The notes beneath the pieces are model-generated. The model ran no database searches. It was not told the origin of the DNA and saw only the letters and a program-made list of their open reading frames with translations. This document shows, piece by piece, positions 1 to 64,000 of a DNA stretch of 64,000 nt; within the stretch, counting starts at the first letter, position 1, and each line of letters begins with the position of its first letter. A program made the translations under genes and the position numbers. The stretch lies in assembly GCA_001314715.1 (NCBI GenBank), contig LJSV01000014.1:1-64000 (forward strand), in the 5' to 3' direction. The stretch comes from Rhodobacteraceae bacterium HLUCCA12 (lineage in GTDB: Bacteria; Pseudomonadota; Alphaproteobacteria; Rhodobacterales; Rhodobacteraceae).

Positions 1-2
1 CA

Positions 3-68
3 CGCAAATACATGAACATGGATCCGCTCTACGCGGAGCAAACCTCAACCCACGGAGCCGTCGCCTGA
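3..68 (+). CDS. Possible 3' end of an unidentified gene entering from the left edge
   Basis: One plus-strand frame is open from the window edge to a TGA at 66-68 and encodes about 21 residues ending in THGAVA. The stretch is too short to identify. It is listed because a gene probably ends close to the edge and the following 150 bases contain no convincing ORF. A second plus frame is open to about base 92, so the choice of frame is uncertain. Confidence 0.25.
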   Translation, partial: RKYMNMDPLYAEQTSTHGAVA

Positions 69-186
69 GAAAATGTGCGAAAGATCTTTGACACTACCAC
101 AGGGTCTGAGTCAATCGGGTCATTGCATCCTCGAAACATGCGTAAGGGCCGTGAGCCGACCCCTTTCATGAATATCGTGACATGAA

Positions 187-206
187 CGCGCGGTTTCAAC
201 CGCGCT
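187..206 (-). terminator. Hairpin just downstream of the VPEID-CTERM gene
   Basis: The arms GCGCGGTT and AACCGCGC are perfectly complementary around a 2-base loop. They lie about 12 bases past the stop codon of the minus-strand VPEID gene. No clear U-run follows on the minus strand, so this is a weak terminator or an mRNA-end hairpin. Confidence 0.35.
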
Positions 207-217
207 GCTGTCAGGGG

Positions 218-472
218 TCATCCGGCGCGGCGGCGACGTTCCCAGACGAACAGCATGGCTGCGGCAACAGCAGCCAGCGCCAGCAGCCCGGCCGAGGCGT
301 CGATTTCCGGCACCGATGCCGGGTTCGAGGGCGAGCCGCCCGTATCGCCACCCGAACCGCCCCGCAACCAGCGCCAGAACCAGTGGCCGGAATGGGATTG
401 CGCGGCCATCGGCCCGGCCATCGCCAGAGTGGAAACGATACTGACACTCAGACCCAGAAGAAACCTGTTCAT
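218..472 (-). CDS. VPEID-CTERM sorting-signal peptide, short secreted protein
   Basis: This 84-residue protein begins with a signal peptide (MNRFLLGLSVSIVSTLAMAG, roughly residues 1-24). A short Ser/Gly/Trp-rich middle follows. It ends in a tripartite C-terminal sorting signal: VPEID at 54-58, a hydrophobic helix at about 60-77, and an Arg-rich tail ERRRRAG. That is the form of the VPEID-CTERM domain, which is known to be recognised by the exosortase E/protease fusion. The mature part is only about 30 residues, as is usual for this family. It likely matures at the inner membrane for surface or matrix export. No exosortase is encoded in the window, so the sorting enzyme must lie elsewhere. The gene stands alone on the minus strand, downstream of and co-directional with the CoaBC-like gene. 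Confidence 0.75.
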   Translation of the reverse strand: MNRFLLGLSVSIVSTLAMAGPMAAQSHSGHWFWRWLRGGSGGDTGGSPSNPASVPEIDASAGLLALAAVAAAMLFVWERRRRAG

Positions 473-718
473 GCTACACCCGTCACTAGTTTCGAAACCG
501 ACGCGCTGCCGGCAGACAATCCATTACCGATCATGCAATAAATAAACCGGTTGGCCAAAAGAATTTGCTCTGCCGCCGGAAGCGCGCAACAAACCTGCGC
601 TATTTGCCATGATCGTTTCCACGACGGGTGTTAAAAGGGCGCTTGGCCCCGCCTTCGGTTCGGTGCGAACCGCAAGGCTGCGAATCAGCACTGATCGCCG
701 CGAAGGCGGTGGCGCAGT

Positions 719-1990
719 CTATTCGGCGGCGGAACGCACCGGATTTCCGTCGCGCGCAACGTCTTCCAGATGCGCCGCGATCGCCGCGGCAATGGCGCGC
801 TTGTCCTCGACCGGGGTGACGCCGTCGCGGCGCACCAGCAGGGCGCGTTGCTCGGTTCCGCGCGTGTCTTCGCCGCGGGTGGCGACAACAAGGCCGGCAT
901 GGTTCAGCCGCTTGGACGCGACCTCGATCAGTTCCTGTTCGCTGACGTCCTCAAGATACTTGAAGGCCACGCAATGCATGAAAGGGTCGGCCTTGCAGGC
1001 CAAGTCGATCACCTTTTCGGTGGGTTCAAGATCCAGTCGCAGGCTGCTTTGCCCCGAGGCGATCTTGCCCTGCACCGCCTGCTTGGGCCGATAGTCTGCG
1101 ACGCCTGCCGAAAAGATCCCCGCGAACAGCCCATCGCGCGCGCGGGCAACGACTGTGTCGCGGTATTCGTCATAGGTGCGAACGACGGTCAGCGGCAACG
1201 GGGTCGAGGGACGCCAGGCGCCATCGCCCAGAACCAGTTCGGCATCGGCGCCGCGCCAGACCAGTTCCTCGGCGATGCGTGCGCCCAGCCGGCCGCGAAA
1301 TCGGTTGACGATCCGGCGCACCCCGTCGATCGGCACCGGGGTCGGGCCGGCGGTGACCATGATTTTCTTGCCGATCAGGGGCGATCCGCTAAGCGCGCGT
1401 CCCACGGAAATGCAGAGCGACTCGGTGTCGGGCAGGTTGTGCTTGCCGTAGGCATCGCGCGGGGCGATGAACCACACCCCTTGCGCCGACAGTCGGCGCG
1501 CGTTGTCCACCAGTTGGGCATTATGCATGGTGCCGTGCATGGTCGGCGCGACCAGAACCTTGGTGCGGCCCTGTTCCATCCGCCCAAGCGCCGAAATCAG
1601 TGCCGATGTGACCACCGTATCGCCGATACCATGCGCCATCTTGGCAATGGTCGAATGGGTGGCGGGCGCAACCAGGTAGGCGTCAAAAGGCGCATTGTCA
1701 GACAGGTGTTCGGCGGCCCAGGTCAGCCCCGTGACAACCGGCCCCAGCGTCGCCCATTCCAGTGCCTCGCGCGCGACATATCGCAGGGCGTCATCGCTGG
1801 CGAACGCGACCACCGTGGCGCCGTGGCGCCTGAGCCCTCGGGCGATCTGCGGCGTCTTCATCGCCGCGATGCCGCCCGTGACCAGAAGGGCGATGCGCCG
1901 ACCGGCCAGCCGTTGCGAGGCCATCGGCACATCGTGATCGCCCATACCCGAGGGGGTCGGGGCCTTGAAGTCCCAGTCGTATGGCTTCAT
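719..1990 (-). CDS. Divergent CoaBC/Dfp-like flavoprotein, probably not the housekeeping CoaBC
   Basis: This 423-residue protein has the two-domain Dfp layout. The N-terminal HFCD flavoprotein domain carries VTGGIAAMK (37-45), a histidine at about 95 and VAPAT (about 107-111). The C-terminal CoaB-like domain starts near TAGPTPVPIDGVR (about 213-225). Canonical CoaBC makes 4'-phosphopantetheine from phosphopantothenate and cysteine. Here key features differ. The PxMN motif reads PTMH (149-152). The catalytic-cysteine flap (ACGxxGxGRM type) is not visible between the domains. The VGFAAET segment of the synthetase reads VAFKYLED. The start codon overlaps the stop of the transglutaminase-like gene upstream (ATGA), so the two are translationally coupled. 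Inference: a paralog acting on another substrate, possibly a thiol or peptide, since other HFCD proteins (EpiD, MrsD) decarboxylate peptide C-termini. Confidence 0.7.
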   Translation of the reverse strand: MKPYDWDFKAPTPSGMGDHDVPMASQRLAGRRIALLVTGGIAAMKTPQIARGLRRHGATVVAFASDDALRYVAREALEWATLGPVVTGLTWAAEHLSDNAPFDAYLVAPATHSTIAKMAHGIGDTVVTSALISALGRMEQGRTKVLVAPTMHGTMHNAQLVDNARRLSAQGVWFIAPRDAYGKHNLPDTESLCISVGRALSGSPLIGKKIMVTAGPTPVPIDGVRRIVNRFRGRLGARIAEELVWRGADAELVLGDGAWRPSTPLPLTVVRTYDEYRDTVVARARDGLFAGIFSAGVADYRPKQAVQGKIASGQSSLRLDLEPTEKVIDLACKADPFMHCVAFKYLEDVSEQELIEVASKRLNHAGLVVATRGEDTRGTEQRALLVRRDGVTPVEDKRAIAAAIAAHLEDVARDGNPVRSAAE

Positions 1991-3072
1991 GCACGGACCT
2001 CGGTTCCTTCGCGCGCGGCCTGTTCAAGCGCGACCTTGGCCCAATGCCGATGGGTGCCGCGCACCCGGTCCAGGCGGGTATTCAGCGCTTCGAAGTGACG
2101 CGGCAGAAACCGGCTGCGCTTGCCCATCTCTTCGTGAAGATGTGGCTGAACCTCAATGCCGAACATATCCATGCCCTGTGATTCCATGGCCGGGGAATAG
2201 GGTCGCCCCTCACCCAGATAAGCCGGGATCATGTAGGACAATTCGGGCGCGACCTTGAGATAGACGCCAAAGGCCTCGTCGTCATAGGACGCATCGGCGG
2301 CGTGCCAGCGCCCCCCCAGTTTCACGGCGGCGAAATAGTGCTTCACGGTTGGGCGCATCATGGACAACCACGCTTTGGGCATCAGCATGCCAAGGCGCGA
2401 AATCGGCATCGGGATCTCGACGAAACCGGCTTCGAGCCCGACCGCGCGCATCAGCGCGACCTGAAGGTTTGCCTTGGTCGTGCACATGCCCGTTCCGCGC
2501 GCCAGTGTATCCGAGGCGCGTTCCTGCCAGGTGCCGAACCGATAGGGCATCGGCTGAATGAACTTCAAAATGGCCTCGGCGGTGCCCGCCTCGGTGGTGC
2601 GGCGCAGGCGAACCGCGTTGCGCCGGATCTCGGGGTGGTCGATGTCGCACAGCGTTTCCACATCGGGCAGGACCACCGGCGGCGTGGCTGCGGCCTCGGC
2701 CGCGTCGGCGGCGATCAGCGCGTGGGTCATGGCCCGCCGCACCGGGCGATTGGCCGCTGCTGACCATGTGCCGCCGCCCATGTCCAGCGTCCAGACCCGC
2801 GCCGACAGATCGACAGCCTGAAGCCCTTGTTCGCCGCCGGTGAAGTGGTTGCCGGGCCCGTACCAGTTGCGCGGCCCGGCCAGCCGTCCGTCCAGAACGA
2901 CATGGAGCGCAAAGGGGTTGGGGTCATCCAGTGCCTCGCCTGGCGCAAGGTTGCGAACCCGACCCAGCGCGAATGCCGCCGGCGCATCGTCATCAAGATA
3001 AAGACCCAAAGTTGATTCATCGAACTCGTCAAGCAAGTCAGGGTTGATCATGTCGGCAGAGTGCTTTGTCAT
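1987..3072 (-). CDS. Transglutaminase-like cysteine protease-fold protein
   Basis: This is a cytosolic protein of 361 residues (start at 3072; an ATG at 3096 is also possible). The C-terminal half has a transglutaminase-like core: Cys197 in RGTGMCTTKA, His245 in VKHYFAAVK and Asp260 in WHAADAS, in the usual Cys-His-Asp order and spacing. The first 130 residues are unlike anything I recognise and include a Gly/Trp-rich stretch (GPRNWYGPGNHFTGG). There is no signal peptide or membrane segment. Such folds act as proteases, amidases or acyl transferases, and the substrate is unknown here. The gene precedes and overlaps the CoaBC-like gene by an ATGA junction, which strongly suggests a joint role. 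Confidence 0.65.
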   Translation of the reverse strand: MTKHSADMINPDLLDEFDESTLGLYLDDDAPAAFALGRVRNLAPGEALDDPNPFALHVVLDGRLAGPRNWYGPGNHFTGGEQGLQAVDLSARVWTLDMGGGTWSAAANRPVRRAMTHALIAADAAEAAATPPVVLPDVETLCDIDHPEIRRNAVRLRRTTEAGTAEAILKFIQPMPYRFGTWQERASDTLARGTGMCTTKANLQVALMRAVGLEAGFVEIPMPISRLGMLMPKAWLSMMRPTVKHYFAAVKLGGRWHAADASYDDEAFGVYLKVAPELSYMIPAYLGEGRPYSPAMESQGMDMFGIEVQPHLHEEMGKRSRFLPRHFEALNTRLDRVRGTHRHWAKVALEQAAREGTEVRA

Positions 3073-3395
3073 CGTCGTTGCCCCGTGCTTCCGCATTGCC
3101 TCAATAAAGATTCGCCGCCCCGCAAATCCGAGGGCGACGACCGATTCCTGTTAAGAATACCTCTCAACCTCACGATTCAGAAGAGAAATTGGCAGATCAG
3201 GCCATTTTTTTGCCATGCTTTCGCCGGAATCGCCACGATTCCGGGCTTTCCGTTGCGTCCATTATGGCAGTTGTCGTGCGAAAACTGTTGAAACGTGGCA
3301 CACTTGCGGCAATCCTTTTCGGGCGCACCCAGAAAAACAGGCCGTCCGGCGACAGATTCGGCGGGCAGGTCGGGTGCCGGTCTGGGAGGACATGC
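3073..3395. other. Intergenic region between divergent transglutaminase-like and liv operons
   Basis: These 323 bases separate two divergent transcription units and should contain both promoters. The stretch is A/T-richer than its surroundings around 3120-3215. A TGGCAC...GGCA arrangement at 3297-3312 has the -24/-12 spacing of a sigma-54 site but lacks the TT of the -12 box. The longer livH ORF of the track (from 3189) runs through here, but the real livH start is at 3396. I see no small gene. Confidence 0.4.
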
Positions 3396-4271
3396 ATGGA
3401 ATTTCTGCAACTGCTGGTAAGCGGTCTGGCCAACGGCTGCGTCTATGGCCTGGTGGCCCTGGGCTTTGTGCTGATCTACAAGGCGACCGAGGCCGTGAAC
3501 TTCGCGCAGGGCGATTTCATGATGCTGGGGGCCTTTGTCATGCTGGGCCTGGTCAATCCGCAATACATGGGGATCAACTTCTGGCTGGCGGTGCCGCTGG
3601 CGCTGCTGATCATGGGGGCGCTGGGCTATCTGCTGGATATCACCGTGCTGCGGCACATGTTCGGGCAAAGCCAGACCGCCATCGTGATCCTCACGATCGC
3701 GCTGGGTTTCGTGATCCGGTTCATTGCCGGGGTGATCTGGGGGCATGAACCCGTGAACCTGCATTCGCCGCTGGCACTGGGCGACATGCGCGCCTTCGGT
3801 GTGGTTCTCAGCCTGGCGGATATCGCGGTGATCGTGGTGACGGTGATCCTGACCATGCTGTTGTGGCAGTTCTTTCAGCGCACCAAGCTGGGGCTGGCCA
3901 TGCAGGCCTCAAGCCAGAACCAGATGGCGGCCTATTACATGGGGATTCCGGTCAAGCGGGTTCAGGGGGCGATCTGGGCGCTGGCGGCGATCGTGGCCTG
4001 CGTCGCGGGAATCCTTTATGCGTCCAAGGGGTCGCTGGACATTTCCGCGGGCTTCATCGGCATCAAGGCCTTTGCCGCGGCCGTGATCGGGGGGTTTGGC
4101 AGCCTGCCCGGCGCGCTGATGGGCGGGCTGATCGTGGGTGTGATCGAACCCTTCGCCTCGCGCTATCTGCCGCCGGGCTACAGCCAGATCGCGCCCTATG
4201 TGCTGCTGATCCTGGTGCTGATCTTTCGCCCGCACGGCCTGTTCGCGCAGGTGCGCACCAAAAAGGTCTGA
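3396..4271 (+). CDS. livH: Branched-chain amino acid-type ABC transporter permease LivH
   Basis: This is an inner-membrane permease of 291 residues with many hydrophobic segments and the LivH-type N-terminus (LANGCVYGLVALGFVLIYKA) followed by the family motif NFAQGDFMMLG. I moved the start from the track's 3189 to the ATG at 3396. A GGGAGGA ribosome site lies 5 bases ahead of it, and the extension has no homologous character. It heads a six-gene co-directional cluster (permeases, two ATPases, an acyl-CoA ligase and the binding protein) and pairs with LivM to form the channel of a HAAT-family importer. The substrate could be an amino acid or, given the ligase, a carboxylic acid. Confidence 0.93.
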   Translation: MEFLQLLVSGLANGCVYGLVALGFVLIYKATEAVNFAQGDFMMLGAFVMLGLVNPQYMGINFWLAVPLALLIMGALGYLLDITVLRHMFGQSQTAIVILTIALGFVIRFIAGVIWGHEPVNLHSPLALGDMRAFGVVLSLADIAVIVVTVILTMLLWQFFQRTKLGLAMQASSQNQMAAYYMGIPVKRVQGAIWALAAIVACVAGILYASKGSLDISAGFIGIKAFAAAVIGGFGSLPGALMGGLIVGVIEPFASRYLPPGYSQIAPYVLLILVLIFRPHGLFAQVRTKKV

Positions 4272-4274
4272 GTC

Positions 4275-5357
4275 ATGCGATTTCATTTCAAGACGACATA
4301 CGACCAGGATATCCGACTCTTTCCCGATTGGTGGACCTTTGGCCTCTATGCCGCGCTTCTGGCGGTCATGCTGATCCTGCCGTGGCTGATCGACGGGTTC
4401 TTCCTGGGCGAAGTGACCAATGTCCTGATCTGGGCGGTCGCCGGGTTGGGGCTGATGCTGCTGACCGGGCAGACCGGTCAGGTCAGCCTGGGGCATTCGG
4501 CCTTCATGGCGCTGGGCTGCTATCTCTGCGTGATCCTGATGGAGGCGGGCGTGCCCTTCGTGGCGGCGTTCGTGCTGTGCGGAATCTTGACCGGCGTCCT
4601 TGGGGCGATCATCGCGCTTCCGGCCTTGAGGCTGCACGGCGTCTATCTGGCGATCGCGACTCTTGCGCTGGCCATTCTGGCCGACGACCTGATTGTCATC
4701 CTGACGCCCTGGACCGGCGGTGTCGCGGGCAAGTTCACACCAGAGATGACGATCCTGGGGTTCGAGATCAACCGATGGGCCAATCCCGCGTCTTGGTATT
4801 ACCTGGTGCTGATCGTCGCGGTGCTGGTTGCGCTGATCTATCGCAACCTGCTGCGCTCGCCGCTGGGTCGCGCCTTTGCGGCGATCCGCGACAGCGAGAT
4901 TTCGGCGCAGGCAATGGGCGTGGACGTCGCGCACACCAAGGCCGTGGCATTCGGCCTGTCCTGCGCCTTCACCGGGCTGGGTGGCGCGCTGATGGGCCTT
5001 TATGCCGGGGCGTTCAACAACGAGACCTTCAACTTCCTCCTTGCGATCCAGTTGCTGATGATGATCGTCATCGGTGGTCTGGGGTTCATCCACGGGGCGT
5101 TTCTGGGGGCGATCGTCATTGCCTTTCTGCCGCAGGCCCTGTCGATCCTCAGCGACCAGTTCGGCCGCGCCATGAGCATTCCGGGGCTGGAGATGGGCGT
5201 GTTCGGCATGATCCTGATCGCGTTCATCATCCTTGAGCCAATGGGGCTTTACGGGCGGTGGATGAAGATCCGCATCTGGCTTGAGCTGTTTCCGTTTGCC
5301 CGCCGCGACATGTTCCGCCGCCAGAAAAGCTATCTCAAGACGGAGCGGCTGAGATGA
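4275..5357 (+). CDS. livM: Branched-chain amino acid-type ABC transporter permease LivM
   Basis: This 360-residue inner-membrane permease has the LivM signature TGQTGQVSLGHSAFMALG at about residues 66-83 and the cytoplasmic coupling region SPLGRAFAAIRDSEISAQAMG at about 195-215. The N-terminus carries a short soluble leader before the first membrane helix at about residue 23. The gene starts 3 bases after livH and ends overlapping livG by ATGA, so the subunits are co-translated. It is the second half of the HAAT channel. Confidence 0.93.
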   Translation: MRFHFKTTYDQDIRLFPDWWTFGLYAALLAVMLILPWLIDGFFLGEVTNVLIWAVAGLGLMLLTGQTGQVSLGHSAFMALGCYLCVILMEAGVPFVAAFVLCGILTGVLGAIIALPALRLHGVYLAIATLALAILADDLIVILTPWTGGVAGKFTPEMTILGFEINRWANPASWYYLVLIVAVLVALIYRNLLRSPLGRAFAAIRDSEISAQAMGVDVAHTKAVAFGLSCAFTGLGGALMGLYAGAFNNETFNFLLAIQLLMMIVIGGLGFIHGAFLGAIVIAFLPQALSILSDQFGRAMSIPGLEMGVFGMILIAFIILEPMGLYGRWMKIRIWLELFPFARRDMFRRQKSYLKTERLR

Positions 5358-6154
5358 GCCTGCTGGAGCTGAAGAACGTCACCCTGAAGTTCGGCGGTGT
5401 CACCGCGGTCAACGAGTTGAGTCTGTCGGTCGAGGAGGGGCAGGTCTTTGCGCTGGTCGGTCCCAACGGCGCCGGCAAATCGACCGTGTTCAACATGATC
5501 TCGCGCTTCTATACCCCGGTGACCGGCTCGATCGTCTTTGACGGCCGCGACCTGCTGACACTGAAGCCGCACGAGGTTCCGCAACTGGGAATCGCGCGCA
5601 CCTTTCAGAACATCGAGCTGTTCGACCGTGCCACGGTCCTGCAAAACCTTCTGGTGGGCCGCCACCGGCTGCGCAAGACGACGCTTGTCGAAGAGATGTT
5701 TTTCGTCGGTCGCGCGCGTGCGCAGGAGCGCGCGCACCGGCACGCCGTCGAGGAGGTGATCGATTTCCTGGATCTGCAGCCATACCGCAACCAGATGATC
5801 GCGGGTCTTCCCTATGGCGTGCGCAAGGTCGTGGAACTGGCGCGGGCGCTGTCGACGCGGCCGCGCCTTTTGTTGCTGGATGAACCCGCCTCGGGCCTGT
5901 CGGTCGAGGAGACCCAGGACATGCGCTGGTGGATCGATGACATCCGCCGGCAGATGGGGATCACGGTGTTGATGGTCGAGCATGACATGGGACTGGTCAG
6001 CAATGTCTGCGACCGGGTGCTGGCGCTGGACGGGGGCCGAAAGCTGGCCGAGGGCACCCCGGCCGAAGTGCAGTCGCATCCTGCCGTGATCGAGGCCTAT
6101 CTGGGCACCGCTGCGGTTTCAAAGACCGCCAATGCCACCGGAGGCCGGGTATGA
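5354..6154 (+). CDS. livG: HAAT ABC transporter ATP-binding protein LivG
   Basis: This cytoplasmic ATPase of 266 residues has Walker A GPNGAGKST (about 36-44), a LivG-type loop ARTFQNIELF, a degenerate signature region PYGVRKVVELARAL and Walker B LLLDEPASGLS. The C-terminus has the typical LivG ending (AEGTPAEVQSHPAVIEAYLG) plus a short Thr/Ala-rich tail. It overlaps livM by four bases. After its stop comes a 160-base gap holding a two-hairpin repeat element before livF, an unusual break inside an otherwise tight operon. Confidence 0.93.
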   Translation: MSLLELKNVTLKFGGVTAVNELSLSVEEGQVFALVGPNGAGKSTVFNMISRFYTPVTGSIVFDGRDLLTLKPHEVPQLGIARTFQNIELFDRATVLQNLLVGRHRLRKTTLVEEMFFVGRARAQERAHRHAVEEVIDFLDLQPYRNQMIAGLPYGVRKVVELARALSTRPRLLLLDEPASGLSVEETQDMRWWIDDIRRQMGITVLMVEHDMGLVSNVCDRVLALDGGRKLAEGTPAEVQSHPAVIEAYLGTAAVSKTANATGGRV

Positions 6155-6199
6155 CGGTAAGGTGCGCGACGAGCGGCGCGATGCCGCGCAACCGGGGGA

Positions 6200-6262
6200 A
6201 GGGGGGCGCTGCCCCCCTCGGCCTGCGGCCTCACCCCCCGGCGTATTTTCGGCAAGATGAAG
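6200..6262 (+). repeat. Two-hairpin intergenic repeat, copy 1 (livG-livF gap)
   Basis: Hairpin 1 is AGGGGGGC / GCCCCCCT with a 3-base loop. Hairpin 2 is GGCC-TGC-GGCC. The conserved tail CCCCCCGGCGTATTTTCGGC runs on into AAGATGAAG. The same architecture occurs at 49947, 58144 and 62658, always on the plus strand just after a stop codon. This copy lies within an operon, 53 bases before livF, so it cannot be a complete terminator unless livF has its own promoter. The C-run of the tail could also pair with the G-run of hairpin 1, which would give two alternative folds. Confidence 0.75.
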
Positions 6263-6314
6263 GGGCCGGCGCGGCGCCGCATCCGGCCCGGCGGCGCAAG
6301 TCAGGGAGGCGGGC

Positions 6315-7085
6315 ATGAGCGCGCTGCTGGAAGTTCGCAACCTCGAAACCTTTTACGGACCGATCATGGCGATCCGCGGCGTGAGCCTTGAGGTCCGCGA
6401 GGGCCAGGTGGTGACTGTGCTGGGCGCCAATGGCGCGGGCAAGACGACGCTGCTGAAGACGATCTCGGGCATCATGGACCCCGAGAAGGGCAAGATCCTG
6501 TTCGAGGGGCGCGAGATCCAGGGCAAGGAGCCCCACCAGATCGTGCGCCAGGGGATCGTGCAGGTGCCGGAAGGGCGCGAGGTGTTTCCCCTGCTGACGG
6601 TCGCGGAGAACCTGGCGCTTGGGGCCTATACGCGTTCGGATCGAAGCGAGATCGCGCGCGACCGCGATCTGGTGTTCGAGTATTTCCCGATCCTGGCCGA
6701 GCGGCGCGACCAGGAGGCCGGCACACTGTCCGGCGGGCAGCAGCAGATGCTGGCGATCGGGCGTGGCCTGATGCTGCGGCCCAAGATCATGCTGCTGGAT
6801 GAGCCCAGTCTGGGCCTGTCGCCGCTGTTGACGCAAGAGATATTCGCCATTCTCAGGCGGCTGAACAAGGATGTCGGCGTGACCATGATGCTGGTCGAGC
6901 AGAACGCCGCCGTGGCGCTGGACCTGGCCGATCATGGCTATGTGATGGAACTGGGTCGCATCGTCATGTCGGACCGTGCCGAGACGCTGGCGGCGTCCGA
7001 AGATATCCAGAACTTCTATCTTGGCCATGCCAATGAAGGCGCGCGCGGCGAGCGGCGCTGGAAAAAGAGGAAGACATGGCGGTGA
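6315..7085 (+). CDS. livF: HAAT ABC transporter ATP-binding protein LivF
   Basis: This 256-residue ATPase has Walker A GANGAGKTT, the LivF-typical VQVPEGREVFPLLTV, the ABC signature LSGGQQQMLAIGRGLM and Walker B IMLLDEPSLGLSP. It is the second nucleotide-binding subunit of the importer and would heterodimerise with LivG. The C-terminus (after NFYLGHANEG) is basic and ends in KKRKTWR. The gene is followed after 14 bases by the acyl-CoA ligase. Confidence 0.93.
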   Translation: MSALLEVRNLETFYGPIMAIRGVSLEVREGQVVTVLGANGAGKTTLLKTISGIMDPEKGKILFEGREIQGKEPHQIVRQGIVQVPEGREVFPLLTVAENLALGAYTRSDRSEIARDRDLVFEYFPILAERRDQEAGTLSGGQQQMLAIGRGLMLRPKIMLLDEPSLGLSPLLTQEIFAILRRLNKDVGVTMMLVEQNAAVALDLADHGYVMELGRIVMSDRAETLAASEDIQNFYLGHANEGARGERRWKKRKTWR

Positions 7086-7099
7086 CCGGAGGAACAGCC

Positions 7100-8959
7100 A
7101 TGCCACAGGAACAGACCCTCAAGGGCGTGCGCGTCAACGCCGAGCCGGGGCAGCGCCCGCTCAGGATCGACGGCCACGCCACGATCGCAACGCTTTTTCG
7201 GGCCCGCTGCCGCGAAAACGGCGACGCGACCGCGCACCGTGAGAAGGATCTTGGAATCTGGCAGGCCTACAGCTGGTCGGATTACCTGGACCACGCGCGG
7301 CTGATCGGCATGGGGCTGCGGGCCCTGGGCCTCAGGCGCGGCGATGTCGTTTCGATCCTGTCCGAGGACAACAAGGAATGGATGTATTGCGACATGGCGG
7401 CGCAATGCATGGGCGCGGTCTCATCAGGGGTGTATACGACGGATTCGGCAAGCCAGCTGGCCTATCTGGTCGATGACTCGCAGACCCGGTTCCTGTTTGT
7501 CGAGAACGACGAGCAACTGGACAAGTTCCTGGAAGCCGAGGCGCAGATGCCTTCGCTGAGCAAGGTCATCATCTTCGACAGCGAGGGGCTGCACGACTTC
7601 TCGCATCCCAAGTGCATGTTCCTGGACGACCTTTACGCACTGGGCCGCGAGAATGACGATGCGGCCGTGTTCGATGCCGAGATCGACGCGACCCAGCCCG
7701 GCGATGTGGCGATCCTGGTCTATACCTCGGGCACCACGGGTATGCCCAAGGGCACCATGCTGACGCAGGAAAACATCCTCGCCGGAATGGAGGCGAGTCT
7801 CTACGGTTTGCCGTTCTCAAAGGGGGCCGAGCAGCTTTGCTTTCTGCCGCTTTGCCATATCCTGGAACGGATCGTGTCGCTTTACACGCCGCTGGTGGTG
7901 TCATCGACGGTCAATTTCGCCGAAAGCCCGGAAACCGTTTTCGACAACATCCGCGAAGCCTCGCCGCATGGCTTTGTCGCCGTGCCCCGCGTCTGGGAAA
8001 AGGTCTATTCGCGCGTGCTGGTCATGGCGCAAGAGGCGACCTGGCTGGGGCGCAAGGCATTCGGCCTGGCCGTCAGGGCCGGGCAGGCGCGCGCGGCCTA
8101 TACCCTGGCGGGCAAGCCCGTGCCCTTCGGCACGCGGGCCTGGTACAATCTTTGGGATATTCTGGTGTTGCGCAACCTGCGCCGCATGCTGGGGATGGAC
8201 CGGCTGATCCAGGGGCTGACCGGGGCCGCGCCGATCTCGCCGGAATTGCTGAAATGGTATCACGCCATTGGCGTGCCGCTCTATGAAGGGTTTGGCATGT
8301 CGGAAACGGCGGGCGTGGCCACGATCAATCTGCCCGAAGCCAACATGACCGGCTCGGTCGGTCGCCCGGTGCCGGGTGTCGCGGTGCGGATCGGCGCGAG
8401 CGACGAAATCCAGATCAAGGGGCTGAACGTGTTCAAGGGCTATCTGAACAAGCCCGACAAGACCGCCGAAGCCTTTACCGAGGATGGCTGGCTGCGCACC
8501 GGAGACATCGGCCGCATCGACGATGGCTATCTGGTGATCACGGGCCGGATGAAGGACATCATCATCACCGCCGGCGGCAAGAACATCACCCCGGCCGAGA
8601 TCGAAAGCCGGCTGAAGTTCAGTCATTACATCTCGGACGCCGTGGTCATCGGCGATCGGCGCAAATACCTGACCTGCCTGGTGATGATCGACCAGGAGAA
8701 TGTCGAGAAATACGCGCAGGACAGAAAGGTGCCGTTTTCGGATTTCCGCTCGCTCTGCCGCGCGCCCGAGGTTCTGGAGCTGATCCAGAACGAGATCGAC
8801 GCCGTGAACCGCGAATTCGCGCGGGTCGAGCAGATCAAGGATTTCCGGCTGATTGATGTCCTTCTGACCGCCGAGGATGAGGAGCTTACCGCGACAATGA
8901 AGCTCAAGCGTGCGACGGTTGAAGAACGCCACAAGGCGTTGATTGATGATATGTATTGA
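7100..8959 (+). CDS. AMP-forming long-chain or aromatic acyl-CoA ligase
   Basis: This adenylate-forming enzyme of 619 residues activates a carboxylic acid with ATP and CoA. Visible motifs are the P-loop YTSGTTGMPKGTM, the substrate/AMP motif YEGFGMSET, the hinge TGDIGRIDDGYL and the late lysine region GRMKDIIITAGGKNI. Length and motifs match the long-chain FadD/FAA-type subgroup. I chose the ATG at 7100 (GGAGGA 7 bases ahead) over the track's 7076. It lies inside the liv cluster between livF and the binding protein, so the imported compound is probably a carboxylate made into a CoA thioester on entry. The chain length or aromatic nature of the substrate cannot be read from the sequence. Confidence 0.9.
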   Translation: MPQEQTLKGVRVNAEPGQRPLRIDGHATIATLFRARCRENGDATAHREKDLGIWQAYSWSDYLDHARLIGMGLRALGLRRGDVVSILSEDNKEWMYCDMAAQCMGAVSSGVYTTDSASQLAYLVDDSQTRFLFVENDEQLDKFLEAEAQMPSLSKVIIFDSEGLHDFSHPKCMFLDDLYALGRENDDAAVFDAEIDATQPGDVAILVYTSGTTGMPKGTMLTQENILAGMEASLYGLPFSKGAEQLCFLPLCHILERIVSLYTPLVVSSTVNFAESPETVFDNIREASPHGFVAVPRVWEKVYSRVLVMAQEATWLGRKAFGLAVRAGQARAAYTLAGKPVPFGTRAWYNLWDILVLRNLRRMLGMDRLIQGLTGAAPISPELLKWYHAIGVPLYEGFGMSETAGVATINLPEANMTGSVGRPVPGVAVRIGASDEIQIKGLNVFKGYLNKPDKTAEAFTEDGWLRTGDIGRIDDGYLVITGRMKDIIITAGGKNITPAEIESRLKFSHYISDAVVIGDRRKYLTCLVMIDQENVEKYAQDRKVPFSDFRSLCRAPEVLELIQNEIDAVNREFARVEQIKDFRLIDVLLTAEDEELTATMKLKRATVEERHKALIDDMY

Positions 8960-8993
8960 ACAGGGCCATGTGGCCCATGATGGGGAGGAAACC

Positions 8994-10160
8994 ATGAAAC
9001 ATCTGAAGACCCTTCTTGCCGCAACCGCCGCCGCCGCGCTGGCGGCCGGCGCCCATGCCCAGACCCGGGGCGTCAGCGACGATGAAATCGTGATCGGGGG
9101 CGCGCACGACCTGTCGGGCGTGTTCGCCGCTGTCAGCACGCCGGCGGTCAATGGGGCGAACCTGTATTTCGACCAGATCAACGAGGATGGCGGCGTGCAT
9201 GGGCGCAGCATTCGCTACATCGTCGAGGACCACGGCTATCAGTTGCCGCGCGCGACCCAGGCGTTCAACAAGCTGATCGAGCGCGACGAGGTCTTTGCCA
9301 TGTTGCTGAACCTGGGGACGCCGCACAATCTGGCGCATTATTCGCTGATGGAGCGGCGTGGCGTGCCCAACGTCAACCCACTGACTGCCGCGCGCGACAT
9401 CCTGCCCGATCCGCCGGGCATGAACTTTTCGGCGTTTTCCAGCTATTACGACCAGATGATCGCGGGCGTGCGGTATCTGCACGAGGAAAGCGGCGCGACG
9501 AAGGTGTGTTCGATGTATTTGCCGACCGAATTCGGCGAAGAGATCATGCAGGGCACGCGCGACGCGGCCGAGATGCTGGATCTGGACTATGTCGCCGAGA
9601 CGACCCATCGCCCGGACGAGCAGGACTTTGTCGGCGCGCTCAGCCGGTTGCGGTCGGAAGGCTGCGAAATCATCACCCAGGCCGTGGGCGTGCGCGCGGG
9701 CATCACCATCGTCGGTACGGCCAAGCGTCTGGGCTGGGATGACGTGATGTTCCTGACCTCTTCGGCGGGCTTTCTCGAGGCGGTTGCCGAGGTTCCAGGC
9801 GGCGTGACCGACGGCCTCTATGCCGCGGCGGGCTGGGTCGATCTGGCATCGCGTGCCGATCAGGAGGCGGCGGCCGAGTTCATGGAGGCCTACGAGGAAG
9901 CCTATGACCAGACCGCCGGCGGGTTCGCCATGCTGGGCTACACAGCCGCGCGCCAGCTTCACATGGCGCTTGAGGCAGCGGGGCCGGACCTGACCACCGA
10001 AGGCTTCGTCGAAGGCATGTACACGATCGACTATGTCGACGAGCTTCTGGACGTCGAGATCAACTATTCCGCCGACAATCATCAGGGCGGGAATATCGTT
10101 ACCATTTCGGTCGTGAACGATGGCGCGTGGGAGCTGATCTCGCGCGAGGAACTGGAATAA
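8994..10160 (+). CDS. Periplasmic substrate-binding protein of the HAAT transporter (LivK-like)
   Basis: This 388-residue protein has a clear signal peptide (MKHLKTLLAATAAAALAAGAHA) and a mature start QTRGVSDDEIVIGG typical of peripl_BP_6 proteins. The start at 8994 follows a GGGGAGGA site; the track's upstream start at 8943 overlaps the ligase and lacks support. The protein delivers substrate to LivHM in the periplasm. It diverges from classic leucine-binding proteins (NLGTPHNLAHYSLMERRGVP in the ligand lobe), as do HAAT proteins for aromatic or aliphatic acids. It is the last gene of the cluster and is followed by a terminator. Confidence 0.9.
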   Translation: MKHLKTLLAATAAAALAAGAHAQTRGVSDDEIVIGGAHDLSGVFAAVSTPAVNGANLYFDQINEDGGVHGRSIRYIVEDHGYQLPRATQAFNKLIERDEVFAMLLNLGTPHNLAHYSLMERRGVPNVNPLTAARDILPDPPGMNFSAFSSYYDQMIAGVRYLHEESGATKVCSMYLPTEFGEEIMQGTRDAAEMLDLDYVAETTHRPDEQDFVGALSRLRSEGCEIITQAVGVRAGITIVGTAKRLGWDDVMFLTSSAGFLEAVAEVPGGVTDGLYAAAGWVDLASRADQEAAAEFMEAYEEAYDQTAGGFAMLGYTAARQLHMALEAAGPDLTTEGFVEGMYTIDYVDELLDVEINYSADNHQGGNIVTISVVNDGAWELISREELE

Positions 10161-10185
10161 ACTGATTGCATGATCTGCATGAAGC

Positions 10186-10214
10186 GGGGGCAGCGCGGCT
10201 GCCCCCGTCTTTCT
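10186..10214 (+). terminator. Rho-independent terminator of the liv operon
   Basis: A perfect 9-bp stem (GGGGGCAGC with GCTGCCCCC, loop GCG) is followed by GTCTTTCT. It lies 25 bases after the binding-protein stop and 36 bases before the RutB-like start. It separates that gene from the transporter operon, at least partly. Confidence 0.8.
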
Positions 10215-10249
10215 GTCCGACCACCCCGTCACCCGAAAGGAGCAAACCC

Positions 10250-10924
10250 ATGTCCCAGCTTCGCGCGCGCCCAGAACCTGTCACGCTTTCGGCGCAGGAT
10301 ACCGCGCTGATCGTGGTGGACATGCAGAACGCGTTTGCCAGCCCCGGCGGCATGTTCGACCTGGCGGGGCATGACATTTCAGGCGCCGGACCGGTGGTGG
10401 AGCAACTTGAGCGGCTCTTGCCGGCGCTGCGTGCCGCCCAGGTGCCGATCATCTACCTTCAGATGGCCTTCAAGCCCGATCTCAGTGACGCGGGCGGGCC
10501 GGACTCGCCTGCCTATCACAAGGAACTGGCACTGCGCATGATGCGCGAGCGCCCTGAACTGTCGGGCAAGTTGCTGGTCGAGGGCAGTTGGGACTGGCAA
10601 TTCGTGGACCGGGTCGCCCCAAAGACCGGGGATCTTGTCATTCGCAAATCACGCTACAACGGCTTTACCGGATCCGATCTGGCCAAGACGCTGACGGCGC
10701 GTGGCATTCGGCATCTGCTGTTTTGCGGGATTGCCACGAATATCTGCGTCGAAAGCACCGCACGCAGTGCCTTTTTCAACGAGTTCTGGCCAATCCTGAT
10801 CGCCGACGCCATGAACCACGCGGGACCGGATTTCACGCGCCAAGCCACGCTTTGGAACTTCGAGAACGTTCTGGGCTGGGTGAGCGACAGTGCTGCGGTG
10901 CTGCAACGGTTCTCGCAACCGTGA
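10250..10924 (+). CDS. Isochorismatase-family amidohydrolase, RutB-like
   Basis: This cytosolic cysteine hydrolase has 224 residues. The catalytic Asp sits in IVVDMQNAFASPGG, the Lys in VIRKSRYNGFTGSDL and the Cys in GIATNICVESTARSA. These segments, together with AGGPDSPAYHKELAL and GSWDWQFVD, closely follow E. coli RutB, the ureidoacrylate/peroxyureidoacrylate amidohydrolase of uracil breakdown. No other rut gene is in the window, so the substrate may be another N-carbamoyl or amide compound. The start at 10250 has an AAAGGAG site. It is separated from the liv operon by a terminator but could be partly co-transcribed. Confidence 0.8.
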   Translation: MSQLRARPEPVTLSAQDTALIVVDMQNAFASPGGMFDLAGHDISGAGPVVEQLERLLPALRAAQVPIIYLQMAFKPDLSDAGGPDSPAYHKELALRMMRERPELSGKLLVEGSWDWQFVDRVAPKTGDLVIRKSRYNGFTGSDLAKTLTARGIRHLLFCGIATNICVESTARSAFFNEFWPILIADAMNHAGPDFTRQATLWNFENVLGWVSDSAAVLQRFSQP

Positions 10925-10934
10925 CGCGTCGGGG

Positions 10935-11837
10935 TCAGGCCCAGGGGCCCGTGTGCCGAGACCGCCCGGCGCGCGGAATGCTGGTCGGCTGCATCGTGCC
11001 CATCTCCTCGGCGAGTTTTTCCAGCGCGGCGATACGGTTCTCGGTCGCCGGGTGTGTCGAGAACAGCTTGTCGCGCTTGAAGGCGTGCAGCGGGTTGATG
11101 ATGAACATATGTGCCGTCGCGGGATTGCGTTCGGCGGATTCGTTGTCGATGCGACTGGCAGCGCCCTGAATGCGCCGCAGCGCTGATGCCAGCCACATCG
11201 GGTTGCCGCAGATCTCCGCGCCAACGCGATCGGCCTCGTATTCGCGCGAGCGCGAGATCGCCATCTGAACCAGCGCCGCGGCAAGCGGGGCGAGGATCAT
11301 CATCGCAATCAGCGCGACCACGTTGCCGCCGTTGCGCCCGCGTCCGAACAGAAGCGCAAAATTGGCCAGCATCGAAATGGCACCCGCGAAGGTGGCCGTG
11401 ATCGTCATGATCAGGGTGTCGTAATTGCGGATATGGGCCAGTTCATGCGCCATCACCGCCGCAACCTCTTCGTGTGACAAACGCTGCAACAGGCCGGTGG
11501 TCGCGGCGACGGCTGCCTTGTCGGGGTTGCGCCCGGTCGCAAAGGCGTTGGGCTGATCTTCGTCAATGATATAGACGGCCGGCGCGGGCATGTCGGCATC
11601 GCGGGCCAGCCGGATAACCATCTCTTGCAGTTCCGGGGCGGTATGTGCATCGACAGGCCGCGCATTGTGCATGCGCAGCACCATCTTGTCCGAGTTCCAC
11701 CATGCCATCGCGTTCATCACCGCCGCGATCACCAAGGCGATCAACGCGCCAGCCGATCCGCCGATCGCGTAGCCGGCGCCCAGGAAAAGCGCGGTCATTG
11801 CCGCCAGCAGGATCGCCGTCTTGAGGTAGCCGGTCAT
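10935..11837 (-). CDS. htpX: Membrane-bound zinc metalloprotease HtpX
   Basis: This inner-membrane M48 protease of about 300 residues degrades misfolded membrane proteins. Two N-terminal membrane helices are followed by [18 protein letters not shown] and the zinc motif [10 protein letters not shown], then two more hydrophobic segments and the third zinc-ligand region [12 protein letters not shown]. The ATG at 11837 has a strong GGAGGG site; the track's upstream ATG at 11858 has none. It is monocistronic. The 3' end converges with the RutB-like gene with only 10 bases between stops. Confidence 0.92.
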
Positions 11838-11913
11838 CACGCCCTCCGTTTCCGACATGCGCCGTGAATATGTGTGTGCGGGGGCTGCGCCGCAAGAGCA
11901 TGTCGGCAGAGCG

Positions 11914-12903
11914 TCAGGCCAGCGCTTCGGCCCTGAACATGGCCTTGACGCTGCTTTGGGGGCGGGCGCCCAGATGGCCGATCACCTCGGCCGCGGCAAT
12001 ACAGCCCATGCGCCCGGCGGTTTCGAGCGAATGATCCATCACCAGCCCATAGAGGAACCCCGCCGCGAACTGGTCGCCTGCCCCGGTGGCGTCGACCGGC
12101 GTGATGCGGTTGACAGGTGCTTCGACCCTGTGGCCGTCATGGATCAGCAAGACGGACTCGCCCGAACGCGTACAGACAATGGTGCGGCAATCGGCGGTGG
12201 CCTGATCCAGCGCATCCTGAAGATCGTTTGCCTGGTAGAGCGATACCCATTCCTGCTGATTGCCGATCACGAAATCCATCTCGTCGGCGACAAGTCGGCG
12301 GAAGTCGGCGCGATGGCGGTCAACGCAGAACGGATCGGAAAGCGCGATCCCCACGCGCCCGCCCGCGCCGCGGCATGCCCGCGCGGCCTTCAGGAAGGCG
12401 TCCTTGCCCTTGTCCTTGTCGAACAGATATCCTTCGAGGAACAGAAGCTCGGTATCGGCCATGACCGACTCGTCGACATCGTCCGGGCCCAGTTCGGCCG
12501 AGATGCCCAGATAGGTGTTCATCGACCGTTCGCCATCGGGCGTGACAAGGATCATCGAACGCGAGGTGGGCAACTCGCCCCCCTTCACGGGTGCGTTGAC
12601 AAAGGCGGTTCCGGCCTTCTCGGTATCATCGGCATAAAAGCGGCCCAGCGCGTCGTCGCTGACGCGGCCGACGAATGCCGTTCGCAACCCCAAGGCGCCG
12701 ATCCCGGCGATGGTATTGGCAACCGAGCCGCCGGACGCCTGCTCATGCGCGGTCATCGCGTCATACAACGTCTCGGCGCGGTCGCGTTCGATAAGCTGCA
12801 TGATACCCTTATGTATGTCCATCCGTTCCAGAAAGTGATCGTCAACGGTCGAGATGACATCGACAACGGCATTGCCGATGCCGGCAACCTGATATTTCTT
12901 CAT
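11914..12903 (-). CDS. PfkB-family adenosine/sugar kinase
   Basis: This 329-residue ribokinase-like enzyme has the N-terminal [12 protein letters not shown], the GG switch [12 protein letters not shown] at about 58-69 and the anion-hole/catalytic motif [14 protein letters not shown] at about 275-288. The proportions and the C-terminal [12 protein letters not shown] match the alphaproteobacterial adenosine kinase group, which phosphorylates adenosine to AMP. Another nucleoside or sugar cannot be excluded from sequence alone. The start codon overlaps the nth stop by ATGA, which implies co-translation. Confidence 0.85.
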
Positions 12904-13544
12904 AGGGTCTTTTCCTCAAATGGGCAGAGATCGCGGATGAGACAGGCTGCGCAGGCCGGTTTGCGGGCCTTGCAGACATAGCGGCCATGCAAGATCAGCC
13001 AGTGATGCGCGTGCAGCTGGTATTCGGCGGGCACATTGTCTTCGATGGCGCGCTCGACGGCAGCGACATCCTTGCCCGGGCAGATGCCGGTCCGGTTGCC
13101 GACGCGAAAGATATGTGTATCCACCGCCTGCGCCGGCAGCCGCCACCACATGTTCAGAACCACGTTCGCGGTCTTGCGGCCCACCCCTGGCAGCGATTGC
13201 AGCGCCGCGCGGCTGGATGGCACCTCGCCGTCGAACTGGTCGACCAGGATCTGGCTGAGCTTGATGACGTTTCTGGCCTTGTTGCGGTAAAGGCCGATCG
13301 TGCGGATATGTTCGATCAGGCCCTCTTCGCCAAGGGCAAGCATCTTTTCAGGTGAATCCGCCACCGCGAACAACTTGCGCGTGGCACGGTTGACGCCGAC
13401 ATCGGTCGCTTGTGCAGACAGCGCCACCGCGACCAGCAGGGTAAAGGCGTTGACATGTTCCAGCTCGCCCTTGGGTTCGGGCTCGGCCGCGTGAAAGCGG
13501 CGAAATACCTCGCGGATGGTCAGATAATCGAGTTGGCGGGCCAT
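12900..13544 (-). CDS. nth: Endonuclease III, base-excision repair glycosylase/AP lyase
   Basis: This DNA repair enzyme has about 214 residues, matching the E. coli length. It carries the helix-hairpin-helix LPGVGRKTANVVL with the catalytic Lys, the VDTHIFRVGNR segment with the catalytic Asp, and a C-terminal [4Fe-4S] site with spacing C-X6-C-X2-C-X5-C (CKARKPACAACLIRDLC). It removes oxidised pyrimidines. I use the ATG at 13544 rather than 13580, which adds a non-homologous leader. It overlaps the kinase gene downstream by four bases. Confidence 0.93.
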   Translation of the reverse strand: MARQLDYLTIREVFRRFHAAEPEPKGELEHVNAFTLLVAVALSAQATDVGVNRATRKLFAVADSPEKMLALGEEGLIEHIRTIGLYRNKARNVIKLSQILVDQFDGEVPSSRAALQSLPGVGRKTANVVLNMWWRLPAQAVDTHIFRVGNRTGICPGKDVAAVERAIEDNVPAEYQLHAHHWLILHGRYVCKARKPACAACLIRDLCPFEEKTL

Positions 13545-13582
13545 GGTCTTCTCTTGCACCGGGGCACAGGCGGGGCGCAAGC

Positions 13583-14803
13583 CTAGTCGTGGTGGTTTCG
13601 CCGCAACAGCCGCCCGATCAGGAAGGATGTGCGCGGCACATAGACATAGCGCGTGCGCGCGCCCGGGCTCGGGCGGGAACGCATGCGGATAATGCCAAAG
13701 ATGACCAGCAGCACATGCGCCGCCGCGATGAAGGCGAACATGCCGGGCGGGCCGAACAGTTCGATGAGCAGCGAGGCGATGATCGGGCTGGCAATGGCCC
13801 CGACCGCGTAAAGGAATATGAGCGCGGCAGAAAGCTCGACCCGCTCGTGTTGCTGGGCGAAATCATGCGCATGGGCTGCCGAAACCGAATAGATCGGAAA
13901 GGTCGTGAAGCCAAAAAACCCGGCCGCCAGAAAGATCACGACGATCCCGCCGCCTGCGCTGGCCACTGTCAACGCACATGCCAGAACCGAGGCCACCGAC
14001 AGCCAGATCAGCACCAGGCGGCGGTCGAATTTGTCGGCCAGCCAGCCCACCGGCACCTGCGCGACGGCCCCGCCCAGAACATAGGCAGCAAGAAACAGCG
14101 CGATCCGGTCGGCGGCCAGACCCACCGCAAGCCCGTAAAGCGGGCCGATCATGCGAAAGGCTGCCCCCGTCACGCCCGAGACCAGCACCCCCGCGACGGC
14201 CAGCGGCGAATGCTGCCACGCCATGCCGGGGCGCAGCCGCGGTGCCGGGCCGGTTTCGGGCGCTTCGGCGCGCGACAGCACAAGCGGGAACAGCGCCGCA
14301 CAACAGATCAGGGCAAGAAGGTTGTAGGAAATATAGGCCGCAGGTTCCAGCACGCCGATCAGAAGCTGCGCGCCCAGCGATCCCAGAATGTCCACCACGC
14401 GGTAAACCCCCATCGCGCGTCCGCGCGTGGCATTCGTCACCTTGGCCTGAAGCCAGGCTTCGATGATCGTGTAACACCCGGCCACCGCCAGCCCCGAGGC
14501 CACGCGCATCAGCGCCCAGGCATAGGGGTCAGTCACCATCATATGCGCCAGAATTCCGATCGTGCCGGCGGCGGTGAAGGCCGCGAAGGCGCGCGAGTGC
14601 CCAACCTCGCCCATCAGCCGTGGTGCCCACCAGCAACCGATGAAAAAGCCCACGAAATGCGCCGAACCCAAGATCCCGATTTCCGAGGCCGAGAACCCCA
14701 GAACGGCCCCGGACAGCGCATCGAGCGGCACAACCCCGCCCAGCCCAAGCTGCAAGAGCGCGACAGACACGAACAGGGCGGCGAAGGAAATCAGCAGACG
14801 CAT
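13583..14803 (-). CDS. MFS permease, YcaD-like
   Basis: This inner-membrane transporter of about 406 residues has twelve predicted helices. The pattern GSAHFVGFFIGCWWAPRLMGEVGHSRAF covers the helix 2-3 loop, and YTIIEAWLQAKVTNATRGRAMGVYRV covers the helix 4-5 region. These resemble the YcaD-type MFS branch. The substrate is unknown. The track start at 14848 is a TTG, and I prefer the ATG at 14803, which begins at the first helix. The gene is followed by nth in the same direction after about 38 bases. Confidence 0.85.
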   Translation of the reverse strand: MRLLISFAALFVSVALLQLGLGGVVPLDALSGAVLGFSASEIGILGSAHFVGFFIGCWWAPRLMGEVGHSRAFAAFTAAGTIGILAHMMVTDPYAWALMRVASGLAVAGCYTIIEAWLQAKVTNATRGRAMGVYRVVDILGSLGAQLLIGVLEPAAYISYNLLALICCAALFPLVLSRAEAPETGPAPRLRPGMAWQHSPLAVAGVLVSGVTGAAFRMIGPLYGLAVGLAADRIALFLAAYVLGGAVAQVPVGWLADKFDRRLVLIWLSVASVLACALTVASAGGGIVVIFLAAGFFGFTTFPIYSVSAAHAHDFAQQHERVELSAALIFLYAVGAIASPIIASLLIELFGPPGMFAFIAAAHVLLVIFGIIRMRSRPSPGARTRYVYVPRTSFLIGRLLRRNHHD

Positions 14804-15020
14804 CGGCGACGGACCAGCGGGCACGGGTTGTGCCGACACTGACGGCAAACCGCGCGCAAGGTCCAGCCTCGATCACGCCGAATACGCAATTTTCGGGTCG
14901 AGCTTGCAACGGCCAGGCAGTAAGGATTTGCGGTCCGGTCGGGCTTGACGATTGTCTTGGCGCATCTTGCACCAGCGGTTGCCACCGGGGATGATCAGAG
15001 AAACGAAAGCCAGCGGGTTC

Positions 15021-15890
15021 ATGATGACAACAGACACACGCGAGGATGCGTATCATTACCGGGTGATTGCCCGCGCCATCGCCGAGATCGACGCGGCCGG
15101 CGGCGAACGGATCGGGCTGGACGATCTTGCGGGCCGGCTGGGGATGAGCGCGGCGCATTTTCAGAGGGTGTTCACCCAATGGGTCGGCGTGTCGCCCAAG
15201 CGGTATCAGCAATACCTGGCACTGGGTCATGCCCGGCACCTGTTGTCGCAACGGTTCACGGTGCTGGAGGTGGCGCTGGCATCGGGGCTTTCGGGGTCGG
15301 GGCGGCTGCACGACCTGTTCCTGCGCTGGGAGGCGATGACGCCGGGCGAATACGCACAGGGCGGTGCCGGGCTCGAAATCGCCTGGGGCTGGTTCGACAG
15401 CCCGTTTGGCCCGGCGATTGCCATGGGCACACAACGGGGCTTGTGCGGTCTGGGTTTTGCCGCCGAGACCGGCGAGCCCGAAGCCTTTGACGATCTGGCC
15501 CGCCGATGGCCACGCGCAACCTTTGTTGAGGATCGCGCCCTGATCGAACCCTGGGTGCATGCCGCCTTCGACGGGCGGGGCGAGGCTGCGCTGCACATGA
15601 TCGGCGCACCCTTCCAGATCAAGGTGTGGGAGGCGTTGCTGGCGATTCCATCGGGGCGCGTGACTACCTATTCCGAGATCGCGCGCGCGGTGGGCAACCC
15701 GCGCGCGGTGCGCGCGGTTGGAACCGCGGTGGGCCGCAACCCGGTCAGTTGGCTGATCCCGTGTCATCGCGCAATCGCCAAGTCGGGCGGCCTGGGAGGG
15801 TATCACTGGGGCCTGCCGGTCAAGCGCGCGATGCTGGCCTGGGAAACCGTGCGCGCCGACGCGCGGATGACGGAAATCATTGAAACGTGA
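15021..15890 (+). CDS. Ada-like AraC-HTH/methylated-DNA cysteine methyltransferase
   Basis: This 289-residue protein has two parts. An AraC-type HTH at about residues 30-110 (RLGMSAAHFQRVFTQWVGVSPKRYQQYLAL) is followed by an O6-alkylguanine methyltransferase domain with the acceptor motif IPCHRAI and the wing helix RAVGTAVGRNP. The N-terminal zinc domain of E. coli Ada, which accepts methyl groups from phosphotriesters, is missing, so methyl-induced activation by that route is not expected. It would directly repair O6-methylguanine and may also regulate transcription. An ATG at 14991 could give a slightly longer product; 15021/15024 fits the domain start better. Confidence 0.88.
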   Translation: MMTTDTREDAYHYRVIARAIAEIDAAGGERIGLDDLAGRLGMSAAHFQRVFTQWVGVSPKRYQQYLALGHARHLLSQRFTVLEVALASGLSGSGRLHDLFLRWEAMTPGEYAQGGAGLEIAWGWFDSPFGPAIAMGTQRGLCGLGFAAETGEPEAFDDLARRWPRATFVEDRALIEPWVHAAFDGRGEAALHMIGAPFQIKVWEALLAIPSGRVTTYSEIARAVGNPRAVRAVGTAVGRNPVSWLIPCHRAIAKSGGLGGYHWGLPVKRAMLAWETVRADARMTEIIET

Positions 15891-15977
15891 CCGTCAGTTG
15901 CAACCAGCCCGCTTGTTGTGCGTTGTGCCTTGGCGCTACTCTGTCGCAAATGTGAACTCAACAACGGGATCCCTGTT

Positions 15978-16616
15978 ATGTCATTCAAACCCTTACTTGC
16001 GTTTTCTGCGGCGGCCGTTCTGGTCGCTGGCTGCGCCGATCCTTATTCCAACACCAACCGCACCCAGCGGGGGGCCGTCACCGGTGCGATCGCGGGTGGC
16101 GTTCTGGGGGCGGCGACCGGGTCGGGCAACCGCATGCCCGAGGCATTGCTGGGTGCCGGTATCGGCGCGCTGGCAGGTGGTGCCATCGGTGCGGCGCTGG
16201 ATCGTCAGGCGGCCGAACTGCGGGCCGAGCTGGATAGCGACATCGACGTGCGCAACACCGGCGATGAGATCGTTGTGACCATGGCGCAAGACATTTTGTT
16301 CGCCACCGACAGTGCCACCCTGCGCCCGGACCTGCGCAGCGATCTGCGCGCGATCTCGACCAATCTTCAGCGTTACCCCGAAAGCGCGATCATCGTGACG
16401 GGGCACACCGACAGCACCGGTGAAGCGGCATACAACCAGCGTCTGTCCGAGCGCCGCGCCGATTCCGTGTCGGCGGTCTTGATCGAATCCGGCGTCAGCT
16501 CGCGCCGGGTCGTGGCGCGGGGCGCCGGCGAGACCCAGCCGGTGGCGACCAACGACACCGCTGTGGGCCGAGCGCAGAACCGGCGCGTGGAAATCGTCAT
16601 TCGCCCGACCGGGTAA
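15978..16616 (+). CDS. OmpA-family outer-membrane lipoprotein (YiaD-like)
   Basis: This 212-residue protein has a lipoprotein signal (MSFKPLLAFSAAAVLVAGC, lipobox VAGC). A glycine-zipper segment follows (GAIAGGVLGAATGSG ... GAGIGALAGGAIGAAL) at about 40-80. The C-terminal OmpA peptidoglycan-binding domain carries VTGHTDSTGEAAYNQRLSERRA. It likely tethers the outer membrane to peptidoglycan. The start at 15978 is fixed by the signal peptide. It is transcribed toward the GntR gene 67 bases downstream, with a strong hairpin between them. Confidence 0.9.
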   Translation: MSFKPLLAFSAAAVLVAGCADPYSNTNRTQRGAVTGAIAGGVLGAATGSGNRMPEALLGAGIGALAGGAIGAALDRQAAELRAELDSDIDVRNTGDEIVVTMAQDILFATDSATLRPDLRSDLRAISTNLQRYPESAIIVTGHTDSTGEAAYNQRLSERRADSVSAVLIESGVSSRRVVARGAGETQPVATNDTAVGRAQNRRVEIVIRPTG

Positions 16617-16639
16617 GAGGCTGAAAACGGCAGTTGTTT

Positions 16640-16680
16640 CTTCCCCTGCGCGGTCATATCTTTTGACCAATCAGGGGAAG
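16640..16680 (+). promoter_or_regulatory. Nested inverted repeat covering the RBS of the GntR-family gene
   Basis: The outer arms CTTCCCCTG (16640-16648) and CAGGGGAAG (16672-16680) are fully complementary. Inner arms GGTCA and TGACC add a 5-bp stem with a 7-base loop, with 3x3 unpaired bases between the stems. The right outer arm contains the purine-rich GGGGAAG just before the ATG at 16684. It could be an RNA hairpin that hides the ribosome site, an operator for autoregulation, or both. Confidence 0.6.
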
Positions 16681-16683
16681 ATA

Positions 16684-17454
16684 ATGCCGTTTCAGCCCGT
16701 CCAGACCGAAAAACTGTCGCGTGGAGTGGTCCGCCAGATCGAGCTTCTGATCCTTCGTGGCCTGCTGCGTCCGGGCGAGCGTTTGCCATCCGAACGCGAA
16801 CTGGCCGAGCGGATGGGCGTTTCGCGCCCCTCGCTGCGCGAGGCCATCGCCGAGTTGCAGGAACGCGGGCTTCTGGTCACCAAGGCCGGCGCGGGCATCT
16901 TTGTGGCGGACATGCTGGGCTCGGCCTTTTCCGAGGCGCTGGTGCAGTTGTTCGCCAATCACGAGGACGCGGTGTTCGACTATGTCAGCTTTCGCCGCGA
17001 TCTTGAAGGCATGGCCGCCGAGCGGGCGGCGCGGTTTGGTTCGGATACCGATCTGAAGGTCATCGACACAGTTTTCCGCAAGATGGAAACAGCGCATACC
17101 AAGCGCAATCCTTCGGATGAGGCCGAACTCGATGCCGAGTTTCATCTGGCGATCATCGAGGCCAGCCACAACATCGTCATGCTGCACATGATGCGCGCCA
17201 TGTTCGACCTGTTGCGCGCGGGTGTGTTCTACAATCGCCAGGCGATGTTTCGCCAGCGCACCACGCGTGACGATCTGCTGTCGCAGCATCGCGACATCAA
17301 TGATGCGATCCAGGCGCGCGATCCGCAACGCGCCCGGCAAGCGGCGGAATCGCATATGTCCTATGTCGAGAACAGCCTGAGCGATCTGCGCAAGGCCCAG
17401 CGGAACGAGGAAATCGCGCGGCTGCGATATCAGCACGAATTGTCGCGCGAGTAA
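16684..17454 (+). CDS. FadR/GntR-family (FCD) transcriptional regulator
   Basis: This 256-residue DNA-binding protein has an N-terminal winged helix with RLPSERELAERMGVSRPSLREAIAELQERGLL at about 36-67. A C-terminal all-helical FCD ligand domain follows, with the metal-binding pattern D...H...H (DAEFHLAIIEASHN, SQHRDINDAI, AESHMSYVE). Such regulators typically sense organic acids (pyruvate, lactate, glycolate) and control uptake or oxidation genes. No obvious target is adjacent. The start is the ATG at 16684; the track start is a TTG. The mRNA leader carries the nested inverted repeat listed separately. Confidence 0.88.
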   Translation: MPFQPVQTEKLSRGVVRQIELLILRGLLRPGERLPSERELAERMGVSRPSLREAIAELQERGLLVTKAGAGIFVADMLGSAFSEALVQLFANHEDAVFDYVSFRRDLEGMAAERAARFGSDTDLKVIDTVFRKMETAHTKRNPSDEAELDAEFHLAIIEASHNIVMLHMMRAMFDLLRAGVFYNRQAMFRQRTTRDDLLSQHRDINDAIQARDPQRARQAAESHMSYVENSLSDLRKAQRNEEIARLRYQHELSRE

Positions 17455-17481
17455 AAAAGAACCCCGCCGAAACCGGCGGGG
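17453..17481 (-). terminator. Terminator of ccrM, possibly bidirectional
   Basis: An 8-bp perfect stem (CCCCGCCG with CGGCGGGG, 4-base loop) is followed, read on the minus strand, by TTCTTTTTT. It lies between the convergent ends of the GntR gene and ccrM. The U-run serves ccrM; the plus direction has no U-run. Confidence 0.85.
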
Positions 17482-17536
17482 TAAAGTGGCGCCCATGGTC
17501 TTGGGAACACGGGCGCGGGCGGTAAACCGTTTGCAA

Positions 17537-18697
<1,161 letters not shown>

Positions 18698-18699
18698 CT

Positions 18700-18742
18700 A
18701 TGATGAGTCAAAGCTGATTCGGCGTCAATTTCTTTTTGAATC
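18700..18742 (-). promoter_or_regulatory. Predicted ccrM promoter with three GANTC sites
   Basis: On the minus strand TTGACG (18723-18728) and CATCAT (18700-18705) are separated by exactly 17 bases, a plausible -35/-10 pair about 55 bases ahead of the ccrM start. GANTC sites lie at 18705-18709 (touching the -10), 18716-18720 (in the spacer) and 18738-18742 (upstream of the -35). This dense placement in a regulatory region is unlikely to be chance. Confidence 0.6.
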
Positions 18743-18752
18743 AGTGTGTTAT

Positions 18753-19388
18753 TTAATTTTCTTCACACAATATATTGCGCACTGGGGCGAAGCTACGCCT
18801 ATGATGTGGGGTAACACCCAAGCGTTTGAGCGCGGCCAGGTGTGTCGGCGCAGGGTATCCGGCGTTGCGTTCCCAGCCATAGCCCGGCCAGTCGCGCGCG
18901 AGTTCGGCCATGATCCGGTCGCGCGCCACCTTGGCCAGGATCGAGGCGGCGGCGATGGAAAGGCAGCGCGCATCGCCCTTGACCAGGGTTTCTGCCGGGC
19001 AGGGCAGATCGCCGGGCAAACGGTTTCCGTCGATCAGGGCGTGATCGGCCGGCGGGCTCAACCCGACCAGCGCCCGGCGCATCGCCAGGTGGCTGGCCTG
19101 AAGGATGTTCAGTGCGTCGATTTCATCGACGCTGGCATGGGCCACCGACGATGCGATCGCCATGTCTTCGATGGTCGCGGCAAGGGTTGTGCGCGCGCGT
19201 GCGGTCAGGCGTTTTGAATCGCGCAGACCTTCGGGGATGCGATTGGGGTTCAGGACCACCGCGGCGGCCGTGACCGGCCCGGCAAGCGGGCCGCGCCCAA
19301 CCTCGTCGACACCGGCCACGATCAGCGCACCGCGGGCAAGGGCGGCATCCTCGTGGGTGAAATCAGGCTGGATCGGGGCGGCTTTCAT
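18753..19388 (-). CDS. rnhB: Ribonuclease HII
   Basis: This 211-residue endonuclease cleaves the RNA strand of RNA-DNA hybrids and single ribonucleotides. The catalytic DE pair is in [16 protein letters not shown], the third acidic residue in [10 protein letters not shown], and the fourth region is [22 protein letters not shown] use the ATG at 19388, which fits the family N-terminus better than 19424. The gene is divided from ccrM by the ccrM promoter region and runs in the same direction. Confidence 0.93.
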
Positions 19389-19426
19389 GCCGGTCGATGT
19401 GGCATCGCCGCCTCCGCCGGGCAAGC

Positions 19427-19454
19427 AAAAACGGGGCAGGCGTCGGCCTGCCCC
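19427..19454 (-). terminator. Terminator of the Cys-rich repeat protein gene
   Basis: An 8-bp perfect stem (GGGGCAGG with CCTGCCCC, 6-base loop) is followed on the minus strand by GTTTTTG. It lies 35 bases past the stop of the minus-strand gene at 19489. Confidence 0.8.
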
Positions 19455-19488
19455 GGTTCGGCGTCATCTCGTTCGCCGTGCCGCGCGT

Positions 19489-20148
19489 TCAGCGGGCGCG
19501 GCGATAGCCGGAGTCAAGCAGACACCGGGCGTTGTAATAATGATTCCCCTGCCGGTCGCTGACCCGGCACTGACGCGGAAGCCGGTAGAAGCCGCGATTC
19601 TCCAGGCACTGACCGTCATAGCCTTCGACCCGGCGGCCGCTTTGACGATAGATCATTTCGCAGCCGCGCGGCAGAACGGCGCCGCGAACGGGGCCGGGTT
19701 CCGGGCGGACCGGGCGGACATGGCGTTCGGCCCTGTAACCGGCATCATACAGGCACTGCGCCAGATAGCTTGGCCGGTGCCCGCGATTTGTACGCATGGA
19801 CAGACGACAACGTTGCGGCAGGCGGTAGTAGCCCGCGCGCTCAAGGCAGCGGGCGTTATAGGTCTGCACCAGCCGCCCGCGCACGCGCACCGTTTCCTGG
19901 CAACCGCTTGGCAGCGTCCATTCGCCGATGTAACGGGGGGTGTGATCGTCGTCGATGGCGTTGACGATCACGGCCACGGCGGCGATTCCCAGAAAAAGCC
20001 GCAACAGGTCATCGGTGGTGTCGGAACGCGCAGGGGCGGTGGTCGCGCTCAGCCCGGCCAATGCAATGACGGCCGCGGCGAGCAGGCCGAACAGGCGCCT
20101 TGAGGTTTTCTGCGTAACGGCGCCGAAGCCGGATGCATGGACAATCAT
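19489..20148 (-). CDS. Secreted or membrane-anchored protein with four Cys-pair repeats, unknown function
   Basis: This 219-residue protein has an N-terminal hydrophobic export segment (RLFGLLAAAVIALAGLSATTAPA) and a second hydrophobic stretch LLRLFLGIAAVAVIVNAI, so it may be membrane-anchored with its C-terminus outside. The rest is four tandem units of about 30 residues following LPxxC-(11-14)-Y-xxx-CLxxxGY. Examples are LPSGC...YNARCLERAGY and LPRGC...YDGQCLENRGF. Each unit has one pair of cysteines, probably a disulfide, with many Arg and Tyr. I do not recognise a functional family. The gene is monocistronic with a clear terminator and is divergent from the small secreted protein gene at 20435. 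Confidence 0.75.
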   Translation of the reverse strand: MIVHASGFGAVTQKTSRRLFGLLAAAVIALAGLSATTAPARSDTTDDLLRLFLGIAAVAVIVNAIDDDHTPRYIGEWTLPSGCQETVRVRGRLVQTYNARCLERAGYYRLPQRCRLSMRTNRGHRPSYLAQCLYDAGYRAERHVRPVRPEPGPVRGAVLPRGCEMIYRQSGRRVEGYDGQCLENRGFYRLPRQCRVSDRQGNHYYNARCLLDSGYRRAR

Positions 20149-20434
20149 TGTCGTTCCTTTCCTTCAGCAGGCTCGCAGCCCGAAGCGCCGGGGCGATTCG
20201 GACGATGCGGGCGGGTTTCGGTCATGGCCGTAAAATGGGGCGTGGTCCTGACCCCGCGTCGCGATCCAGTGTCGCGCCGAAACCGGCTGACAGGCAATAG
20301 CGCGATCCCGTTATCGGATAACCGCGCGAAAAAATCGGCGACGATCGCGCCGATATTGCATATCCGCCAGGATCGGGCCAGCTTTCGATCCGACCGATCT
20401 GCTGCAAACCTTGTCGTTCACGGGACGCGAATCG

Positions 20435-20722
20435 ATGCGCATATTTCTTCAGGCGATTGTCGCCACCCTGATTTTGGCCTTGCCCGCTTCGGCGCAGTGC
20501 TATGCCGATTACAGGGCCCAACAAAGCGATCCGACACGCTTTCACTACGGCGTGGCCGAGATCCCGTCTTCGGCCTGTGGCGATGCGCAGGCGGCGGCCA
20601 GCCATCTGAGGCCGCGTCTGCGACAACATGGCTGGATTCTGGTGGATGTTTTGTCCACATTCGGTCCAGAGGGACTCGCCTCAAGGAGAGAGCGTGCCGG
20701 ACAATACCACCTCCGTTTCTGA
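20435..20722 (+). CDS. Small secreted protein with paired cysteines, unknown function
   Basis: This 95-residue protein has a signal peptide (MRIFLQAIVATLILALPASAQ) and a mature part of about 74 residues starting CYADYRAQQSDPTRFHYGVAEIP. A second cysteine is at SACGDAQAA, and the helical C-terminus includes LRPRLRQHGWILVDVLSTFG. The pattern suggests a small periplasmic domain with one disulfide. The start is set by the signal peptide. Its last 29 bases overlap the next gene, whose GTG start and AAGGAGAG site lie inside it, so the two are coupled. Confidence 0.7.
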   Translation: MRIFLQAIVATLILALPASAQCYADYRAQQSDPTRFHYGVAEIPSSACGDAQAAASHLRPRLRQHGWILVDVLSTFGPEGLASRRERAGQYHLRF

Positions 20723-21398
20723 CCTGACGCGCGCGGGATCGCGCGCGATCGTCATCGGCCTGGCCGCCATCGTTGCCATCCTGGGGCTGGCGGCCTTTCT
20801 TCTGTTTCAGAACCTGCCCGACACCAACGCGTTCAATGCCCGTGTCGAAAGACTGTTTGCCGAGAACACGAACCTGACCGAACAGGCGGAACTGCGCCTT
20901 CTTGAGATCCTCGCGCAATCGGGCACCACCTTTACCGAGGTTCTGGTCAGCTATCGCGCGGTGATCTTTGTCTTGATGGTATTCGCCAGCCTGTTGCTGG
21001 TCACGGCGCTGGTGCTGGTTCTGGCGCTGATCGCGCTGAACCGGCGACTGGCGCAGGTGCAAAAGGCCGGCATCCAGGTCTCGTCGCTGATCATCAGCCG
21101 GGCCGAGCGCAAGGTCTATCTGAACGATATGGAGTTCAATCTGACCGAAGCGGCCGTCGAAACCCTTGCCGCGCTGGCCGAGGCGCGCATGGACGGCGAG
21201 ATGCTGACCGGCGCGCGTCTGGAATCGGTGATCACCGGACGGCGCGAACCCGATTGCGACGAGGCCGCAGGTGCGACCCGCATCAAGCGGTTGCGCGACA
21301 GCCTGGGCAACCAGATCGTCAGCGAATTGCTGGTGCGCAACATTGCGCGGCAGGGATACATGCTGACCATCGACAAGGACGTGATCCGCATGATCTGA
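20694..21398 (+). CDS. Two-TM membrane protein with C-terminal winged-helix domain
   Basis: This protein of 234 residues starts at a GTG (20694) with AAGGAGAG ahead; the longer track ORF is not supported. Two membrane helices lie at about 15-37 (AIVIGLAAIVAILGLAAFLLF) and 88-113 (VIFVLMVFASLLLVTALVLVL), flanking a periplasmic helical segment of about 50 residues. After the second helix comes a cytoplasmic domain resembling the OmpR-type winged helix: strand RKVYLNDMEFNLT, helix EAAVETLAALAEA, recognition helix near AGATRIKRLRDSLG and final hairpin NIARQGYMLTI. It may be a membrane-bound transcription factor of inverted ToxR layout (TM first, wHTH last). No ligand is known; the co-encoded secreted protein is a candidate. 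Confidence 0.65.
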   Translation: MPDNTTSVSDLTRAGSRAIVIGLAAIVAILGLAAFLLFQNLPDTNAFNARVERLFAENTNLTEQAELRLLEILAQSGTTFTEVLVSYRAVIFVLMVFASLLLVTALVLVLALIALNRRLAQVQKAGIQVSSLIISRAERKVYLNDMEFNLTEAAVETLAALAEARMDGEMLTGARLESVITGRREPDCDEAAGATRIKRLRDSLGNQIVSELLVRNIARQGYMLTIDKDVIRMI

Positions 21399-21401
21399 GC
21401 G

Positions 21402-22274
21402 TCATACGAAGGCGCTGGCCGGATAGCCCTGAAGATACAGCAGCGCGGTCAGATCGCCGTGGTTGATGCGCAGATCGCATTCGGCCGCCACGATCGGCTT
21501 GGCATGCAGCGCGACGCCTGCCCCGGCGCGGTGCAACATGCCCAAATCGTTCGCCCCGTCGCCCACCGCGATCACGTCGGATTCGGCAATGCCCAGTCGG
21601 GCGGAAACCTGCGCCAGCGCGTCGATCTTGGCCTGCCGGCCCAGGACGGGCTCGGCCACGGTTCCGGTCAGGATGCCGCCTTGCGCCAGCAGCCGGTTGG
21701 CGCGGTGCTCGTCAAAGCCCAGATGCGCCGCGACACTTTCGGTAAAGGCCGTGAACCCGCCCGAAACCAGCACGCTATAGCCGCCATGCGCCTTCATCGT
21801 CGCGATCAGTTCGCGCCCACCGGGCGTGAAGGTGATGCGCTCGGCCAGGACCCGATCGATGACGGTCTCCGGCAGCCCCTTGAGCAGCGCCACGCGCTCG
21901 CGCAGCGCGGGCTCAAAAGCCAGTTCGCCATTCATCGCCCGCGCCGTGATTGCCGCGACCTGAGGGCCGAAACCGGCCATATCGGCCAATTCGTCGATGC
22001 ATTCCTGTTCGATCATGGTGCTGTCCATGTCGGCCAGCAGCATCCTCTTGCGTCGTCCATCGGATGGCTGCACCGCCAGATCGATTCCCAGCGCCTGCAT
22101 CTCGTCCCAGACCTGCCAGCGATTGTCCGGTACCGCGGCCAGATCGAACTCGGCGGCAACGCCGGGATTGAGCCAGCGCGCCTCGCCGCCGCCCCAGGCG
22201 TTGCGCAGGGATTCGACAAGGGCGGGCTCCAGTGCGGGGCGGGCGGGGTTGCTCAGCAGGGTGACGACGAACAT
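21402..22274 (-). CDS. serB: Phosphoserine phosphatase
   Basis: This HAD-family enzyme of 290 residues performs the last step of serine synthesis. The nucleophile motif is [19 protein letters not shown], motif II/III features are [19 protein letters not shown] and the metal motif is [14 protein letters not shown]. About 75 N-terminal residues precede the catalytic core, as in SerB with a small regulatory domain. The start at 22274 replaces the track's 22604, which would run back into the serC leader. It is divergent from serC-serA, so the whole phosphorylated serine pathway is encoded in one place. Confidence 0.95.
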
Positions 22275-22378
22275 CTGGCTGTTTCCGATCGTGAACACGG
22301 GGTGTCGCTTTTCAGCATTCAAGCGCCGCCTTAGTGCACTTTTCCCCCTTGTGCCAGAGGCCGCCCCCCCGTATCTGC

Positions 22379-22408
22379 GTCCGTGGGACACCCCTCCCCA
22401 ACGAGGGG
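22379..22408 (+). promoter_or_regulatory. Candidate structured serC leader (two hairpins before the RBS)
   Basis: Hairpin GTCC-GTG-GGAC is followed two bases later by hairpin CCCCTC-CCCAAC-GAGGGG. The serC ribosome site GGAAGGA starts about ten bases on. A conserved RNA called the serC motif is known upstream of serC in Alphaproteobacteria. Position and hairpin arrangement suggest this is a member, but I could not compare it with the consensus. Confidence 0.45.
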
Positions 22409-22428
22409 CGTTTATCTGGAAGGATAGC

Positions 22429-23583
22429 ATGACTGACGCCAAGACCCCGGCTACGCGGCCGGCCAATCCGCGTTTCTCTTCTGGCCCCTGTGCCAAGATC
22501 CCCGATTTCAGACTGGACATGCTTGCCGACGCACCCCTGGGCCGGTCGCATCGTGCTGCCATCGGCAAGGCCAAGCTGGCCGAGGCCATCGACCTGACGC
22601 GCACTGTGTTGGGCGTACCGGCCGACTACCGCATCGGCATCGTCCCCGGCTCGGACACCGGCGCCGTCGAGATGGCGATGTGGTCGCTTCTGGGCGCGCG
22701 CGGGGTCGAGATGCTGGCATGGGAAAGCTTTGGCGAGGGCTGGGTGACGGATGCCGTCAAACAGCTCAAGCTCGATGCCACGGTCCGCAAGGCGCCCTAT
22801 GGGCAGATCGTGGATTTCGCCGAGGTCGACTTCGACAAGGACGTGGTCTTTACCTGGAACGGTACGACCTCGGGCGTTCGTGTGCCTGATGGCGCCGCGA
22901 TCCCTGCCGATCGCAGCGGGCTGACGATCTGCGACGCCACATCGGCCGCCTTTGCCATGGACCTGCCCTGGGACAAGTTGGATGTCGTGACCTTCAGCTG
23001 GCAGAAGGTTCTGGGCGGCGAGGGTGCGCATGGCGTCCTGATCCTGTCGCCGCGCGCGGTCGAAAGGCTGGAAAGCCACACGCCGGCCTGGCCGCTGCCC
23101 AAGATTTTCCGCCTGACCAAGGGCGGCAAGCTAAACGAGGGCATCTTCAAGGGCGAGACGATCAACACGCCCTCGATGCTGGCTGTCGAGGATTATCTGG
23201 TCGCGCTGAAATGGGCACAATCCATCGGCGGCTTGCCCGCGATGGTTGCCCGCGCCGATGCCAATGCGCAGGCGGTATGGGATTTCGTGGCCCGGCACGA
23301 CTGGATCGCCAATCTGGCCGAGGATGCGGCTCTGGCCTCGACCACCTCGGTCTGCCTGAAGTTCACCGACCCGCGCATCGCGGACGGCGCGGCTTTTGCC
23401 AGAGGCGTTGCCAAACGGCTTGAGGCCGAGGGCGTCGCCCTGGATATCGGTGCCTATCGCGATGCACCGCCGGGTCTGCGGATCTGGTGCGGATCGACGG
23501 TGGAAACCGCCGATGTTCAGGCGCTGCTGCCCTGGATCGAATGGGCCTATCACGCTGAAATCGCCGCGCAGAAAGCGGCCTGA
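22429..23583 (+). CDS. serC: Phosphoserine aminotransferase
   Basis: This 384-residue class-V-fold PLP enzyme converts 3-phosphohydroxypyruvate to phosphoserine with glutamate. The N-terminal region [15 protein letters not shown], the substrate loop [14 protein letters not shown] and the PLP-lysine segment [17 protein letters not shown] match the longer alphaproteobacterial SerC type. The ATG at 22429 follows GGAAGGATAGC; the track ORF start lies far upstream inside serB and is not real. It is followed after 63 bases by serA in the same operon. Confidence 0.95.
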
Positions 23584-23596
23584 TCCCCTGATCCCT

Positions 23597-23617
23597 CCCC
23601 CGCGTTTGCCGCGGGGG
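23597..23617 (+). other. Intercistronic hairpin between serC and serA
   Basis: An 8-bp stem CCCCCGCG with CGCGGGGG and a 5-base loop lies 14 bases after serC. No U-run follows, so it is not a standard terminator. It could protect the serC 3' end or adjust serA expression. Confidence 0.5.
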
Positions 23618-23646
23618 GTGCCAACCCTTGCAAAGGAGGTCGCATC

Positions 23647-25245
23647 ATGGCGCCCCGCGTTCTCGTATCCGATAAACTCTCTGAAACCGCCGTCCAGGTC
23701 TTTCGCGACCGTGGCGTCGATGTCGACTATCTGCCCGATCTGGGCAAGGACAAGGACAAGCTGGCCGAGGTCATCGGCCAGTATGACGGCCTTGCCATCC
23801 GTTCGGCCACCAAGGTCACGGAAAAGATCCTGGACAAGGCCCCGAACCTGAAGGTGATCGGCCGCGCCGGGATCGGTGTGGACAATGTCGATATTCCCGC
23901 TGCCTCGAAGCGCGGGGTGATCGTGATGAACACGCCCTTCGGCAACTCGGTCACGACCGCCGAACATGCCATTGCGCTGATGTTCGCGGTCGCGCGCCAG
24001 TTGCCCGAGGCCAGCGCCAGCACCCATGCCGGCAAATGGGAAAAGAACCGCTTCATGGGGGTGGAGCTGTTCAACAAGACATTGGGCGTGATCGGTGCCG
24101 GCAATATCGGCGGCATCGTTTGCGATCGCGCGCTGGGGCTGAAGATGAAGGTCGTGGCCTATGACCCCTTCCTGTCGGAAGAACGCGCAAAGGCCATGGG
24201 CGTCACCAAGGTCGAGCTGGACGAGCTGCTGGCGCGCGCCGATTTCATCACCTTGCATGTGCCGCTGACCGACAAGACCCGCAACATCCTGTCGGCCGAG
24301 GCGATCGCCAGGACCAAGAAGGGCGTGCGGATCATCAACTGCGCGCGCGGCGGGCTGGTCGATGAGGCCGCGTTGGCCGAGGCGATTAAGTCCGGCCATG
24401 TCGCCGGTGCGGGTTTTGACGTTTTCGCCGTGGAGCCTGCGACCGACTCGGCGCTGTTCAACCTGCCCAACGTCGTCGTCACGCCGCATCTGGGCGCCAG
24501 CACCAAGGAGGCGCAGGAAAACGTTGCCATCCAGGTGGCCGAACAGATGTCGGATTTCCTGCTGACCGGTGCGGTGCAGAACGCCCTCAACATGCCGTCG
24601 GTGAGCGCCGAAGAGGCCGCCGTGATGGGGCCATGGCTGAAACTGGCCGCCCATCTGGGCGATTTCGCCGGGCAACTGACCGACGAGCCGATCCGCGCCA
24701 TCAACGTCCTTTACGATGGCGCCGTTACCGAGATGAACCTCAACGCGCTGAACTGTGCGGTGGTCGCGGGCGTGATGAAGGCATCGAACCCCGATGTGAA
24801 CATGGTGTCGGCCCCCATCATGGCCAAGGAACGCGGCATCCAGCTGTCGACCACGCGGCAGGAAAAGACCGGCGTGTTCGACGCGTTCATCAAGCTGACG
24901 GTCGTGACCGACAAGCGCGAGCGTTCGGTCGCGGGCACCGTGTTCTCGGACGGAAAGCCGCGGTTCATCCAGATCAAGGGCATCAATATCGACGCCGAGA
25001 TCGGCGCGCACATGCTGTATACGACCAACGAGGACGTGCCCGGCATCATCGGCCTGCTGGGCAACACCATGGGCAAGAGCGGCGTCAACATCGCCAACTT
25101 CACGCTTGGCCGGTCCGGTGTCGGCAAGGATGCGATCGCGCTTTTGTATCTCGATCAGGCGCTCGATCCCAAGGTCGTGGAAACCCTTCGCAACACCGGG
25201 ATGTTCCGGCAGGTGCGACCGATGCAGTTCGATGTCGCCGATTGA
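23647..25245 (+). CDS. serA: D-3-phosphoglycerate dehydrogenase
   Basis: This 532-residue enzyme commits 3-phosphoglycerate to serine synthesis using NAD. The catalytic/substrate region is VIGRAGIGVDNVDIPAASKRG. The Rossmann motif is GVIGAGNIGGIV at about 145-156, the Arg-containing INCARGGLVDE follows, and HLGASTKEAQENVA carries the catalytic His. After about residue 310 comes the long-form extension (ASB domain) and a C-terminal ACT domain (NEDVPGIIGLLGNTMGKSGVN), where serine feedback would act. It starts with an ideal AAAGGAGGT site. Confidence 0.96.
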   Translation: MAPRVLVSDKLSETAVQVFRDRGVDVDYLPDLGKDKDKLAEVIGQYDGLAIRSATKVTEKILDKAPNLKVIGRAGIGVDNVDIPAASKRGVIVMNTPFGNSVTTAEHAIALMFAVARQLPEASASTHAGKWEKNRFMGVELFNKTLGVIGAGNIGGIVCDRALGLKMKVVAYDPFLSEERAKAMGVTKVELDELLARADFITLHVPLTDKTRNILSAEAIARTKKGVRIINCARGGLVDEAALAEAIKSGHVAGAGFDVFAVEPATDSALFNLPNVVVTPHLGASTKEAQENVAIQVAEQMSDFLLTGAVQNALNMPSVSAEEAAVMGPWLKLAAHLGDFAGQLTDEPIRAINVLYDGAVTEMNLNALNCAVVAGVMKASNPDVNMVSAPIMAKERGIQLSTTRQEKTGVFDAFIKLTVVTDKRERSVAGTVFSDGKPRFIQIKGINIDAEIGAHMLYTTNEDVPGIIGLLGNTMGKSGVNIANFTLGRSGVGKDAIALLYLDQALDPKVVETLRNTGMFRQVRPMQFDVAD

Positions 25246-25290
25246 CAGGTTTGCGGAGTGGGCCGGTGCTCGCTTCGCGCCCCGCCCCTG

Positions 25291-25305
25291 TTAACCCGGG
25301 TTTCA
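25291..25305 (+). promoter_or_regulatory. Degenerate CtrA-like site upstream of motB
   Basis: TTAA, seven bases, TTCA matches six of eight positions of the CtrA pattern TTAA-N7-TTAA. It lies about 50 bases before the motB start. It is weak on its own but is supported by a second site before flgE. Confidence 0.3.
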
Positions 25306-25353
25306 TACCTGTTCGCTATCGCTGAATGCGGGTGAAGTGAAACAGGTGGTGGG

Positions 25354-26151
25354 ATGAGCCGGCAAACCAATGCCGCGCCGATCCTCATCAAACGAAAGAA
25401 GGTGGTGGCCGCGCAGGGGCACCATGGTGGCGCGTGGAAGGTTGCTTATGCCGACTTCGTCACGGCCATGATGGCCTTCTTTCTGATGATGTGGCTTCTG
25501 GGCGCAACGACGGAAACGCAACGCCGAGGGCTGGCGGACTATTTCACGCCCTCGATCCCGATCAATCGCAGCTCGTCCGGGGGCAGCGGCATGTTCGGCG
25601 GCAATGATATCCATTCCGCCGACGATCTGGGCCCCGAAACCAATCAGGGCAACACGATGGACGCCTCGGAAGACCGCTCCGAAGCCGATTCTTTCGAGGC
25701 CATCGAGGATCGGCTGCAAGGGCTTGGCGCCGAAAGTGCGACGATGACCGAGGCCCTGCGCCATGTGGTCACGCGCGTCACCGACGAGGGACTGGTGATC
25801 GAGCTTTTCGATCTGCCCGGTGCGCCGCTGTTTCACGGCGATACCGACGAGCCAGAGCCGATCTTGTCGGTTCTCGCCTCGATCCTGGCTGAGGTGTTTG
25901 GCATGGCGCAAAACTCCCTGGCGATCGAGGGGCATACTCGGACCTATACGATGGTGCAGCTGAATGATCCGCGCTGGACGTTGTCACTGTCGCGTGCGGC
26001 GCGCATGCGTCTGCTGCTGGAAAGCCAGTCTTTCGACCCCTCGCGCACCGCGCGGGTGACAGGTCACGCCGACCGGCGGCAGGTAATGCGAAACCCGATG
26101 TCCGTGCGCAACAACCGCCTTGAGCTGATCTTGCTGCGGCAATCGGGTTAG
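25354..26151 (+). CDS. motB: Flagellar motor stator protein MotB
   Basis: This 265-residue protein has one N-terminal membrane helix carrying the proton-channel aspartate (Asp34 in YADFVTAMMAFFLMMWLLG). A periplasmic plug/linker follows (about 53-110), then a C-terminal OmpA-like peptidoglycan-binding domain (IEGHTRTYTMVQ ... LSLSRAARMRLLL, VTGHADRRQ). With MotA it forms the stator that drives rotation. motA is not in the window. It opens a flagellar islet with flgE, flgK, flgL and flgI. Confidence 0.9.
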   Translation: MSRQTNAAPILIKRKKVVAAQGHHGGAWKVAYADFVTAMMAFFLMMWLLGATTETQRRGLADYFTPSIPINRSSSGGSGMFGGNDIHSADDLGPETNQGNTMDASEDRSEADSFEAIEDRLQGLGAESATMTEALRHVVTRVTDEGLVIELFDLPGAPLFHGDTDEPEPILSVLASILAEVFGMAQNSLAIEGHTRTYTMVQLNDPRWTLSLSRAARMRLLLESQSFDPSRTARVTGHADRRQVMRNPMSVRNNRLELILLRQSG

Positions 26152-26172
26152 AGCGTGAAAAACCTGCGCGTG

Positions 26173-26187
26173 TTAGGGGCGCATTAA
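26173..26187 (+). promoter_or_regulatory. CtrA-like site upstream of flgE
   Basis: TTAG, seven bases (GGGCGCA), TTAA matches seven of eight positions of the CtrA pattern. It sits 53 bases ahead of the flgE start in an 88-base gap. CtrA activates flagellar genes in Rhodobacterales, which makes the site plausible. Confidence 0.45.
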
Positions 26188-26239
26188 GACCGTTCATGCA
26201 GTGTCGGACGAAACCGGCACAGGCTTGAAAGGTTTGTCA

Positions 26240-27538
26240 ATGTCGACCCTCTACTCTTCGTTCAATGCAGGAATCTCGGGGCTCAATGCCAATTCGACCC
26301 GGCTTTCGGTAATTTCCGACAATATCGCGAACTCGGCGACGGCAGGATACAAGCGTCAAAGCGTTTCGTTCCAGTCCATGATCCTGTCGGCAGGTGGCGA
26401 TGCAGCCTATATGGCCGGCGGGGTGCGCAGCTCGACCATGCGCATGATCGACGAACGCGGCGCGCTCAGTTCCAGCGCCAATCCAACCGATCTGGCGGTG
26501 AACGGGCGCGGGTTTCTGCCCGTCACCAGCAGCGATCAGGGGAATACGCCGATGATGCTGACCACCACCGGCGCGTTCCGCCCGGATGCGCAGGGCGTGT
26601 TGCGCAACGAACACGGCCTTGCGCTGCTGGGCTGGCCCGCCAATCCGGATGGATCCGTGGGCACATATTCGCGCGACACGCCGGGCGGGTTGCAGCCGAT
26701 CCAGATCAACCGCACCCAGTTCGATTCCGACCCCACATCGCAGATCGATCTGCGCCTCAACCTGCCGGCCTCTGCCACGCGCGAAGGTGCCAGCGGTGAA
26801 TCACATGACGTGACGCTGGAATATTATGACCCGGTCGGATCGCCGGAATCGCTGAACATGCGCTTCACGCCGGTCGTTCCGGGCGCGGGAACTTCGAACG
26901 AATGGAACGTCACGATCACTGACTCGGCCAGTGGCTCGGTCGTCGGTGAATACGTCATGGAATTTGACGACGCGCCGCCAAATGCCGGGCGCATGGTTTC
27001 GGTCACGCAACCTGCGGGCGGGGCCGGCGCCCCCTATGATCCGACGACCGGCGAATTGGCCGTCACGGTGGGCAGCCAGTCGATCAGCCTGAATATCGGC
27101 GAGCTTGGCGACAGCGACAGCATCACGCAGATGGCCTCAAGCTTCACGCCGGTTTCCATCACCAAGAACGGCTCGCCGGTTCAGTCGCTTCTCAGTGTCC
27201 AGGTGGACCCCGACGGCATGCTGCGCGGCGTCTACGACTCGGGGCTGGTGCGGGCGATCGCCCAGGTTCCGCTTGTCGATGTTCCCAATCCCAATGGACT
27301 GATATCGCTGGACAACCAAGCCTATCGCGTGTCCGAGGCCAGCGGACCCATGTTCCTGTGGGATGCCGGTGATGGCCCCACGGGCGATCTGATGGGCTTC
27401 ACGCGCGAGGAATCGGCAACCGACATCGCCAATGAACTCACCAACATGATCCAGACCCAGCGTGCCTATTCGTCGAACGCCAAGGTCATCCAGACCGTTG
27501 ACGAGATGTTGCAGGAAACCACCAACATCAAGCGCTGA
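26240..27538 (+). CDS. flgE: Flagellar hook protein FlgE
   Basis: This hook subunit of 432 residues has the rod/hook N-terminus STLYSSFNAGISGLNANSTRLSVISDNIANSATAGYKR and the C-terminal coiled-coil segment EESATDIANELTNMIQTQRAYSSNAKVIQTVDEMLQ. A variable hook domain with Gly/Ser/Asp-rich sequence lies between. It is exported by the flagellar type III apparatus and polymerises outside the cell. I moved the start to 26240, which begins exactly at the family N-terminus. flgK follows after 23 bases. Confidence 0.93.
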   Translation: MSTLYSSFNAGISGLNANSTRLSVISDNIANSATAGYKRQSVSFQSMILSAGGDAAYMAGGVRSSTMRMIDERGALSSSANPTDLAVNGRGFLPVTSSDQGNTPMMLTTTGAFRPDAQGVLRNEHGLALLGWPANPDGSVGTYSRDTPGGLQPIQINRTQFDSDPTSQIDLRLNLPASATREGASGESHDVTLEYYDPVGSPESLNMRFTPVVPGAGTSNEWNVTITDSASGSVVGEYVMEFDDAPPNAGRMVSVTQPAGGAGAPYDPTTGELAVTVGSQSISLNIGELGDSDSITQMASSFTPVSITKNGSPVQSLLSVQVDPDGMLRGVYDSGLVRAIAQVPLVDVPNPNGLISLDNQAYRVSEASGPMFLWDAGDGPTGDLMGFTREESATDIANELTNMIQTQRAYSSNAKVIQTVDEMLQETTNIKR

Positions 27539-27561
27539 CCCAGAACGACGGAGGGTGACGG

Positions 27562-28998
27562 ATGAGTATCAACAGCGCCATTTCCGCCGCGATGTCCGGC
27601 CTGACCGCCCAATCGCGCGCGATTCATGTGATTTCCGCCAATGTGGCCAACTCGATGACCGAAGGCTACGCCACGCGGCGACTGAATGTCGCGTCGTCGG
27701 TTGTCGGGGGCGGTGTGCGCGTCGTCGATGTCGAACGGCAGACCGATCCCATCCTCGACGGGCTGTTGCGCCAATCCGGCGGTGCCACCGCCGGAAGCGA
27801 CACCCAGCTGGACTTCTGGAACCGGATCGAGCAGGCGATCGGCCTGCCCGGCGATCCTCACGGCCTGACCGGCAAGGTCGCGACGCTGGAAAACGCGCTG
27901 GTGTCGGCCGCCGCACGGCCGGATCTGGACCATCGGCTGTCGGCCGTGGCCGATGCCGGAAACGATCTTGCCGGCCATCTCAACGCGCTGGAAAAGCAGG
28001 TCCAGTCCCAGCGCCAGGGTGCCGATGCAGCAATCGGTGCCGATGTCGACGCGCTCAATCTGGGGCTGGAGCGCATCGCCGTTCTCAACCGCAATATCGT
28101 CAGGCTACAGGCGCAGGGCCATCAGGCCCTGGGCCTTGCGGACGAACGCCAGAAGCTCATCGCGTCGCTGTCCGAGATCGTGCCGATACGCGAATTTCAA
28201 CACCCTGACGGCCGGATCGCCCTCTATTCCGAGGGCGGGCACCTCCTGCTCGATACCAGGCCGGCCGAGCTTTCGTTTGCGACCAGCCCGGCCATGGATG
28301 CGTCTATGGCACTGGAGGATGGCACACTGTCGGGCCTGCGCGTGAACGGTCAGGCGCTCTCGACCGCGCAGACCGGGCCGTTGGCCGGGGGGCGGTTGGC
28401 GGCGAATTTTGCCATTCGCGATGTCGATGCCCCCTCCGCGCAAACCGCGCTCGATCGGATCGCCCGAAGCCTTGTCGAACGGTTTCAGGATCCGGCCACC
28501 GATCCGACAACCGCGCCGGGCCAGCCGGGCCTGTTCACCGATTTCGGCTTGGCGCTCGATCCGGCACAGATCGACGGTCTGGCCGGGCGCCTGGCCCTCA
28601 GCGACACCGTGCTACCCGAAGCCGGCGGCGATCTCTGGAAATTGCGCACAGGTCTTGGTGCCGCTGTTCCCGGCGCGGTGGGCGATGATCGCCAGTTGCA
28701 GCGCTGGGTGGAGGCGTTGCAGCGCCCGCTTCCCGGCGAGACCGGCAGCGCGACACGCAGCTTTGCCGACAACGTGGGACAGACGATTTCGGGCATAAGC
28801 CAGGCCCGCCACGCCACCGAGGAACGGGCAACGCACGCTCAAGCCTATCATGCCGAGTTGCAGCACCAGGCGCTGTCGATGGGCGTCGATGTGGATTCCG
28901 AGATGCAACGCCTTCTCCAGGTCGAAAAGGCGCACGCCGCCAACGCCCGTCTGCTTCAGGTCGCGGACGACCTGATGCGCCAGATACTGGAGATCTGA
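27562..28998 (+). CDS. flgK: Flagellar hook-associated protein 1 FlgK
   Basis: This hook-filament junction protein has 478 residues. The N-terminal MSINSAISAAMSGLTAQSRAIHVISANVANSMTEGYA is the family signature. The C-terminal heptad-rich segment SMGVDVDSEMQRLLQVEKAHAANARLLQVADDLMRQILE matches the conserved FlgK terminus. The middle is variable. A GGAGGGTG site precedes the ATG. flgL starts 3 bases after the stop. Confidence 0.92.
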   Translation: MSINSAISAAMSGLTAQSRAIHVISANVANSMTEGYATRRLNVASSVVGGGVRVVDVERQTDPILDGLLRQSGGATAGSDTQLDFWNRIEQAIGLPGDPHGLTGKVATLENALVSAAARPDLDHRLSAVADAGNDLAGHLNALEKQVQSQRQGADAAIGADVDALNLGLERIAVLNRNIVRLQAQGHQALGLADERQKLIASLSEIVPIREFQHPDGRIALYSEGGHLLLDTRPAELSFATSPAMDASMALEDGTLSGLRVNGQALSTAQTGPLAGGRLAANFAIRDVDAPSAQTALDRIARSLVERFQDPATDPTTAPGQPGLFTDFGLALDPAQIDGLAGRLALSDTVLPEAGGDLWKLRTGLGAAVPGAVGDDRQLQRWVEALQRPLPGETGSATRSFADNVGQTISGISQARHATEERATHAQAYHAELQHQALSMGVDVDSEMQRLLQVEKAHAANARLLQVADDLMRQILEI

Positions 28999-29000
28999 TC

Positions 29001-30011
29001 ATGTCCTGGGTTTCGCTGGGCAGCCTGGCCCTTCCGTTCCAGATGCAACGCAATGGCGTCCAGTTGCGCGATTCCGTGGCGCAACATAGTGCCGAACTGA
29101 CCACCGGCCGGGTCGCGGCCCCGCAGCAACACTTGCGGGGCGATCTGGGCGAACTCGCGGTCATCGAATCGCGGCTGGGCCGGATTCAGACCTATGAGAC
29201 GGTCATCGGGCAGAATGAAACCGTGCTGGAAACCGCCCAAACCTCGTTGCAACGCTTCGCGTCTCTCGGGGCCCTGCTGTCAAACCAGGTTCTGACCGCG
29301 GCTTTCGCCGATTCCGGCGATCAAAGCTATGAATCCGTCGGTTCCGCCGCGCGCACCGCGCTGGGCGACATGGTGTCGGTTCTATCGGTCAGCGTTGCGG
29401 GCCGCACGCTTTTTTCCGGCGCGGCCGTTGATCGCGGCCCGCTCGTTTCCGCCGACCAGATCCTTGCCGAAGTGGAAACCGCCGTGAGCGGCCTGCAAAC
29501 CGCCGATGAAATACACGCAACGCTCGAAAGCTTCTTCCTTGACCCCGGCGGGGTGTTCGAGACCGCGATCTATCAGGGTACTGGCCAGTCGCCAGGCGGC
29601 GCCCTTGACGATGCACAGGTCGCATCGCCGCTTCCCGATGCCGCTGATCCAGCCATCCGGCGGCATCTGATGGCCGTGACGATGGCCGCATTGATGGAGG
29701 ATCCGGATCTCGGCCTCAGCCGCGCCGAAACCCGCAACCTGGCCTTCAAGACGATGGAAGAGATTGAATCCAACGGGGGCGCGGTCACGGGCCTGCAGGC
29801 GGGAATCGGGTTTGACCAGGAACTGCTGGAACAGCGCCTGCAACGCCTCTCGCATGAGCGTGACTCGCTGGTTCGGGCGCGCCAGGGCCTGATCGGAACC
29901 GATCCGTTCGAATCGGCCAGCGTGCTGGAAGAAACCCGCCATCGCCTTGAATCGCTTTACGCGCTCACGTCCAGGATATCGCGGCTTTCGTTGCTGGAGT
30001 ACTTGCGGTGA
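29001..30011 (+). CDS. flgL: Flagellar hook-associated protein 3 FlgL
   Basis: This 336-residue flagellin-like junction protein has helical ends: the N-terminal LALPFQMQRNGVQLRDSVAQHSAELTTGR and a C-terminal segment LEETRHRLESLYALTSRISRLSLLEYL. The central part carries VSVAGRTLFSGAAVDRGPLVSADQ, comparable to the FlgL FSG motif. It caps the hook before filament growth. It overlaps the following flgI start by four bases. Confidence 0.88.
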   Translation: MSWVSLGSLALPFQMQRNGVQLRDSVAQHSAELTTGRVAAPQQHLRGDLGELAVIESRLGRIQTYETVIGQNETVLETAQTSLQRFASLGALLSNQVLTAAFADSGDQSYESVGSAARTALGDMVSVLSVSVAGRTLFSGAAVDRGPLVSADQILAEVETAVSGLQTADEIHATLESFFLDPGGVFETAIYQGTGQSPGGALDDAQVASPLPDAADPAIRRHLMAVTMAALMEDPDLGLSRAETRNLAFKTMEEIESNGGAVTGLQAGIGFDQELLEQRLQRLSHERDSLVRARQGLIGTDPFESASVLEETRHRLESLYALTSRISRLSLLEYLR

Positions 30012-31105
30012 TCGCCCGGGCGATCCTGATCCTCGCACTTCTTCTGGGGCAGGCGGCCTCGGCGGGGATCCGGCTCAAGGATCTGGTCGAATTCGACGGT
30101 GTGCGCGGCAATGATCTGATCGGCTACGGGCTTGTCGTGGGCCTCGACGGGTCTGGCGACGGGTTGCGCAACGCGCCCTTCACCGAAGACATGATGGCCA
30201 ATATCCTTGAACGTCTGGGTGTGAATGTCACGGGTGAGCAGTTTCGCCCGCGCAATGTTGCGGCGGTGCTTGTCACAGCGGCGCTGCCGCCCTTTTCACG
30301 GGCGGGGTCGCGGGTGGACGTGACCGTTTCTGCGATCGGCGACGCCGAAAGCCTTTACGGCGGAACGCTGGTCATGACGCCGCTCAACGGTGCCGACGGG
30401 CAGATCTATGCCGTGGCCCAGGGCACGGTGATTGCCGGCGGGGTCGCCGCGCGTGGTGATGCCGCCGAGGTTGTCGAGGGCGTGCCGACGGCAGGCGCGA
30501 TTCCCGGTGGCGCCCGGGTCGAGCGGGAAGTGGATTTCGAACTCGCTTCGCTCACGCGGGTCCGGCTGGCCCTGCGCGAGGCCGATTTCACCACGGCGCT
30601 GCGGATCGAACAGGCGATCAACACGCATTTCGGGCGCAGCGCCGCGGCCATGCAGGACGCAGGCACCGTCGTTCTGGACGTGGCCGCGACGCGACAGCCA
30701 TCGGCTGCGCATGCGCTGAGCGCGGTCGAGAACCTTGTCGTGTCGCCGGCAGCGCGTGCGCGGGTCGTGATCGACCAGCGGTCGGGCACCATCGTCATGG
30801 GCGAGGACGTGCGCATCAGCCGTGTGGCGGTGGCGCAGGGCGGGCTGACCCTGCGGGTCGACGAAACGCCGATCGCCGTTCAGCCAAATCCTTTCACGCC
30901 TGGCGACGTGGTCGTCGTGCCGCGCACCGAGGCAGAGATCGCCCACGAGCCGGGCACCGGCCTGGCCGAGGTTGACGGCGGCACGACCCTGGCTGGCGTG
31001 ATCGAGGGGATGAACGCGCTGGGGGTAGGCCCCCATGACATGATCGACATCCTCAACACGATCAGTGCCGCCGGCGCCCTGCACGCCGAACTGATCGTGC
31101 GATGA
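30008..31105 (+). CDS. flgI: Flagellar P-ring protein FlgI
   Basis: This periplasmic protein of 365 residues begins with a GTG that overlaps the flgL stop. The signal peptide is MIARAILILALLLGQAASA. The family core includes IRLKDLVEFDGVRGNDLIGYGLVVGLDGSGD and the C-terminal TLAGVIEGMNALGVGPHDMIDIL. FlgI forms the P-ring bushing in the peptidoglycan layer. It is the last flagellar gene here; its chaperone FlgA and the L-ring gene flgH are not in the window. Confidence 0.94.
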   Translation: MIARAILILALLLGQAASAGIRLKDLVEFDGVRGNDLIGYGLVVGLDGSGDGLRNAPFTEDMMANILERLGVNVTGEQFRPRNVAAVLVTAALPPFSRAGSRVDVTVSAIGDAESLYGGTLVMTPLNGADGQIYAVAQGTVIAGGVAARGDAAEVVEGVPTAGAIPGGARVEREVDFELASLTRVRLALREADFTTALRIEQAINTHFGRSAAAMQDAGTVVLDVAATRQPSAAHALSAVENLVVSPAARARVVIDQRSGTIVMGEDVRISRVAVAQGGLTLRVDETPIAVQPNPFTPGDVVVVPRTEAEIAHEPGTGLAEVDGGTTLAGVIEGMNALGVGPHDMIDILNTISAAGALHAELIVR

Positions 31106-31119
31106 CGCGCCCTGTTGGC

Positions 31120-32721
31120 CTATCCATGCGCGGTGCGATCGCCCAGGATCAGATCGGCGGCTTTCTCGGCGATCATCAGCGTGGGCGAATTGGTGTTGCC
31201 GCTGGTGATGGTAGGCATGATCGAGGCATCGGCGACCCGCAACCCCTCGACCCCATGCACGCGCAGGTCCGGCCCGACCACGGCATGCGGGTCGCAGCCC
31301 ATCCGCGCCGTTCCGACGGGGTGAAAGATCGTCGTCCCGATCTGTCCGGCCGCTTGGGCCAGTTCCTCGTCCGTCCGCGGATCGGGGCCGGGGCGAAACT
31401 CCTCCGGATGATAGCGCGCAAGCGGTTCGGCCGCCATGATGCGCCGCGTCAGCCGGATCGCCCGTGCGGCCACGCGGCGGTCGGCCTCGTCGGACAGATA
31501 GTTGGGGGCAATCTCGGGCGGCGTCATGGCATCCGGGGCAGTCAGTCGCACATGGCCCCGGCTTTGCGGCCGCAAATGGCACACGCTGGCGGTAATGGCA
31601 GGAAACGGGTGCAGATCCTCGCCAAAGGCATCAAGGCTCAGTGGTTGTACGTGATACTCCAGATCCGCGCGATCGACATCGGGACCCGAGCGGGCAAAGG
31701 CGCCCATCTGGCTGGGCGCCATCGACATCGGTCCGGTCCGGCGCAGCGCGTATTCCAGCGCGATCTTTCCCTTGCCCCACAGGCTTTGGGTCATGGTGTT
31801 GAGGGTTTTCGCACCCGTCACCCGATAGGCCATGCGAAGCTGCAGATGGTCCTGAAGCTTCTCGCCCGCATCGCAATCGTGGCGCATCTCGATCCCCATC
31901 GAACGCAGGAACGTCGCCGGACCGATGCCGGACAACTGCAGCAGTTGCGCCGATCCGATCGCGCCGGAACACAGGATCACCCCGCCTCCGGCGCGTGCCT
32001 CGTGCAGGGTGTCCCCACGCCGGTAACGAACGCCGGTGCAGCGATTGCCGTCAAAGATCAGCCCCTGCGCATGGGCATGGGTTTCGATCTTCAGCGTATC
32101 GCGCCCGCGCACCGGTCGCAAAAACGCGCGCGCGGCGTTCCAGCGCCAGCCAGAGCGTTGATTGACCTTGAAATATCCCACGCCTTCGTTGTCGCCTGTG
32201 TTGAAGTCGTCGCTTGCCGGAATGCCGCAAGCCACCGCGGCCCGCGCCCAGTCGTCAAGGATCTCCCAGCGCAGGCGCTGGTTCTCGACCCGCCATTCGC
32301 CACCGGTTCCGTGGAACGCCGGGTCGGCGTGGCCCGCCGCATAATCCTCGTGCTTGCGAAAATAGGGCAGCACGTCGTCCCAGCCCCATCCGGTGTTGCC
32401 CATCTGGCGCCAGTGGTCGTAATCGGCCGCCTGGCCACGCAGATACAGCATCCCGTTGATCGACGAACACCCGCCCAGAACCTTGCCGCGCGGATACAGC
32501 AGGCTGCGCCCACCCAGGCCGGGTTCGGCACGGGTGCGCAGCCGCCAGTCGGTGCGGGGGTTGTCGATGCAATACAGGTAGCCGATCGGAACATGGACCC
32601 ACAGATAGTTGTCGCGGCCACCTGCCTCCAGCAGCAGGACCTTGCCGCTGGCGCTGAGCCTGTTGGCCAGAAGCGAGCCGGCCGTGCCTGCCCCGACGAT
32701 GATGTAATCCCAGTCCGCCAT
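31120..32721 (-). CDS. GMC-family FAD alcohol/choline dehydrogenase-like oxidoreductase
   Basis: This 533-residue flavoenzyme has an N-terminal dinucleotide motif DYIIVGAGTAGSLLANRL. The GMC signature 1 region is RGKVLGGCSSINGMLYLRG and signature 2 is LCSGAIGSAQLLQLSGIG. The C-terminal catalytic His/Asn are in FHPVGTARMG and SGNTNSPTLMIAEKAAD. It oxidises an alcohol. Choline dehydrogenase is only one possibility, since no bet genes flank it. It is monocistronic and convergent with flgI, with 14 bases between the stops. Confidence 0.9.
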   Translation of the reverse strand: MADWDYIIVGAGTAGSLLANRLSASGKVLLLEAGGRDNYLWVHVPIGYLYCIDNPRTDWRLRTRAEPGLGGRSLLYPRGKVLGGCSSINGMLYLRGQAADYDHWRQMGNTGWGWDDVLPYFRKHEDYAAGHADPAFHGTGGEWRVENQRLRWEILDDWARAAVACGIPASDDFNTGDNEGVGYFKVNQRSGWRWNAARAFLRPVRGRDTLKIETHAHAQGLIFDGNRCTGVRYRRGDTLHEARAGGGVILCSGAIGSAQLLQLSGIGPATFLRSMGIEMRHDCDAGEKLQDHLQLRMAYRVTGAKTLNTMTQSLWGKGKIALEYALRRTGPMSMAPSQMGAFARSGPDVDRADLEYHVQPLSLDAFGEDLHPFPAITASVCHLRPQSRGHVRLTAPDAMTPPEIAPNYLSDEADRRVAARAIRLTRRIMAAEPLARYHPEEFRPGPDPRTDEELAQAAGQIGTTIFHPVGTARMGCDPHAVVGPDLRVHGVEGLRVADASIMPTITSGNTNSPTLMIAEKAADLILGDRTAHG

Positions 32722-32941
32722 TCTTCCCCCGCAACCTGCCCCAACGGATGCGCGCGCACACTAGCATGTCGCCCCGGCGATGCAACGGCGCCGATCACAG
32801 CTGTAGCGCCTTTGCGCGGCCTGGCCCCAAGGGGTAGCGATTGTGGAACAGGGGCCGTTTTGCTATTTTTTCGGTTGGTTGACACAGGGTCCGCGTGCTG
32901 GTTGCGAAAGCCGCGCATCCCTCCCCAGGACAGGGCCACAG

Positions 32942-33250
32942 ATGAGATATTCCGTATTCGCAGCGGTCTGGTTGCTGGCGATGCTCGGCCCGCCGGCTGC
33001 GTTGGCCGGACCTGTGGAAGCCGCATGCAACCGGTCGGACCGGCCGGGCGCGAACCGGGCGCTGTGCCGCTGCATCGATGCCGTCGCGCAACAAACGCTG
33101 ACCCATTACGAACAGGGTCGCGCGGCGCTGTTTTTCACGGACCCGGACGAAGCGCAGCGGGTGCGCATGTCGCGCAGCGCCACCGACAATGCGTTCTGGG
33201 GGCGCTATCGCGCGTTTGGCGAGACCGCAGAGCGCAGTTGCACGCGCTAA
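32942..33250 (+). CDS. Small secreted Cys-containing protein, unknown function
   Basis: This 102-residue protein has a signal peptide (MRYSVFAAVWLLAMLGPPAALA) and four cysteines: ACNRSD, LCRCIDAV and a terminal SCTR. The helical core ALFFTDPDEAQRVRMSRSATDNAFWGRYRAFG looks like a compact disulfide-bonded domain. I recognise this pattern as recurrent in Rhodobacteraceae but know no demonstrated function. The signal peptide sets the start at 32942, not the track's 32843. Confidence 0.7.
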   Translation: MRYSVFAAVWLLAMLGPPAALAGPVEAACNRSDRPGANRALCRCIDAVAQQTLTHYEQGRAALFFTDPDEAQRVRMSRSATDNAFWGRYRAFGETAERSCTR

Positions 33251-33255
33251 GCGCG

Positions 33256-33711
33256 TCAGCGCAGATCACCGTTGGACAGTCGATCAAGGGCTGCGGTGCT
33301 GGCGCGCTCGATCAGCGTGACGACCTCATCGAACCCGCCGACGAGATAAGGATCGGGCACGTCGCCGCCGATCCCCGCGAAATCCAGAAAACGCGCCGTT
33401 GCCGCGGTGGCGTCGGGCGGCGAGGATGCCCGCGCGTCGGCCAGGTTGCGCGCATCCATCGCCAGGATCAGCTCAAACCGGGTGAAATCCGCCCACGAAA
33501 GCTGGCGCGCGCGCAGGTCCGAAAGATCGTAGCCGCGCTTGTAGGCTGCGCTCAGTGCGCGCGGATCGGGTGGCGCGCCGACATGCCAGCCGCCGGTGCC
33601 TGCGCTGTCGAAGCGCAGCGACAGTTCCCTGTGCGCGGCCATGCTGCGCATGACCCCGTGCGCTGTCGGCGAGCGGCAGATATTGCCCAGACACAGCAAC
33701 AGCACGTTCAT
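33256..33711 (-). CDS. Low-molecular-weight protein tyrosine phosphatase
   Basis: This cytosolic phosphatase of 151 residues has the active-site loop LLCLGNICRSPTAHGV (C-X5-R-S near the N-terminus) and the catalytic acid in DVPDPYLVGGFDEV. The length is typical. I chose the ATG at 33711, since the motif must start near residue 7. It overlaps the end of the EamA gene by four bases, so the two are co-translated. There is no exopolysaccharide context, so the target is unknown. Confidence 0.9.
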   Translation of the reverse strand: MNVLLLCLGNICRSPTAHGVMRSMAAHRELSLRFDSAGTGGWHVGAPPDPRALSAAYKRGYDLSDLRARQLSWADFTRFELILAMDARNLADARASSPPDATAATARFLDFAGIGGDVPDPYLVGGFDEVVTLIERASTAALDRLSNGDLR

Positions 33712-34580
33712 TGCATCTCTTTCTGCCTGGCGCGCCAAAGCGTGAACAACCCGGCGCAAACAACAATCACGGCGCCGACCGCCACATTCGGGCGCAGGGT
33801 TTCGCCAAACACACCGATGCCGATGAAGCTGACGAAGACCAGTTGAAGATACGCAAATGGCTGAATCGCGCTGGCCTCGGCCACTTCATAGGCGCGGATC
33901 AGCAGATAATGGCTGAGCGCTGCGGTCAGGCACAAGAGGCCCATCCAGGCCCAGTCGGACGGGGTCATCGGTTCCCAGAACCAGACGCCGACCACGGTGG
34001 TGAACACCGCGCCGGCGACACCGGTCCAAAAGAAGCTGACCGCCGCGCTGTCATTGCGCGAGACAAAGCGCGTCAGCAACCCGTAGAGGGCGAACATCAG
34101 CGCCGCCAGAAGCGGGATCAGCGCTGCCGGATGGAACACGCCATACCCTGGTTCCAGGATGATGATAACGCCGACAAAGCCGATGCCGATGGCGCTCCAG
34201 CGCCGCCATCCCACCTTCTCGCCCAGAACGGGGCCGGAAAGCGCGGCAACCAGAAGCGGATAGACGGCAAAGACCGCGTGGCTTTCGACCAGCCCCAGTG
34301 CCACGAAACCGGCGACCATGACGCAGACCTCGGCTGCCAGCAGAAGACCGCGAAAGATCTGCGTCAACGGCCGTCGGCTTCGCACGGCTTGGCGGATGCC
34401 GCCTGCCTTGTGCTTGGCGATGGCGATGACGAAGGCCGCGAAAAACCAGTAGCGGATCATGATGACCATGAAGACGTTGTATTCCCCAGCCAGATGGCGC
34501 GAGATACCGTCCTGCATCGCAAAGACGAAAGCTGTGGAGACCATCAGCCAGATGCCGAGCCTGGTGTTCTGATCGGTCAT
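33708..34580 (-). CDS. EamA/DMT-family membrane transporter
   Basis: This 290-residue inner-membrane protein has ten predicted helices in two EamA repeats. The first begins GIWLMVSTAFVFAMQDGISRHL, and the second is around AALMFALYGLLTRFVSRNDS. The sequence FGETLRPNVAVGAVIVVCAGLF closes the second repeat. It is a drug/metabolite-type exporter of unknown substrate. The start at 34580 gives the family N-terminus. The gene overlaps mnmD upstream and the phosphatase downstream by four bases each, forming a three-gene unit. Confidence 0.87.
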   Translation of the reverse strand: MTDQNTRLGIWLMVSTAFVFAMQDGISRHLAGEYNVFMVIMIRYWFFAAFVIAIAKHKAGGIRQAVRSRRPLTQIFRGLLLAAEVCVMVAGFVALGLVESHAVFAVYPLLVAALSGPVLGEKVGWRRWSAIGIGFVGVIIILEPGYGVFHPAALIPLLAALMFALYGLLTRFVSRNDSAAVSFFWTGVAGAVFTTVVGVWFWEPMTPSDWAWMGLLCLTAALSHYLLIRAYEVAEASAIQPFAYLQLVFVSFIGIGVFGETLRPNVAVGAVIVVCAGLFTLWRARQKEMQ

Positions 34581-35251
34581 GCACTGCCCCCGTTCAGCCG
34601 TCCTGCCGTCATATGTTTCTTGCGGCCGAACCCGGCCTTGCGGGTGACGGCAAAACCCGCCCCCTCCAATGCGCGGCGAACGTGGCCGGCGGCGGTATAG
34701 GTGGCAAAGGTTCCACCCGGCACCGTGTGGCGCGCAACCTCGGCCATCAGGGTTTCGCCCCAAAGTTCGGGGTTTCGGGCTGGCGAAAAGCCGTCCAGAA
34801 ACCATGCATCCGCGCGGCTCTGCCAGCGTGGCAGCGTATCGCGCGCATCGCCGATATGGATTTCGGCCGTAACAGCGGGAAGCTCCAGCATCCGCACCGG
34901 CCCCGATGCTGCCGCCCAGGCCGCAACCATCACATCCGCCCCCGGCAGGTCGAATGCAGACAGCGCGCGGGCCATGTCATCGGGCGGCAGCGGGAATGCC
35001 TCGAACGAGGTGAAGCGCAGCTGTCCCGGTCCGGTCCAACACGCCATGGCCGCCAGCAGGTTCAGGCCGGTGCCAAAGCCCAGCTCGGCGATGTGAAAAC
35101 CGGGGGCAAAGCGGTCAGGCAGCCCGTTTCCGTCCAGAAAGACGTGGCGCGCTTCGTCCAGACCGGCGCCGATGGTGAAATAGGGGTCGTCAAAGCGCGT
35201 GCTGACGGGCGTGCCGTTCTCGGTCCATAGCAAGGGGGCAGGCTGGCGCAT
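34577..35251 (-). CDS. mnmD: tRNA U34 methyltransferase domain protein MnmD (MnmC N-terminal half)
   Basis: This SAM-dependent methyltransferase of about 224 residues has VSTRFDDPYFT, the SAM motif AELGFGTGLNLLAA and the family hallmark DAWFLDGFSPARNPELW. It performs the last methylation to mnm5(s2)U34 in tRNA. In E. coli this domain is fused to the FAD oxidase in MnmC; here it is separate and divergent from that partner. The start could also be the ATG at 35284. Confidence 0.85.
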   Translation of the reverse strand: MRQPAPLLWTENGTPVSTRFDDPYFTIGAGLDEARHVFLDGNGLPDRFAPGFHIAELGFGTGLNLLAAMACWTGPGQLRFTSFEAFPLPPDDMARALSAFDLPGADVMVAAWAAASGPVRMLELPAVTAEIHIGDARDTLPRWQSRADAWFLDGFSPARNPELWGETLMAEVARHTVPGGTFATYTAAGHVRRALEGAGFAVTRKAGFGRKKHMTAGRLNGGSA

Positions 35252-35307
35252 GAGGTCCGTCTGGGCTAGGGCTGGCGGGACCATGGCGCGCAGCAAAGGG
35301 TTTTGCA

Positions 35308-36360
35308 ATGGCCGAGATCGCGGTGATGGGGGCGGGCATTTTCGGCCTGAGCGCGGCATTCGAACTGGCGCGCCGGGGGGCGCGAGTCGTGGTGATCGAA
35401 CGCGATCGCGTCGGCGCCGGGGCGTCGGGCGGCGTGGTGGGGGCCTTGGCCCCGCATGTGCCCGAGCAGTGGAATGCCAAGAAGGCCTTTCAGTTCGAAA
35501 GTCTGATCCAGGCCGAATCCTTCTGGTCGGAAGTCGCACGAACCGGCGGCAGGGATCCGGGCTATGCGCGTCTGGGCCGGGTTCAGCCCCTGGCGGATGC
35601 GGCCGCCGTCGCCCTTGCGCGGGCACGGGCCGAGAATGCGCGAAAGCTGTGGCGCGGGCTGGCGGAATGGCGGGTCGTTGACGCCACTGACATGGCCGGC
35701 TTGCGTCTGCACAGCCCCACCGGCCTGGTGGTGGCGGACACATTGACCGCCCGTTTGTCGCCGCGCCGGGCCGGGGTGGCGCTGGTCGCGGCGCTGGCCG
35801 CGCTGGGCGCCGAGGTCCGGCTCGGCGATGCGCCGCCGCCTGCTGCGGCCCGCGTGATCTGGGCAACCGGGATGCCGGGACTGACAGCATTGGGCGATGA
35901 TCTGGGCGTTGCGATGGGCGGTGCCGTCAAGGGCCAGGCCGCGCTTCTGGCCGCCGATTGGCGCGATGCGCCGCAGGTGTTTTCCGAAGGGCTGCACCTG
36001 GTCCCGCATGCCGACGCGACGGTGGCGATCGGCTCGACCTCGGAACGCAGCTTCGACGACCCCGCCGCCACCGACGATGGCCTCGACCGGCTGATCGCGC
36101 GGGCGCGCGCAATCGCGCCTGATCTGCGTGACGCGCCCGTTCTGGAACGCTGGGCGGGCCTGCGCCCGCGCAGCCCGTCGCGCGCGCCGATGCTGGGGCC
36201 ATGGCCCGGACGGGACGGGCATTTCGTGATGAACGGCGGGTTCAAGATCGGCTTCGGCATGGCGCCGCGACTGGCGCAGGTGATCGCCGATCTGGTGCTG
36301 GACGGGCAGGATGCGATCCCCGAGGGGTTTCGCGTCAGCGATAACCTGCCGTCGGTTTAA
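35308..36360 (+). CDS. FAD-dependent oxidoreductase, MnmC2-like
   Basis: This flavoprotein of the DAO family has 350 residues, with an N-terminal Rossmann motif EIAVMGAGIFGLSAAFELARRGA and the following acidic strand end VVVIERDRVGAGASGG. The C-terminal part carries WAGLRPRSPSRAPMLGPWPG and NGGFKIGFGMAPRLA, as in MnmC oxidase domains. It is divergent from mnmD with 56 bases between starts, so it is probably the oxidase that removes the carboxymethyl group of cmnm5U. Residue-level assignment to MnmC2 rather than another DAO enzyme rests on this context. Confidence 0.72.
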   Translation: MAEIAVMGAGIFGLSAAFELARRGARVVVIERDRVGAGASGGVVGALAPHVPEQWNAKKAFQFESLIQAESFWSEVARTGGRDPGYARLGRVQPLADAAAVALARARAENARKLWRGLAEWRVVDATDMAGLRLHSPTGLVVADTLTARLSPRRAGVALVAALAALGAEVRLGDAPPPAAARVIWATGMPGLTALGDDLGVAMGGAVKGQAALLAADWRDAPQVFSEGLHLVPHADATVAIGSTSERSFDDPAATDDGLDRLIARARAIAPDLRDAPVLERWAGLRPRSPSRAPMLGPWPGRDGHFVMNGGFKIGFGMAPRLAQVIADLVLDGQDAIPEGFRVSDNLPSV

Positions 36361-37052
36361 CCCTCGGGCACGAAGGCCGCGAAACGCGCCTGCTGGGCCA
36401 TCAGCACCGCCTGTGTGCGGCTTTGCACGCCAAGCTTGCGCATGATCGCCGTCACATGCGCCTTGACCGTGGTTTCGGCAATCGACAGTTCCCAGGCGAT
36501 CTGCTTGTTCAACCGGCCCTGGCACAGAAGCTCCAGAATCCGGGCCTGCTGGCGCGTCAGTTGTGCCAGCCGGGTGACGGCGTCCTGCGTTTCGCTGTTT
36601 TCGCCGCTGGGCACGAACCCGTCAGGCAAATAGCTTTCGCCGCGTGTCAGTGCATCGAGTGCGGCGCGAATGGCCTCGCGCCCGGAATGCTTGGGCACGA
36701 AGCCCGCAGCCCCGGCTGACAGCGCGGCCTCGATCAAGCGCGCATCCGCCATCGAGGACACAACGATCACCGGCATGGCGGGCTCTGCCGCACGCAGGCG
36801 CAACAGCCCCTCCAGTCCTTCGACATCGGGCAGATCCAGATCCAGCAGCACCAGGTCAGGCACGGTGCCGGCCTCGATCCAGGCGATGGCGGCGGCCAGC
36901 GTATGCGCCGTTTCCACCTCGCCCACGCCTCCCAAGGCCCGCAGCGTCAGCGCAAGCGCGTCGCAAAAAAGCGGGTGGTCATCGACAATCAGTGCCCTGG
37001 CGACAAAAGCGCCGGGCGGATGGTGATCGGGATCGGGCGGGGTGGCGGTCAT
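36357..37052 (-). CDS. NarL/FixJ-type response regulator
   Basis: This protein of 231 residues has a receiver domain (ALIVDDHPLFCDALAL; phospho-acceptor Asp in LVLLDLDLPDVEG; VIVVSSMAD; conserved Lys in GFVPKHS). A C-terminal LuxR helix-turn-helix follows (RLAQLTRQQARILELLCQGRLNKQIAWELSIAETTVKAHVTAIMRKL). The ATG at 37052 has an AGGGAAG site. No histidine kinase gene is nearby, so the partner is encoded elsewhere. Its stop converges with the MnmC2-like gene with four bases of overlap. Confidence 0.9.
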   Translation of the reverse strand: MTATPPDPDHHPPGAFVARALIVDDHPLFCDALALTLRALGGVGEVETAHTLAAAIAWIEAGTVPDLVLLDLDLPDVEGLEGLLRLRAAEPAMPVIVVSSMADARLIEAALSAGAAGFVPKHSGREAIRAALDALTRGESYLPDGFVPSGENSETQDAVTRLAQLTRQQARILELLCQGRLNKQIAWELSIAETTVKAHVTAIMRKLGVQSRTQAVLMAQQARFAAFVPEG

Positions 37053-37219
37053 GTTCTGGCTTCCCTGCATCCGCAAACGATAGCACCGGCGCGCGCGACC
37101 TCAAACAGTGATGGTGGCCGGGGGGATGCGACAATGGTCTGACAGACGAAAGCCGCCTTTCCCCGCGCGGCGCTTGTGCCTATGCTGCCAGCGATAAACG
37201 CGATGAGGGAGGACACGCC

Positions 37220-37744
37220 ATGCAGATGAGTGACACGCGCCAGATCGACGCCGACCCGGCCATCGTCTGGGCGGCCCTCCTGAATCCGGAGGTGTTGAAG
37301 GCGGCGGTCCCCGGCTGCGAGTCGCTGACCGGCACGCCCGAGGACGGGTTCGAGGCCGTGGTGGTGCAGAAGGTCGGCCCGGTCAAGGCGCGCTTCACCG
37401 GGCTGGTGACGATCTCTGACCGGGTCGAGGGCGAAAGCCTGACCCTTTCGGGCGAGGGCAAGGGCGGCGCGGCCGGCTTCGCGCGGGGCGAGGCCCGTGT
37501 GCGGCTGCAACCGGCCGAGGGCGGCACCAGCCTGCAATACGAGGTCGATGCCAAGGTCGGCGGCAAGCTTGCGCAACTGGGCAGCCGGATCATCGACGGG
37601 TTCGCCCGCAAGATGGCCGACGAGTTCTTCACCCGGTTTCAGGCCGCGGTCGAGGGACCGGACGATGAGGCCGAGTCGGCCGAAGTCGATGACAAGACCG
37701 GTGCGAAAAAAGGCTGGTTCAAGCGGATGCTGGGGTCCGACTAG
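37220..37744 (+). CDS. CoxG-like SRPBCC protein
   Basis: This 174-residue protein of the carbon monoxide dehydrogenase subunit G family has VWAALLNPEVLKAAVPGCESLTG and the RFTGLVTISDRVEGESLTLSGEGKGGAAGFARG region. The C-terminal GGKLAQLGSRIIDGFARKMADEFFTRF is also typical of CoxG, and a basic tail GWFKRML follows. In CO-oxidising bacteria CoxG anchors the dehydrogenase to the membrane. No coxMSL genes are in the window, so this copy may serve another molybdenum hydroxylase or be independent. A GGGAGGA site supports the start. Confidence 0.82.
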   Translation: MQMSDTRQIDADPAIVWAALLNPEVLKAAVPGCESLTGTPEDGFEAVVVQKVGPVKARFTGLVTISDRVEGESLTLSGEGKGGAAGFARGEARVRLQPAEGGTSLQYEVDAKVGGKLAQLGSRIIDGFARKMADEFFTRFQAAVEGPDDEAESAEVDDKTGAKKGWFKRMLGSD

Positions 37745-37753
37745 GCATCGCGA

Positions 37754-38440
37754 TCACGGCAACGGCGACGGGCCGATCACCCAGGGGTGCAGCGTGATCA
37801 GCGCGGCCCAGGCCAACAACCCCACGGCCACCGCACCCCAGGGCGGTCCGCGACGCGGCCGCCAACGGCCGGTGAACAGCGCGGCCAACGGCAAGAGCGA
37901 TGTCGCCCGCGCCTGTTCGCGCCATTGCCGCCGCCCCATCTCGCGTTGACGCCGGCGGTCCAGCATCACCATGCCCACCAGCGCGAAGCCAGCAAACAGC
38001 GCGAACAGGATCACATGCGCCAGCGTGCCGTTGGCCAGCAGATGAACTCCGGCCCAAAGCAGGATCGCCAGCAGAAGCGGGTGGCGCACGACGCCGGCGA
38101 TGCCGGGCGCATCGGGGTCGAACTGCCCCGCGCGCCCACCGAACGAGAACGGATTGACCGACACCAGCGCGACCGCCGCCAGCACACAGGCCAGCGCCAT
38201 GCCGCCCAATGCCAGCCAGGCCTGCCACGGCGCATAGAACCAGAGCGCGACGAAAGGCGCGCGTCCGGCCGCCACGATCAGCCATGCCAGGATCGCCAGC
38301 GACAACAGGCTGTATCCGATGGTGAACGCCGGTGCCCCGAACCGTGTGACGATGGCGCCCTTGACGGCGGGCCGCACCGGCACCGCATGCGACAGGAAGA
38401 AGACTGCCAATGCCGCGATGAATTCCAGCCAACCGCCCAT
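37754..38440 (-). CDS. NnrU-family membrane protein
   Basis: This 228-residue inner-membrane protein has about six hydrophobic helices. It starts GWLEFIAALAVFFLSHAVPVRPAV and includes VNPFSFGG and the PGIAGVVRHPLLLAILLWAGVHLLANG region that defines the NnrU/isoprenylcysteine-methyltransferase-like fold. Family members are linked to nitric oxide metabolism or to membrane methylation; the role here is not known. The start at 38440 drops a 46-residue non-homologous leader of the track ORF. It is divergent from the CPBP protease. Confidence 0.82.
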   Translation of the reverse strand: MGGWLEFIAALAVFFLSHAVPVRPAVKGAIVTRFGAPAFTIGYSLLSLAILAWLIVAAGRAPFVALWFYAPWQAWLALGGMALACVLAAVALVSVNPFSFGGRAGQFDPDAPGIAGVVRHPLLLAILLWAGVHLLANGTLAHVILFALFAGFALVGMVMLDRRRQREMGRRQWREQARATSLLPLAALFTGRWRPRRGPPWGAVAVGLLAWAALITLHPWVIGPSPLP

Positions 38441-38544
38441 GCCGCGCCTCCGTGATTGCCGAATCCTACCGTTGACGGCGCAGGGCCGGCAAGGGCGCGC
38501 ACCGCATTGCCCCCGGCGGCCCGCTGCGCCATGATGCCGCGCCG

Positions 38545-39459
38545 ATGGGACTGACCGAAAGAGTTGCCGTGTTTCCAACGACCTTTGACAACTTTGTCGC
38601 CCCCGCCCGCGCGTATCCGCAGATCTGGCGGCTTGTTCTGGGGCTTGGGCTGATCGCAGGTATCTATTTCCTGTGGATGGCGGTCATGGGCGGGCTGCTG
38701 TGGCTTGCCTCAGGTCTCGACGGGCTGGAGGCGCGGCTTCAGACCATCGCGCAGGGGGCGGACCCGGTTTCACTGCTGCTGCTGTTGTGCACCTTCCTGG
38801 GTATGGCACTGGGGGCCTGGGCGGCGGCGCGGCTGCTGCACGGGCGGGGTTGGCGCAGCCTGTTCGGCCCGCCGCCGACGGTCCTTCGGGACTTCGTGCT
38901 GGGTCTTGGGGTCATGGTGGTGGTCGGTGGCGGCCTCGGCCTGCTTTCGCTGCCTTTCCTTCCGACACTTTCGGTCGCGACGCCGCTGCCGACATGGCTG
39001 GCGTTCCTGCCGCTGGCACTGATGGGGATCGCCTTGCAGACCGGGGCCGAGGAACTGGTCTTTCGCGGCTATCTGCAACAGCAGCTGGCGGCGCGCTTTG
39101 CCGCGCCGCTGGTCTGGATGGGCGTGCCATCGATTCTGTTCGGCCTGGCCCATTTCGCGCCCGGCGAACTGGGCGACAATGCCTGGCTTGTCGTGGCCGC
39201 AACCGGGCTCTTCGGGCTTATCGCGGCGGATCTGACCGCGCGTACCGGGGCGCTGGGCCTGGCCTGGGGGCTGCATTTCGCCAACAATTTTCTGGCGATC
39301 CTGGTCGTCTCGGCCATGGGCGGGCTTGACGGTCTGGCACTGTTCGAACTGCCACGGGGAACGGTGCAATCGGCCAACCTGCGCCCCATACTGCTGGCTG
39401 ACATGGCGCTCATGGTTGCGGTTTGGGCGGTGTGCCGGCTGCTTCTGATGCGGCGCTGA
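38545..39459 (+). CDS. CPBP-family intramembrane metalloprotease/glutamic protease
   Basis: This polytopic membrane protein of 304 residues has the CPBP motifs TGAEELVFRGYLQQQL (Glu-Glu and Arg), FGLAHFAPG and the later GLHFANNF. It probably cleaves or processes membrane-associated peptides, as Rce1-type proteases do. It lacks the exosortase part of the exosortase E fusion, so it is not the VPEID-CTERM sorting enzyme. The next gene, accD, follows 69 bases later in the same direction. Confidence 0.85.
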   Translation: MGLTERVAVFPTTFDNFVAPARAYPQIWRLVLGLGLIAGIYFLWMAVMGGLLWLASGLDGLEARLQTIAQGADPVSLLLLLCTFLGMALGAWAAARLLHGRGWRSLFGPPPTVLRDFVLGLGVMVVVGGGLGLLSLPFLPTLSVATPLPTWLAFLPLALMGIALQTGAEELVFRGYLQQQLAARFAAPLVWMGVPSILFGLAHFAPGELGDNAWLVVAATGLFGLIAADLTARTGALGLAWGLHFANNFLAILVVSAMGGLDGLALFELPRGTVQSANLRPILLADMALMVAVWAVCRLLLMRR

Positions 39460-39528
39460 CGCGGCACCGGATTGCAATTCACGCCCGGCGCCTTTATCTG
39501 AACACGCAGCCAGACAGGGGCAAACGGC

Positions 39529-40470
39529 ATGAACTGGATCACCAACTACGTCCGACCGACCATCAACTCGCTCTTCTCGCGCCGCGAGATGCCCGAGAAC
39601 CTCTGGACGAAGTGCCCCGAATGCGGAACCATGCTGTTCCACCGGGAACTGAAGGACAATCTTCAGGTCTGCACGAACTGCAATCACCATATGGCGATCA
39701 CCCCGCGCGAGCGGTTCGAACGCCTGTTCGACGCCGGCACGTTTTCCGAGGTGTCGGTGCCCGAGCCGGTGGTCGATCCGCTGCATTTTCGCGATCAGAA
39801 ACGTTATCCCGACCGTATGAAGGCGGCGCAGAAAGCCACCGGCGAGCGCGAGGCGATGCTGGTCGCCGAGGGCGAGATCGGGCGCGCGCCGGTCGTCGCG
39901 GCGGCGCAGGATTTTTCGTTCATGGGCGGATCGATGGGCATGTATGTCGGCAATGCGATCATCGCCGCCTGCGAACGCGCGGTCGAACGCCGGTGCCCGC
40001 TGCTGCTGTTTTCCGCCGCCGGGGGGGCGCGTATGCAGGAGGGGATTCTGTCGCTGATGCAGATGCCGCGCACCACGGTCGCCGTGCAGATGCTGCGTGA
40101 GGCGGGATTGCCCTATATCTGCGTTCTGACCCATCCCACGACCGGTGGCGTGACCGCCAGCTATGCCATGCTGGGCGATGTCCAGATCGCCGAGCCGAAT
40201 GCCCTGATCTGTTTCGCCGGGCCCAGGGTGATCGAACAGACCATCCGCGAAAAGCTGCCCGAAGGGTTTCAGCGGGCCGAATACCTGCTGGATCACGGGA
40301 TGCTGGACCGTGTCACCCACCGCAAGGACATGCGGCGTGAGTTGATCACCATCCTGCGCATGCTGACCAGCCAGCCGCCCGCGGTGGCGGGTGATTTGCC
40401 CGCGCCCGAGCCCGAGGCCCCGGCGGACCTTGCGCCAGAGCCCGTTGCCGCGCCTGACGCCAAGCCGTGA
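39529..40470 (+). CDS. accD: Acetyl-CoA carboxylase carboxyltransferase subunit beta
   Basis: This 313-residue subunit has an N-terminal zinc ribbon ([15 protein letters not shown] ... [10 protein letters not shown]29/C32/C48/C51). The carboxyltransferase core follows ([50 protein letters not shown]). With AccA it transfers CO2 from carboxybiotin to acetyl-CoA for fatty acid synthesis. The C-terminal 30 residues are Pro/Ala/Glu-rich. Its stop overlaps the folC GTG start. Confidence 0.96.
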
Positions 40471-41741
40471 GCGCGGCGCCCTCGGACGCCATCCTGTCCC
40501 GGATGATGGCGTTGCATCCCAAGATCATCGACCTGACGCTGGACCGGGTCTGGCGTCTGCTGGCCGCGCTGGGCCACCCCGAGCGCGATCTGCCCCCGGT
40601 CGTCCATATTGCGGGCACGAACGGCAAGGGTTCGACCCTTGCCATGCTCCGCGCCGGACTGGAAGCCGAGGGGAAGCGCGTTCATGCCTATACCTCGCCG
40701 CATCTGGCGCGGTTTCATGAACGCATCCGTCTGGCCGGCACATTGATTTCCGAACCCGCGCTCGGCGCGGTTCTGGATGAGTGCTATGCCGCGAACGCCG
40801 GTGCGCCCATCACCTATTTCGAGATCACCACCTGCGCGGCCTTTCTGGCCTTTGCCCGCACGCCAGCCGATTTTACCTTGCTGGAGGTCGGTCTGGGCGG
40901 CCGGCTCGATGCGACCAATGTCATCGACAAGCCGGCGCTGTGTGTCATTACGCCGGTCTCGCTGGATCATCAGCAATACCTGGGTGAGACACTGGGGCAA
41001 ATCGCGGGCGAGAAGGCGGGCATCCTCAAGCGTGGGGTCCGTTGCGTGGTCGGCCCCCAGGCCGAGGCCGGACTGCACGCGATCGAGGATCGCGCAGCCC
41101 GGACCGGGTCGTCCCTTTTTGCGCATGGCCAGCACTGGCACAGCACCGAAGAGGCCGGGCGACTGGTGTATCAGGATGAGACCGGCTTGCTGGACCTGCC
41201 CTTGCCCAACCTGCCCGGTGGTCATCAGATCGAAAATGCCGGGGCGGCACTGGCCGCGCTGCGGCTGCTGGGCGCCGGCGAGCGTGCCTTTGACGGTGCC
41301 GTGACGGCGGCCGAATGGCCGGCGCGTATGCAGCGGTTGCGCCAAGGGCCGCTGATCGAACAGGCGCCGGGGCTGGAGCTGTGGCTGGACGGCGGCCACA
41401 ACCCGGCGGCGGGGCAGGCGATAGCGGACACGTTGGCACGATTGCCCAGGCGCCCGACCTGGCTTGTTTGCGGCATGCTGAACACCAAGGATGTTCGGGG
41501 GTTCATGGCACCGCTGGCCAGTCAGGCGCGGGGCCTGGTGGCGGTGTCGATCCCGAACGAGATCAACACCCTCAGCGCGTCCGAAACCGCGTCGGCGGCT
41601 ACGGCCTCGGGCCTGCCCGCCGAAGAGGCCGAATCGGTGGCCGCAGCCCTGGCGCGGATCGCCGAGCGGGATCCGCAGGCGCGGGTCTTGATCTGTGGAT
41701 CACTGTATCTGGCCGGGGCGATCCTGCGCGACAACGGCTGA
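40467..41741 (+). CDS. folC: Bifunctional folylpolyglutamate/dihydrofolate synthase
   Basis: This Mur-ligase-family enzyme of 424 residues begins with a GTG overlapping accD by four bases. The P-loop is [15 protein letters not shown], with [15 protein letters not shown], the DATN motif [19 protein letters not shown] and [16 protein letters not shown] in the C-terminal domain. It adds glutamate to (dihydro)folate. The accD-folC pairing is a common bacterial order. Confidence 0.95.
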
Positions 41742-41766
41742 TCGACCGGGCCTGACATCCGCGCAA

Positions 41767-41796
41767 CAAAAAACCCCGCATGCAGCGGGGCTTTTG
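41767..41796. terminator. Bidirectional terminator between folC and rpmB
   Basis: A stem CCCCGC-ATGCA-GCGGGG is flanked by A6 on the left and CTTTT on the right. It therefore gives a U-run in both directions for the convergent genes. Confidence 0.9.
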
Positions 41797-41819
41797 CGTC
41801 AGCAATGCTGGAAGCCGAG

Positions 41820-42119
41820 TCAGGCTACGGCAGCGGCGGTCTGCGCGGCCTTGGCCAGGTCTTTCTTGATCTTCAGCGCGCGCGGCGACAGATCTTCGTC
41901 GCGGGCCTTCGCCAGAAAGGCGTCCAGCCCACCACGGTGATCGACCGTGCGCAGCGCCGACGCCGAGATGCGCAGCGCATAGCTTTTGCCCAGCGTTTCC
42001 GAGGCCAGCGTCACATCCACCAGATTCGGCAGGAAACGGCGGCGCGTCTTGTTGTTGGCATGGCTGACATTGTTGCCAGTCATCGGCCCCTTACCGGTCA
42101 GTTCGCAACGGCGCGACAT
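41820..42119 (-). CDS. rpmB: 50S ribosomal protein L28
   Basis: This 99-residue ribosomal protein has the L28 start [32 protein letters not shown] and the alphaproteobacterial C-terminal extension ([28 protein letters not shown]). It has no zinc CxxC pairs. The ATG at 42119 begins the family sequence; the track ORF adds 28 spurious residues. It is transcribed alone or from read-through of meaB, with a strong terminator after it. Confidence 0.96.
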
Positions 42120-42171
42120 GTTTTTGTCCTCGTCTTGTTCGGCTGGGCAAGCTTCGCCCGTCAATACAAAG

Positions 42172-42193
42172 GGGCGCCGCTGCGGCAGCGCCC
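42172..42193 (-). terminator. Probable terminator hairpin after meaB
   Basis: Read on the minus strand, GGGCGC and GCGCCC form a stem with an inner GC/GC pair. CTTTGTATT follows, 20 bases after the meaB stop. The U content is modest, so termination may be partial and rpmB could receive read-through. Confidence 0.5.
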
Positions 42194-42212
42194 AGAATCT
42201 CATGCGCCGCTC

Positions 42213-43247
42213 TTATGGCGATTGCCGCGTGCCGTCAAGAGGGTCCGGTGCCTCGTCTTGCTTCGCATTGGCCTGATTCCTGGTCGACAACTCGTCGAGA
42301 AAGGCGCGCGCGGCGGCGCCTGCGCTGGCGGCGCCATCGGCGACCTGCCTGGCCAGCGCGTCCATTCGTGCGCGGGCCCAGGGTGTCTCCAGCCGGGCCA
42401 GCAGGGCGTTTCGCACCTCTTCGGCGAACCAATGGCGTGCCTGCGCCGCGCGCCGCTCGGCCCAGTGACCATGTTCGCGCCGCCAGTCGCTCAGGGCGCG
42501 GATTTCGTCCCAGACATGGTCCAGACCGCTTTCCTCCAGCGCCGATGCCGTCATCGCCTTGGGAAAGCCGGGCGGGTCTTGCGGGCGCCGGCGCAGCAGC
42601 CGCAGCGCGCCGGCGTAATCAGCGCAGGTGCGCGTTGCCGTGGCCTTCAGATCGCCATCGGCCTTGTTCACGACGATGATGTCCGCCGCCTCCATGATGC
42701 CGCGCTTGACGCCTTGCAATTCATCGCCACCGGCCGGGGCCAGCAACAACAGGAAGACATCGCAAAGCTCGGCAACGACGGTTTCCGACTGACCCACGCC
42801 CACCGTTTCGATCAGGACCACGTCGAACCCCGCCGCCTCGCATAATGCGACCGCCTCGCGCGTGCGCCGGGCGACGCCGCCCAAATGCGACTGGCTGGGT
42901 GACGGGCGGATGAAGGCATTGGGGTGGCGTGTCAGGCGTTCCATGCGGGTCTTGTCGCCCAGGATCGAGCCTCCGGTGCGCGCACTCGACGGGTCCACGG
43001 CCAGAACCGCCACCCGCAGGCCCTTGTCGCAAAGAGCCATGCCGAAGGCCTCGATGAAAGTCGATTTGCCCACGCCCGGCGTGCCCGACAGGCCGATGCG
43101 CAAGGCCTCGCGCCCGTGACCGGCCAGATTTTCCAGCAACGCGGCGGCCTTTTCGCGATGGTCGTGGCGCGTGCTTTCCACCAGCGTGATTGCCCGTGCC
43201 AGGGCGCGTCTGTCGGCCGCTAGGAGCCGCTCGGCGAGTTCGGCCAT
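42213..43247 (-). CDS. meaB: Methylmalonyl-CoA mutase-associated GTPase MeaB
   Basis: This G3E-type GTPase has 344 residues. The P-loop is [18 protein letters not shown]. The switch region is [20 protein letters not shown], with [22 protein letters not shown], the Walker [10 protein letters not shown] and the guanine motif VVNKADGD. It protects and loads the B12-dependent mutase with its cofactor. No mutase gene is in the window. It is divergent from hrpB. Confidence 0.93.
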
Positions 43248-43357
43248 GATCCCCTCTCATCGCTTGTGCCTGCCCCTCTTGCCTTGCCGGGGCAAAGCTG
43301 TCCAGTGGCTGCGCGGCCACTGGAAGTCTGATCGGCGCTGGCGCATAACCCGGTGTC

Positions 43358-45805
43358 ATGGACCTGCCCATCGATCCGCTGTTGCCAGAAATCCGCGCCA
43401 CGCTGGCGGCGCACGGGCGGTGTGTGCTTCAGGCGCCGCCCGGTGCGGGCAAGACCACGCGTGTTCCACTGGCGTTGCTGGACCATGTGCCGGGCCGGAT
43501 CGTGATGCTGGAGCCGCGCCGCCTTGCCGCACGCGCGGCGGCCGAGCGCATGGCCGAGAGCCTGGGCGAGCCGGTGGGCCAGCGCGTGGGCTACCGCATT
43601 CGGGGCGAGGCCAAGGTCAGCCGCCAAACCCGGATCGAGGTCGTGACCGAGGGGATCTTGACGCGCATGGTGCAATCCGACCCCTCACTGGAGGGGGTCG
43701 GCGCGGTTCTGTTCGATGAATTCCACGAACGCTCGCTGAACGCCGATCTGGGGCTGGCGCTGGTGCTGGAACTGCGCGACGCGCTGCGGCCCGATCTGGC
43801 ATTGATGGTGATGTCCGCCACGCTGGATGCCGAGCCGGTCGCCGCACTGATGGGCGATGCGCCGGTTCTGACGGCGCGGGGGCGCGCCTTTCCGGTCGAA
43901 ACGCGCTGGTTGCCAAAGCCGATCGCGCGGGGAACGCGGCTGGCACAGGCGGTGGCCGATCAGGTGGTGGCGGCGCTGTCGGAAACGACCGGCGGCATGC
44001 TAGTCTTCCTGCCGGGCGAGCGCGAGATCCGCCAGGTCGCCGGGCTGCTCAACGGGCGCCTGTCGCCCGAGGTGCGGATGCACAGCCTTTTCGGGGCGAT
44101 GCCCTTTGCCGATCAGCGCGCCGCGATTGCCCCCGCGTCCTCGGGGCGCAAGCTGGTTCTGGCCACGGCCATCGCCGAGACTTCGTTGACGCTGGCCGAT
44201 ATTCGCGTGGTCGTCGATGCCGGGCGCGCGCGCCGGGCGCGCTATGATCCGGGTTCGGGTATGTCGCGTCTGGTGACCGAATCGGTCAGCCGGGCCGAGG
44301 CCGAGCAACGGCGCGGGCGCGCCGGCCGGGTCGCCGAGGGCATCTGTTACCGGATGTGGACACGCGGGCAGGAGGGGGCCTTGCCCGCTTTCGCCCCGCC
44401 CGAGATCGAGACCGCGGACCTGTCGTCGCTGGCGCTGGAACTGGCGGTCTGGGGCGCGGGCAGCGGCGCCGGGCTGGCCTTTCTGACGCCGCCACCATCC
44501 GGCGCGCTGGCCGAGGCGCGTGCGCTGTTGCGGGATCTGGGCGCGCTGGACCGCGACGGCCGGGTCACCGACCATGGCCGGGCCATGGCCGCAACGCCGC
44601 TGCATCCGCGGCTGGCACATATGCTGCTGGTCGGGGGGCGCGATGCGGCGGTGCTGGCGGCGTTGCTGGAATCGCGCGATCCGCTGAACGGTGCGCCGGT
44701 GGATCTGACCTTGCGGCTGGGTGCCGTTTCGGATGCACGCGGGTACGCCGCGCACCATCCCTGGCCGCTGCGCCACGACCTTTTGGACCGCATCCGCACC
44801 GAGGCCCGCAGGCTGGCACGGCTGGCGCCCGAATCGGGCGGGCTTTCGCCGGCCGAGATGGCGGCGCTGGCCTACCCCGACCGGATCGCCCTGCGCCGCA
44901 AGGGCGAAGCGCCGCGCTATCTGCTCTCGGGTGGCAAGGGCGCGATGCTCGATCCGGCGGACCCGCTGGCACAGGCCCGCTTGCTGGTGGCAACCGACCT
45001 TGACGGTGATCCCCGCGAGGCCCGGATCAGGCAGGCCATACCGATCACCGAATCGGCCCTGCGCGCATTGTTCGGCGCGCAGATCGCATGGTGCGATGTC
45101 TGCGAATGGTCGGCTCGCGCGCGCCGCGTGGTCGCGCGCGAGCAAGAGCGCCTGGGCGCCCTGGTTCTGGCCGAACGCAAATGGGAAGCCCCGGCCGATG
45201 CCCGCGCCCGTGCCGCGCTGGACGGCCTGCGCGATCTGGGTCTTTCGCAATGCGGGATGACCGATGCCGCGCGGCGGTTTCAGGCGCGCGTGGCCTTGCT
45301 GCGCGATCAGGGCGACGATCTGCCCGATCTGTCGGATGAGGCGATCCTTGCCAGTGCCGAGGACTGGTTGCTGCCTTGGCTCGGCAAGATCCGCACCGCC
45401 GACGACCTGCGCGCACTGGATCTGACCGAGGCGCTGAAACAGCGGCTGACATGGGAACAGGCCCAACGCCTTGACCGTCTGGCCCCGGCGCATTTCGTCA
45501 CGCCGCTGGGGCGCAAGGTGGCGATCGACTATGCCGCCGGCGCGCCCGAGATCGCCGTGCGTCTTCAGGAAATGTTCGGCGTGACCGAGCATCCGGTCGT
45601 CGGTCCGCGCCAGTTGCCGCTGAAGGTCACGCTGCTGTCACCGGCCCGACGGCCTGTGCAGACCACCACCGATCTGCCGGGTTTCTGGGACAGCAGCTAT
45701 ACCGATGTGCGCAAGGACATGCGCGGGCGTTACCCGCGCCACCCCTGGCCCGAAGACCCGCGCCAGGCCGATCCGACCCTTCGTGCCAAGCCGCGCGGCC
45801 GGTAA
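43358..45805 (+). CDS. hrpB: ATP-dependent helicase HrpB
   Basis: This 815-residue DEAH-type helicase has Walker A QAPPGAGKTTRVPLAL, DEFHERSLNADLGLAL in place of the DEAH box, motif III MSATLD and motif VI EAEQRRGRAGRV. A C-terminal HrpB-specific domain ends in TYTDVRKDMRGRYPRHPWPEDP (the region SSYTDVRKDMRGRYPRHPWP is diagnostic). Its cellular role is poorly defined; RNA substrates are likely. It is single-gene, with its 3' end converging on trhO with a five-base gap. Confidence 0.95.
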   Translation: MDLPIDPLLPEIRATLAAHGRCVLQAPPGAGKTTRVPLALLDHVPGRIVMLEPRRLAARAAAERMAESLGEPVGQRVGYRIRGEAKVSRQTRIEVVTEGILTRMVQSDPSLEGVGAVLFDEFHERSLNADLGLALVLELRDALRPDLALMVMSATLDAEPVAALMGDAPVLTARGRAFPVETRWLPKPIARGTRLAQAVADQVVAALSETTGGMLVFLPGEREIRQVAGLLNGRLSPEVRMHSLFGAMPFADQRAAIAPASSGRKLVLATAIAETSLTLADIRVVVDAGRARRARYDPGSGMSRLVTESVSRAEAEQRRGRAGRVAEGICYRMWTRGQEGALPAFAPPEIETADLSSLALELAVWGAGSGAGLAFLTPPPSGALAEARALLRDLGALDRDGRVTDHGRAMAATPLHPRLAHMLLVGGRDAAVLAALLESRDPLNGAPVDLTLRLGAVSDARGYAAHHPWPLRHDLLDRIRTEARRLARLAPESGGLSPAEMAALAYPDRIALRRKGEAPRYLLSGGKGAMLDPADPLAQARLLVATDLDGDPREARIRQAIPITESALRALFGAQIAWCDVCEWSARARRVVAREQERLGALVLAERKWEAPADARARAALDGLRDLGLSQCGMTDAARRFQARVALLRDQGDDLPDLSDEAILASAEDWLLPWLGKIRTADDLRALDLTEALKQRLTWEQAQRLDRLAPAHFVTPLGRKVAIDYAAGAPEIAVRLQEMFGVTEHPVVGPRQLPLKVTLLSPARRPVQTTTDLPGFWDSSYTDVRKDMRGRYPRHPWPEDPRQADPTLRAKPRGR

Positions 45806-45810
45806 CCGGG

Positions 45811-46713
45811 CTATTGCCCCAGATGCCGGGTTCCGCGCGCCGTGGCCAGGGCGATCTGGCGCTGGCGTTCGCGAAACCTTGCGCGGCGCGCATCGTCGAA
45901 CTCGGTCAGGCAATGGTGACAACTCACGCCCTCTTCATACTCCGGGCGCGCGCGGTCGGCGGGGTCCAGGGGGCGCCGGCAGGCGTGACACATCGTGTGA
46001 TCGCCCGGCACCAGTCCGTGACCGACCGACACGCGCTGATCGAAAACGAAACACCCGCCGCGCCACAGGCTTTCGTCCTGTGGCACCTCCTCGAGGTATT
46101 TCAGGATACCGCCCTTCAGATGAAACACCTCCTCGACGCCCTGACCCAGAAGGTAGTTGGTCGATTTCTCGCAGCGAATGCCGCCGGTGCAGAACATCGC
46201 GATCCGCTTGTTGTGAAAGCGATGGCGGTTGGCCTGCCACCATGCCGGGAAATCGCGAAAGCTGCGTGTTCCGGGGTCGATGGCACCGTCGAACGTGCCG
46301 ATGGCGACCTCGTAGTCGTTGCGGGTGTCGATCACGGCCACGTCAGGCGCGGTGATCAGCTCATTCCACTCGGCCGGGGTCACATAGTGGCCGACGCCCG
46401 CGCGCGGGTCCACGTCGGGCTGGCCCATTGTGACGATCTCGCGCTTCAGGCGCACTTTCATGCGGCCGAAGGGCATGGTTTCGGCCGGACTTTCCTTCCA
46501 GTCCAGATCGGTGCAGCCGGGCAGGGCACGGATTGTGTCCAGCATCGCGTCGATCGCGGCGCGGGTGCCAGCAATGGTGCCATTGATCCCTTCGGGCGCC
46601 AGCAAGAGCGATCCTTTCACGCTCAGCGCACAGGCCTGCCGGGCCAGCGGCGCGCGATGCGCGGCAGGGTCGGGGAACCGGGTGAAGTGATAGAGCGCGG
46701 CCACGATCAGCAT
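45811..46713 (-). CDS. trhO: tRNA uridine(34) hydroxylase TrhO, rhodanese family
   Basis: This 300-residue protein has an acylphosphatase-like N-terminal domain ([37 protein letters not shown]). A rhodanese domain follows ([32 protein letters not shown]) with the active-site cysteine in [16 protein letters not shown]. The C-terminus has zinc-type cysteines ([10 protein letters not shown] ... VSCHHC). TrhO makes 5-hydroxyuridine at tRNA position 34. The start at 46713 removes a 29-residue non-homologous leader. Confidence 0.93.
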
Positions 46714-47028
46714 GGCGCCCTGTTGCACGGCTTGGGTGGATCGGGCAAGAGGTGTTGAGCCAACGCGCCCTGCGACGAGATTGGCCGCAGCGCCTCGCAC
46801 CGGTCATGTGCAACCCGCCCGACGCCCGCCATTCACGCGGCTTTTGCTTGACTCCAAGCGCGCGCTGCCATATCGCCCGGTCAATTCCCCGGAGGCTTGT
46901 CGCTTCCGGTCCCATCGCTTTTGCGGGGATCGCCATCCGTCAGCGCGTTGCGCCCACGGGTGCCACTTTGCATTGGCGGGTTCGCACGGGTCGTATTCGC
47001 ACGGGCCACGGTCACAAAGGACGAGCGC
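46714..47028. other. Divergent promoter region between trhO and ffh
   Basis: This 315-base gap contains the start regions of both genes. A good sigma-70-like promoter pair for ffh is listed separately. I see no small gene or structured RNA, and in particular no 4.5S RNA gene next to ffh. Confidence 0.5.
46848..46876 (+). promoter_or_regulatory. Predicted promoter of the ffh-rpmE operon
   Basis: TTGACT (46848-46853) and TATCGC (46871-46876) are 17 bases apart. The -35 box is immediately followed by C, so it also contains a GANTC site (GACTC). The site is about 150 bases ahead of the ffh ATG, which would give a long leader. Confidence 0.5.
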
Positions 47029-48531
47029 ATGTTCGAGAATCTGTCGGAACGCCTTGGGGGTGTCTTTGATCGCCTGACCAAGCAGGGCGCGCTGTCGGTC
47101 GATGACGTGACCGCCGCCCTGCGCGAGGTGCGCGTCGCGCTGCTGGAGGCCGATGTGTCGCTGCCGGTGGCGCGCGATTTCATCAAGCGCGTGCAGGGCA
47201 AGGCCACGGGCGCGGCGGTGACGAAATCGGTCACGCCGGGTCAGCAGGTTGTCAAGATCGTCCATGACGAGCTGATCGCCACCCTGCGCGGCGACGAGGA
47301 TCCCGGCAAGCTGAAGATCGACAACCCGCCCGCGCCGATCCTGATGGTGGGTTTGCAGGGCTCGGGCAAGACCACCACCACCGCCAAGCTGGCCCGACGC
47401 CTGAACGAGCGCGAGCACAAGCGCGTGCTGATGGCGTCGCTGGATACCAACCGCCCCGCCGCGATGGAACAGCTGGCCATTCTGGGCGGTCAGATCGGGG
47501 TCGATACCCTGCCGATCGTCAAGGGTGAAACCGCCGTGCAGATCGCCCGCCGCGCGAAACAGCAGGCGATGCTGGGCGGATATGACGTCTTTATCCTGGA
47601 TACTGCCGGTCGCCTCCATATCGACAACGCCCTTATGGACGAGGTGCAGGCCGTCCGCGATGTCGCCAGCCCGCGCGAGACGCTTCTGGTGGTCGATGGC
47701 CTGACCGGTCAGGACGCGGTCAACGTGGCGACCGAGTTCGACGCGAAGGTGGGCATTTCCGGTGTCGTCCTGACGCGGATGGATGGCGATGGCCGTGGCG
47801 GCGCGGCGCTGTCGATGCGCGCGATCACCGGCAAGCCCATCCGCTTTGTCGGTCTGGGCGAAAAGACCGACGCGCTGGAAACCTTTGAGCCCGAGCGCAT
47901 CGCCGGCCGCATTCTGGGCATGGGCGATATCGTCGCGCTGGTGGAAAAGGCGCAGGCGACGCTTGAGGTCGAGCAGGCCGAGCGCATGATGAAGCGGTTC
48001 CAGAAGGGTCAGTTCAACATGAACGACCTGCGGACCCAGCTGGAACAGATGCTCAAGATGGGCGGTATGCAGGGCGTCATGGGCATGATGCCCGGCATGG
48101 GCAAGATGCAGAAACAGGCCGAGGCCGCCGGGTTCGATGATCGCATGCTCAAGCGCCAGATCGCCCTGATCCAGTCGATGACGAAACAGGAACGGGTCCG
48201 GCCCGAGGTCTTGCAGGCCAGTCGCAAGAAGCGCATCGCCGCCGGTGCCGGGCTGGAAGTGTCCGAGCTCAACAAGCTTTTGAAGATGCAAAAGCAGATG
48301 GGCGACGTCATGAAGAAGATGGGCAAGGGCGGCATGCTGAAACAGGCGATGAAGTCGATGTTCGGCAAGAGCCCCGACATGGCCGATGTCCAGAAGCAAC
48401 TGGCCGACCCCGAGGCGATGAAAGCCGCGCAGATGGCCATGCAGCGCGGCGGCGGCGGGCTGCCCGGTCTGGGCGGCGGCGGATTGCCTGGCGGGCTGTC
48501 GGGCCTTGGCACGGGCAAGAAACGCAGATGA
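47029..48531 (+). CDS. ffh: Signal recognition particle protein Ffh
   Basis: This 500-residue GTPase carries signal-sequence proteins to FtsY and the Sec machinery. The N domain starts MFENLSERLGGVFDRLTKQGAL. The P-loop is GLQGSGKTTTTAKLARRL at about 105, with the G3 motif DTAGRLHID, TRMDGDGRGGAALS and the methionine-rich M domain (MNDLRTQLEQMLKMGGMQGVMGMMPGM) that binds 4.5S RNA. A Gly-rich tail closes it. The start at 47029 is the family start. It overlaps the GNAT gene by ATGA. Confidence 0.96.
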   Translation: MFENLSERLGGVFDRLTKQGALSVDDVTAALREVRVALLEADVSLPVARDFIKRVQGKATGAAVTKSVTPGQQVVKIVHDELIATLRGDEDPGKLKIDNPPAPILMVGLQGSGKTTTTAKLARRLNEREHKRVLMASLDTNRPAAMEQLAILGGQIGVDTLPIVKGETAVQIARRAKQQAMLGGYDVFILDTAGRLHIDNALMDEVQAVRDVASPRETLLVVDGLTGQDAVNVATEFDAKVGISGVVLTRMDGDGRGGAALSMRAITGKPIRFVGLGEKTDALETFEPERIAGRILGMGDIVALVEKAQATLEVEQAERMMKRFQKGQFNMNDLRTQLEQMLKMGGMQGVMGMMPGMGKMQKQAEAAGFDDRMLKRQIALIQSMTKQERVRPEVLQASRKKRIAAGAGLEVSELNKLLKMQKQMGDVMKKMGKGGMLKQAMKSMFGKSPDMADVQKQLADPEAMKAAQMAMQRGGGGLPGLGGGGLPGGLSGLGTGKKRR

Positions 48532-49094
48532 CGACCGCGCCGCGCCCCTTGTTGACCGGTGTGCCCGTGCTGGAAACCGCGCGGCTGATCCTGCGTGCGC
48601 CCGAGACGCGCGATTTCGAGCCGTTCGCGACCTATTCCGCCTCGGCGCGCGCACGCTTCACCGGCGGCCCGCTGGATCGTGCATCGGCCTGGCGCTCGTT
48701 CTGTCATCTGACCGGGCACTGGATCCATCGCGGCTATGGGCTGTTCGTGATCGAGGCCAGGGACGACGGCCGCGCGTTGGGGTCTGCGGGTCCGTTCTTT
48801 CCCGAAGGCTGGCCTGAGCCCGAAATCGGCTGGACCCTGTGGTCACCCAGGGACGAGGGCCGGGGCTATGCCTTCGAGGCGGCCGGGGCCGCGCGTGCCT
48901 ATGCCTATGATATTCTGGGCTGGCAGACCGCGATCAGCCTGATCGATGCGGACAACCACCGCAGCCAGGCGCTGGCCCGGCGGCTGGGTTGCGCGCCCGA
49001 GGGCGAGGGCGCGGTCATGGGCAGTGCCTGCACGATCTGGCGTCATCCCGCGGCCGAGACGCAGGCCGATGGCGGTTTGGAGGCCTATGCATGA
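48528..49094 (+). CDS. GNAT-family N-acetyltransferase
   Basis: This 188-residue acetyltransferase of the RimJ/RimL-like type has ETARLILRAPETRDFEPFATY at the start and the acetyl-CoA loop region PEIGWTLWSPRDEGRGYAFEAAGAARAYAYD, followed by LIDADNHRSQALARRLGCAPEG. The substrate is unknown; its location in a translation operon makes a ribosomal or small-molecule target possible. It is coupled by ATGA overlaps to ffh upstream and to the 50-residue ORF downstream. Confidence 0.88.
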   Translation: MTTAPRPLLTGVPVLETARLILRAPETRDFEPFATYSASARARFTGGPLDRASAWRSFCHLTGHWIHRGYGLFVIEARDDGRALGSAGPFFPEGWPEPEIGWTLWSPRDEGRGYAFEAAGAARAYAYDILGWQTAISLIDADNHRSQALARRLGCAPEGEGAVMGSACTIWRHPAAETQADGGLEAYA

Positions 49095-49243
49095 ACGCGC
49101 CGCATCCGACCCTTGCGCCGGGCAATACCGACTCGCGGCAGCTTGCGGCGCGGTTGGGCGCGCGACTCGATGGAACGATCGGCGATCGCTTCGATCCTGA
49201 CGCTTCGGAAATCTGGCGCCATGCGCACAGGAGGCCAGCATGA
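49091..49243 (+). CDS. Translationally coupled 50-residue ORF, unknown
   Basis: This small ORF (MNAPHPTLAPGNTDSRQLAARLGARLDGTIGDRFDPDASEIW...) fits exactly between the GNAT gene and the chorismate mutase gene, with four-base ATGA overlaps at both ends. That geometry is strong evidence for translation. The product is soluble, without cysteines or membrane segments, and I do not recognise a family. It could be a bona fide small protein or a coupling device that passes ribosomes to the next gene. Confidence 0.6.
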   Translation: MNAPHPTLAPGNTDSRQLAARLGARLDGTIGDRFDPDASEIWRHAHRRPA

Positions 49244-49536
49244 ACGACACCACCCAGCGCGCCGCGCAATTGCTGCGCGAACATCGCGAATCGATCGACC
49301 GGCTGGATGCGATCCTGGTCTATACGCTGGCCGAACGGTTCAAGCATACGCAGGCCGTGGGCAAGCTGAAGGCCACGCATACCCTGCCCCCGTCGGACCC
49401 GGCGCGCGAGGCCCAGCAGATCGAACGGTTGGAATGGTTGGCCAAGGAAGCCGACCTGGACCCCGAATTCGCCAAGAAATTCCTGACCTTCATCATCTCT
49501 GAGGTGATCCGTCACCACGAGAGGTTGCAGAAATAA
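49240..49536 (+). CDS. Chorismate mutase (AroQ class)
   Basis: This 98-residue all-helical enzyme converts chorismate to prephenate for Phe/Tyr synthesis. Visible conserved positions include HRESIDRLDAILVYTLAERFKHTQAVGKLKA and the C-terminal FLTFIISEVIRHHERLQ. It is a stand-alone AroQ domain as in many Rhodobacteraceae, where it lies in the ffh-rpsP operon. It overlaps the preceding small ORF by four bases. Confidence 0.92.
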   Translation: MNDTTQRAAQLLREHRESIDRLDAILVYTLAERFKHTQAVGKLKATHTLPPSDPAREAQQIERLEWLAKEADLDPEFAKKFLTFIISEVIRHHERLQK

Positions 49537-49584
49537 CCCGGATCGGCGCCAAGGCGCCCCAACAGCCATTCAAAGGAGAAACTC

Positions 49585-49938
49585 ATGGCTACCAAAATCC
49601 GTCTCGCCCGCGGGGGCTCGAAAAAGCGCCCGTTCTATTCGATCGTCATCTCGGACAGCCGCATGCCGCGCGACGGCCGGTTCCTGGAAAAGGTCGGCAC
49701 CTATAACCCGCTGTTGGCCAAGGATCACGAGGAGCGCGTAAAAATGGATGTCGAGCGGGTCCAGTTCTGGCTCGACAAGGGCGCCCAGCCCACCGACCGC
49801 ATCGCGCGCTTCCTTGAGGTCGCGGGCCTGCGCACGAAGGCCGAGCGGAGCAACCCCAAGAAGGCCCAACCCGGCAAGAAGGCCGTCGAGCGCGCCAAGG
49901 AAAAGGCCGACAAGGCCGAGGCCGGCGCCGAAGCGTGA
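49585..49938 (+). CDS. rpsP: 30S ribosomal protein S16
   Basis: This 117-residue protein has the S16 core ([41 protein letters not shown]). A Lys/Ala/Glu-rich C-terminal extension ([25 protein letters not shown]) follows, common in alphaproteobacteria. An AAAGGAGAA site precedes it. A copy of the two-hairpin repeat fills the gap to rimM. Confidence 0.97.
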
Positions 49939-49946
49939 GGCCGGGC

Positions 49947-50018
49947 GAGGGGGGCTGTCTGCCCCCCTCTTTGGCTTCGCCAAATTCACCCCCCGAGCGT
50001 ATTTCCAGCAAGATGAAG
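49947..50018 (+). repeat. Two-hairpin intergenic repeat, copy 2 (rpsP-rimM gap)
   Basis: Hairpin 1 is GAGGGGGGC / GCCCCCCTC with a 5-base loop. Hairpin 2 is TTTGGC-TTC-GCCAAA. The tail is TTCACCCCCCGAGCGTATTT continuing CCAGCAAGATGAAG. Hairpin 2 shares no arm sequence with copies 1 and 4 yet remains perfectly paired. The element ends eight bases before the rimM ATG, so its fold can affect rimM translation. Confidence 0.8.
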
Positions 50019-50026
50019 AGGGCGGA

Positions 50027-50533
50027 ATGGGCAAGGACAGGGTTTGCGTGGGGGCAGTCGCCGGGGCGTTCGGCGTGCGTGGCGATGTGCGCCTGAAAAG
50101 CTTTTGCGCCGAGCCCGAGGCGATCGCGGCCTATGCGCCGCTTCAGACCGAGGACGGCAGCCGCAGCTTTGACGTTACCGTGTTGGGGGCGGTTGCCAAC
50201 GGGCTGTCTGTCCGGCTGTCGGGCGTGAATACCCGCGAAGAGGCCGAGGCCCTGCGCGGCACTAGGCTTTACGCCGATCGCAGCCGCCTGCCATCATTGC
50301 CCGATGACGAATTCTATCATGCCGACCTGATCGGGCTGGAGGTTCTGGATACCGGCGGCACGGTTCTGGGAACGGTGACGGCGGTGCTTGATCACGGTGC
50401 CGGGGATCTGCTGGAGATCCAGCGCAAGGGCGCGCAGAGCGTGTTGCTGCCCTTCACCCGCGCGTCGGTGCCGACCGTCGATCTGGCGGCTGGCCGGATC
50501 ATCGCCGATCCGCCCGACGGGTTGCTGGAATGA
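50027..50533 (+). CDS. rimM: 16S rRNA processing protein RimM
   Basis: This 30S maturation factor of 168 residues has the N-terminal RimM domain ([29 protein letters not shown]) and the C-terminal PRC-barrel with [18 protein letters not shown] and [20 protein letters not shown]. It binds S19/16S rRNA during assembly. The start at 50027 follows GAGGGCGGA; the longer track ORF runs back through rpsP. It overlaps the next gene by ATGA. Confidence 0.95.
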
Positions 50534-51426
50534 ACCGGCGGGCGGCGCTGCTGGCTGCGGCGGCGTTGATCTATGCCGGGTCGATCATGATCGGGATGTC
50601 CGCGCAGGGTTGGCTTGGTCTTGCCGCGATCTGGGCCCTTTTGCTGCTATACACCGTATTGATGCGCCCGGCCTCGCAATGGTCGGGCCGGGGGCTGGAA
50701 GGCGCGATACGCCTTGTGTCGACGCTTGCGGGAACGGCGGCCTTGTCGGGTATTTTGTGGTTGGCGGGGATGGGGCTGTCGTTGATGGCAGAAACCGTAC
50801 CGGTCTGGCCGGGGGTTGCACTGGCCGGGGCGGGCATGGTGCTTGCGCGCGGCGTCTGGAGTGCAAGGAAGGAAGCGCAAATGGATGCGTTCCTGGATGA
50901 GGCGCTATGGCAATTGCAGGGTGTTCAGGAACCCGCCGCAGCGAACGGCGTGCAACTGGCCACAGCCGACGATGACCTGCGCTGGAGCCGATTGTCGGCA
51001 GTCGTTTCACAGGTTGAACCCGCGCTGAGCCCGGCGCGGGCACGCCAGCTTGCCGCCACGCTCGCCCCCGATCTGGACCGCGGGTTCTATCGAGAGGCGA
51101 TGCGCGATCTGTCCGAACTGAGCGGCGCGGGCGCCGTGCGGGTGCAACTGGCGCTGATGGCCCGGCGCGAGGTGATGCCCGGGTGGGATGACGCCCCTAC
51201 GGCGGTGTCTCTGCTGGGGCGGGCGCTCGACCTGGATGCGGAAACCGCGGCGCAGGCCTGCGCGGTCGCCGATGCCCGGCTCTCGGAGCCCGGCGCTGAT
51301 CTGACCGAAGCTGCCGCCTTGCAAGCTGGGCTTGACGTGCGCCTTGCGGCACTGTCGCCGAACGATCCATTGCGCGCGCCCTTGGAACGTGTGCTGTCAC
51401 GGTTGAGGAGGGAGCGCCATGGCTGA
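50530..51426 (+). CDS. Unknown membrane protein between rimM and trmD
   Basis: This 298-residue protein has four hydrophobic segments in the first 120 residues ([69 protein letters not shown]). A soluble helical C-terminal region of about 175 residues, rich in Ala, Leu and Asp, follows. I recognise no family motif. It is locked into the operon by an ATGA overlap with rimM and an 8-base overlap with trmD. It may link the inner membrane to some translation or RNA function, but that is inference from position only. Confidence 0.75.
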
Positions 51427-52258
51427 CGATCCGCCAGGACCACGCTCGCACGGGCGGCTGTCGGCCCGGCCGACCTTGCAGCCGCGCGATCTGATGTCCG
51501 AGACCGGGCGCGCGCCGGGTTGCTGGACTGCGCGCGTCATTACCCTGTTTCCAGAGGCATTCCCCGGTGTCCTGGGCCTGTCGCTGACCGGCAAGGCACT
51601 GACGCAGGGATTGTGGGCGCTGGAGCCGGTCGATCTGCGCCCCTTTGGCGAGGGGCGGCATCGCAATGTCGACGACACGCCCGCCGGGGGCGGCGCCGGC
51701 ATGGTCTTGCGGGCCGATGTCATGGCGCGGGCCCTGGCCGCGGCCGGGGTCGCCCCCGGCGGGGCTGATCCGCGCCGGCCACTGGTCTACGTGTCGCCGC
51801 GGGGGCGGCGATTCGACCAGGCCATGGCGCGCCGCTTTGCGGCAGGGGATGGGCTGACTCTGATCTGCGGCCGATTCGAGGGGCTGGACGAGCGCGTGAT
51901 CGAGCATTTCGACATCGAAGAGGTGTCTTTGGGCGATTTCGTCCTGACAGGTGGCGAGATTGCGGCAATGGCCTTGATTGATGCGACGGTCAGGCTTATA
52001 CCGCGCGTGCTTGGGAATCAGGCATCCACGGAAGAGGAATCCTTTTCTGACGGGTTGCTGGAGCACCCGCACTATACCAAACCCCCCGTCTGGGAAGGCC
52101 GCGCGATACCGGAAGTTCTCTTGTCCGGGCACCACGCGAAAATCGTCGACTGGCGGAGGGAACAGGCCGAGAGGCTGACCAAGGAACGCCGCCCTGATCT
52201 CTGGCGGGCTTACCGTGAGCGTCACGGTGGGGACCCGGATAGAGACCAAGAGCTCTGA
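51419..52258 (+). CDS. trmD: tRNA (guanine37-N1)-methyltransferase
   Basis: This SPOUT methyltransferase of 279 residues makes m1G37, preventing frameshifts. The N-terminal [23 protein letters not shown], the SAM-knot sequences [52 protein letters not shown] and [11 protein letters not shown] are all present. The first 35 residues are an extension before the core. A GAGGAGGGAG site supports the start. Confidence 0.96.
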
Positions 52259-52273
52259 GGGGGCATCACACGT

Positions 52274-52290
52274 CGCGGGAAGCACCCGCG
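52274..52290 (+). other. Small hairpin ahead of rplS
   Basis: A 6-bp stem CGCGGG-AAGCA-CCCGCG lies in the trmD-rplS gap, 22 bases before the L19 start. It may tune L19 expression relative to TrmD, but nothing else supports a function. Confidence 0.35.
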
Positions 52291-52311
52291 CCATTGACAA
52301 GGATGACTGCG

Positions 52312-52695
52312 ATGAACCTGATTGCGCAGATCGAAGCCGAGCAGATTGCGGCGCTCGGCAAGGACATTCCCGATTTCAAGCCGGGCGACACCGTGCGTGT
52401 CGGCTATAAAGTGACCGAAGGGACGCGCTCGCGGGTGCAGAACTTCGAGGGCGTCTGCATCAGCCGGCGCGGCGGCAACGGCATCGGTGCCTCGTTCACC
52501 GTGCGCAAGATTTCCTTTGGCGAAGGTGTCGAGCGGATGTTCCCGCTCTATTCGACCAATATCGATTCCATCGCCGTGGTGCGTCGCGGCAAGGTGCGCC
52601 GGGCCAAGCTGTATTACCTGCGCGACCGCCGCGGCAAGTCGGCCCGGATCGCCGAAAAGACCAACTACCGCGCCCTTCGCGGCAGCGAAGGCTGA
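52312..52695 (+). CDS. rplS: 50S ribosomal protein L19
   Basis: This 127-residue protein has [30 protein letters not shown] and [23 protein letters not shown], classic L19 sequence, ending [14 protein letters not shown] plus a short tail. I choose the ATG at 52312: AAGG lies eight bases upstream, whereas the track start is a TTG at 52294. Confidence 0.96.
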
Positions 52696-52706
52696 GGAGC
52701 AGCGCC

Positions 52707-52928
52707 ATGAAAGATGCAATCCATCCCGAATATCACACGATCAACGTGAAGCTGGTCGACGGTACTGTCGTTCAGATGCGTTCGACCTGGGGCGCCGAGG
52801 GCGACACGCTGTCGCTGGATATCGACCCCTCGGTGCACCCGGCCTGGACCGGTGGTTCGACGCGCCTGATGGATACCGGCGGCCGCGTGTCGAAGTTCAA
52901 GAGCAAGTATTCCGGCCTCGGCTTCTGA
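52707..52928 (+). CDS. rpmE: 50S ribosomal protein L31
   Basis: This 73-residue L31 begins [20 protein letters not shown] and ends [12 protein letters not shown]. It has no cysteines, so it is the zinc-free form usual in alphaproteobacteria. It is the last gene of the ffh operon, 11 bases after rplS, and is followed by a terminator. Confidence 0.95.
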
Positions 52929-52952
52929 GCCGCCGGAACGACCGATGGCAAG

Positions 52953-52981
52953 GGGCGCGGCGCTGGCTGCGCCCTTTTGCT
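52953..52981 (+). terminator. Rho-independent terminator of the ffh-rpmE operon
   Basis: GGGCGC and GCGCCC form a stem around a 10-base loop that can add internal GC pairs. TTTTGC and a further TTTT follow. It lies 25 bases after rpmE. Confidence 0.85.
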
Positions 52982-53079
52982 TTTGGCGCGGCGGCGTGGT
53001 GCGATTGCTTGCGCATTCACGCATGTTTGACTAAGCCCGGTAGTATCATCACGCACTCGGGTTCAGGAACGCAGCACGC

Positions 53080-53889
53080 ATGGCGCATATCATTGTCACC
53101 GGCAACGAAAAGGGCGGATCGGGCAAATCCACCACCGCAATGCATATTGCCACCGCGCTTGCGCGGATGGGGCACAAGGTGGGCGCGCTGGATCTGGACC
53201 TGCGCCAGCGAAGTTTCGGACGCTACATCGAGAACCGCATCGCCTATTGCAAGGCCGAGGCGCTGGCCCTGCCGACGCCGGAATACCGCGATCTGCCCGA
53301 GGTCGATCCGGCCAGCCTGGGCCCGGAGGAAAACATCAGCGATCACCGGCTTTCGGTTGCCATGGCCGGGCTGGATGAAGAATGCGATTTCATCGTCATC
53401 GACTGCCCCGGCGCGCATACCCGGTTGAGCCAGGTCGCGCATTCGCTGGCCGACACGCTGATCACGCCGCTCAATGACAGTTTCATCGATTTCGACCTGT
53501 TGGCGCGGATCGACCCGTCAACCAACAAGGTGCTGGGCCCGTCGATCTATTCGGAAATGGTCTGGCAGGCGCGCCAACTGCGCGCGCAAGCGGGGCTGAA
53601 GCCGATTGACTGGATCGTCTTGCGCAACCGGATGGGGGCGCAGCAGATGCACAATAAGCGCAAGGTCGGCGAGGCGCTGACCCAGCTTTCCAAGCGGATC
53701 GGGTTTCGCGTGGCACCTGGGTTCACCGAGCGGGTGATCTTTCGCGAGCTGTTCCCGCGCGGCCTGACGCTGATGGATCTCAAGGATATCGGGATCGAGC
53801 AGTTGAACATGTCAAATATAGCCGCGCGGCAAGAGCTGCGCGACCTGTTGTCGGCTCTGAAGCTTCCGGGCGTGACGGTCAGTGTTTGA
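53080..53889 (+). CDS. mipZ: Division-site regulator MipZ (ParA-like ATPase)
   Basis: This 269-residue P-loop ATPase has a deviant Walker A NEKGGSGKST (about 9-18), ALDLDLRQRSFGRYIENR, the Walker B FIVIDCPGAHTRLS and the MipZ-specific NDSFIDFDLLARIDP, DWIVLRNRMG and RVIFRELFPRGLTLMDL. These segments follow Caulobacter MipZ closely. MipZ binds ParB near the origin and forms a polar gradient that blocks FtsZ ring formation except at midcell. Its 3' end overlaps a small convergent ORF by 11 bases. Confidence 0.93.
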   Translation: MAHIIVTGNEKGGSGKSTTAMHIATALARMGHKVGALDLDLRQRSFGRYIENRIAYCKAEALALPTPEYRDLPEVDPASLGPEENISDHRLSVAMAGLDEECDFIVIDCPGAHTRLSQVAHSLADTLITPLNDSFIDFDLLARIDPSTNKVLGPSIYSEMVWQARQLRAQAGLKPIDWIVLRNRMGAQQMHNKRKVGEALTQLSKRIGFRVAPGFTERVIFRELFPRGLTLMDLKDIGIEQLNMSNIAARQELRDLLSALKLPGVTVSV

Positions 53890-54040
53890 AGAAACGCTTT
53901 TCAGGAAGCGTGTTCGGAACCGATTTGTGCAGATCCTCCAGCCGCTCGGTAAAGCGGTCGGGTTCCTGCGTGGCAAACAGGTTGAACGGAAATTTACCCG
54001 TTTGCCCCATTTTCGTCAGCGACTCAGGCACATGTTTCAT
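53879..54040 (-). CDS. Small 53-residue ORF convergent with mipZ
   Basis: This ORF encodes a basic, soluble protein (MKHVPESLTKMGQTGKFPFN ... NTLPEKRFFKH) with a GGAGA site ahead of the ATG at 54040. The composition (Phe, Lys, Pro, few Arg) differs from that of random high-GC shadow ORFs, which suggests it is real. I know no family for it. It overlaps the last 11 bases of mipZ. The longer track version (to 54250) has an Arg/Ser-rich extension without support. Confidence 0.5.
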   Translation of the reverse strand: MKHVPESLTKMGQTGKFPFNLFATQEPDRFTERLEDLHKSVPNTLPEKRFFKH

Positions 54041-54227
54041 CGTCGTCTCCATTCCTTGCCCGGACTCGCCGGACACATGTAAATTGCCCGGCCCATGCGG
54101 CGAAAATGTGGCGATGCAGGTGCCTTTTTGGCAATTCTGCCGGGCGGTTGACGGTTTCGAGGGCCTGGAATAAAAGGCGAACATTGGGCGTGTTTGACTT
54201 GCCCGTCCGCCGCCATAACTGGTGCCG

Positions 54228-55730
54228 ATGCTATCCCTGGTCTGGTTCAAACGCGATTTGCGCGTGGTCGATCATCCGGCCCTGGCCGCCGCCGCCGAGC
54301 GGGGCGCCGTGATACCGCTTTATATCGTCGAACCCGATCTTTGGGCCCAACCCGACGCCTCGGGCCGGCAATGGGCCTTCGTGGCCGAATGTCTGACCGA
54401 TCTTCGGCGCGAGCTGGTCGCGCTGGGGCAGCCGCTGCTGATTCGAACCGGTGAGGCGGTCGAGGTTCTGGCGCGGCTGAAGGCCTTGACCGGCTTCGTG
54501 CGGATCGTCTCGCACCAGGAAACCGGAAACGACTGGACCTTCGCACGCGACCGGCACGTTGCACAATGGGCGCGGGCGCATGGGGTCGAGTGGGTGGAAC
54601 TGCCGCAATCTGGCGTCGCGCGCGGCGCGCGCGACCGCGATGGCTGGGCGGCGCGGCGCAACGCCTTCATGGCCGGACCGCTGGCCAGGTTGCCGGCGCT
54701 GGAACCCGTGATCGAGGCGTCGGGGGGTGTGCCGAGCGCGCGTGCCCTGAACCTGGCGGACGACAGATGCGGCTTTCGCCAGATCGGCGGGCGGGCGCAG
54801 GCGCTGGACCTGATGGAGAGTTTTCTGGCGCAGCGCGGGCAGAACTATCGCACCGCGATGTCCTCGCCCTTGAGCGCCGAGCGCGCCTGTTCCCGGCTTT
54901 CGCCGTATCTGGCCCATGGCGTGTTGTCGCCGCGCGAGGTCGTTCATGCCACGGCAGCGGCCCGGCATCACCGGCGTGGCGCATGCGGCTGGAGCGCCTC
55001 GCTTGGAAGTTTCGAGTCGCGTCTGGCCTGGCGTGATCATTTCATCCAGAAGCTCGAGGATGAGCCAACGCTGGAGTATCGTACGCTTCACCCCGCCATG
55101 AATGACCTACGCCCGCGCCAGCCCGACCGCGCCCTGCTGGCGGCATGGGAAAGGGGCGAGACCGGCCTGCCCTTTGTCGATGCCTGCATGCGGTATCTGC
55201 GCGCGACCGGATGGCTGAACTTTCGCATGCGGGCGATGCTGGTTTCGGTGGCCGCGTATCAACTGTGGCTGGATTGGCGCGCGTTCGGCCCGGTTCTGGC
55301 AAGGCTCTTCACCGATTATGAACCGGGCATCCACTGGAGCCAGGTCCAGATGCAGTCGGGCACGACCGGGATCAATGCCATTCGCATGTACAATCCGGTG
55401 AAACAGGGGCTGGACCAGGACCCCGACGGGAACTTTGTCCGGTCGTGGGTGCCGGAACTGGCTCTTGTGCCCGATGCGTTTGTGCACGAACCCTGGCGCT
55501 GGCCGGATGCGCGCAGGGTGTTGGGCAAACGCTATCCCGAGCCGGTGGTCGACCCCGCCGCGGCTGCCCGCGAGGCGCGCGCCCGGATCGCCGCGCAGCG
55601 GGGGGTGGCCGGGTTTGCCGATCAGGCGGCGCGCATTGCGCAGCGACATGCCAGCCGCAAGGGACGCGGCAGGCCGGGCAGCCGCGACCGCCGCCCCGCG
55701 GATCGCGCGCAATTGTCGCTGGATCTGTGA
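54228..55730 (+). CDS. Photolyase/cryptochrome-family FAD protein, non-canonical branch
   Basis: This 500-residue protein has an N-terminal photolyase antenna domain (LSLVWFKRDLRVVDHPALAAA) and a C-terminal FAD domain (GSFESRLAWRDHFIQKLED, GLPFVDACMRYLRATGWLNFRMRAM). The flavin pocket, usually WQWAAGTGxDA-like, here reads IHWSQVQMQSGTTGINAIRMYNP. This marks a branch distinct from classical CPD photolyases. It may repair DNA in light or act as a blue-light sensor. The basic C-terminal tail of about 45 residues is unusual. A DUF2256 gene follows directly. Confidence 0.85.
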   Translation: MLSLVWFKRDLRVVDHPALAAAAERGAVIPLYIVEPDLWAQPDASGRQWAFVAECLTDLRRELVALGQPLLIRTGEAVEVLARLKALTGFVRIVSHQETGNDWTFARDRHVAQWARAHGVEWVELPQSGVARGARDRDGWAARRNAFMAGPLARLPALEPVIEASGGVPSARALNLADDRCGFRQIGGRAQALDLMESFLAQRGQNYRTAMSSPLSAERACSRLSPYLAHGVLSPREVVHATAAARHHRRGACGWSASLGSFESRLAWRDHFIQKLEDEPTLEYRTLHPAMNDLRPRQPDRALLAAWERGETGLPFVDACMRYLRATGWLNFRMRAMLVSVAAYQLWLDWRAFGPVLARLFTDYEPGIHWSQVQMQSGTTGINAIRMYNPVKQGLDQDPDGNFVRSWVPELALVPDAFVHEPWRWPDARRVLGKRYPEPVVDPAAAAREARARIAAQRGVAGFADQAARIAQRHASRKGRGRPGSRDRRPADRAQLSLDL

Positions 55731-55731
55731 C

Positions 55732-55896
55732 ATGGCCCGGATGCGGCGCAAGGGTGATTTGCCGAAAAAGGTCTGCGCGGTCTGCGGTCGGCCCTTTGCA
55801 TGGCGACGAAAATGGGCGCGGGTCTGGGATGAGGTGCGCCATTGCTCGCAGGCCTGTCGCGGGCGGCGCTCCGCCGCGCCGGATCGCGCGCAATGA
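55732..55896 (+). CDS. DUF2256 zinc-binding small protein
   Basis: This small basic protein of 54 residues has [21 protein letters not shown] and [10 protein letters not shown], giving a C-X2-C ... C-X3-C zinc site that matches DUF2256. It starts one base after the photolyase-like stop, so the two form one unit. DUF2256 genes are frequently next to cryptochrome/photolyase genes; the molecular role is unknown. Confidence 0.85.
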
Positions 55897-55906
55897 CGGC
55901 CCAATC

Positions 55907-55925
55907 TGGTAAGGCAAGCTTACCA
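55907..55925 (+). promoter_or_regulatory. Palindromic operator-like site upstream of glcB
   Basis: TGGTAAG and CTTACCA are perfect inverted repeats separated by GCAAG. The site is 70 bases before the malate synthase start and just upstream of a weak promoter-like pair (TTGCCT at 55932, TAGTCC at 55955, 17-base spacer). FCD-type GntR regulators commonly recognise TGGT...ACCA sites, so the window's own GntR regulator or a glycolate/acetate regulator are candidates. Confidence 0.55.
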
Positions 55926-55994
55926 ATCCTGTTGCCTATCGGAAACTTTTTCCCTAGTCCTGTGCGCGGACGACCGCACCAGAGGAGGAAAAGG

Positions 55995-58136
55995 ATGGCA
56001 AAGCGCATCAACAGGCAAGGGCTTCAGGTCGATGCACGGATGGTCGGGTTCATCGAAGACCGTGCCCTTCCCGGCACCGGCGTCGAGGCCGATCGCTTCT
56101 GGGCCGGCCTTTCGGCATTGGTCCACGATCTGGGGCCGAAGAACCGTGCCTTGCTGGATCGGCGCGAAACCATCCAGAAAGCGATCGACGATTGGCATAT
56201 TGCCCGTCGTGGCCAGTCCCACGATGCCGAGGAATATGCCGAATTTCTGCGCGAGATCGGCTATCTGCTGCCCGAGGGGCCGGATTTCACGATCCAGACG
56301 ACGCAGGTCGATCCCGAGATCGCCACCGTGCCGGGGCCGCAACTGGTGGTTCCGGTGATGAACGCGCGCTATGCGCTCAATGCCGCGAATGCGCGCTGGG
56401 GTAGCCTGTACGACGCCCTCTATGGCACCGATGCCCTGGGCGATCTGCCGCCCGGCGGTGGGTATGACGCGGCGCGCGGCGCACGGGTCGTGGCGCGCGC
56501 CAAGGCGTTTCTGGATGACGCCGCGCCGCTGGCGCGGGGCCTTCATGCTGATTGCGCAGGGTATCGGGTCGAGGGCGGGGCCCTTGTGCCGGCGCTGAAG
56601 AACCCGGCACAGTTCGCGGGCTATGCCGGCGCGCCGGATGCGCCCGACGCGATCGTTCTGCGCAACAACGGGTTGCATATCGTCGTGGATATCGACGCCG
56701 CGCATCCCATCGGAAAGACCGATCCCGCCCATGTCGCCGATATCCGGCTGGAAGCCGCGTTGTCGTCGATCATGGATTGCGAGGATTCCATTGCCGCTGT
56801 CGACGCCGAAGACAAGGTGCTGGCCTGGGGCAACTGGCTGGGCTTGATGACGGGCGATCTGGAAGAGACGCTTGAAAAGGGTGGGCGGACCGTGACCCGC
56901 CGCCTGAACCCCGACCTGACCTTTACCGCACCCAATGGCGGCACCCTTGCGCTCAAGGGCCGGGCACTGATGCTGGTGCGCAATGTCGGCCATCTGATGA
57001 CCAATCCCGCCGTGCTGGACCGCGACGGGAACGAGGCGTTCGAGGGGATTCTGGATGCGATGGTCACCACATTGTGTGCCATGCACGATCTGAAAAAGAC
57101 CGAAGGCATCCGCAATTCGCACGCCGGGTCGGTCTATGTGGTCAAGCCCAAGATGCATGGCCCCGAGGAAGTGGCTTTCGCCGACGCGATCTTTACCCAG
57201 GTCGAGGCCGCGCTGGGCTTGCCGCAATACACCGTCAAGCTGGGCATCATGGACGAAGAGCGCCGCACCAGCGCCAATCTCAAGGAGTGCATCCGCGCGG
57301 CGATGCACCGGGTCGCCTTCATCAACACCGGCTTCCTCGATCGCACCGGCGACGAGATTCACACCAGCATGGAAGCCGGGCCGATGATCCCCAAGGGCGA
57401 GATGAAGAATGCCGCCTGGATCAAGGCCTATGAGGACCGCAATGTCGATATCGGTCTGGCCTGCGGATTGCAGGGCAAGGCCCAGATCGGCAAGGGCATG
57501 TGGGCAATGCCCGATCTGATGGCGGACATGCTGGAACAGAAGATCGCCCACCCACTGGCGGGGGCGAACTGCGCCTGGGTGCCCAGCCCCACCGCCGCCA
57601 CACTGCATGCCACGCATTATCACGCCGTTGACGTTCTGGCCCGGCAGGCCGAATTGCGGGCAGGCGGCGCACGCGGCACTTTGTCGGATCTGCTGACGAT
57701 CCCGGTGGCCGACGGGCGCAACTGGACCGATGAGGACCTGACCCGCGAGATCGAGAACAACGCGCAGGGAATCCTGGGGTATGTCGTGCGCTGGGTCGAT
57801 CACGGGGTCGGATGTTCAAAAGTGCCTGATATCAACGATGTCGGCCTGATGGAGGACCGCGCAACCTGCCGCATTTCGAGCCAGGCACTGGCGAACTGGT
57901 TGCATCATGGCGTCGTCAGCGAGGCGCAGGTCATGGCCGGCCTGAAAAAGATGGCCGCGGTCGTGGACCGCCAGAATGCTGGCGATCCGGCCTATCGGCC
58001 CATGGCGCCCGGTTTCGACGGTTTTGCCTTCAAGGCCGCATGCGATCTGGTGTTCAAGGGCCGCGCGCAGCCTTCGGGCTATACCGAGCCCGTGCTGCAT
58101 GCCCGCCGCCTGGAATTGAAGGCCACGGCGGACTGA
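55995..58136 (+). CDS. glcB: Malate synthase G
   Basis: This 713-residue enzyme condenses glyoxylate with acetyl-CoA to malate. The length and segments such as [64 protein letters not shown] and [19 protein letters not shown] are those of monomeric form G. It serves glycolate or acetate use. The start at 55995 follows AGAGGAGGAAAAGG and the family N-terminus; the track start runs back into the DUF2256 gene. An operator-like palindrome lies upstream. Confidence 0.97.
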
Positions 58137-58143
58137 ACCGCAC

Positions 58144-58217
58144 GGGGCGGTGGTGCGACGACCTGGCGTTGCGCCCGCCCCGGCTGCGGGATCGTGCGTA
58201 TTTTTGGCAAGATGAAG
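58144..58217 (+). repeat. Two-hairpin intergenic repeat, copy 3 (after glcB, diverged)
   Basis: Hairpin 1 arms are GGGGCGG (58144) and CCGCCCC (58175) with a 24-base loop. Hairpin 2 is CCCG-GCTG-CGGG. The tail GTGCGTATTTTTGGCAAGATGAAG is kept, although the preceding C-run is lost. It starts eight bases after glcB. The remaining 180 bases to the next gene hold only a 21-codon ORF that I do not consider a gene. Confidence 0.65.
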
Positions 58218-58396
58218 CGCGGATCGTCCCTATAGGCGGGCTGCGGTGGTTGCGCTTCGTCGGGCAACAGGGGCGCAAATGACACAGGAACCCGCGATAA
58301 CCGACCGTATCGGCGGCGTTTTTCTGGACGTGCCGAAGGATTGACGATATTCTTGCCATCAAACGGGGCGCAACGACCCCGATACGAGAGGCAGTC

Positions 58397-59575
58397 ATGG
58401 CATTTCCTGAGCGGTTCGCGAACCTGCCGGAATACGCATTCCCGCGCCTGCGCGCGCTCCTCGATCACCGGCCCGCCGGTGGCGAACCCATTGCCATGAC
58501 CATTGGTGAGCCGCGCCACCCGATGCCGGATTTCGTGCCCGAGGTTCTGGCGCGCGCCACTGCCGGGTTTGCGCGCTATCCGGCCAACGAGGGGACGTCC
58601 GCATTGCTCGATGCCATTTCGGGCTGGGTGGGGCGCCGATATGGCGTCGCGCTGGCGCCTGAACGCCTGATGGCGCTGCACGGCACGCGCGAGGGGCTCT
58701 TCAACGCGGCGCTGGCCCTTTGTCCCGAGACGAAGAACGGGCAGAAACCCGTGGTGCTGATGCCGAACCCGTTCTACCAGGTCTATGCCGTGGCGGCGCT
58801 CGCGGTCGGGGCCGAGCCGGTCTATGTGCCTGCGCTGGCCGAGACCGGGTATCTGCCGGATTTCGGCGCATTGCCCACGGCGATTCTGGATCGGGCGGCG
58901 ATCGCCTATCTGTGCTCGCCGGCCAATCCGCAGGGCGCGGTGGCCAGCCGAGCGGACTGGGCGGCGCTCCTGCAACTGGCCGAGCGGCACGATTTCCGCA
59001 TCTTCGCCGATGAATGCTATGCCGAGATCTATCGCGACGATCCGCCGCCCGGCATCCTGTCGGTCGCCGAGGAGGTTGGCGCCGACCCCGAAAGGGTTCT
59101 GAGCTTTCATTCCCTGTCGAAGCGGTCGAACCTGCCCGGCCTGCGATCGGGTTTCGTGGCCGCGGGCCCACAGTCGATCAAGGCGATCCGGCAGTTGCGC
59201 GCCTATGCCGGTGCGCCCTTGCCCGAACCCTTGCAGGCCGTCGCCACCGCGGTCTGGGCCGACGAAGCCCATGTCGTGGAAAACCGTGCGCTCTACCGCG
59301 CCAAATACGCGCTTGCCGATGACATTCTGGGCGATCTGCCTGGCTATCATCCACCGCGGGCCGGTTTCTTTCTCTGGTTGCCGGTCGCGGATGGCGAGGA
59401 AGCCGCCATCCGCCTGTGGCAGGAAACCGGGGTGCGGGTGTTGCCCGGTGCCTATCTGTCGCGTGAGGTTGACGGTGTGAACCCCGGCGCAGGCCATATT
59501 CGCGTTGCCCTTGTCGCCCCCGAGGCGGAAACGCGGCGCGGCCTGACGCTTATCCGCGATTGTCTCTATTCCTGA
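58397..59575 (+). CDS. Class I/II aminotransferase, DapC-like
   Basis: This 392-residue PLP enzyme has GFARYPANEGTSALLDAISGW, the Asn/Pro region YLCSPANPQGAVAS, the cofactor Asp in FADECYAEIYRD, the PLP lysine in FHSLSKRSNLPGLRSGF and the late Arg in IRVALV. It resembles N-succinyldiaminopimelate aminotransferases of the lysine/peptidoglycan pathway, although the substrate cannot be fixed from sequence. It is followed by ftsK after 12 bases in the same direction. Confidence 0.88.
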   Translation: MAFPERFANLPEYAFPRLRALLDHRPAGGEPIAMTIGEPRHPMPDFVPEVLARATAGFARYPANEGTSALLDAISGWVGRRYGVALAPERLMALHGTREGLFNAALALCPETKNGQKPVVLMPNPFYQVYAVAALAVGAEPVYVPALAETGYLPDFGALPTAILDRAAIAYLCSPANPQGAVASRADWAALLQLAERHDFRIFADECYAEIYRDDPPPGILSVAEEVGADPERVLSFHSLSKRSNLPGLRSGFVAAGPQSIKAIRQLRAYAGAPLPEPLQAVATAVWADEAHVVENRALYRAKYALADDILGDLPGYHPPRAGFFLWLPVADGEEAAIRLWQETGVRVLPGAYLSREVDGVNPGAGHIRVALVAPEAETRRGLTLIRDCLYS

Positions 59576-59587
59576 ACGAGGATTCCC

Positions 59588-62500
59588 ATGGCCACTTACC
59601 ACAGCCCACAGCGCCAGCCCCTTCTCGATCAGCGCTTGCAGCAGGCCCTGAGCCAGCGCGGCAAGGAATTGCTGGGGATCGGGCTGATCTGTGCCGGTGC
59701 GGTGCTGGCGCTCATGCTGGGATCGTATTCGCCGCAGGATCCGTCATGGATGGCCACCAGCGACGGCCCGGTGCACAACGCGCTGGGGCGCGTGGGTGCC
59801 GCGATCGCGGCACCGGCGATGATCATCATGGGACAGGCGGGCTGGGGCGTCGTGGTCGCGCTGGTCGCCTGGGGTCTGCGGCTGATGACGCATCGCGGCG
59901 AAGAGAACATCCTGGGTCGATCGGTCTTTGTGCCGATCGCGGTCGCGCTCAGCGCGGTATGGCTGGCAACGCTGGTGCCCGGTGACGGCTGGGCGCTGGA
60001 TTTCGGGCTGGGCGGGATGTTCGGGGATACGGTTCTGGGCGCGGTCCTGACAGCGTTGCCCCTGACCTCGACCGCCGGGCTGAACATGCTGACCCTGCTC
60101 AGCTTTCTGACGATGCTTGCGCTTTGGTCCTATGTGCTGGGCACGTCCTGGCATGAGTTGCGCAGCTTTGGCCGGTTCCTGATCAACGGACTGATCCTGA
60201 GCTACATGGGTGTTCTGGCCATGCTGGGCGTTGGCGCGCGGGGCATGGGCGGGATGGCCCGGCGCGCACATGGGCGTTGGCAGAACCAGCGCCACCAGCG
60301 CGCCGAGGAACCCGCACCGAAGCGCGCGGCACCGGCCCCGCAAGGCAGCGTGCATGAGGGACAGGCAGCGGCGCCGGCGTATCAGCCGCAGGCTTTCGCC
60401 CCCCATATTCCCGCCCCGCATGCCGAGCCGCCGCTGTCGCGCGGGGGCGCGCGCGTCTTGCGCGCCACGCCTGCGCGCGCCGGTCAGGCCGCACCGCAGC
60501 AACCGGCGCCGGCCGGACCGCCGCCGGCATTCCACCATCAGGTTCAATCGGGGGCCATCGTGGCCGATCATCGCCCTCCCGCCCCGGATGCCGCCGACAC
60601 AACCTCGCGGCCCGGCCTGCTGGCGCGTGTTCTTGGGCTGCGCAATGGCGACAATCCGGACGCGGCCGCGCGATCGCAGGCAGGTCATGATGCCGGTTCG
60701 GACGCCACCGGCGACGAGCGCATTCGCAACCGGATCAGCGACCTGATACGCGCCCGTCAGCGGCAGGTGCCCACCTTGCGGATCGACTCCGCCCGACCGC
60801 AGCTTGGCCTGCCGCCAGGCACGGGCACAGCGCCGATCCCCGCGTCACTGGCGGCCACACGTTCCGCCCTGGCCGGCGCGGGTGAACCAACCGCCCCGCA
60901 GTCCGCCGCGCCGCGCCCGGCCCCTGCTGTTTCGGCGGCACCCGCCGCGCCGTGGTTCGAACCCGCCGAGGACGACGTTCTCGATGACGCCATGGCGACC
61001 GATGCACAGACGGTGCGCCCGGCGAACGTGCTCAACCGCCGCGTGGTTCAGCCCGCGGCGCGCAGGATGCCCACCCCGTCGCGCCGAGCCCAGGCCGAGG
61101 CCGAGCCGCGGCTTGCGTTTGACCAGGCGCAGGCCGTCTATGAACTGCCGCCGTTGTCCTTGCTGACCGATCCCACAAACGTGGAGCGTTACACCCTCTC
61201 GGACGATGCGCTGGAAGAAAACGCGCGGATGCTGGAATCGGTGCTCGACGACTACGGCGTGCGCGGTGAGATCGTCTCGGTCAGGCCCGGCCCGGTGGTC
61301 ACGATGTATGAACTGGAACCGGCACCCGGCCTCAAGGCCAGCCGGGTGATCGGGCTGGCCGATGACATCGCGCGGTCGATGTCGGCGCTGTCGGCGCGGG
61401 TCTCCACGGTTCCGGGCCGGTCGGTCATCGGGATCGAACTGCCGAATGCGCGCCGTGAAAAGGTGGTGCTGCGCGAGATCCTGGGGGCGCGTGATTTTGG
61501 CGATACGCAGATGCGCCTGCCCCTGGCGCTGGGCAAGGATATCGGCGGCGAGGCGGTTGTGGCCAACCTGGCCAAGATGCCGCACCTGTTGATCGCCGGG
61601 ACCACCGGGTCGGGCAAATCCGTGGCGATCAACACCATGATCCTGTCGCTGCTTTACAAGATGACACCGCAGGAATGCCGGTTGATCATGATTGATCCCA
61701 AGATGCTGGAACTGAGCGTCTATGACGGCATCCCGCATCTGCTGTCGCCGGTGGTGACCGATCCCAAGAAGGCCGTCGTCGCCCTGAAATGGGTCGTCGG
61801 CGAGATGGAGGAGCGGTATCGCAAGATGTCCAAGATGGGGGTTCGCAACATCGACGGCTACAATGGCCGGGTGCGCGAGGCGCTGTCGAAAGGCGAGATG
61901 TTCAAGCGCACGGTGCAGACGGGCTTTGACGACGAGACCGGCGACCCGGTGTTCGAGACCGAGGAATTCGCGCCCGAGCTTCTGCCCTTCATCGTGGTGA
62001 TCGTCGATGAGATGGCCGATCTGATGATGGTCGCGGGCAAGGAGATCGAAGCCTGCATCCAGCGCCTGGCGCAAATGGCGCGGGCGTCGGGGATTCACCT
62101 GATCATGGCCACCCAGCGCCCCTCGGTCGATGTCATCACCGGCACGATCAAGGCAAACTTCCCGACCCGGATCAGTTTCCAGGTCACCTCCAAGATCGAC
62201 AGCCGCACGATCCTGGGCGAACAGGGGGCCGAGCAATTGCTGGGCATGGGCGATATGCTGTACATGGCCGGCGGCGCGCGGATCACGCGCATCCACGGCC
62301 CGTTCGTTTCGGACGAAGAGGTCGAAGAGGTGGTCAACCACCTAAAGTCCTTTGGCCCGCCGGCCTATCAATCCGGGGTTCTGGACGGCCCGGACAACGA
62401 CCGCGAGGCCGATATTGATGCGGTTCTCGGGCTGGGCGACTCGGGTGGTGAGGATGCGCTCTATGATCAGGCGGTGGCGATCGTGGCGCGCGACCGCAAG

Positions 62501-62644
62501 TGTTCGACCAGCTATATCCAGCGCAAGCTGGGGATCGGCTACAACAAGGCCGCGCGGCTGGTCGAGCAGATGGAAGCCGAAGGGGTTGTCAGCGGCGCAA
62601 ACCACGTCGGCAAGCGCGAGGTGCTGGTTCCCGAAAGTCACTGA
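59588..62644 (+). CDS. ftsK: DNA translocase FtsK
   Basis: This 1018-residue division-linked DNA pump has four N-terminal membrane helices within about residues 25-220. A Pro/Ala/Arg-rich linker of roughly 300 residues follows, then the motor domain with Walker [17 protein letters not shown] at about 670, [16 protein letters not shown] and [13 protein letters not shown]. The C-terminal gamma winged helix ([38 protein letters not shown]) reads polar DNA sequences. It clears the terminus region during septation. The neighbouring aminotransferase probably shares its mRNA. Confidence 0.97.
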
Positions 62645-62657
62645 CGGCACGGGAGAG

Positions 62658-62733
62658 CGAGGGGGGGCAGGGGGGCCAGCCCCCCCTCGCCGCTGCGCGG
62701 CTCACCCCCCGGCGTATTTTCGGCAAGATGAAG
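62658..62733 (+). repeat. Two-hairpin intergenic repeat, copy 4 (after ftsK)
   Basis: Hairpin 1 is an 11-bp perfect stem, CGAGGGGGGGC with GCCCCCCCTCG. Hairpin 2 is GCCGC-TGC-GCGGC. The tail CACCCCCCGGCGTATTTTCG continues GCAAGATGAAG, identical to copy 1. It lies 14 bases after ftsK and 20 bases before the convergent PuuD-like gene end. Here it may act as an ftsK terminator. Confidence 0.8.
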
Positions 62734-62753
62734 TAACAGGGCTGAGCCCCGTC

Positions 62754-63515
62754 TCAGGCCTTGCCGGCAGCCCAGCCGCGCACGGCCTCGCCAAATGCGG
62801 TGAAGAGCGGCCGCGAGACCGGGTCGTTCGCGGCATTCCATTCCGGGTGCCACTGAACGGCAAGGGCGAAGCCGGGCGCGTCCTTGACATGGATCGCCTC
62901 GGGTGTGCCGTCGGGCGCGTGGCCCTCGATGACGATCCGCTTGCCGGGGGACTTGATCCCTTGGCCATGCAGCGTGTTGGTCATCACCTCTTCGGCGCCG
63001 AGCAGGCGATGAAAGACCCCGCCCACGACAAACCGGACCGGGTGGCGCAGGGCGAACTTTTCCTCCAGCGTGCCGTCTGGCGGCATGCGGTGGTTCATGC
63101 GTCCCGGCAGGTCCCGGATCTCGGGGTGCAGGGTGCCACCCATGGCGACGTTGACCTCCTGAAAGCCGCGACATACGCCCAGAAACGGCTGGCCGCGTTC
63201 GATGCAGGCCCGAACCAGCGGCAAGGAGATGGCGTCGCGTCCCCGATCGAAGTCGCCATGCGCCGGGGTCGGTTCCTCGCCGTATTCGCACGGATGCACG
63301 TTGGGGCGCCCGCCCGTGAGCAGGATCCCGTCGCACACCTCCAGCAGCTCGCCGACCGAGACATAGCGGGGGTCGGCCGGGATCAGCAAAGGCAGCGCAC
63401 CCGCCACTTCGGACACGGCCTGGCTGTTCATCGTGCCGCCCGCGTGGACGGAATATTGATCGTTGATCAGATGGCTATTGCCGATGATTCCGACAACAGG
63501 GCGTGTGCGCGACAT
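62754..63515 (-). CDS. Class I glutamine amidotransferase-like gamma-glutamyl hydrolase (PuuD-type)
   Basis: This 253-residue peptidase C26-family protein has the nucleophile Cys in FLGVCRGFQEVNVAMGG, the oxyanion/Gly region ILLTGGRPNVHP and the catalytic His/Glu in AVQWHPEWN. PuuD hydrolyses gamma-glutamyl-GABA in putrescine breakdown; related enzymes act on other gamma-glutamyl compounds. No other puu genes are in view. The start at 63515 has a GAGGA site. Confidence 0.85.
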   Translation of the reverse strand: MSRTRPVVGIIGNSHLINDQYSVHAGGTMNSQAVSEVAGALPLLIPADPRYVSVGELLEVCDGILLTGGRPNVHPCEYGEEPTPAHGDFDRGRDAISLPLVRACIERGQPFLGVCRGFQEVNVAMGGTLHPEIRDLPGRMNHRMPPDGTLEEKFALRHPVRFVVGGVFHRLLGAEEVMTNTLHGQGIKSPGKRIVIEGHAPDGTPEAIHVKDAPGFALAVQWHPEWNAANDPVSRPLFTAFGEAVRGWAAGKA

Positions 63516-63584
63516 GTCGTTCCTCGATGGCGTTTCGCCGACAGGCACTATCTAGCCCGCTGTCCGCCCAAGGTGAAGGCCCCC

Positions 63585-64000
63585 TCAGGCCTCGCCCGCA
63601 AGGCCGGCAGCCTCGGCCCCTGCGATCGCCGCCTCGGCATCGTTGTCCGAGGTGTCGCCGGTCACGCCCATCGCACCCACGATCGCGCCGCTGGCGTTGC
63701 GCAACAGAACGCCGCCCGGTACCGGCACCACCTGCCCACCGTAGACCCCGTTCACGGCGGCCATGAAATAGGCCTGGGTTTCGGCGCGCGCCATCTGCGC
63801 CCGGCCGGCCATGCCCAGCATGACCGCCCCGTAAGCCTTGCCATGCGCAATGGCGAACCGCCCCGGCGACGCGCCGTCCTCGCGTTCGAATGCCAGAACA
63901 TGACCGCCGGCATCCAGAACGACCACCGATAACGGCTTGAGCCCCATCGCCCGGCCCTTGGCGCGGGTCGCGGCAATCATGGTGCGGGCCTGTTCCAGGG
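63585..64000 (-). CDS. GlcG/HbpS-family protein, cut by the window end
   Basis: At least 137 residues are visible. The frame stays open past the track's ATG at 63980 to the window edge (LEQARTMIAATRAKG), so the true start lies outside. Typical GlcG/HbpS (DUF336) sequence includes LSVVVLDAGGHVLAFEREDGA, FAIAHGKAYGAVMLGM, PGGVLLRNASGAIVGAMGVTGDTSDNDAEAAIAGAEAAG. Family members bind heme or corrinoids, or accompany glycolate and PduO-type genes. The precise role is unknown. It runs in the same direction as the PuuD-like gene, 69 bases before it. Confidence 0.85.
   Translation of the reverse strand, partial: LEQARTMIAATRAKGRAMGLKPLSVVVLDAGGHVLAFEREDGASPGRFAIAHGKAYGAVMLGMAGRAQMARAETQAYFMAAVNGVYGGQVVPVPGGVLLRNASGAIVGAMGVTGDTSDNDAEAAIAGAEAAGLAGEA

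Follow-up and report, generated by a model that had tools for sequence, protein, structure and literature searches.

The stretch of DNA analyzed here, referred to as the window, comprises 64,000 nucleotides at the start of contig C10 of Rhodobacteraceae bacterium HLUCCA12, whose genome measures 3.7 Mb and is 99.9% complete. It contains a pair of genes on the reverse strand. The first, at 1987..3072 (−), encodes a transglutaminase-like protein of 361 residues (P0002), assigned by the Pfam Transglut_core domain and by an AF2 model, and the second, at 719..1990 (−), encodes a CoaBC-like flavoprotein of 423 residues (P0001) composed of the Pfam Flavoprotein and DFP domains. Stop and start codons of the two genes overlap in an ATGA at 1987..1990 (−), as the original prediction for this locus had noted. 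The same 4-nt overlap occurs in the loci of Pararhodobacter, the genus to which the source genome belongs, and in four loci of a second genus, g221, and a 12-nt gap takes its place in five other g221 loci. Immediately downstream of the two genes, where the contig begins, a short protein with a VPEID-CTERM sorting domain is encoded at 218–472 (−) (TIGR04161, 50.6 bits).

The flavoprotein shares its two-domain architecture and predicted fold with CoaBC/Dfp (TIGR00521), and its predicted structure is closest to that of a CoaBC (PDB 6TGV). It scores 71.9 bits with the Flavoprotein family (PF02441) and 93.7 bits with DFP, and the catalytic His, Asn, Asp, and first Lys of CoaBC are kept. Its divergence from canonical CoaBC, already proposed from the sequence, is nevertheless clear, since it reaches 189 bits against the equivalog cut-off of 219.7. 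Two further family members also stay below this cut-off (199 and 198 bits). Identity to CoaBC/Dfp proteins is about 27–30%, with 30% to the canonical CoaBC of the same genome and 28% to E. coli Dfp in the alignment. Further differences from CoaBC/Dfp are a shortened flap and lid, the paired gene, and the position of P0001 as a second copy beside a canonical one. The protein also begins with an extension of 27 residues (1910..1990 (−), DWDF.APTPS.MGDHDVP), which is near-invariant in 20 sequences and missing from canonical CoaBC in the alignment.

The HFCD, or CoaC-like, half covers residues 28–200 (1391..1909 (−)), as delimited by alignments. It carries the active-site histidine His95 (1706–1708 (−)), invariant in the aligned family, and an equally invariant cysteine, Cys193, after the flap (1412–1414 (−)). 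The predicted departures from CoaBC were borne out by the alignment with E. coli Dfp. Residues 149–152 read PTMH (1535–1546 (−)), so that PTMHGTMH stands in place of the phosphopantothenoylcysteine (PPC) decarboxylase motif PXMNXXMW; the flap, shortened by six residues relative to E. coli Dfp, has no cysteine where the redox-active one is found; and the GFAAET segment of the synthetase part reads AFKYLE. All three changes are constant across the family.

The CoaB-like half comprises residues 205–410 (761..1378 (−)), as indicated by alignments and model scores. Of its site residues, Arg225, Asn229, Asp299, and Lys309 are kept, the last three being invariant. The K-X-K-K nucleotide loop, a contact site for the triphosphate in MsmCoaB (PMC7794376), reads KIAS here and KIAS or KIVS across the family, and SSG is replaced by FRG. 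The best models for this half are those of the streptococcal-type stand-alone CoaB (TIGR02114 and PRK06732), with 92 and 82 bits, compared with 80.6 bits for the CoaBC model. These scores lie far under the respective cut-offs (265 and 217 bits), and the half differs from the streptococcal protein in being fused to an HFCD half. The streptococcal CoaB likewise has no K-X-K-K, and in the alignment its structure (PDB 2GK4) has the same KI.S and FK.L segments and the same short lid. P0001 is unusual in three respects: it has lost K-X-K-K, it reads FRG instead of SSG, and it carries the conserved extension at its N terminus.

The partner scores 33.1 bits with Transglut_core (cut-off 23), and its AF2 model has a pLDDT of 89.4. 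The core, at residues 159–261 (2290..2598 (−)), combines the fold and the Cys-His-Asp triad of transglutaminase-like cysteine proteases (PF01841), one of which, PDB 3ISR, was matched by the model in Foldseek; by sequence, the partner has no match in the PDB. The triad had been described as intact, and its residues Cys197 (2482–2484), His245 (2338–2340), and Asp260 (2293–2295, all (−)) are indeed invariant in 18 of 18 aligned sequences. Unlike these proteases, the partner carries an N-terminal beta roll resembling a cyclic nucleotide-binding domain (CNBD; approximately residues 10–130, 2683..3045 (−)), and its full-length relatives are confined to two genera. In Foldseek, the predicted model of this region matches many CNBDs, the best small match being the CNBD of a Pycsar effector (8jsj, E 5.3e-4), whereas no sequence method matches it to CRP or Pfam families. 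The motif of the phosphate-binding cassette (FGE...RS helix) is missing from the partner alignment, and in the AF2 model no helix lies between strands 76–78 and 91–97, where the cassette would be expected. Both alignment and model therefore make the usual binding of cyclic nucleotides unlikely. A role as a defence or Pycsar-like effector was considered and rejected: besides the missing cassette, PADLOC gave no match and no cyclase was seen nearby.

The two genes are inherited together. Both are present in 18 of 19 Pararhodobacter genomes and both are missing from the remaining one, which is 82% complete. They are adjacent and co-oriented in all 18 carriers, one of which is cut by a contig end so that only the start of the flavoprotein gene is left. 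Among 298 genomes of the family, one per genus, full-length versions are restricted to Pararhodobacter and g221, and samples of the phylum (399 genomes) and the class (289) contain no further genus with either gene. In g221, the flavoprotein is encoded in 10 of 37 genomes; the partner lies directly upstream in nine, and the tenth copy is at a contig edge. In both genes dN is well below dS, so the pair is under purifying selection, with the flavoprotein as the more slowly evolving member (mean column identity 85%, against 66% for the partner). Adjacency in two genera together with this selection means that the pair is more than a chance arrangement. Close relatives on plasmids or viruses were looked for and none was found. 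A search of the open-access literature, with most subscription journals outside its scope, likewise turned up no description of a system of this composition, in agreement with what the original prediction had assumed.

Most bacteria make 4′-phosphopantetheine with one fused CoaBC. The genome studied here has such an enzyme as well, and the question of a second, canonical copy raised together with the prediction is thereby answered. Its gene adjoins dut (L064:2422–3621 (−), contig C19), as in E. coli, scores 387 bits with TIGR00521, and reads GHIQL, PAMN, an ACGEHGPGR flap, KMKK, and GFAAET. The canonical coaBC is intact in Pararhodobacter, and genomes that do not carry the pair have one full coaBC.

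A different situation is found in part of the g221 carriers. In four of them (G238, G735, G736, and G737), a count of DFP domains showed that the ORF with the canonical CoaB domain is only 234 residues long. Genome-wide, these four and two others (G759 and G760) have one PF02441 match each, which is the ortholog of the gene in the window. A stand-alone PF02441 protein of about 200 residues found in some relatives, presumably UbiX, is missing from the six genomes too. The four loci that were read (L087 to L090) belong to the order rpoH, ChaN-like gene, coaBC, dut; a clean loss of the CoaC part has left a stand-alone coaB between the ChaN-like gene and dut, at the very place where sister genomes have the full coaBC. 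The remaining CoaB starts from an ATG of its own, located at the domain boundary and preceded by a purine-rich stretch that resembles a ribosome-binding site. With canonical CoaC as a query, tblastn gave no match in these four loci, whereas in other genomes the equivalent loci matched at 76–89% identity. On the ortholog tree the six genomes group in a single clade (support 0.77), so the CoaC loss probably happened once. Within the clade, both halves of the ortholog are constrained (dN/dS 0.050 and 0.060). By gene content, then, the window-type gene is the only PF02441 gene of six genomes, in four of which the deletion of canonical CoaC was read directly, and it would supply the step in cells with no other CoaC.

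In Bacillus subtilis, coaBC is essential unless pantethine is supplied (PMC11487621). Given this requirement and the retention of CoaB, the simplest explanation is that the window-type HFCD half makes phosphopantetheine in the clade. A non-homologous decarboxylase or pantetheine salvage may provide it instead, but the retained CoaB speaks against salvage. Since canonical CoaB was kept beside the paralog, the CoaB-like half of the latter probably has a role of its own, outside that of canonical CoaB.

The altered motifs had been taken as a pointer away from CoA chemistry, a reading that loses ground on comparison with known enzymes. The CoaBC of Mycobacterium smegmatis (PDB 6TGV) reads PAMHTEMW and has no flap cysteine, so that it shares the PxMH and the cysteine-free flap of P0001, and it is treated as the CoaBC of that organism (PMC7794376). 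PTMH and the missing cysteine consequently do not exclude a decarboxylase, and the changed CoaB segment resembles the streptococcal stand-alone protein. The motifs thus speak less strongly for a new reaction than a first look suggests. What does argue against a PPC decarboxylase is the plant enzyme (PMC9604783): it depends on the flap Cys as well as on the Asn of PXMN, and P0001 has neither. In fungi, the diverged PPC decarboxylase paralogs Hal3/Vhs3/Cab3 include CoaC paralogs without the flap Cys and PXMN that still take part in PPC decarboxylation (PMC9604783). These, however, work by sharing active-site residues with Cab3, whereas no Cys-bearing CoaC is left as a partner in the CoaC-lost clade.

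The explanation we favor, with a probability of roughly 0.6, is that P0001 is a diverged second CoaBC whose N-terminal half is a working PPC decarboxylase, and that together with its partner it forms an accessory or conditional module of the CoA branch. The genes with their domains, their co-inheritance, the selection acting on them, and the fact that one clade of carriers has deleted the canonical CoaC domain are established. The HFCD half would be an FMN-dependent enzyme whose active site follows the mycobacterial pattern, in which the His is kept, PxMH replaces PxMN, and the flap Cys is absent. Its decarboxylase activity is probable, and PPC is its likely substrate, since the family's CoaC half is the sole one found where the canonical domain was deleted. 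The C-terminal half is expected to have the fold of a CoaB-type acyl-nucleotide ligase with the acid-binding residues kept and the nucleotide and lid site changed; it would do a job that canonical CoaB leaves uncovered, on a substrate about which one can only speculate. The co-translated partner, with its Cys-His-Asp triad and degenerate cyclic nucleotide-type roll, may act on small molecules of the same class by cutting or forming an amide, candidates being pantothenoyl or pantetheine amides; alternatively, it may regulate the flavoprotein. Either assignment, an amide of this class or the flavoprotein itself as its substrate, is a guess based on the pairing. The original interpretation is supported in part; for the CoaB-like half and the partner, the chemistry may be new. 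Because canonical CoaBC is intact in the source genome, the role of the pair there may differ from that in the CoaC-lost clade.

A more far-reaching version, which we consider unlikely, sees an undescribed CoA-branch system in which the CoaB-like half and the partner build or break a different (phospho)pantothenate amide, and the HFCD half decarboxylates that compound as well as PPC. The product would be a new pantetheine-like thiol or part of a salvage route, and the dual substrate range would have allowed the cell to lose its own CoaC domain. In line with the original prediction, the pair may also belong to a separate small-molecule pathway, with the flavoprotein ligating and oxidatively decarboxylating another thiol or amino-acid amide that the partner cuts or makes; promiscuity would then account for its taking over PPC decarboxylation in one clade. 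The intact coaBC of Pararhodobacter, the altered nucleotide-site motifs, the constraint on a CoaB half beside canonical CoaB, and the obligate pairing with an amide-active fold all fit such a pathway, but the CoaC-lost clade implies that the N-terminal half accepts PPC, and the two genomic contexts have no biosynthetic gene in common besides the pair. We regard this pathway as doubtful.

Decidedly improbable is a plain redundant isozyme, in which both halves perform the normal CoA steps and the partner is an unrelated or regulatory passenger. The conserved architecture and the catalytic His, Asn, Asp, and Lys would suit it, as would the streptococcal CoaB that also does without K-X-K-K; yet canonical CoaB would then hardly have been kept in the CoaC-lost clade, where the window-type gene offers a CoaB half, and the partner accompanies the flavoprotein gene wherever it occurs, in two contexts. 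The EpiD-like modification of peptides raised in the original prediction, namely decarboxylation of a C-terminal cysteine of a RiPP precursor with the partner as leader peptidase, found no support and is very improbable. A putative flavoprotein decarboxylase (6jls) is the second-best match of the HFCD half in a sequence search of the PDB, but the model of the RiPP decarboxylase CypD gives 15.8 bits (cut-off 215), no precursor-like small ORF near the pair is common to both genera, and the flank matches listed come from downstream of one htpX-linked locus. RiPP cysteine decarboxylases are also not known to carry a fused CoaB half.

Taken together, the finding is real and unusual, and is best read as a second CoaBC that has diverged and is inherited along with a transglutaminase-like protein. 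In one lineage, the CoaC domain of the fused enzyme is gone, and its step appears to have passed to a diverged paralog whose active site is non-standard. This clade amounts to a natural test of the residues needed in a PPC decarboxylase, and it offers a tractable handle on the unexplained partner, which accompanies the flavoprotein in every checkable genome.

The surroundings of the pair differ between the genera. In Pararhodobacter, an operon for a liv-type transporter and an acyl-CoA ligase runs divergently from it; in the window, the liv-type ABC transporter, the acyl-CoA ligase, and a solute-binding protein are encoded at 3189–10160 (+). A functional link to this operon was rejected, as the neighbor is constant in Pararhodobacter but missing in g221, three carriers of which are without a close homolog of the acyl-CoA ligase. 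In g221, serC, serA, and a metallophosphatase gene lie upstream of the pair and usually htpX downstream. Genes for htpX, a pfkB-type kinase, and nth are found near the pair in both genera (window 10935–13580 (−); L063 5189–8413), and in the window this group lies across the liv operon from the pair; the position beside htpX may therefore be ancestral. As for regulation, a CtrA box (TTAA-N7-TTAA) upstream of the pair was dismissed, being present in only two loci. A near-palindrome, AACC-TAT-GGTT, with one variable base, lies about 71–76 nt upstream of the start codon of the partner; kept in all nine g221 loci tested (L063 and L077–L084), it may serve as an operator or as part of a promoter.

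Follow-up and report, generated by a model that had tools for sequence, protein, structure and literature searches.

A stretch of 64,000 nucleotides from Rhodobacteraceae bacterium HLUCCA12, hereafter the window, carries a short structured sequence between genes at several places. What is this element, and does it act as RNA, as DNA or as a mobile unit? Tails within three mismatches of GTATTTTCGGCAAGATGAAG occur four times in the window, all on the plus strand and starting at 6243, 49999, 58198 and 62714 (GTATTTTCGGCAAGATGAAG or a variant), and not once in 100 shuffles. The full plan, comprising a G-run hairpin, a second hairpin, a second C-run and the tail, is present in three copies (6201-6262, 49949-50018 and 62670-62733; Table 1). 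The initial annotation had placed four copies, at 6200, 49947, 58144 and 62658, on one plan. This stands for the first, second and fourth; at 58144 only the tail is shared, and the CCCG/CGGG pairing read there as hairpin 2 is not an equivalent second hairpin, the stem at that place being a different one, GGGGCGG..CCGCCCC. The equal length of the three runs, the mirror third arm and the complementarity of the bases behind it to loop 1 had been missed. No Rfam family scores above gathering at the four window copies, with sub-threshold chance matches at two; elsewhere in the window, Rfam matches a serC leader and an ffh sRNA (22381-22432, 46919-46970), which are ordinary for alphaproteobacteria.

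Table 1. Features of the four window copies and their flanking genes (P, purine arm; P′, its reverse complement; Q, third arm).
Copy	Feature	Positions	Strand
1	P, purine arm GGGGGG	6201-6206	+
1	Loop CGCTG, whose third base (C) pairs with the G directly behind Q	6207-6211	+
1	P′, CCCCCC, Watson-Crick partner of P	6212-6217	+
1	Hairpin 2, GGCC-TGC-GGCC	6220-6230	+
1	Q, third arm CCCCCC, equal in length to the other two arms	6234-6239	+
1	GGC and tail GTATTTTCGGCAAGATGAAG	6240-6262	+
1	Flanks: livG-like gene (5354-6154), livF-like gene (6315-7085)		
2	Hairpin 1, GGGGGG-CTGTCTG-CCCCCC	49949-49967	+
2	Hairpin 2, TTTGGC-TTC-GCCAAA	49970-49984	+
2	Q CCCCCC, then GAGC, whose GA is reverse-complementary to TC in the loop	49989-49998	+
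2	Tail GTATTTCCAGCAAGATGAAG	49999-50018	+
2	Flanks: rpsP (49585-49938), rimM (50027-50533)		
3	Tail (58198-58217) after unrelated hairpin; triplex plan absent	58141-58217	+
3	Flanks: malate synthase G gene, aminotransferase gene		
4	Hairpin 1, GGGGGG-CCAG-CCCCCCC	62670-62686	+
4	Hairpin 2, GCCGC-TGC-GCGGC	62689-62701	+
4	Q CCCCCC and GGC	62705-62713	+
4	Tail	62714-62733	+
4	Flanks, convergent pair: ftsK (59588-62644, +), Peptidase_C26 gene (62754-63548, -)		

With up to two mismatches allowed and the middle two bases left free, the genome of the window (3.73 Mb, 52 contigs) holds 79 tails, 40 forward and 39 reverse, and the reversed control none. A second tail type, ATATTTnnRGACAGAAAATG, occurs at 21 places in the same genome. 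The tail is also present in 211 of the 296 genomes sampled from the order, among relatives that belong to Pararhodobacter, Ruegeria, Leisingera and other genera, which bears out the earlier suspicion of a repeat dispersed in Rhodobacteraceae. A class-wide sample, which contained just three close relatives and is informative on spread beyond the family, matched the structural pattern in the window's own genome and, outside it, a single time, in another family. Phage records gave no match to the element, although the tail occurs on ten IMG/VR contigs. Literature matches to the tail sequence, among the matches listed, came from eukaryotic gene studies, with primers as the likely source.

Several partial or unusual forms were also seen. 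Plasmids of Acidovorax and Pseudomonas (records H16-H18) carry the hairpin part only (about 33 bases), without the tail. Conversely, an exact tail without hairpin lies on the minus strand (L081, 3503-3522; G000:C36:37502-37521) inside a predicted gene of 974 aa, likely a tRNA synthetase as judged by eye. In other relatives (loci L143, L123 and L153) the A-rich tail stands behind a much shorter unit, GCCTCCGGCGGG-[AG]TATTTnnGGAAAGATGAA, with some close tandem or inverted pairs; this unit is probably a reduced relative of the element. For the second-type tail copies at G000:C30:24404-24460 and C8:32117-32173, two face each other about 17 bases apart, as a PIT-like inverted pair.

The three-arm plan and its lock

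Comparison of 76 copies from the window's genome and 104 from relatives gives a common plan: P, a loop, P′, a spacer x, Q, the lock, [CAG][GA]TATTT and the tail. In the genus of the window, x consists of a second hairpin between TC and TTCA, while in other relatives it is often only GGA, GCA or TGAAAA, such that P′ and Q are spaced by hairpin 2 or by 3-8 bases. Q is the parallel complement of P and the mirror of P′. The three runs are equal in length in 133 of 169 copies, compared with a mean of 67 and a maximum of 89 after Q is shuffled.

The arms are short, at 4-8 bases, and most are pure G/C runs, in which mirror and direct repeats are indistinguishable. Arms that contain A, anchored on RTATTT, read as P/P′/Q: AGGAGGG/CCCTCCT/TCCTCCC, GGGAGGA/TCCTCCC/CCCTCCT, GAGGGGG/CCCCCTC/CTCCCCC and GGGGGAGG/CCTCCCCC/CCCCCTCC. 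Each A of P stands opposite a T of Q in the parsed loci; one further copy (L272), from a separate set, has A at that place. At one orthologous site in G272 and G310, all three arms have changed together, in register, AGGAGGG/CCCTCCT/TCCTCCC standing against AGGGGG/CCCCCT/TCCCCC. A test independent of the tail, across 276 genomes, set GGGAGG-N-CCTCCC-N-CCCTCC (mirror) against a pattern of equal composition with CCTCCC at the end (direct). Among the matches listed, which are related by descent and so count non-independent events, 99 places fit the mirror pattern; 34 of these have the symmetrical arm GGGAGGG and hence fit the direct pattern as well. The remaining 65 places are mirror-only, against a single direct-only one. 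RTATTT follows 38 of the 49 mirror cores retrieved. Counts that allow A at the arm bottom carry no information here, since the stem is preceded by A and followed by T in any case.

These places bear on the earlier proposal that the second C-run competes for the G-run of hairpin 1 in a two-state fold. Engagement of the G-run by the second C-run is retained; strand competition is rejected, as it needs a direct repeat of P′. Since Q mirrors P′ in the arms that contain A, it would be a third strand rather than a competitor. Mirror purine/pyrimidine arms are the requirement of an intrastrand triplex under the Hoogsteen code, and we know of no template-switch process that yields them.

The one to three bases that follow Q and precede RTATTT are complementary to loop 1. 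A CGCTG loop is followed by G, CGTTG by A, xxTCx by GA, TTTCACA by GTG, TTTTCCA by GGA, TTTTGCA by GCA and CTGCCG by GC. The rule is obeyed in 44 of 55 distinct loop/spacer pairs (shuffle maximum 34 over all pairs and 40 within loop length) and in 34 of 34 members of the separate A-containing set. In five-base loops, C at the third position is matched by G in 37 cases and T by A in 31, with five exceptions. Together with P:P′, this loop lock is a predicted pseudoknot topology that would hold Q beside the stem. Another pairing, suggested by the minus-strand fold, between TGAA of the tail and TTCA before Q, was rejected: other tail types lack TGAA yet keep TTCA. At the level of sequence comparison the three-arm code and the loop complementarity are established, and we hold the existence of the family, its mirror third arm and its loop rule with high confidence.

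Pairing, placement and the acting molecule

In 13 aligned copies, hairpin 2 pairs in 100% of cells and three pairs change on both sides, with a covariation score of 0.245 vs 0.058 in shuffled alignments (0/500). The arms thus differ with pairing kept, as the initial annotation had it. That annotation attributed this to selection on RNA structure, of which selection on pairing survives and a plus-strand RNA does not. The 76 distinct x sequences contain 442 hairpin-2 pairs, 435 of them Watson-Crick, three C-A and none G-U, and the compensatory changes therefore occur without the G-U intermediates expected of RNA acting from one strand. Between codirectional genes, 23 copies are sense and 20 antisense. 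For copy 1, the plus-strand RNA fold has a weak z-score against dinucleotide shuffles (0.25), a point that weighs against the triplex reading preferred below.

Copies are placed non-randomly at gene ends, as had been claimed: 32 of the 43 between codirectional genes are closer to a stop than to a start codon (medians 13 and 60 bases), and 23 of 78 placed copies fall in convergent gaps vs 132 of 815 gaps. Genes were called for these counts by a codon-based method of our own, which makes errors and overlooked the gene that converges on window copy 4. Some copies lie inside operon-like runs (livG-livF, rpsP-rimM, bchX-bchY). The further claim, that copies lie on the plus strand after a stop codon, is correct for all four in the window and fails genome-wide, where forward and reverse tails are equally common; the sense-after-stop rule is an accident of the window, and copies adjoin gene 3′ ends in both orientations.

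Proximity to stop codons and presence within operon-like runs would both suit a 3′-end RNA element, in which a locked pyrimidine-motif RNA triplex on the plus strand, or the hairpins on either strand, block 3′-5′ exonucleases and stabilise the upstream mRNA. Intercistronic hairpins and REPs are able to stabilise upstream mRNA in this way. An RNA-capable pyrimidine motif also predicts A in P opposite T in Q, an arrangement no less compatible with that motif (on the plus strand, perhaps as RNA) than with the purine motif. The missing G-U pairs and the equal use of both orientations argue against such an element, and RNA would require five to six consecutive protonated C; the purine motif, for its part, does not form in RNA (PMC4666352). 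We regard this as the strongest rival and, on balance, as unlikely. The absence of G-U pairs and the orientation-free, intra-operon placement therefore favour a DNA-level repeat over a plus-strand RNA or a terminator, and DNA is the somewhat likelier acting molecule.

Tails, turnover and the proposed mechanism

The tail comprises 20 bases, RTATTTnn and then a lineage-specific tag. In the 76 own copies, positions 7-8 are free, with at least 13 of the 16 dinucleotides, while positions 1-5, 10-14, 16, 18 and 19 are invariant and the rest except the last nearly so, a contrast too large to stem from the selection of this sample by tail similarity. Recent copying alone would not keep 18 tail positions while freeing two. 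Fixed letters around two free ones thus point to a trans-acting recogniser, and a factor that reads the tail is probable. Relatives carry other tails, including GCCAAGATGAAG, GGCAGAATGAAG, GGCATAAAGTTG, AGAGCAAAGAGG and more. At syntenic sites the hairpin is common and the tail differs by genome-specific type; the tail is GGATTAAAGATG in G302 and GGCGTAAAGATG in G189 at orthologous sites, and at one site in G023 and G020 the hairpin is identical and the tail type swapped. Genome-specific tails at syntenic sites suggest a coevolving recogniser, gene conversion among copies, or both.

Copy number ranges from 1 to 142 within one genus, and at some sites only one of two syntenic genomes has the element. 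At one shared intergenic site (L245/L248, in G023 and G020), the element is oppositely oriented in the two genomes. Copy-number swings, presence and absence, reversal at a shared site and the coexistence of several tail types in one genome are what a purely selfish ssDNA mobile element would show, of the REP/RAYT or IS200/IS605-like kind, with a transposase reading fold and tail. The Y1 transposase PF01797 is nonetheless missing from the window's genome and from 133 of 150 sampled genomes (present in 17), for which reason a RAYT/Y1 transposase was rejected as the trans factor. The genes between close element pairs are housekeeping-like, with no candidate enzyme among those examined, and a purely selfish element appears improbable. 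Poorest of all is a bidirectional transcription terminator with RTATTT as U-tract, which placement at gene 3′ ends and enrichment in convergent gaps would suit and which we consider very improbable, given that the spacer, Q and the lock separate RTATTT from hairpin 1, the other strand has no U-tract, copies lie inside apparent operons, E. coli PIT elements are inactive as terminators (PMC4666352), and the mirror code and the tail beyond RTATTT would stay unexplained.

In the reading we prefer, which as a whole we give about an even chance, Rhodobacteraceae carry a family of dispersed DNA repeats that are non-coding, form a locked intrastrand triplex, have a tail read by a trans factor and behave like REP/PIT sequences. 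P, loop and P′ would form a hairpin on one strand, and Q would fold back alongside as the third strand under the Hoogsteen code, locked by pairing of the one to three bases after Q with the loop. The plus (tail) strand would adopt a class III pyrimidine-motif fold and the minus strand a class I purine-motif fold. The latter is judged the likeliest folded form because no protonation is needed, and minus-strand purine-motif DNA is in our view the likelier active form, arising when replication or transcription separates the strands. A sequence-specific trans-acting factor would read the tail next to it, and each genome has more than one tail type. The elements behave like REP and PIT sequences, orientation-free, beside gene 3′ ends, and gained, lost and homogenised, and we infer that copies spread or convert one another through ssDNA processing or template switching. 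That the triplex forms in cells and matters there is, in our estimate, evenly balanced.

Third-strand selection read from comparative sequence, through mirror arms, base-triple change and the loop lock, is akin to covariation evidence for helices. Few natural systems may be as well suited to asking if triple-stranded DNA or RNA matters in living bacteria, and the relevance of triplexes can be put to the test in photosynthetic and denitrifying bacteria that are easy to grow. Tail types that are lineage-specific yet common to a genome's copies point to a putative recognition system.

Comparison with known systems

Bacterial repeats with the potential for an intrastrand triplex were recognised two decades ago, and the PIT/BoxC/TMECO repeats were reportedly described as such by Hoyne and Maher. 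Like these E. coli repeats (Holder et al. 2015, PMC4666352), the Rhodobacteraceae element has on one strand a homopurine arm, a pyrimidine arm that is its Watson-Crick partner and a Hoogsteen arm; under its mirror rule these three could fold into an intrastrand triplex. Both are intergenic and dispersed without strand bias, with some inverted pairs and a copy number that is uneven between relatives. TMECO is of class II (pyrimidine-purine-third strand), with 9-base stems and the consensus CCCTCNCCC, whereas the present element lacks this order and consensus. It is of class III on the tail strand (purine-pyrimidine-third arm) and class I on the other, with arms of 4-8 bases and a loop lock; the turn often contains a second hairpin, and the 20-base tail is conserved and specific to the lineage. 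In vivo DMS footprinting of a related E. coli motif showed no triplex (PMC4666352). The same paper does not mention Rhodobacter, Paracoccus or Roseobacter in its text; its ITxF database was searched with stems of 6-15 and loops of 1-6, and would therefore include some members with a short x.

Intrinsic terminators share a GC hairpin near stop codons with a T-rich stretch close by. They differ in having a U-tract directly after the hairpin, in the sense orientation; here the spacing is wrong, the orientation free and some copies lie within operons. With REP/BIME sequences the element shares extragenic palindromic units, dispersed in many copies near gene ends, several classes per genome and lineage-specific sequence. 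Unlike REP/BIME systems with RAYT, the genome of the window has no RAYT, and we know of no REP counterpart for the third arm and the tail. It is a tentative idea, and one we hold to be less likely than not, that these repeats form a new class, with a three-stranded fold selected in vivo and genome-specific tails read by coevolving cognate factors. The element resembles PIT/BoxC and REP, yet by its arm order and the absence of RAYT it belongs to neither.
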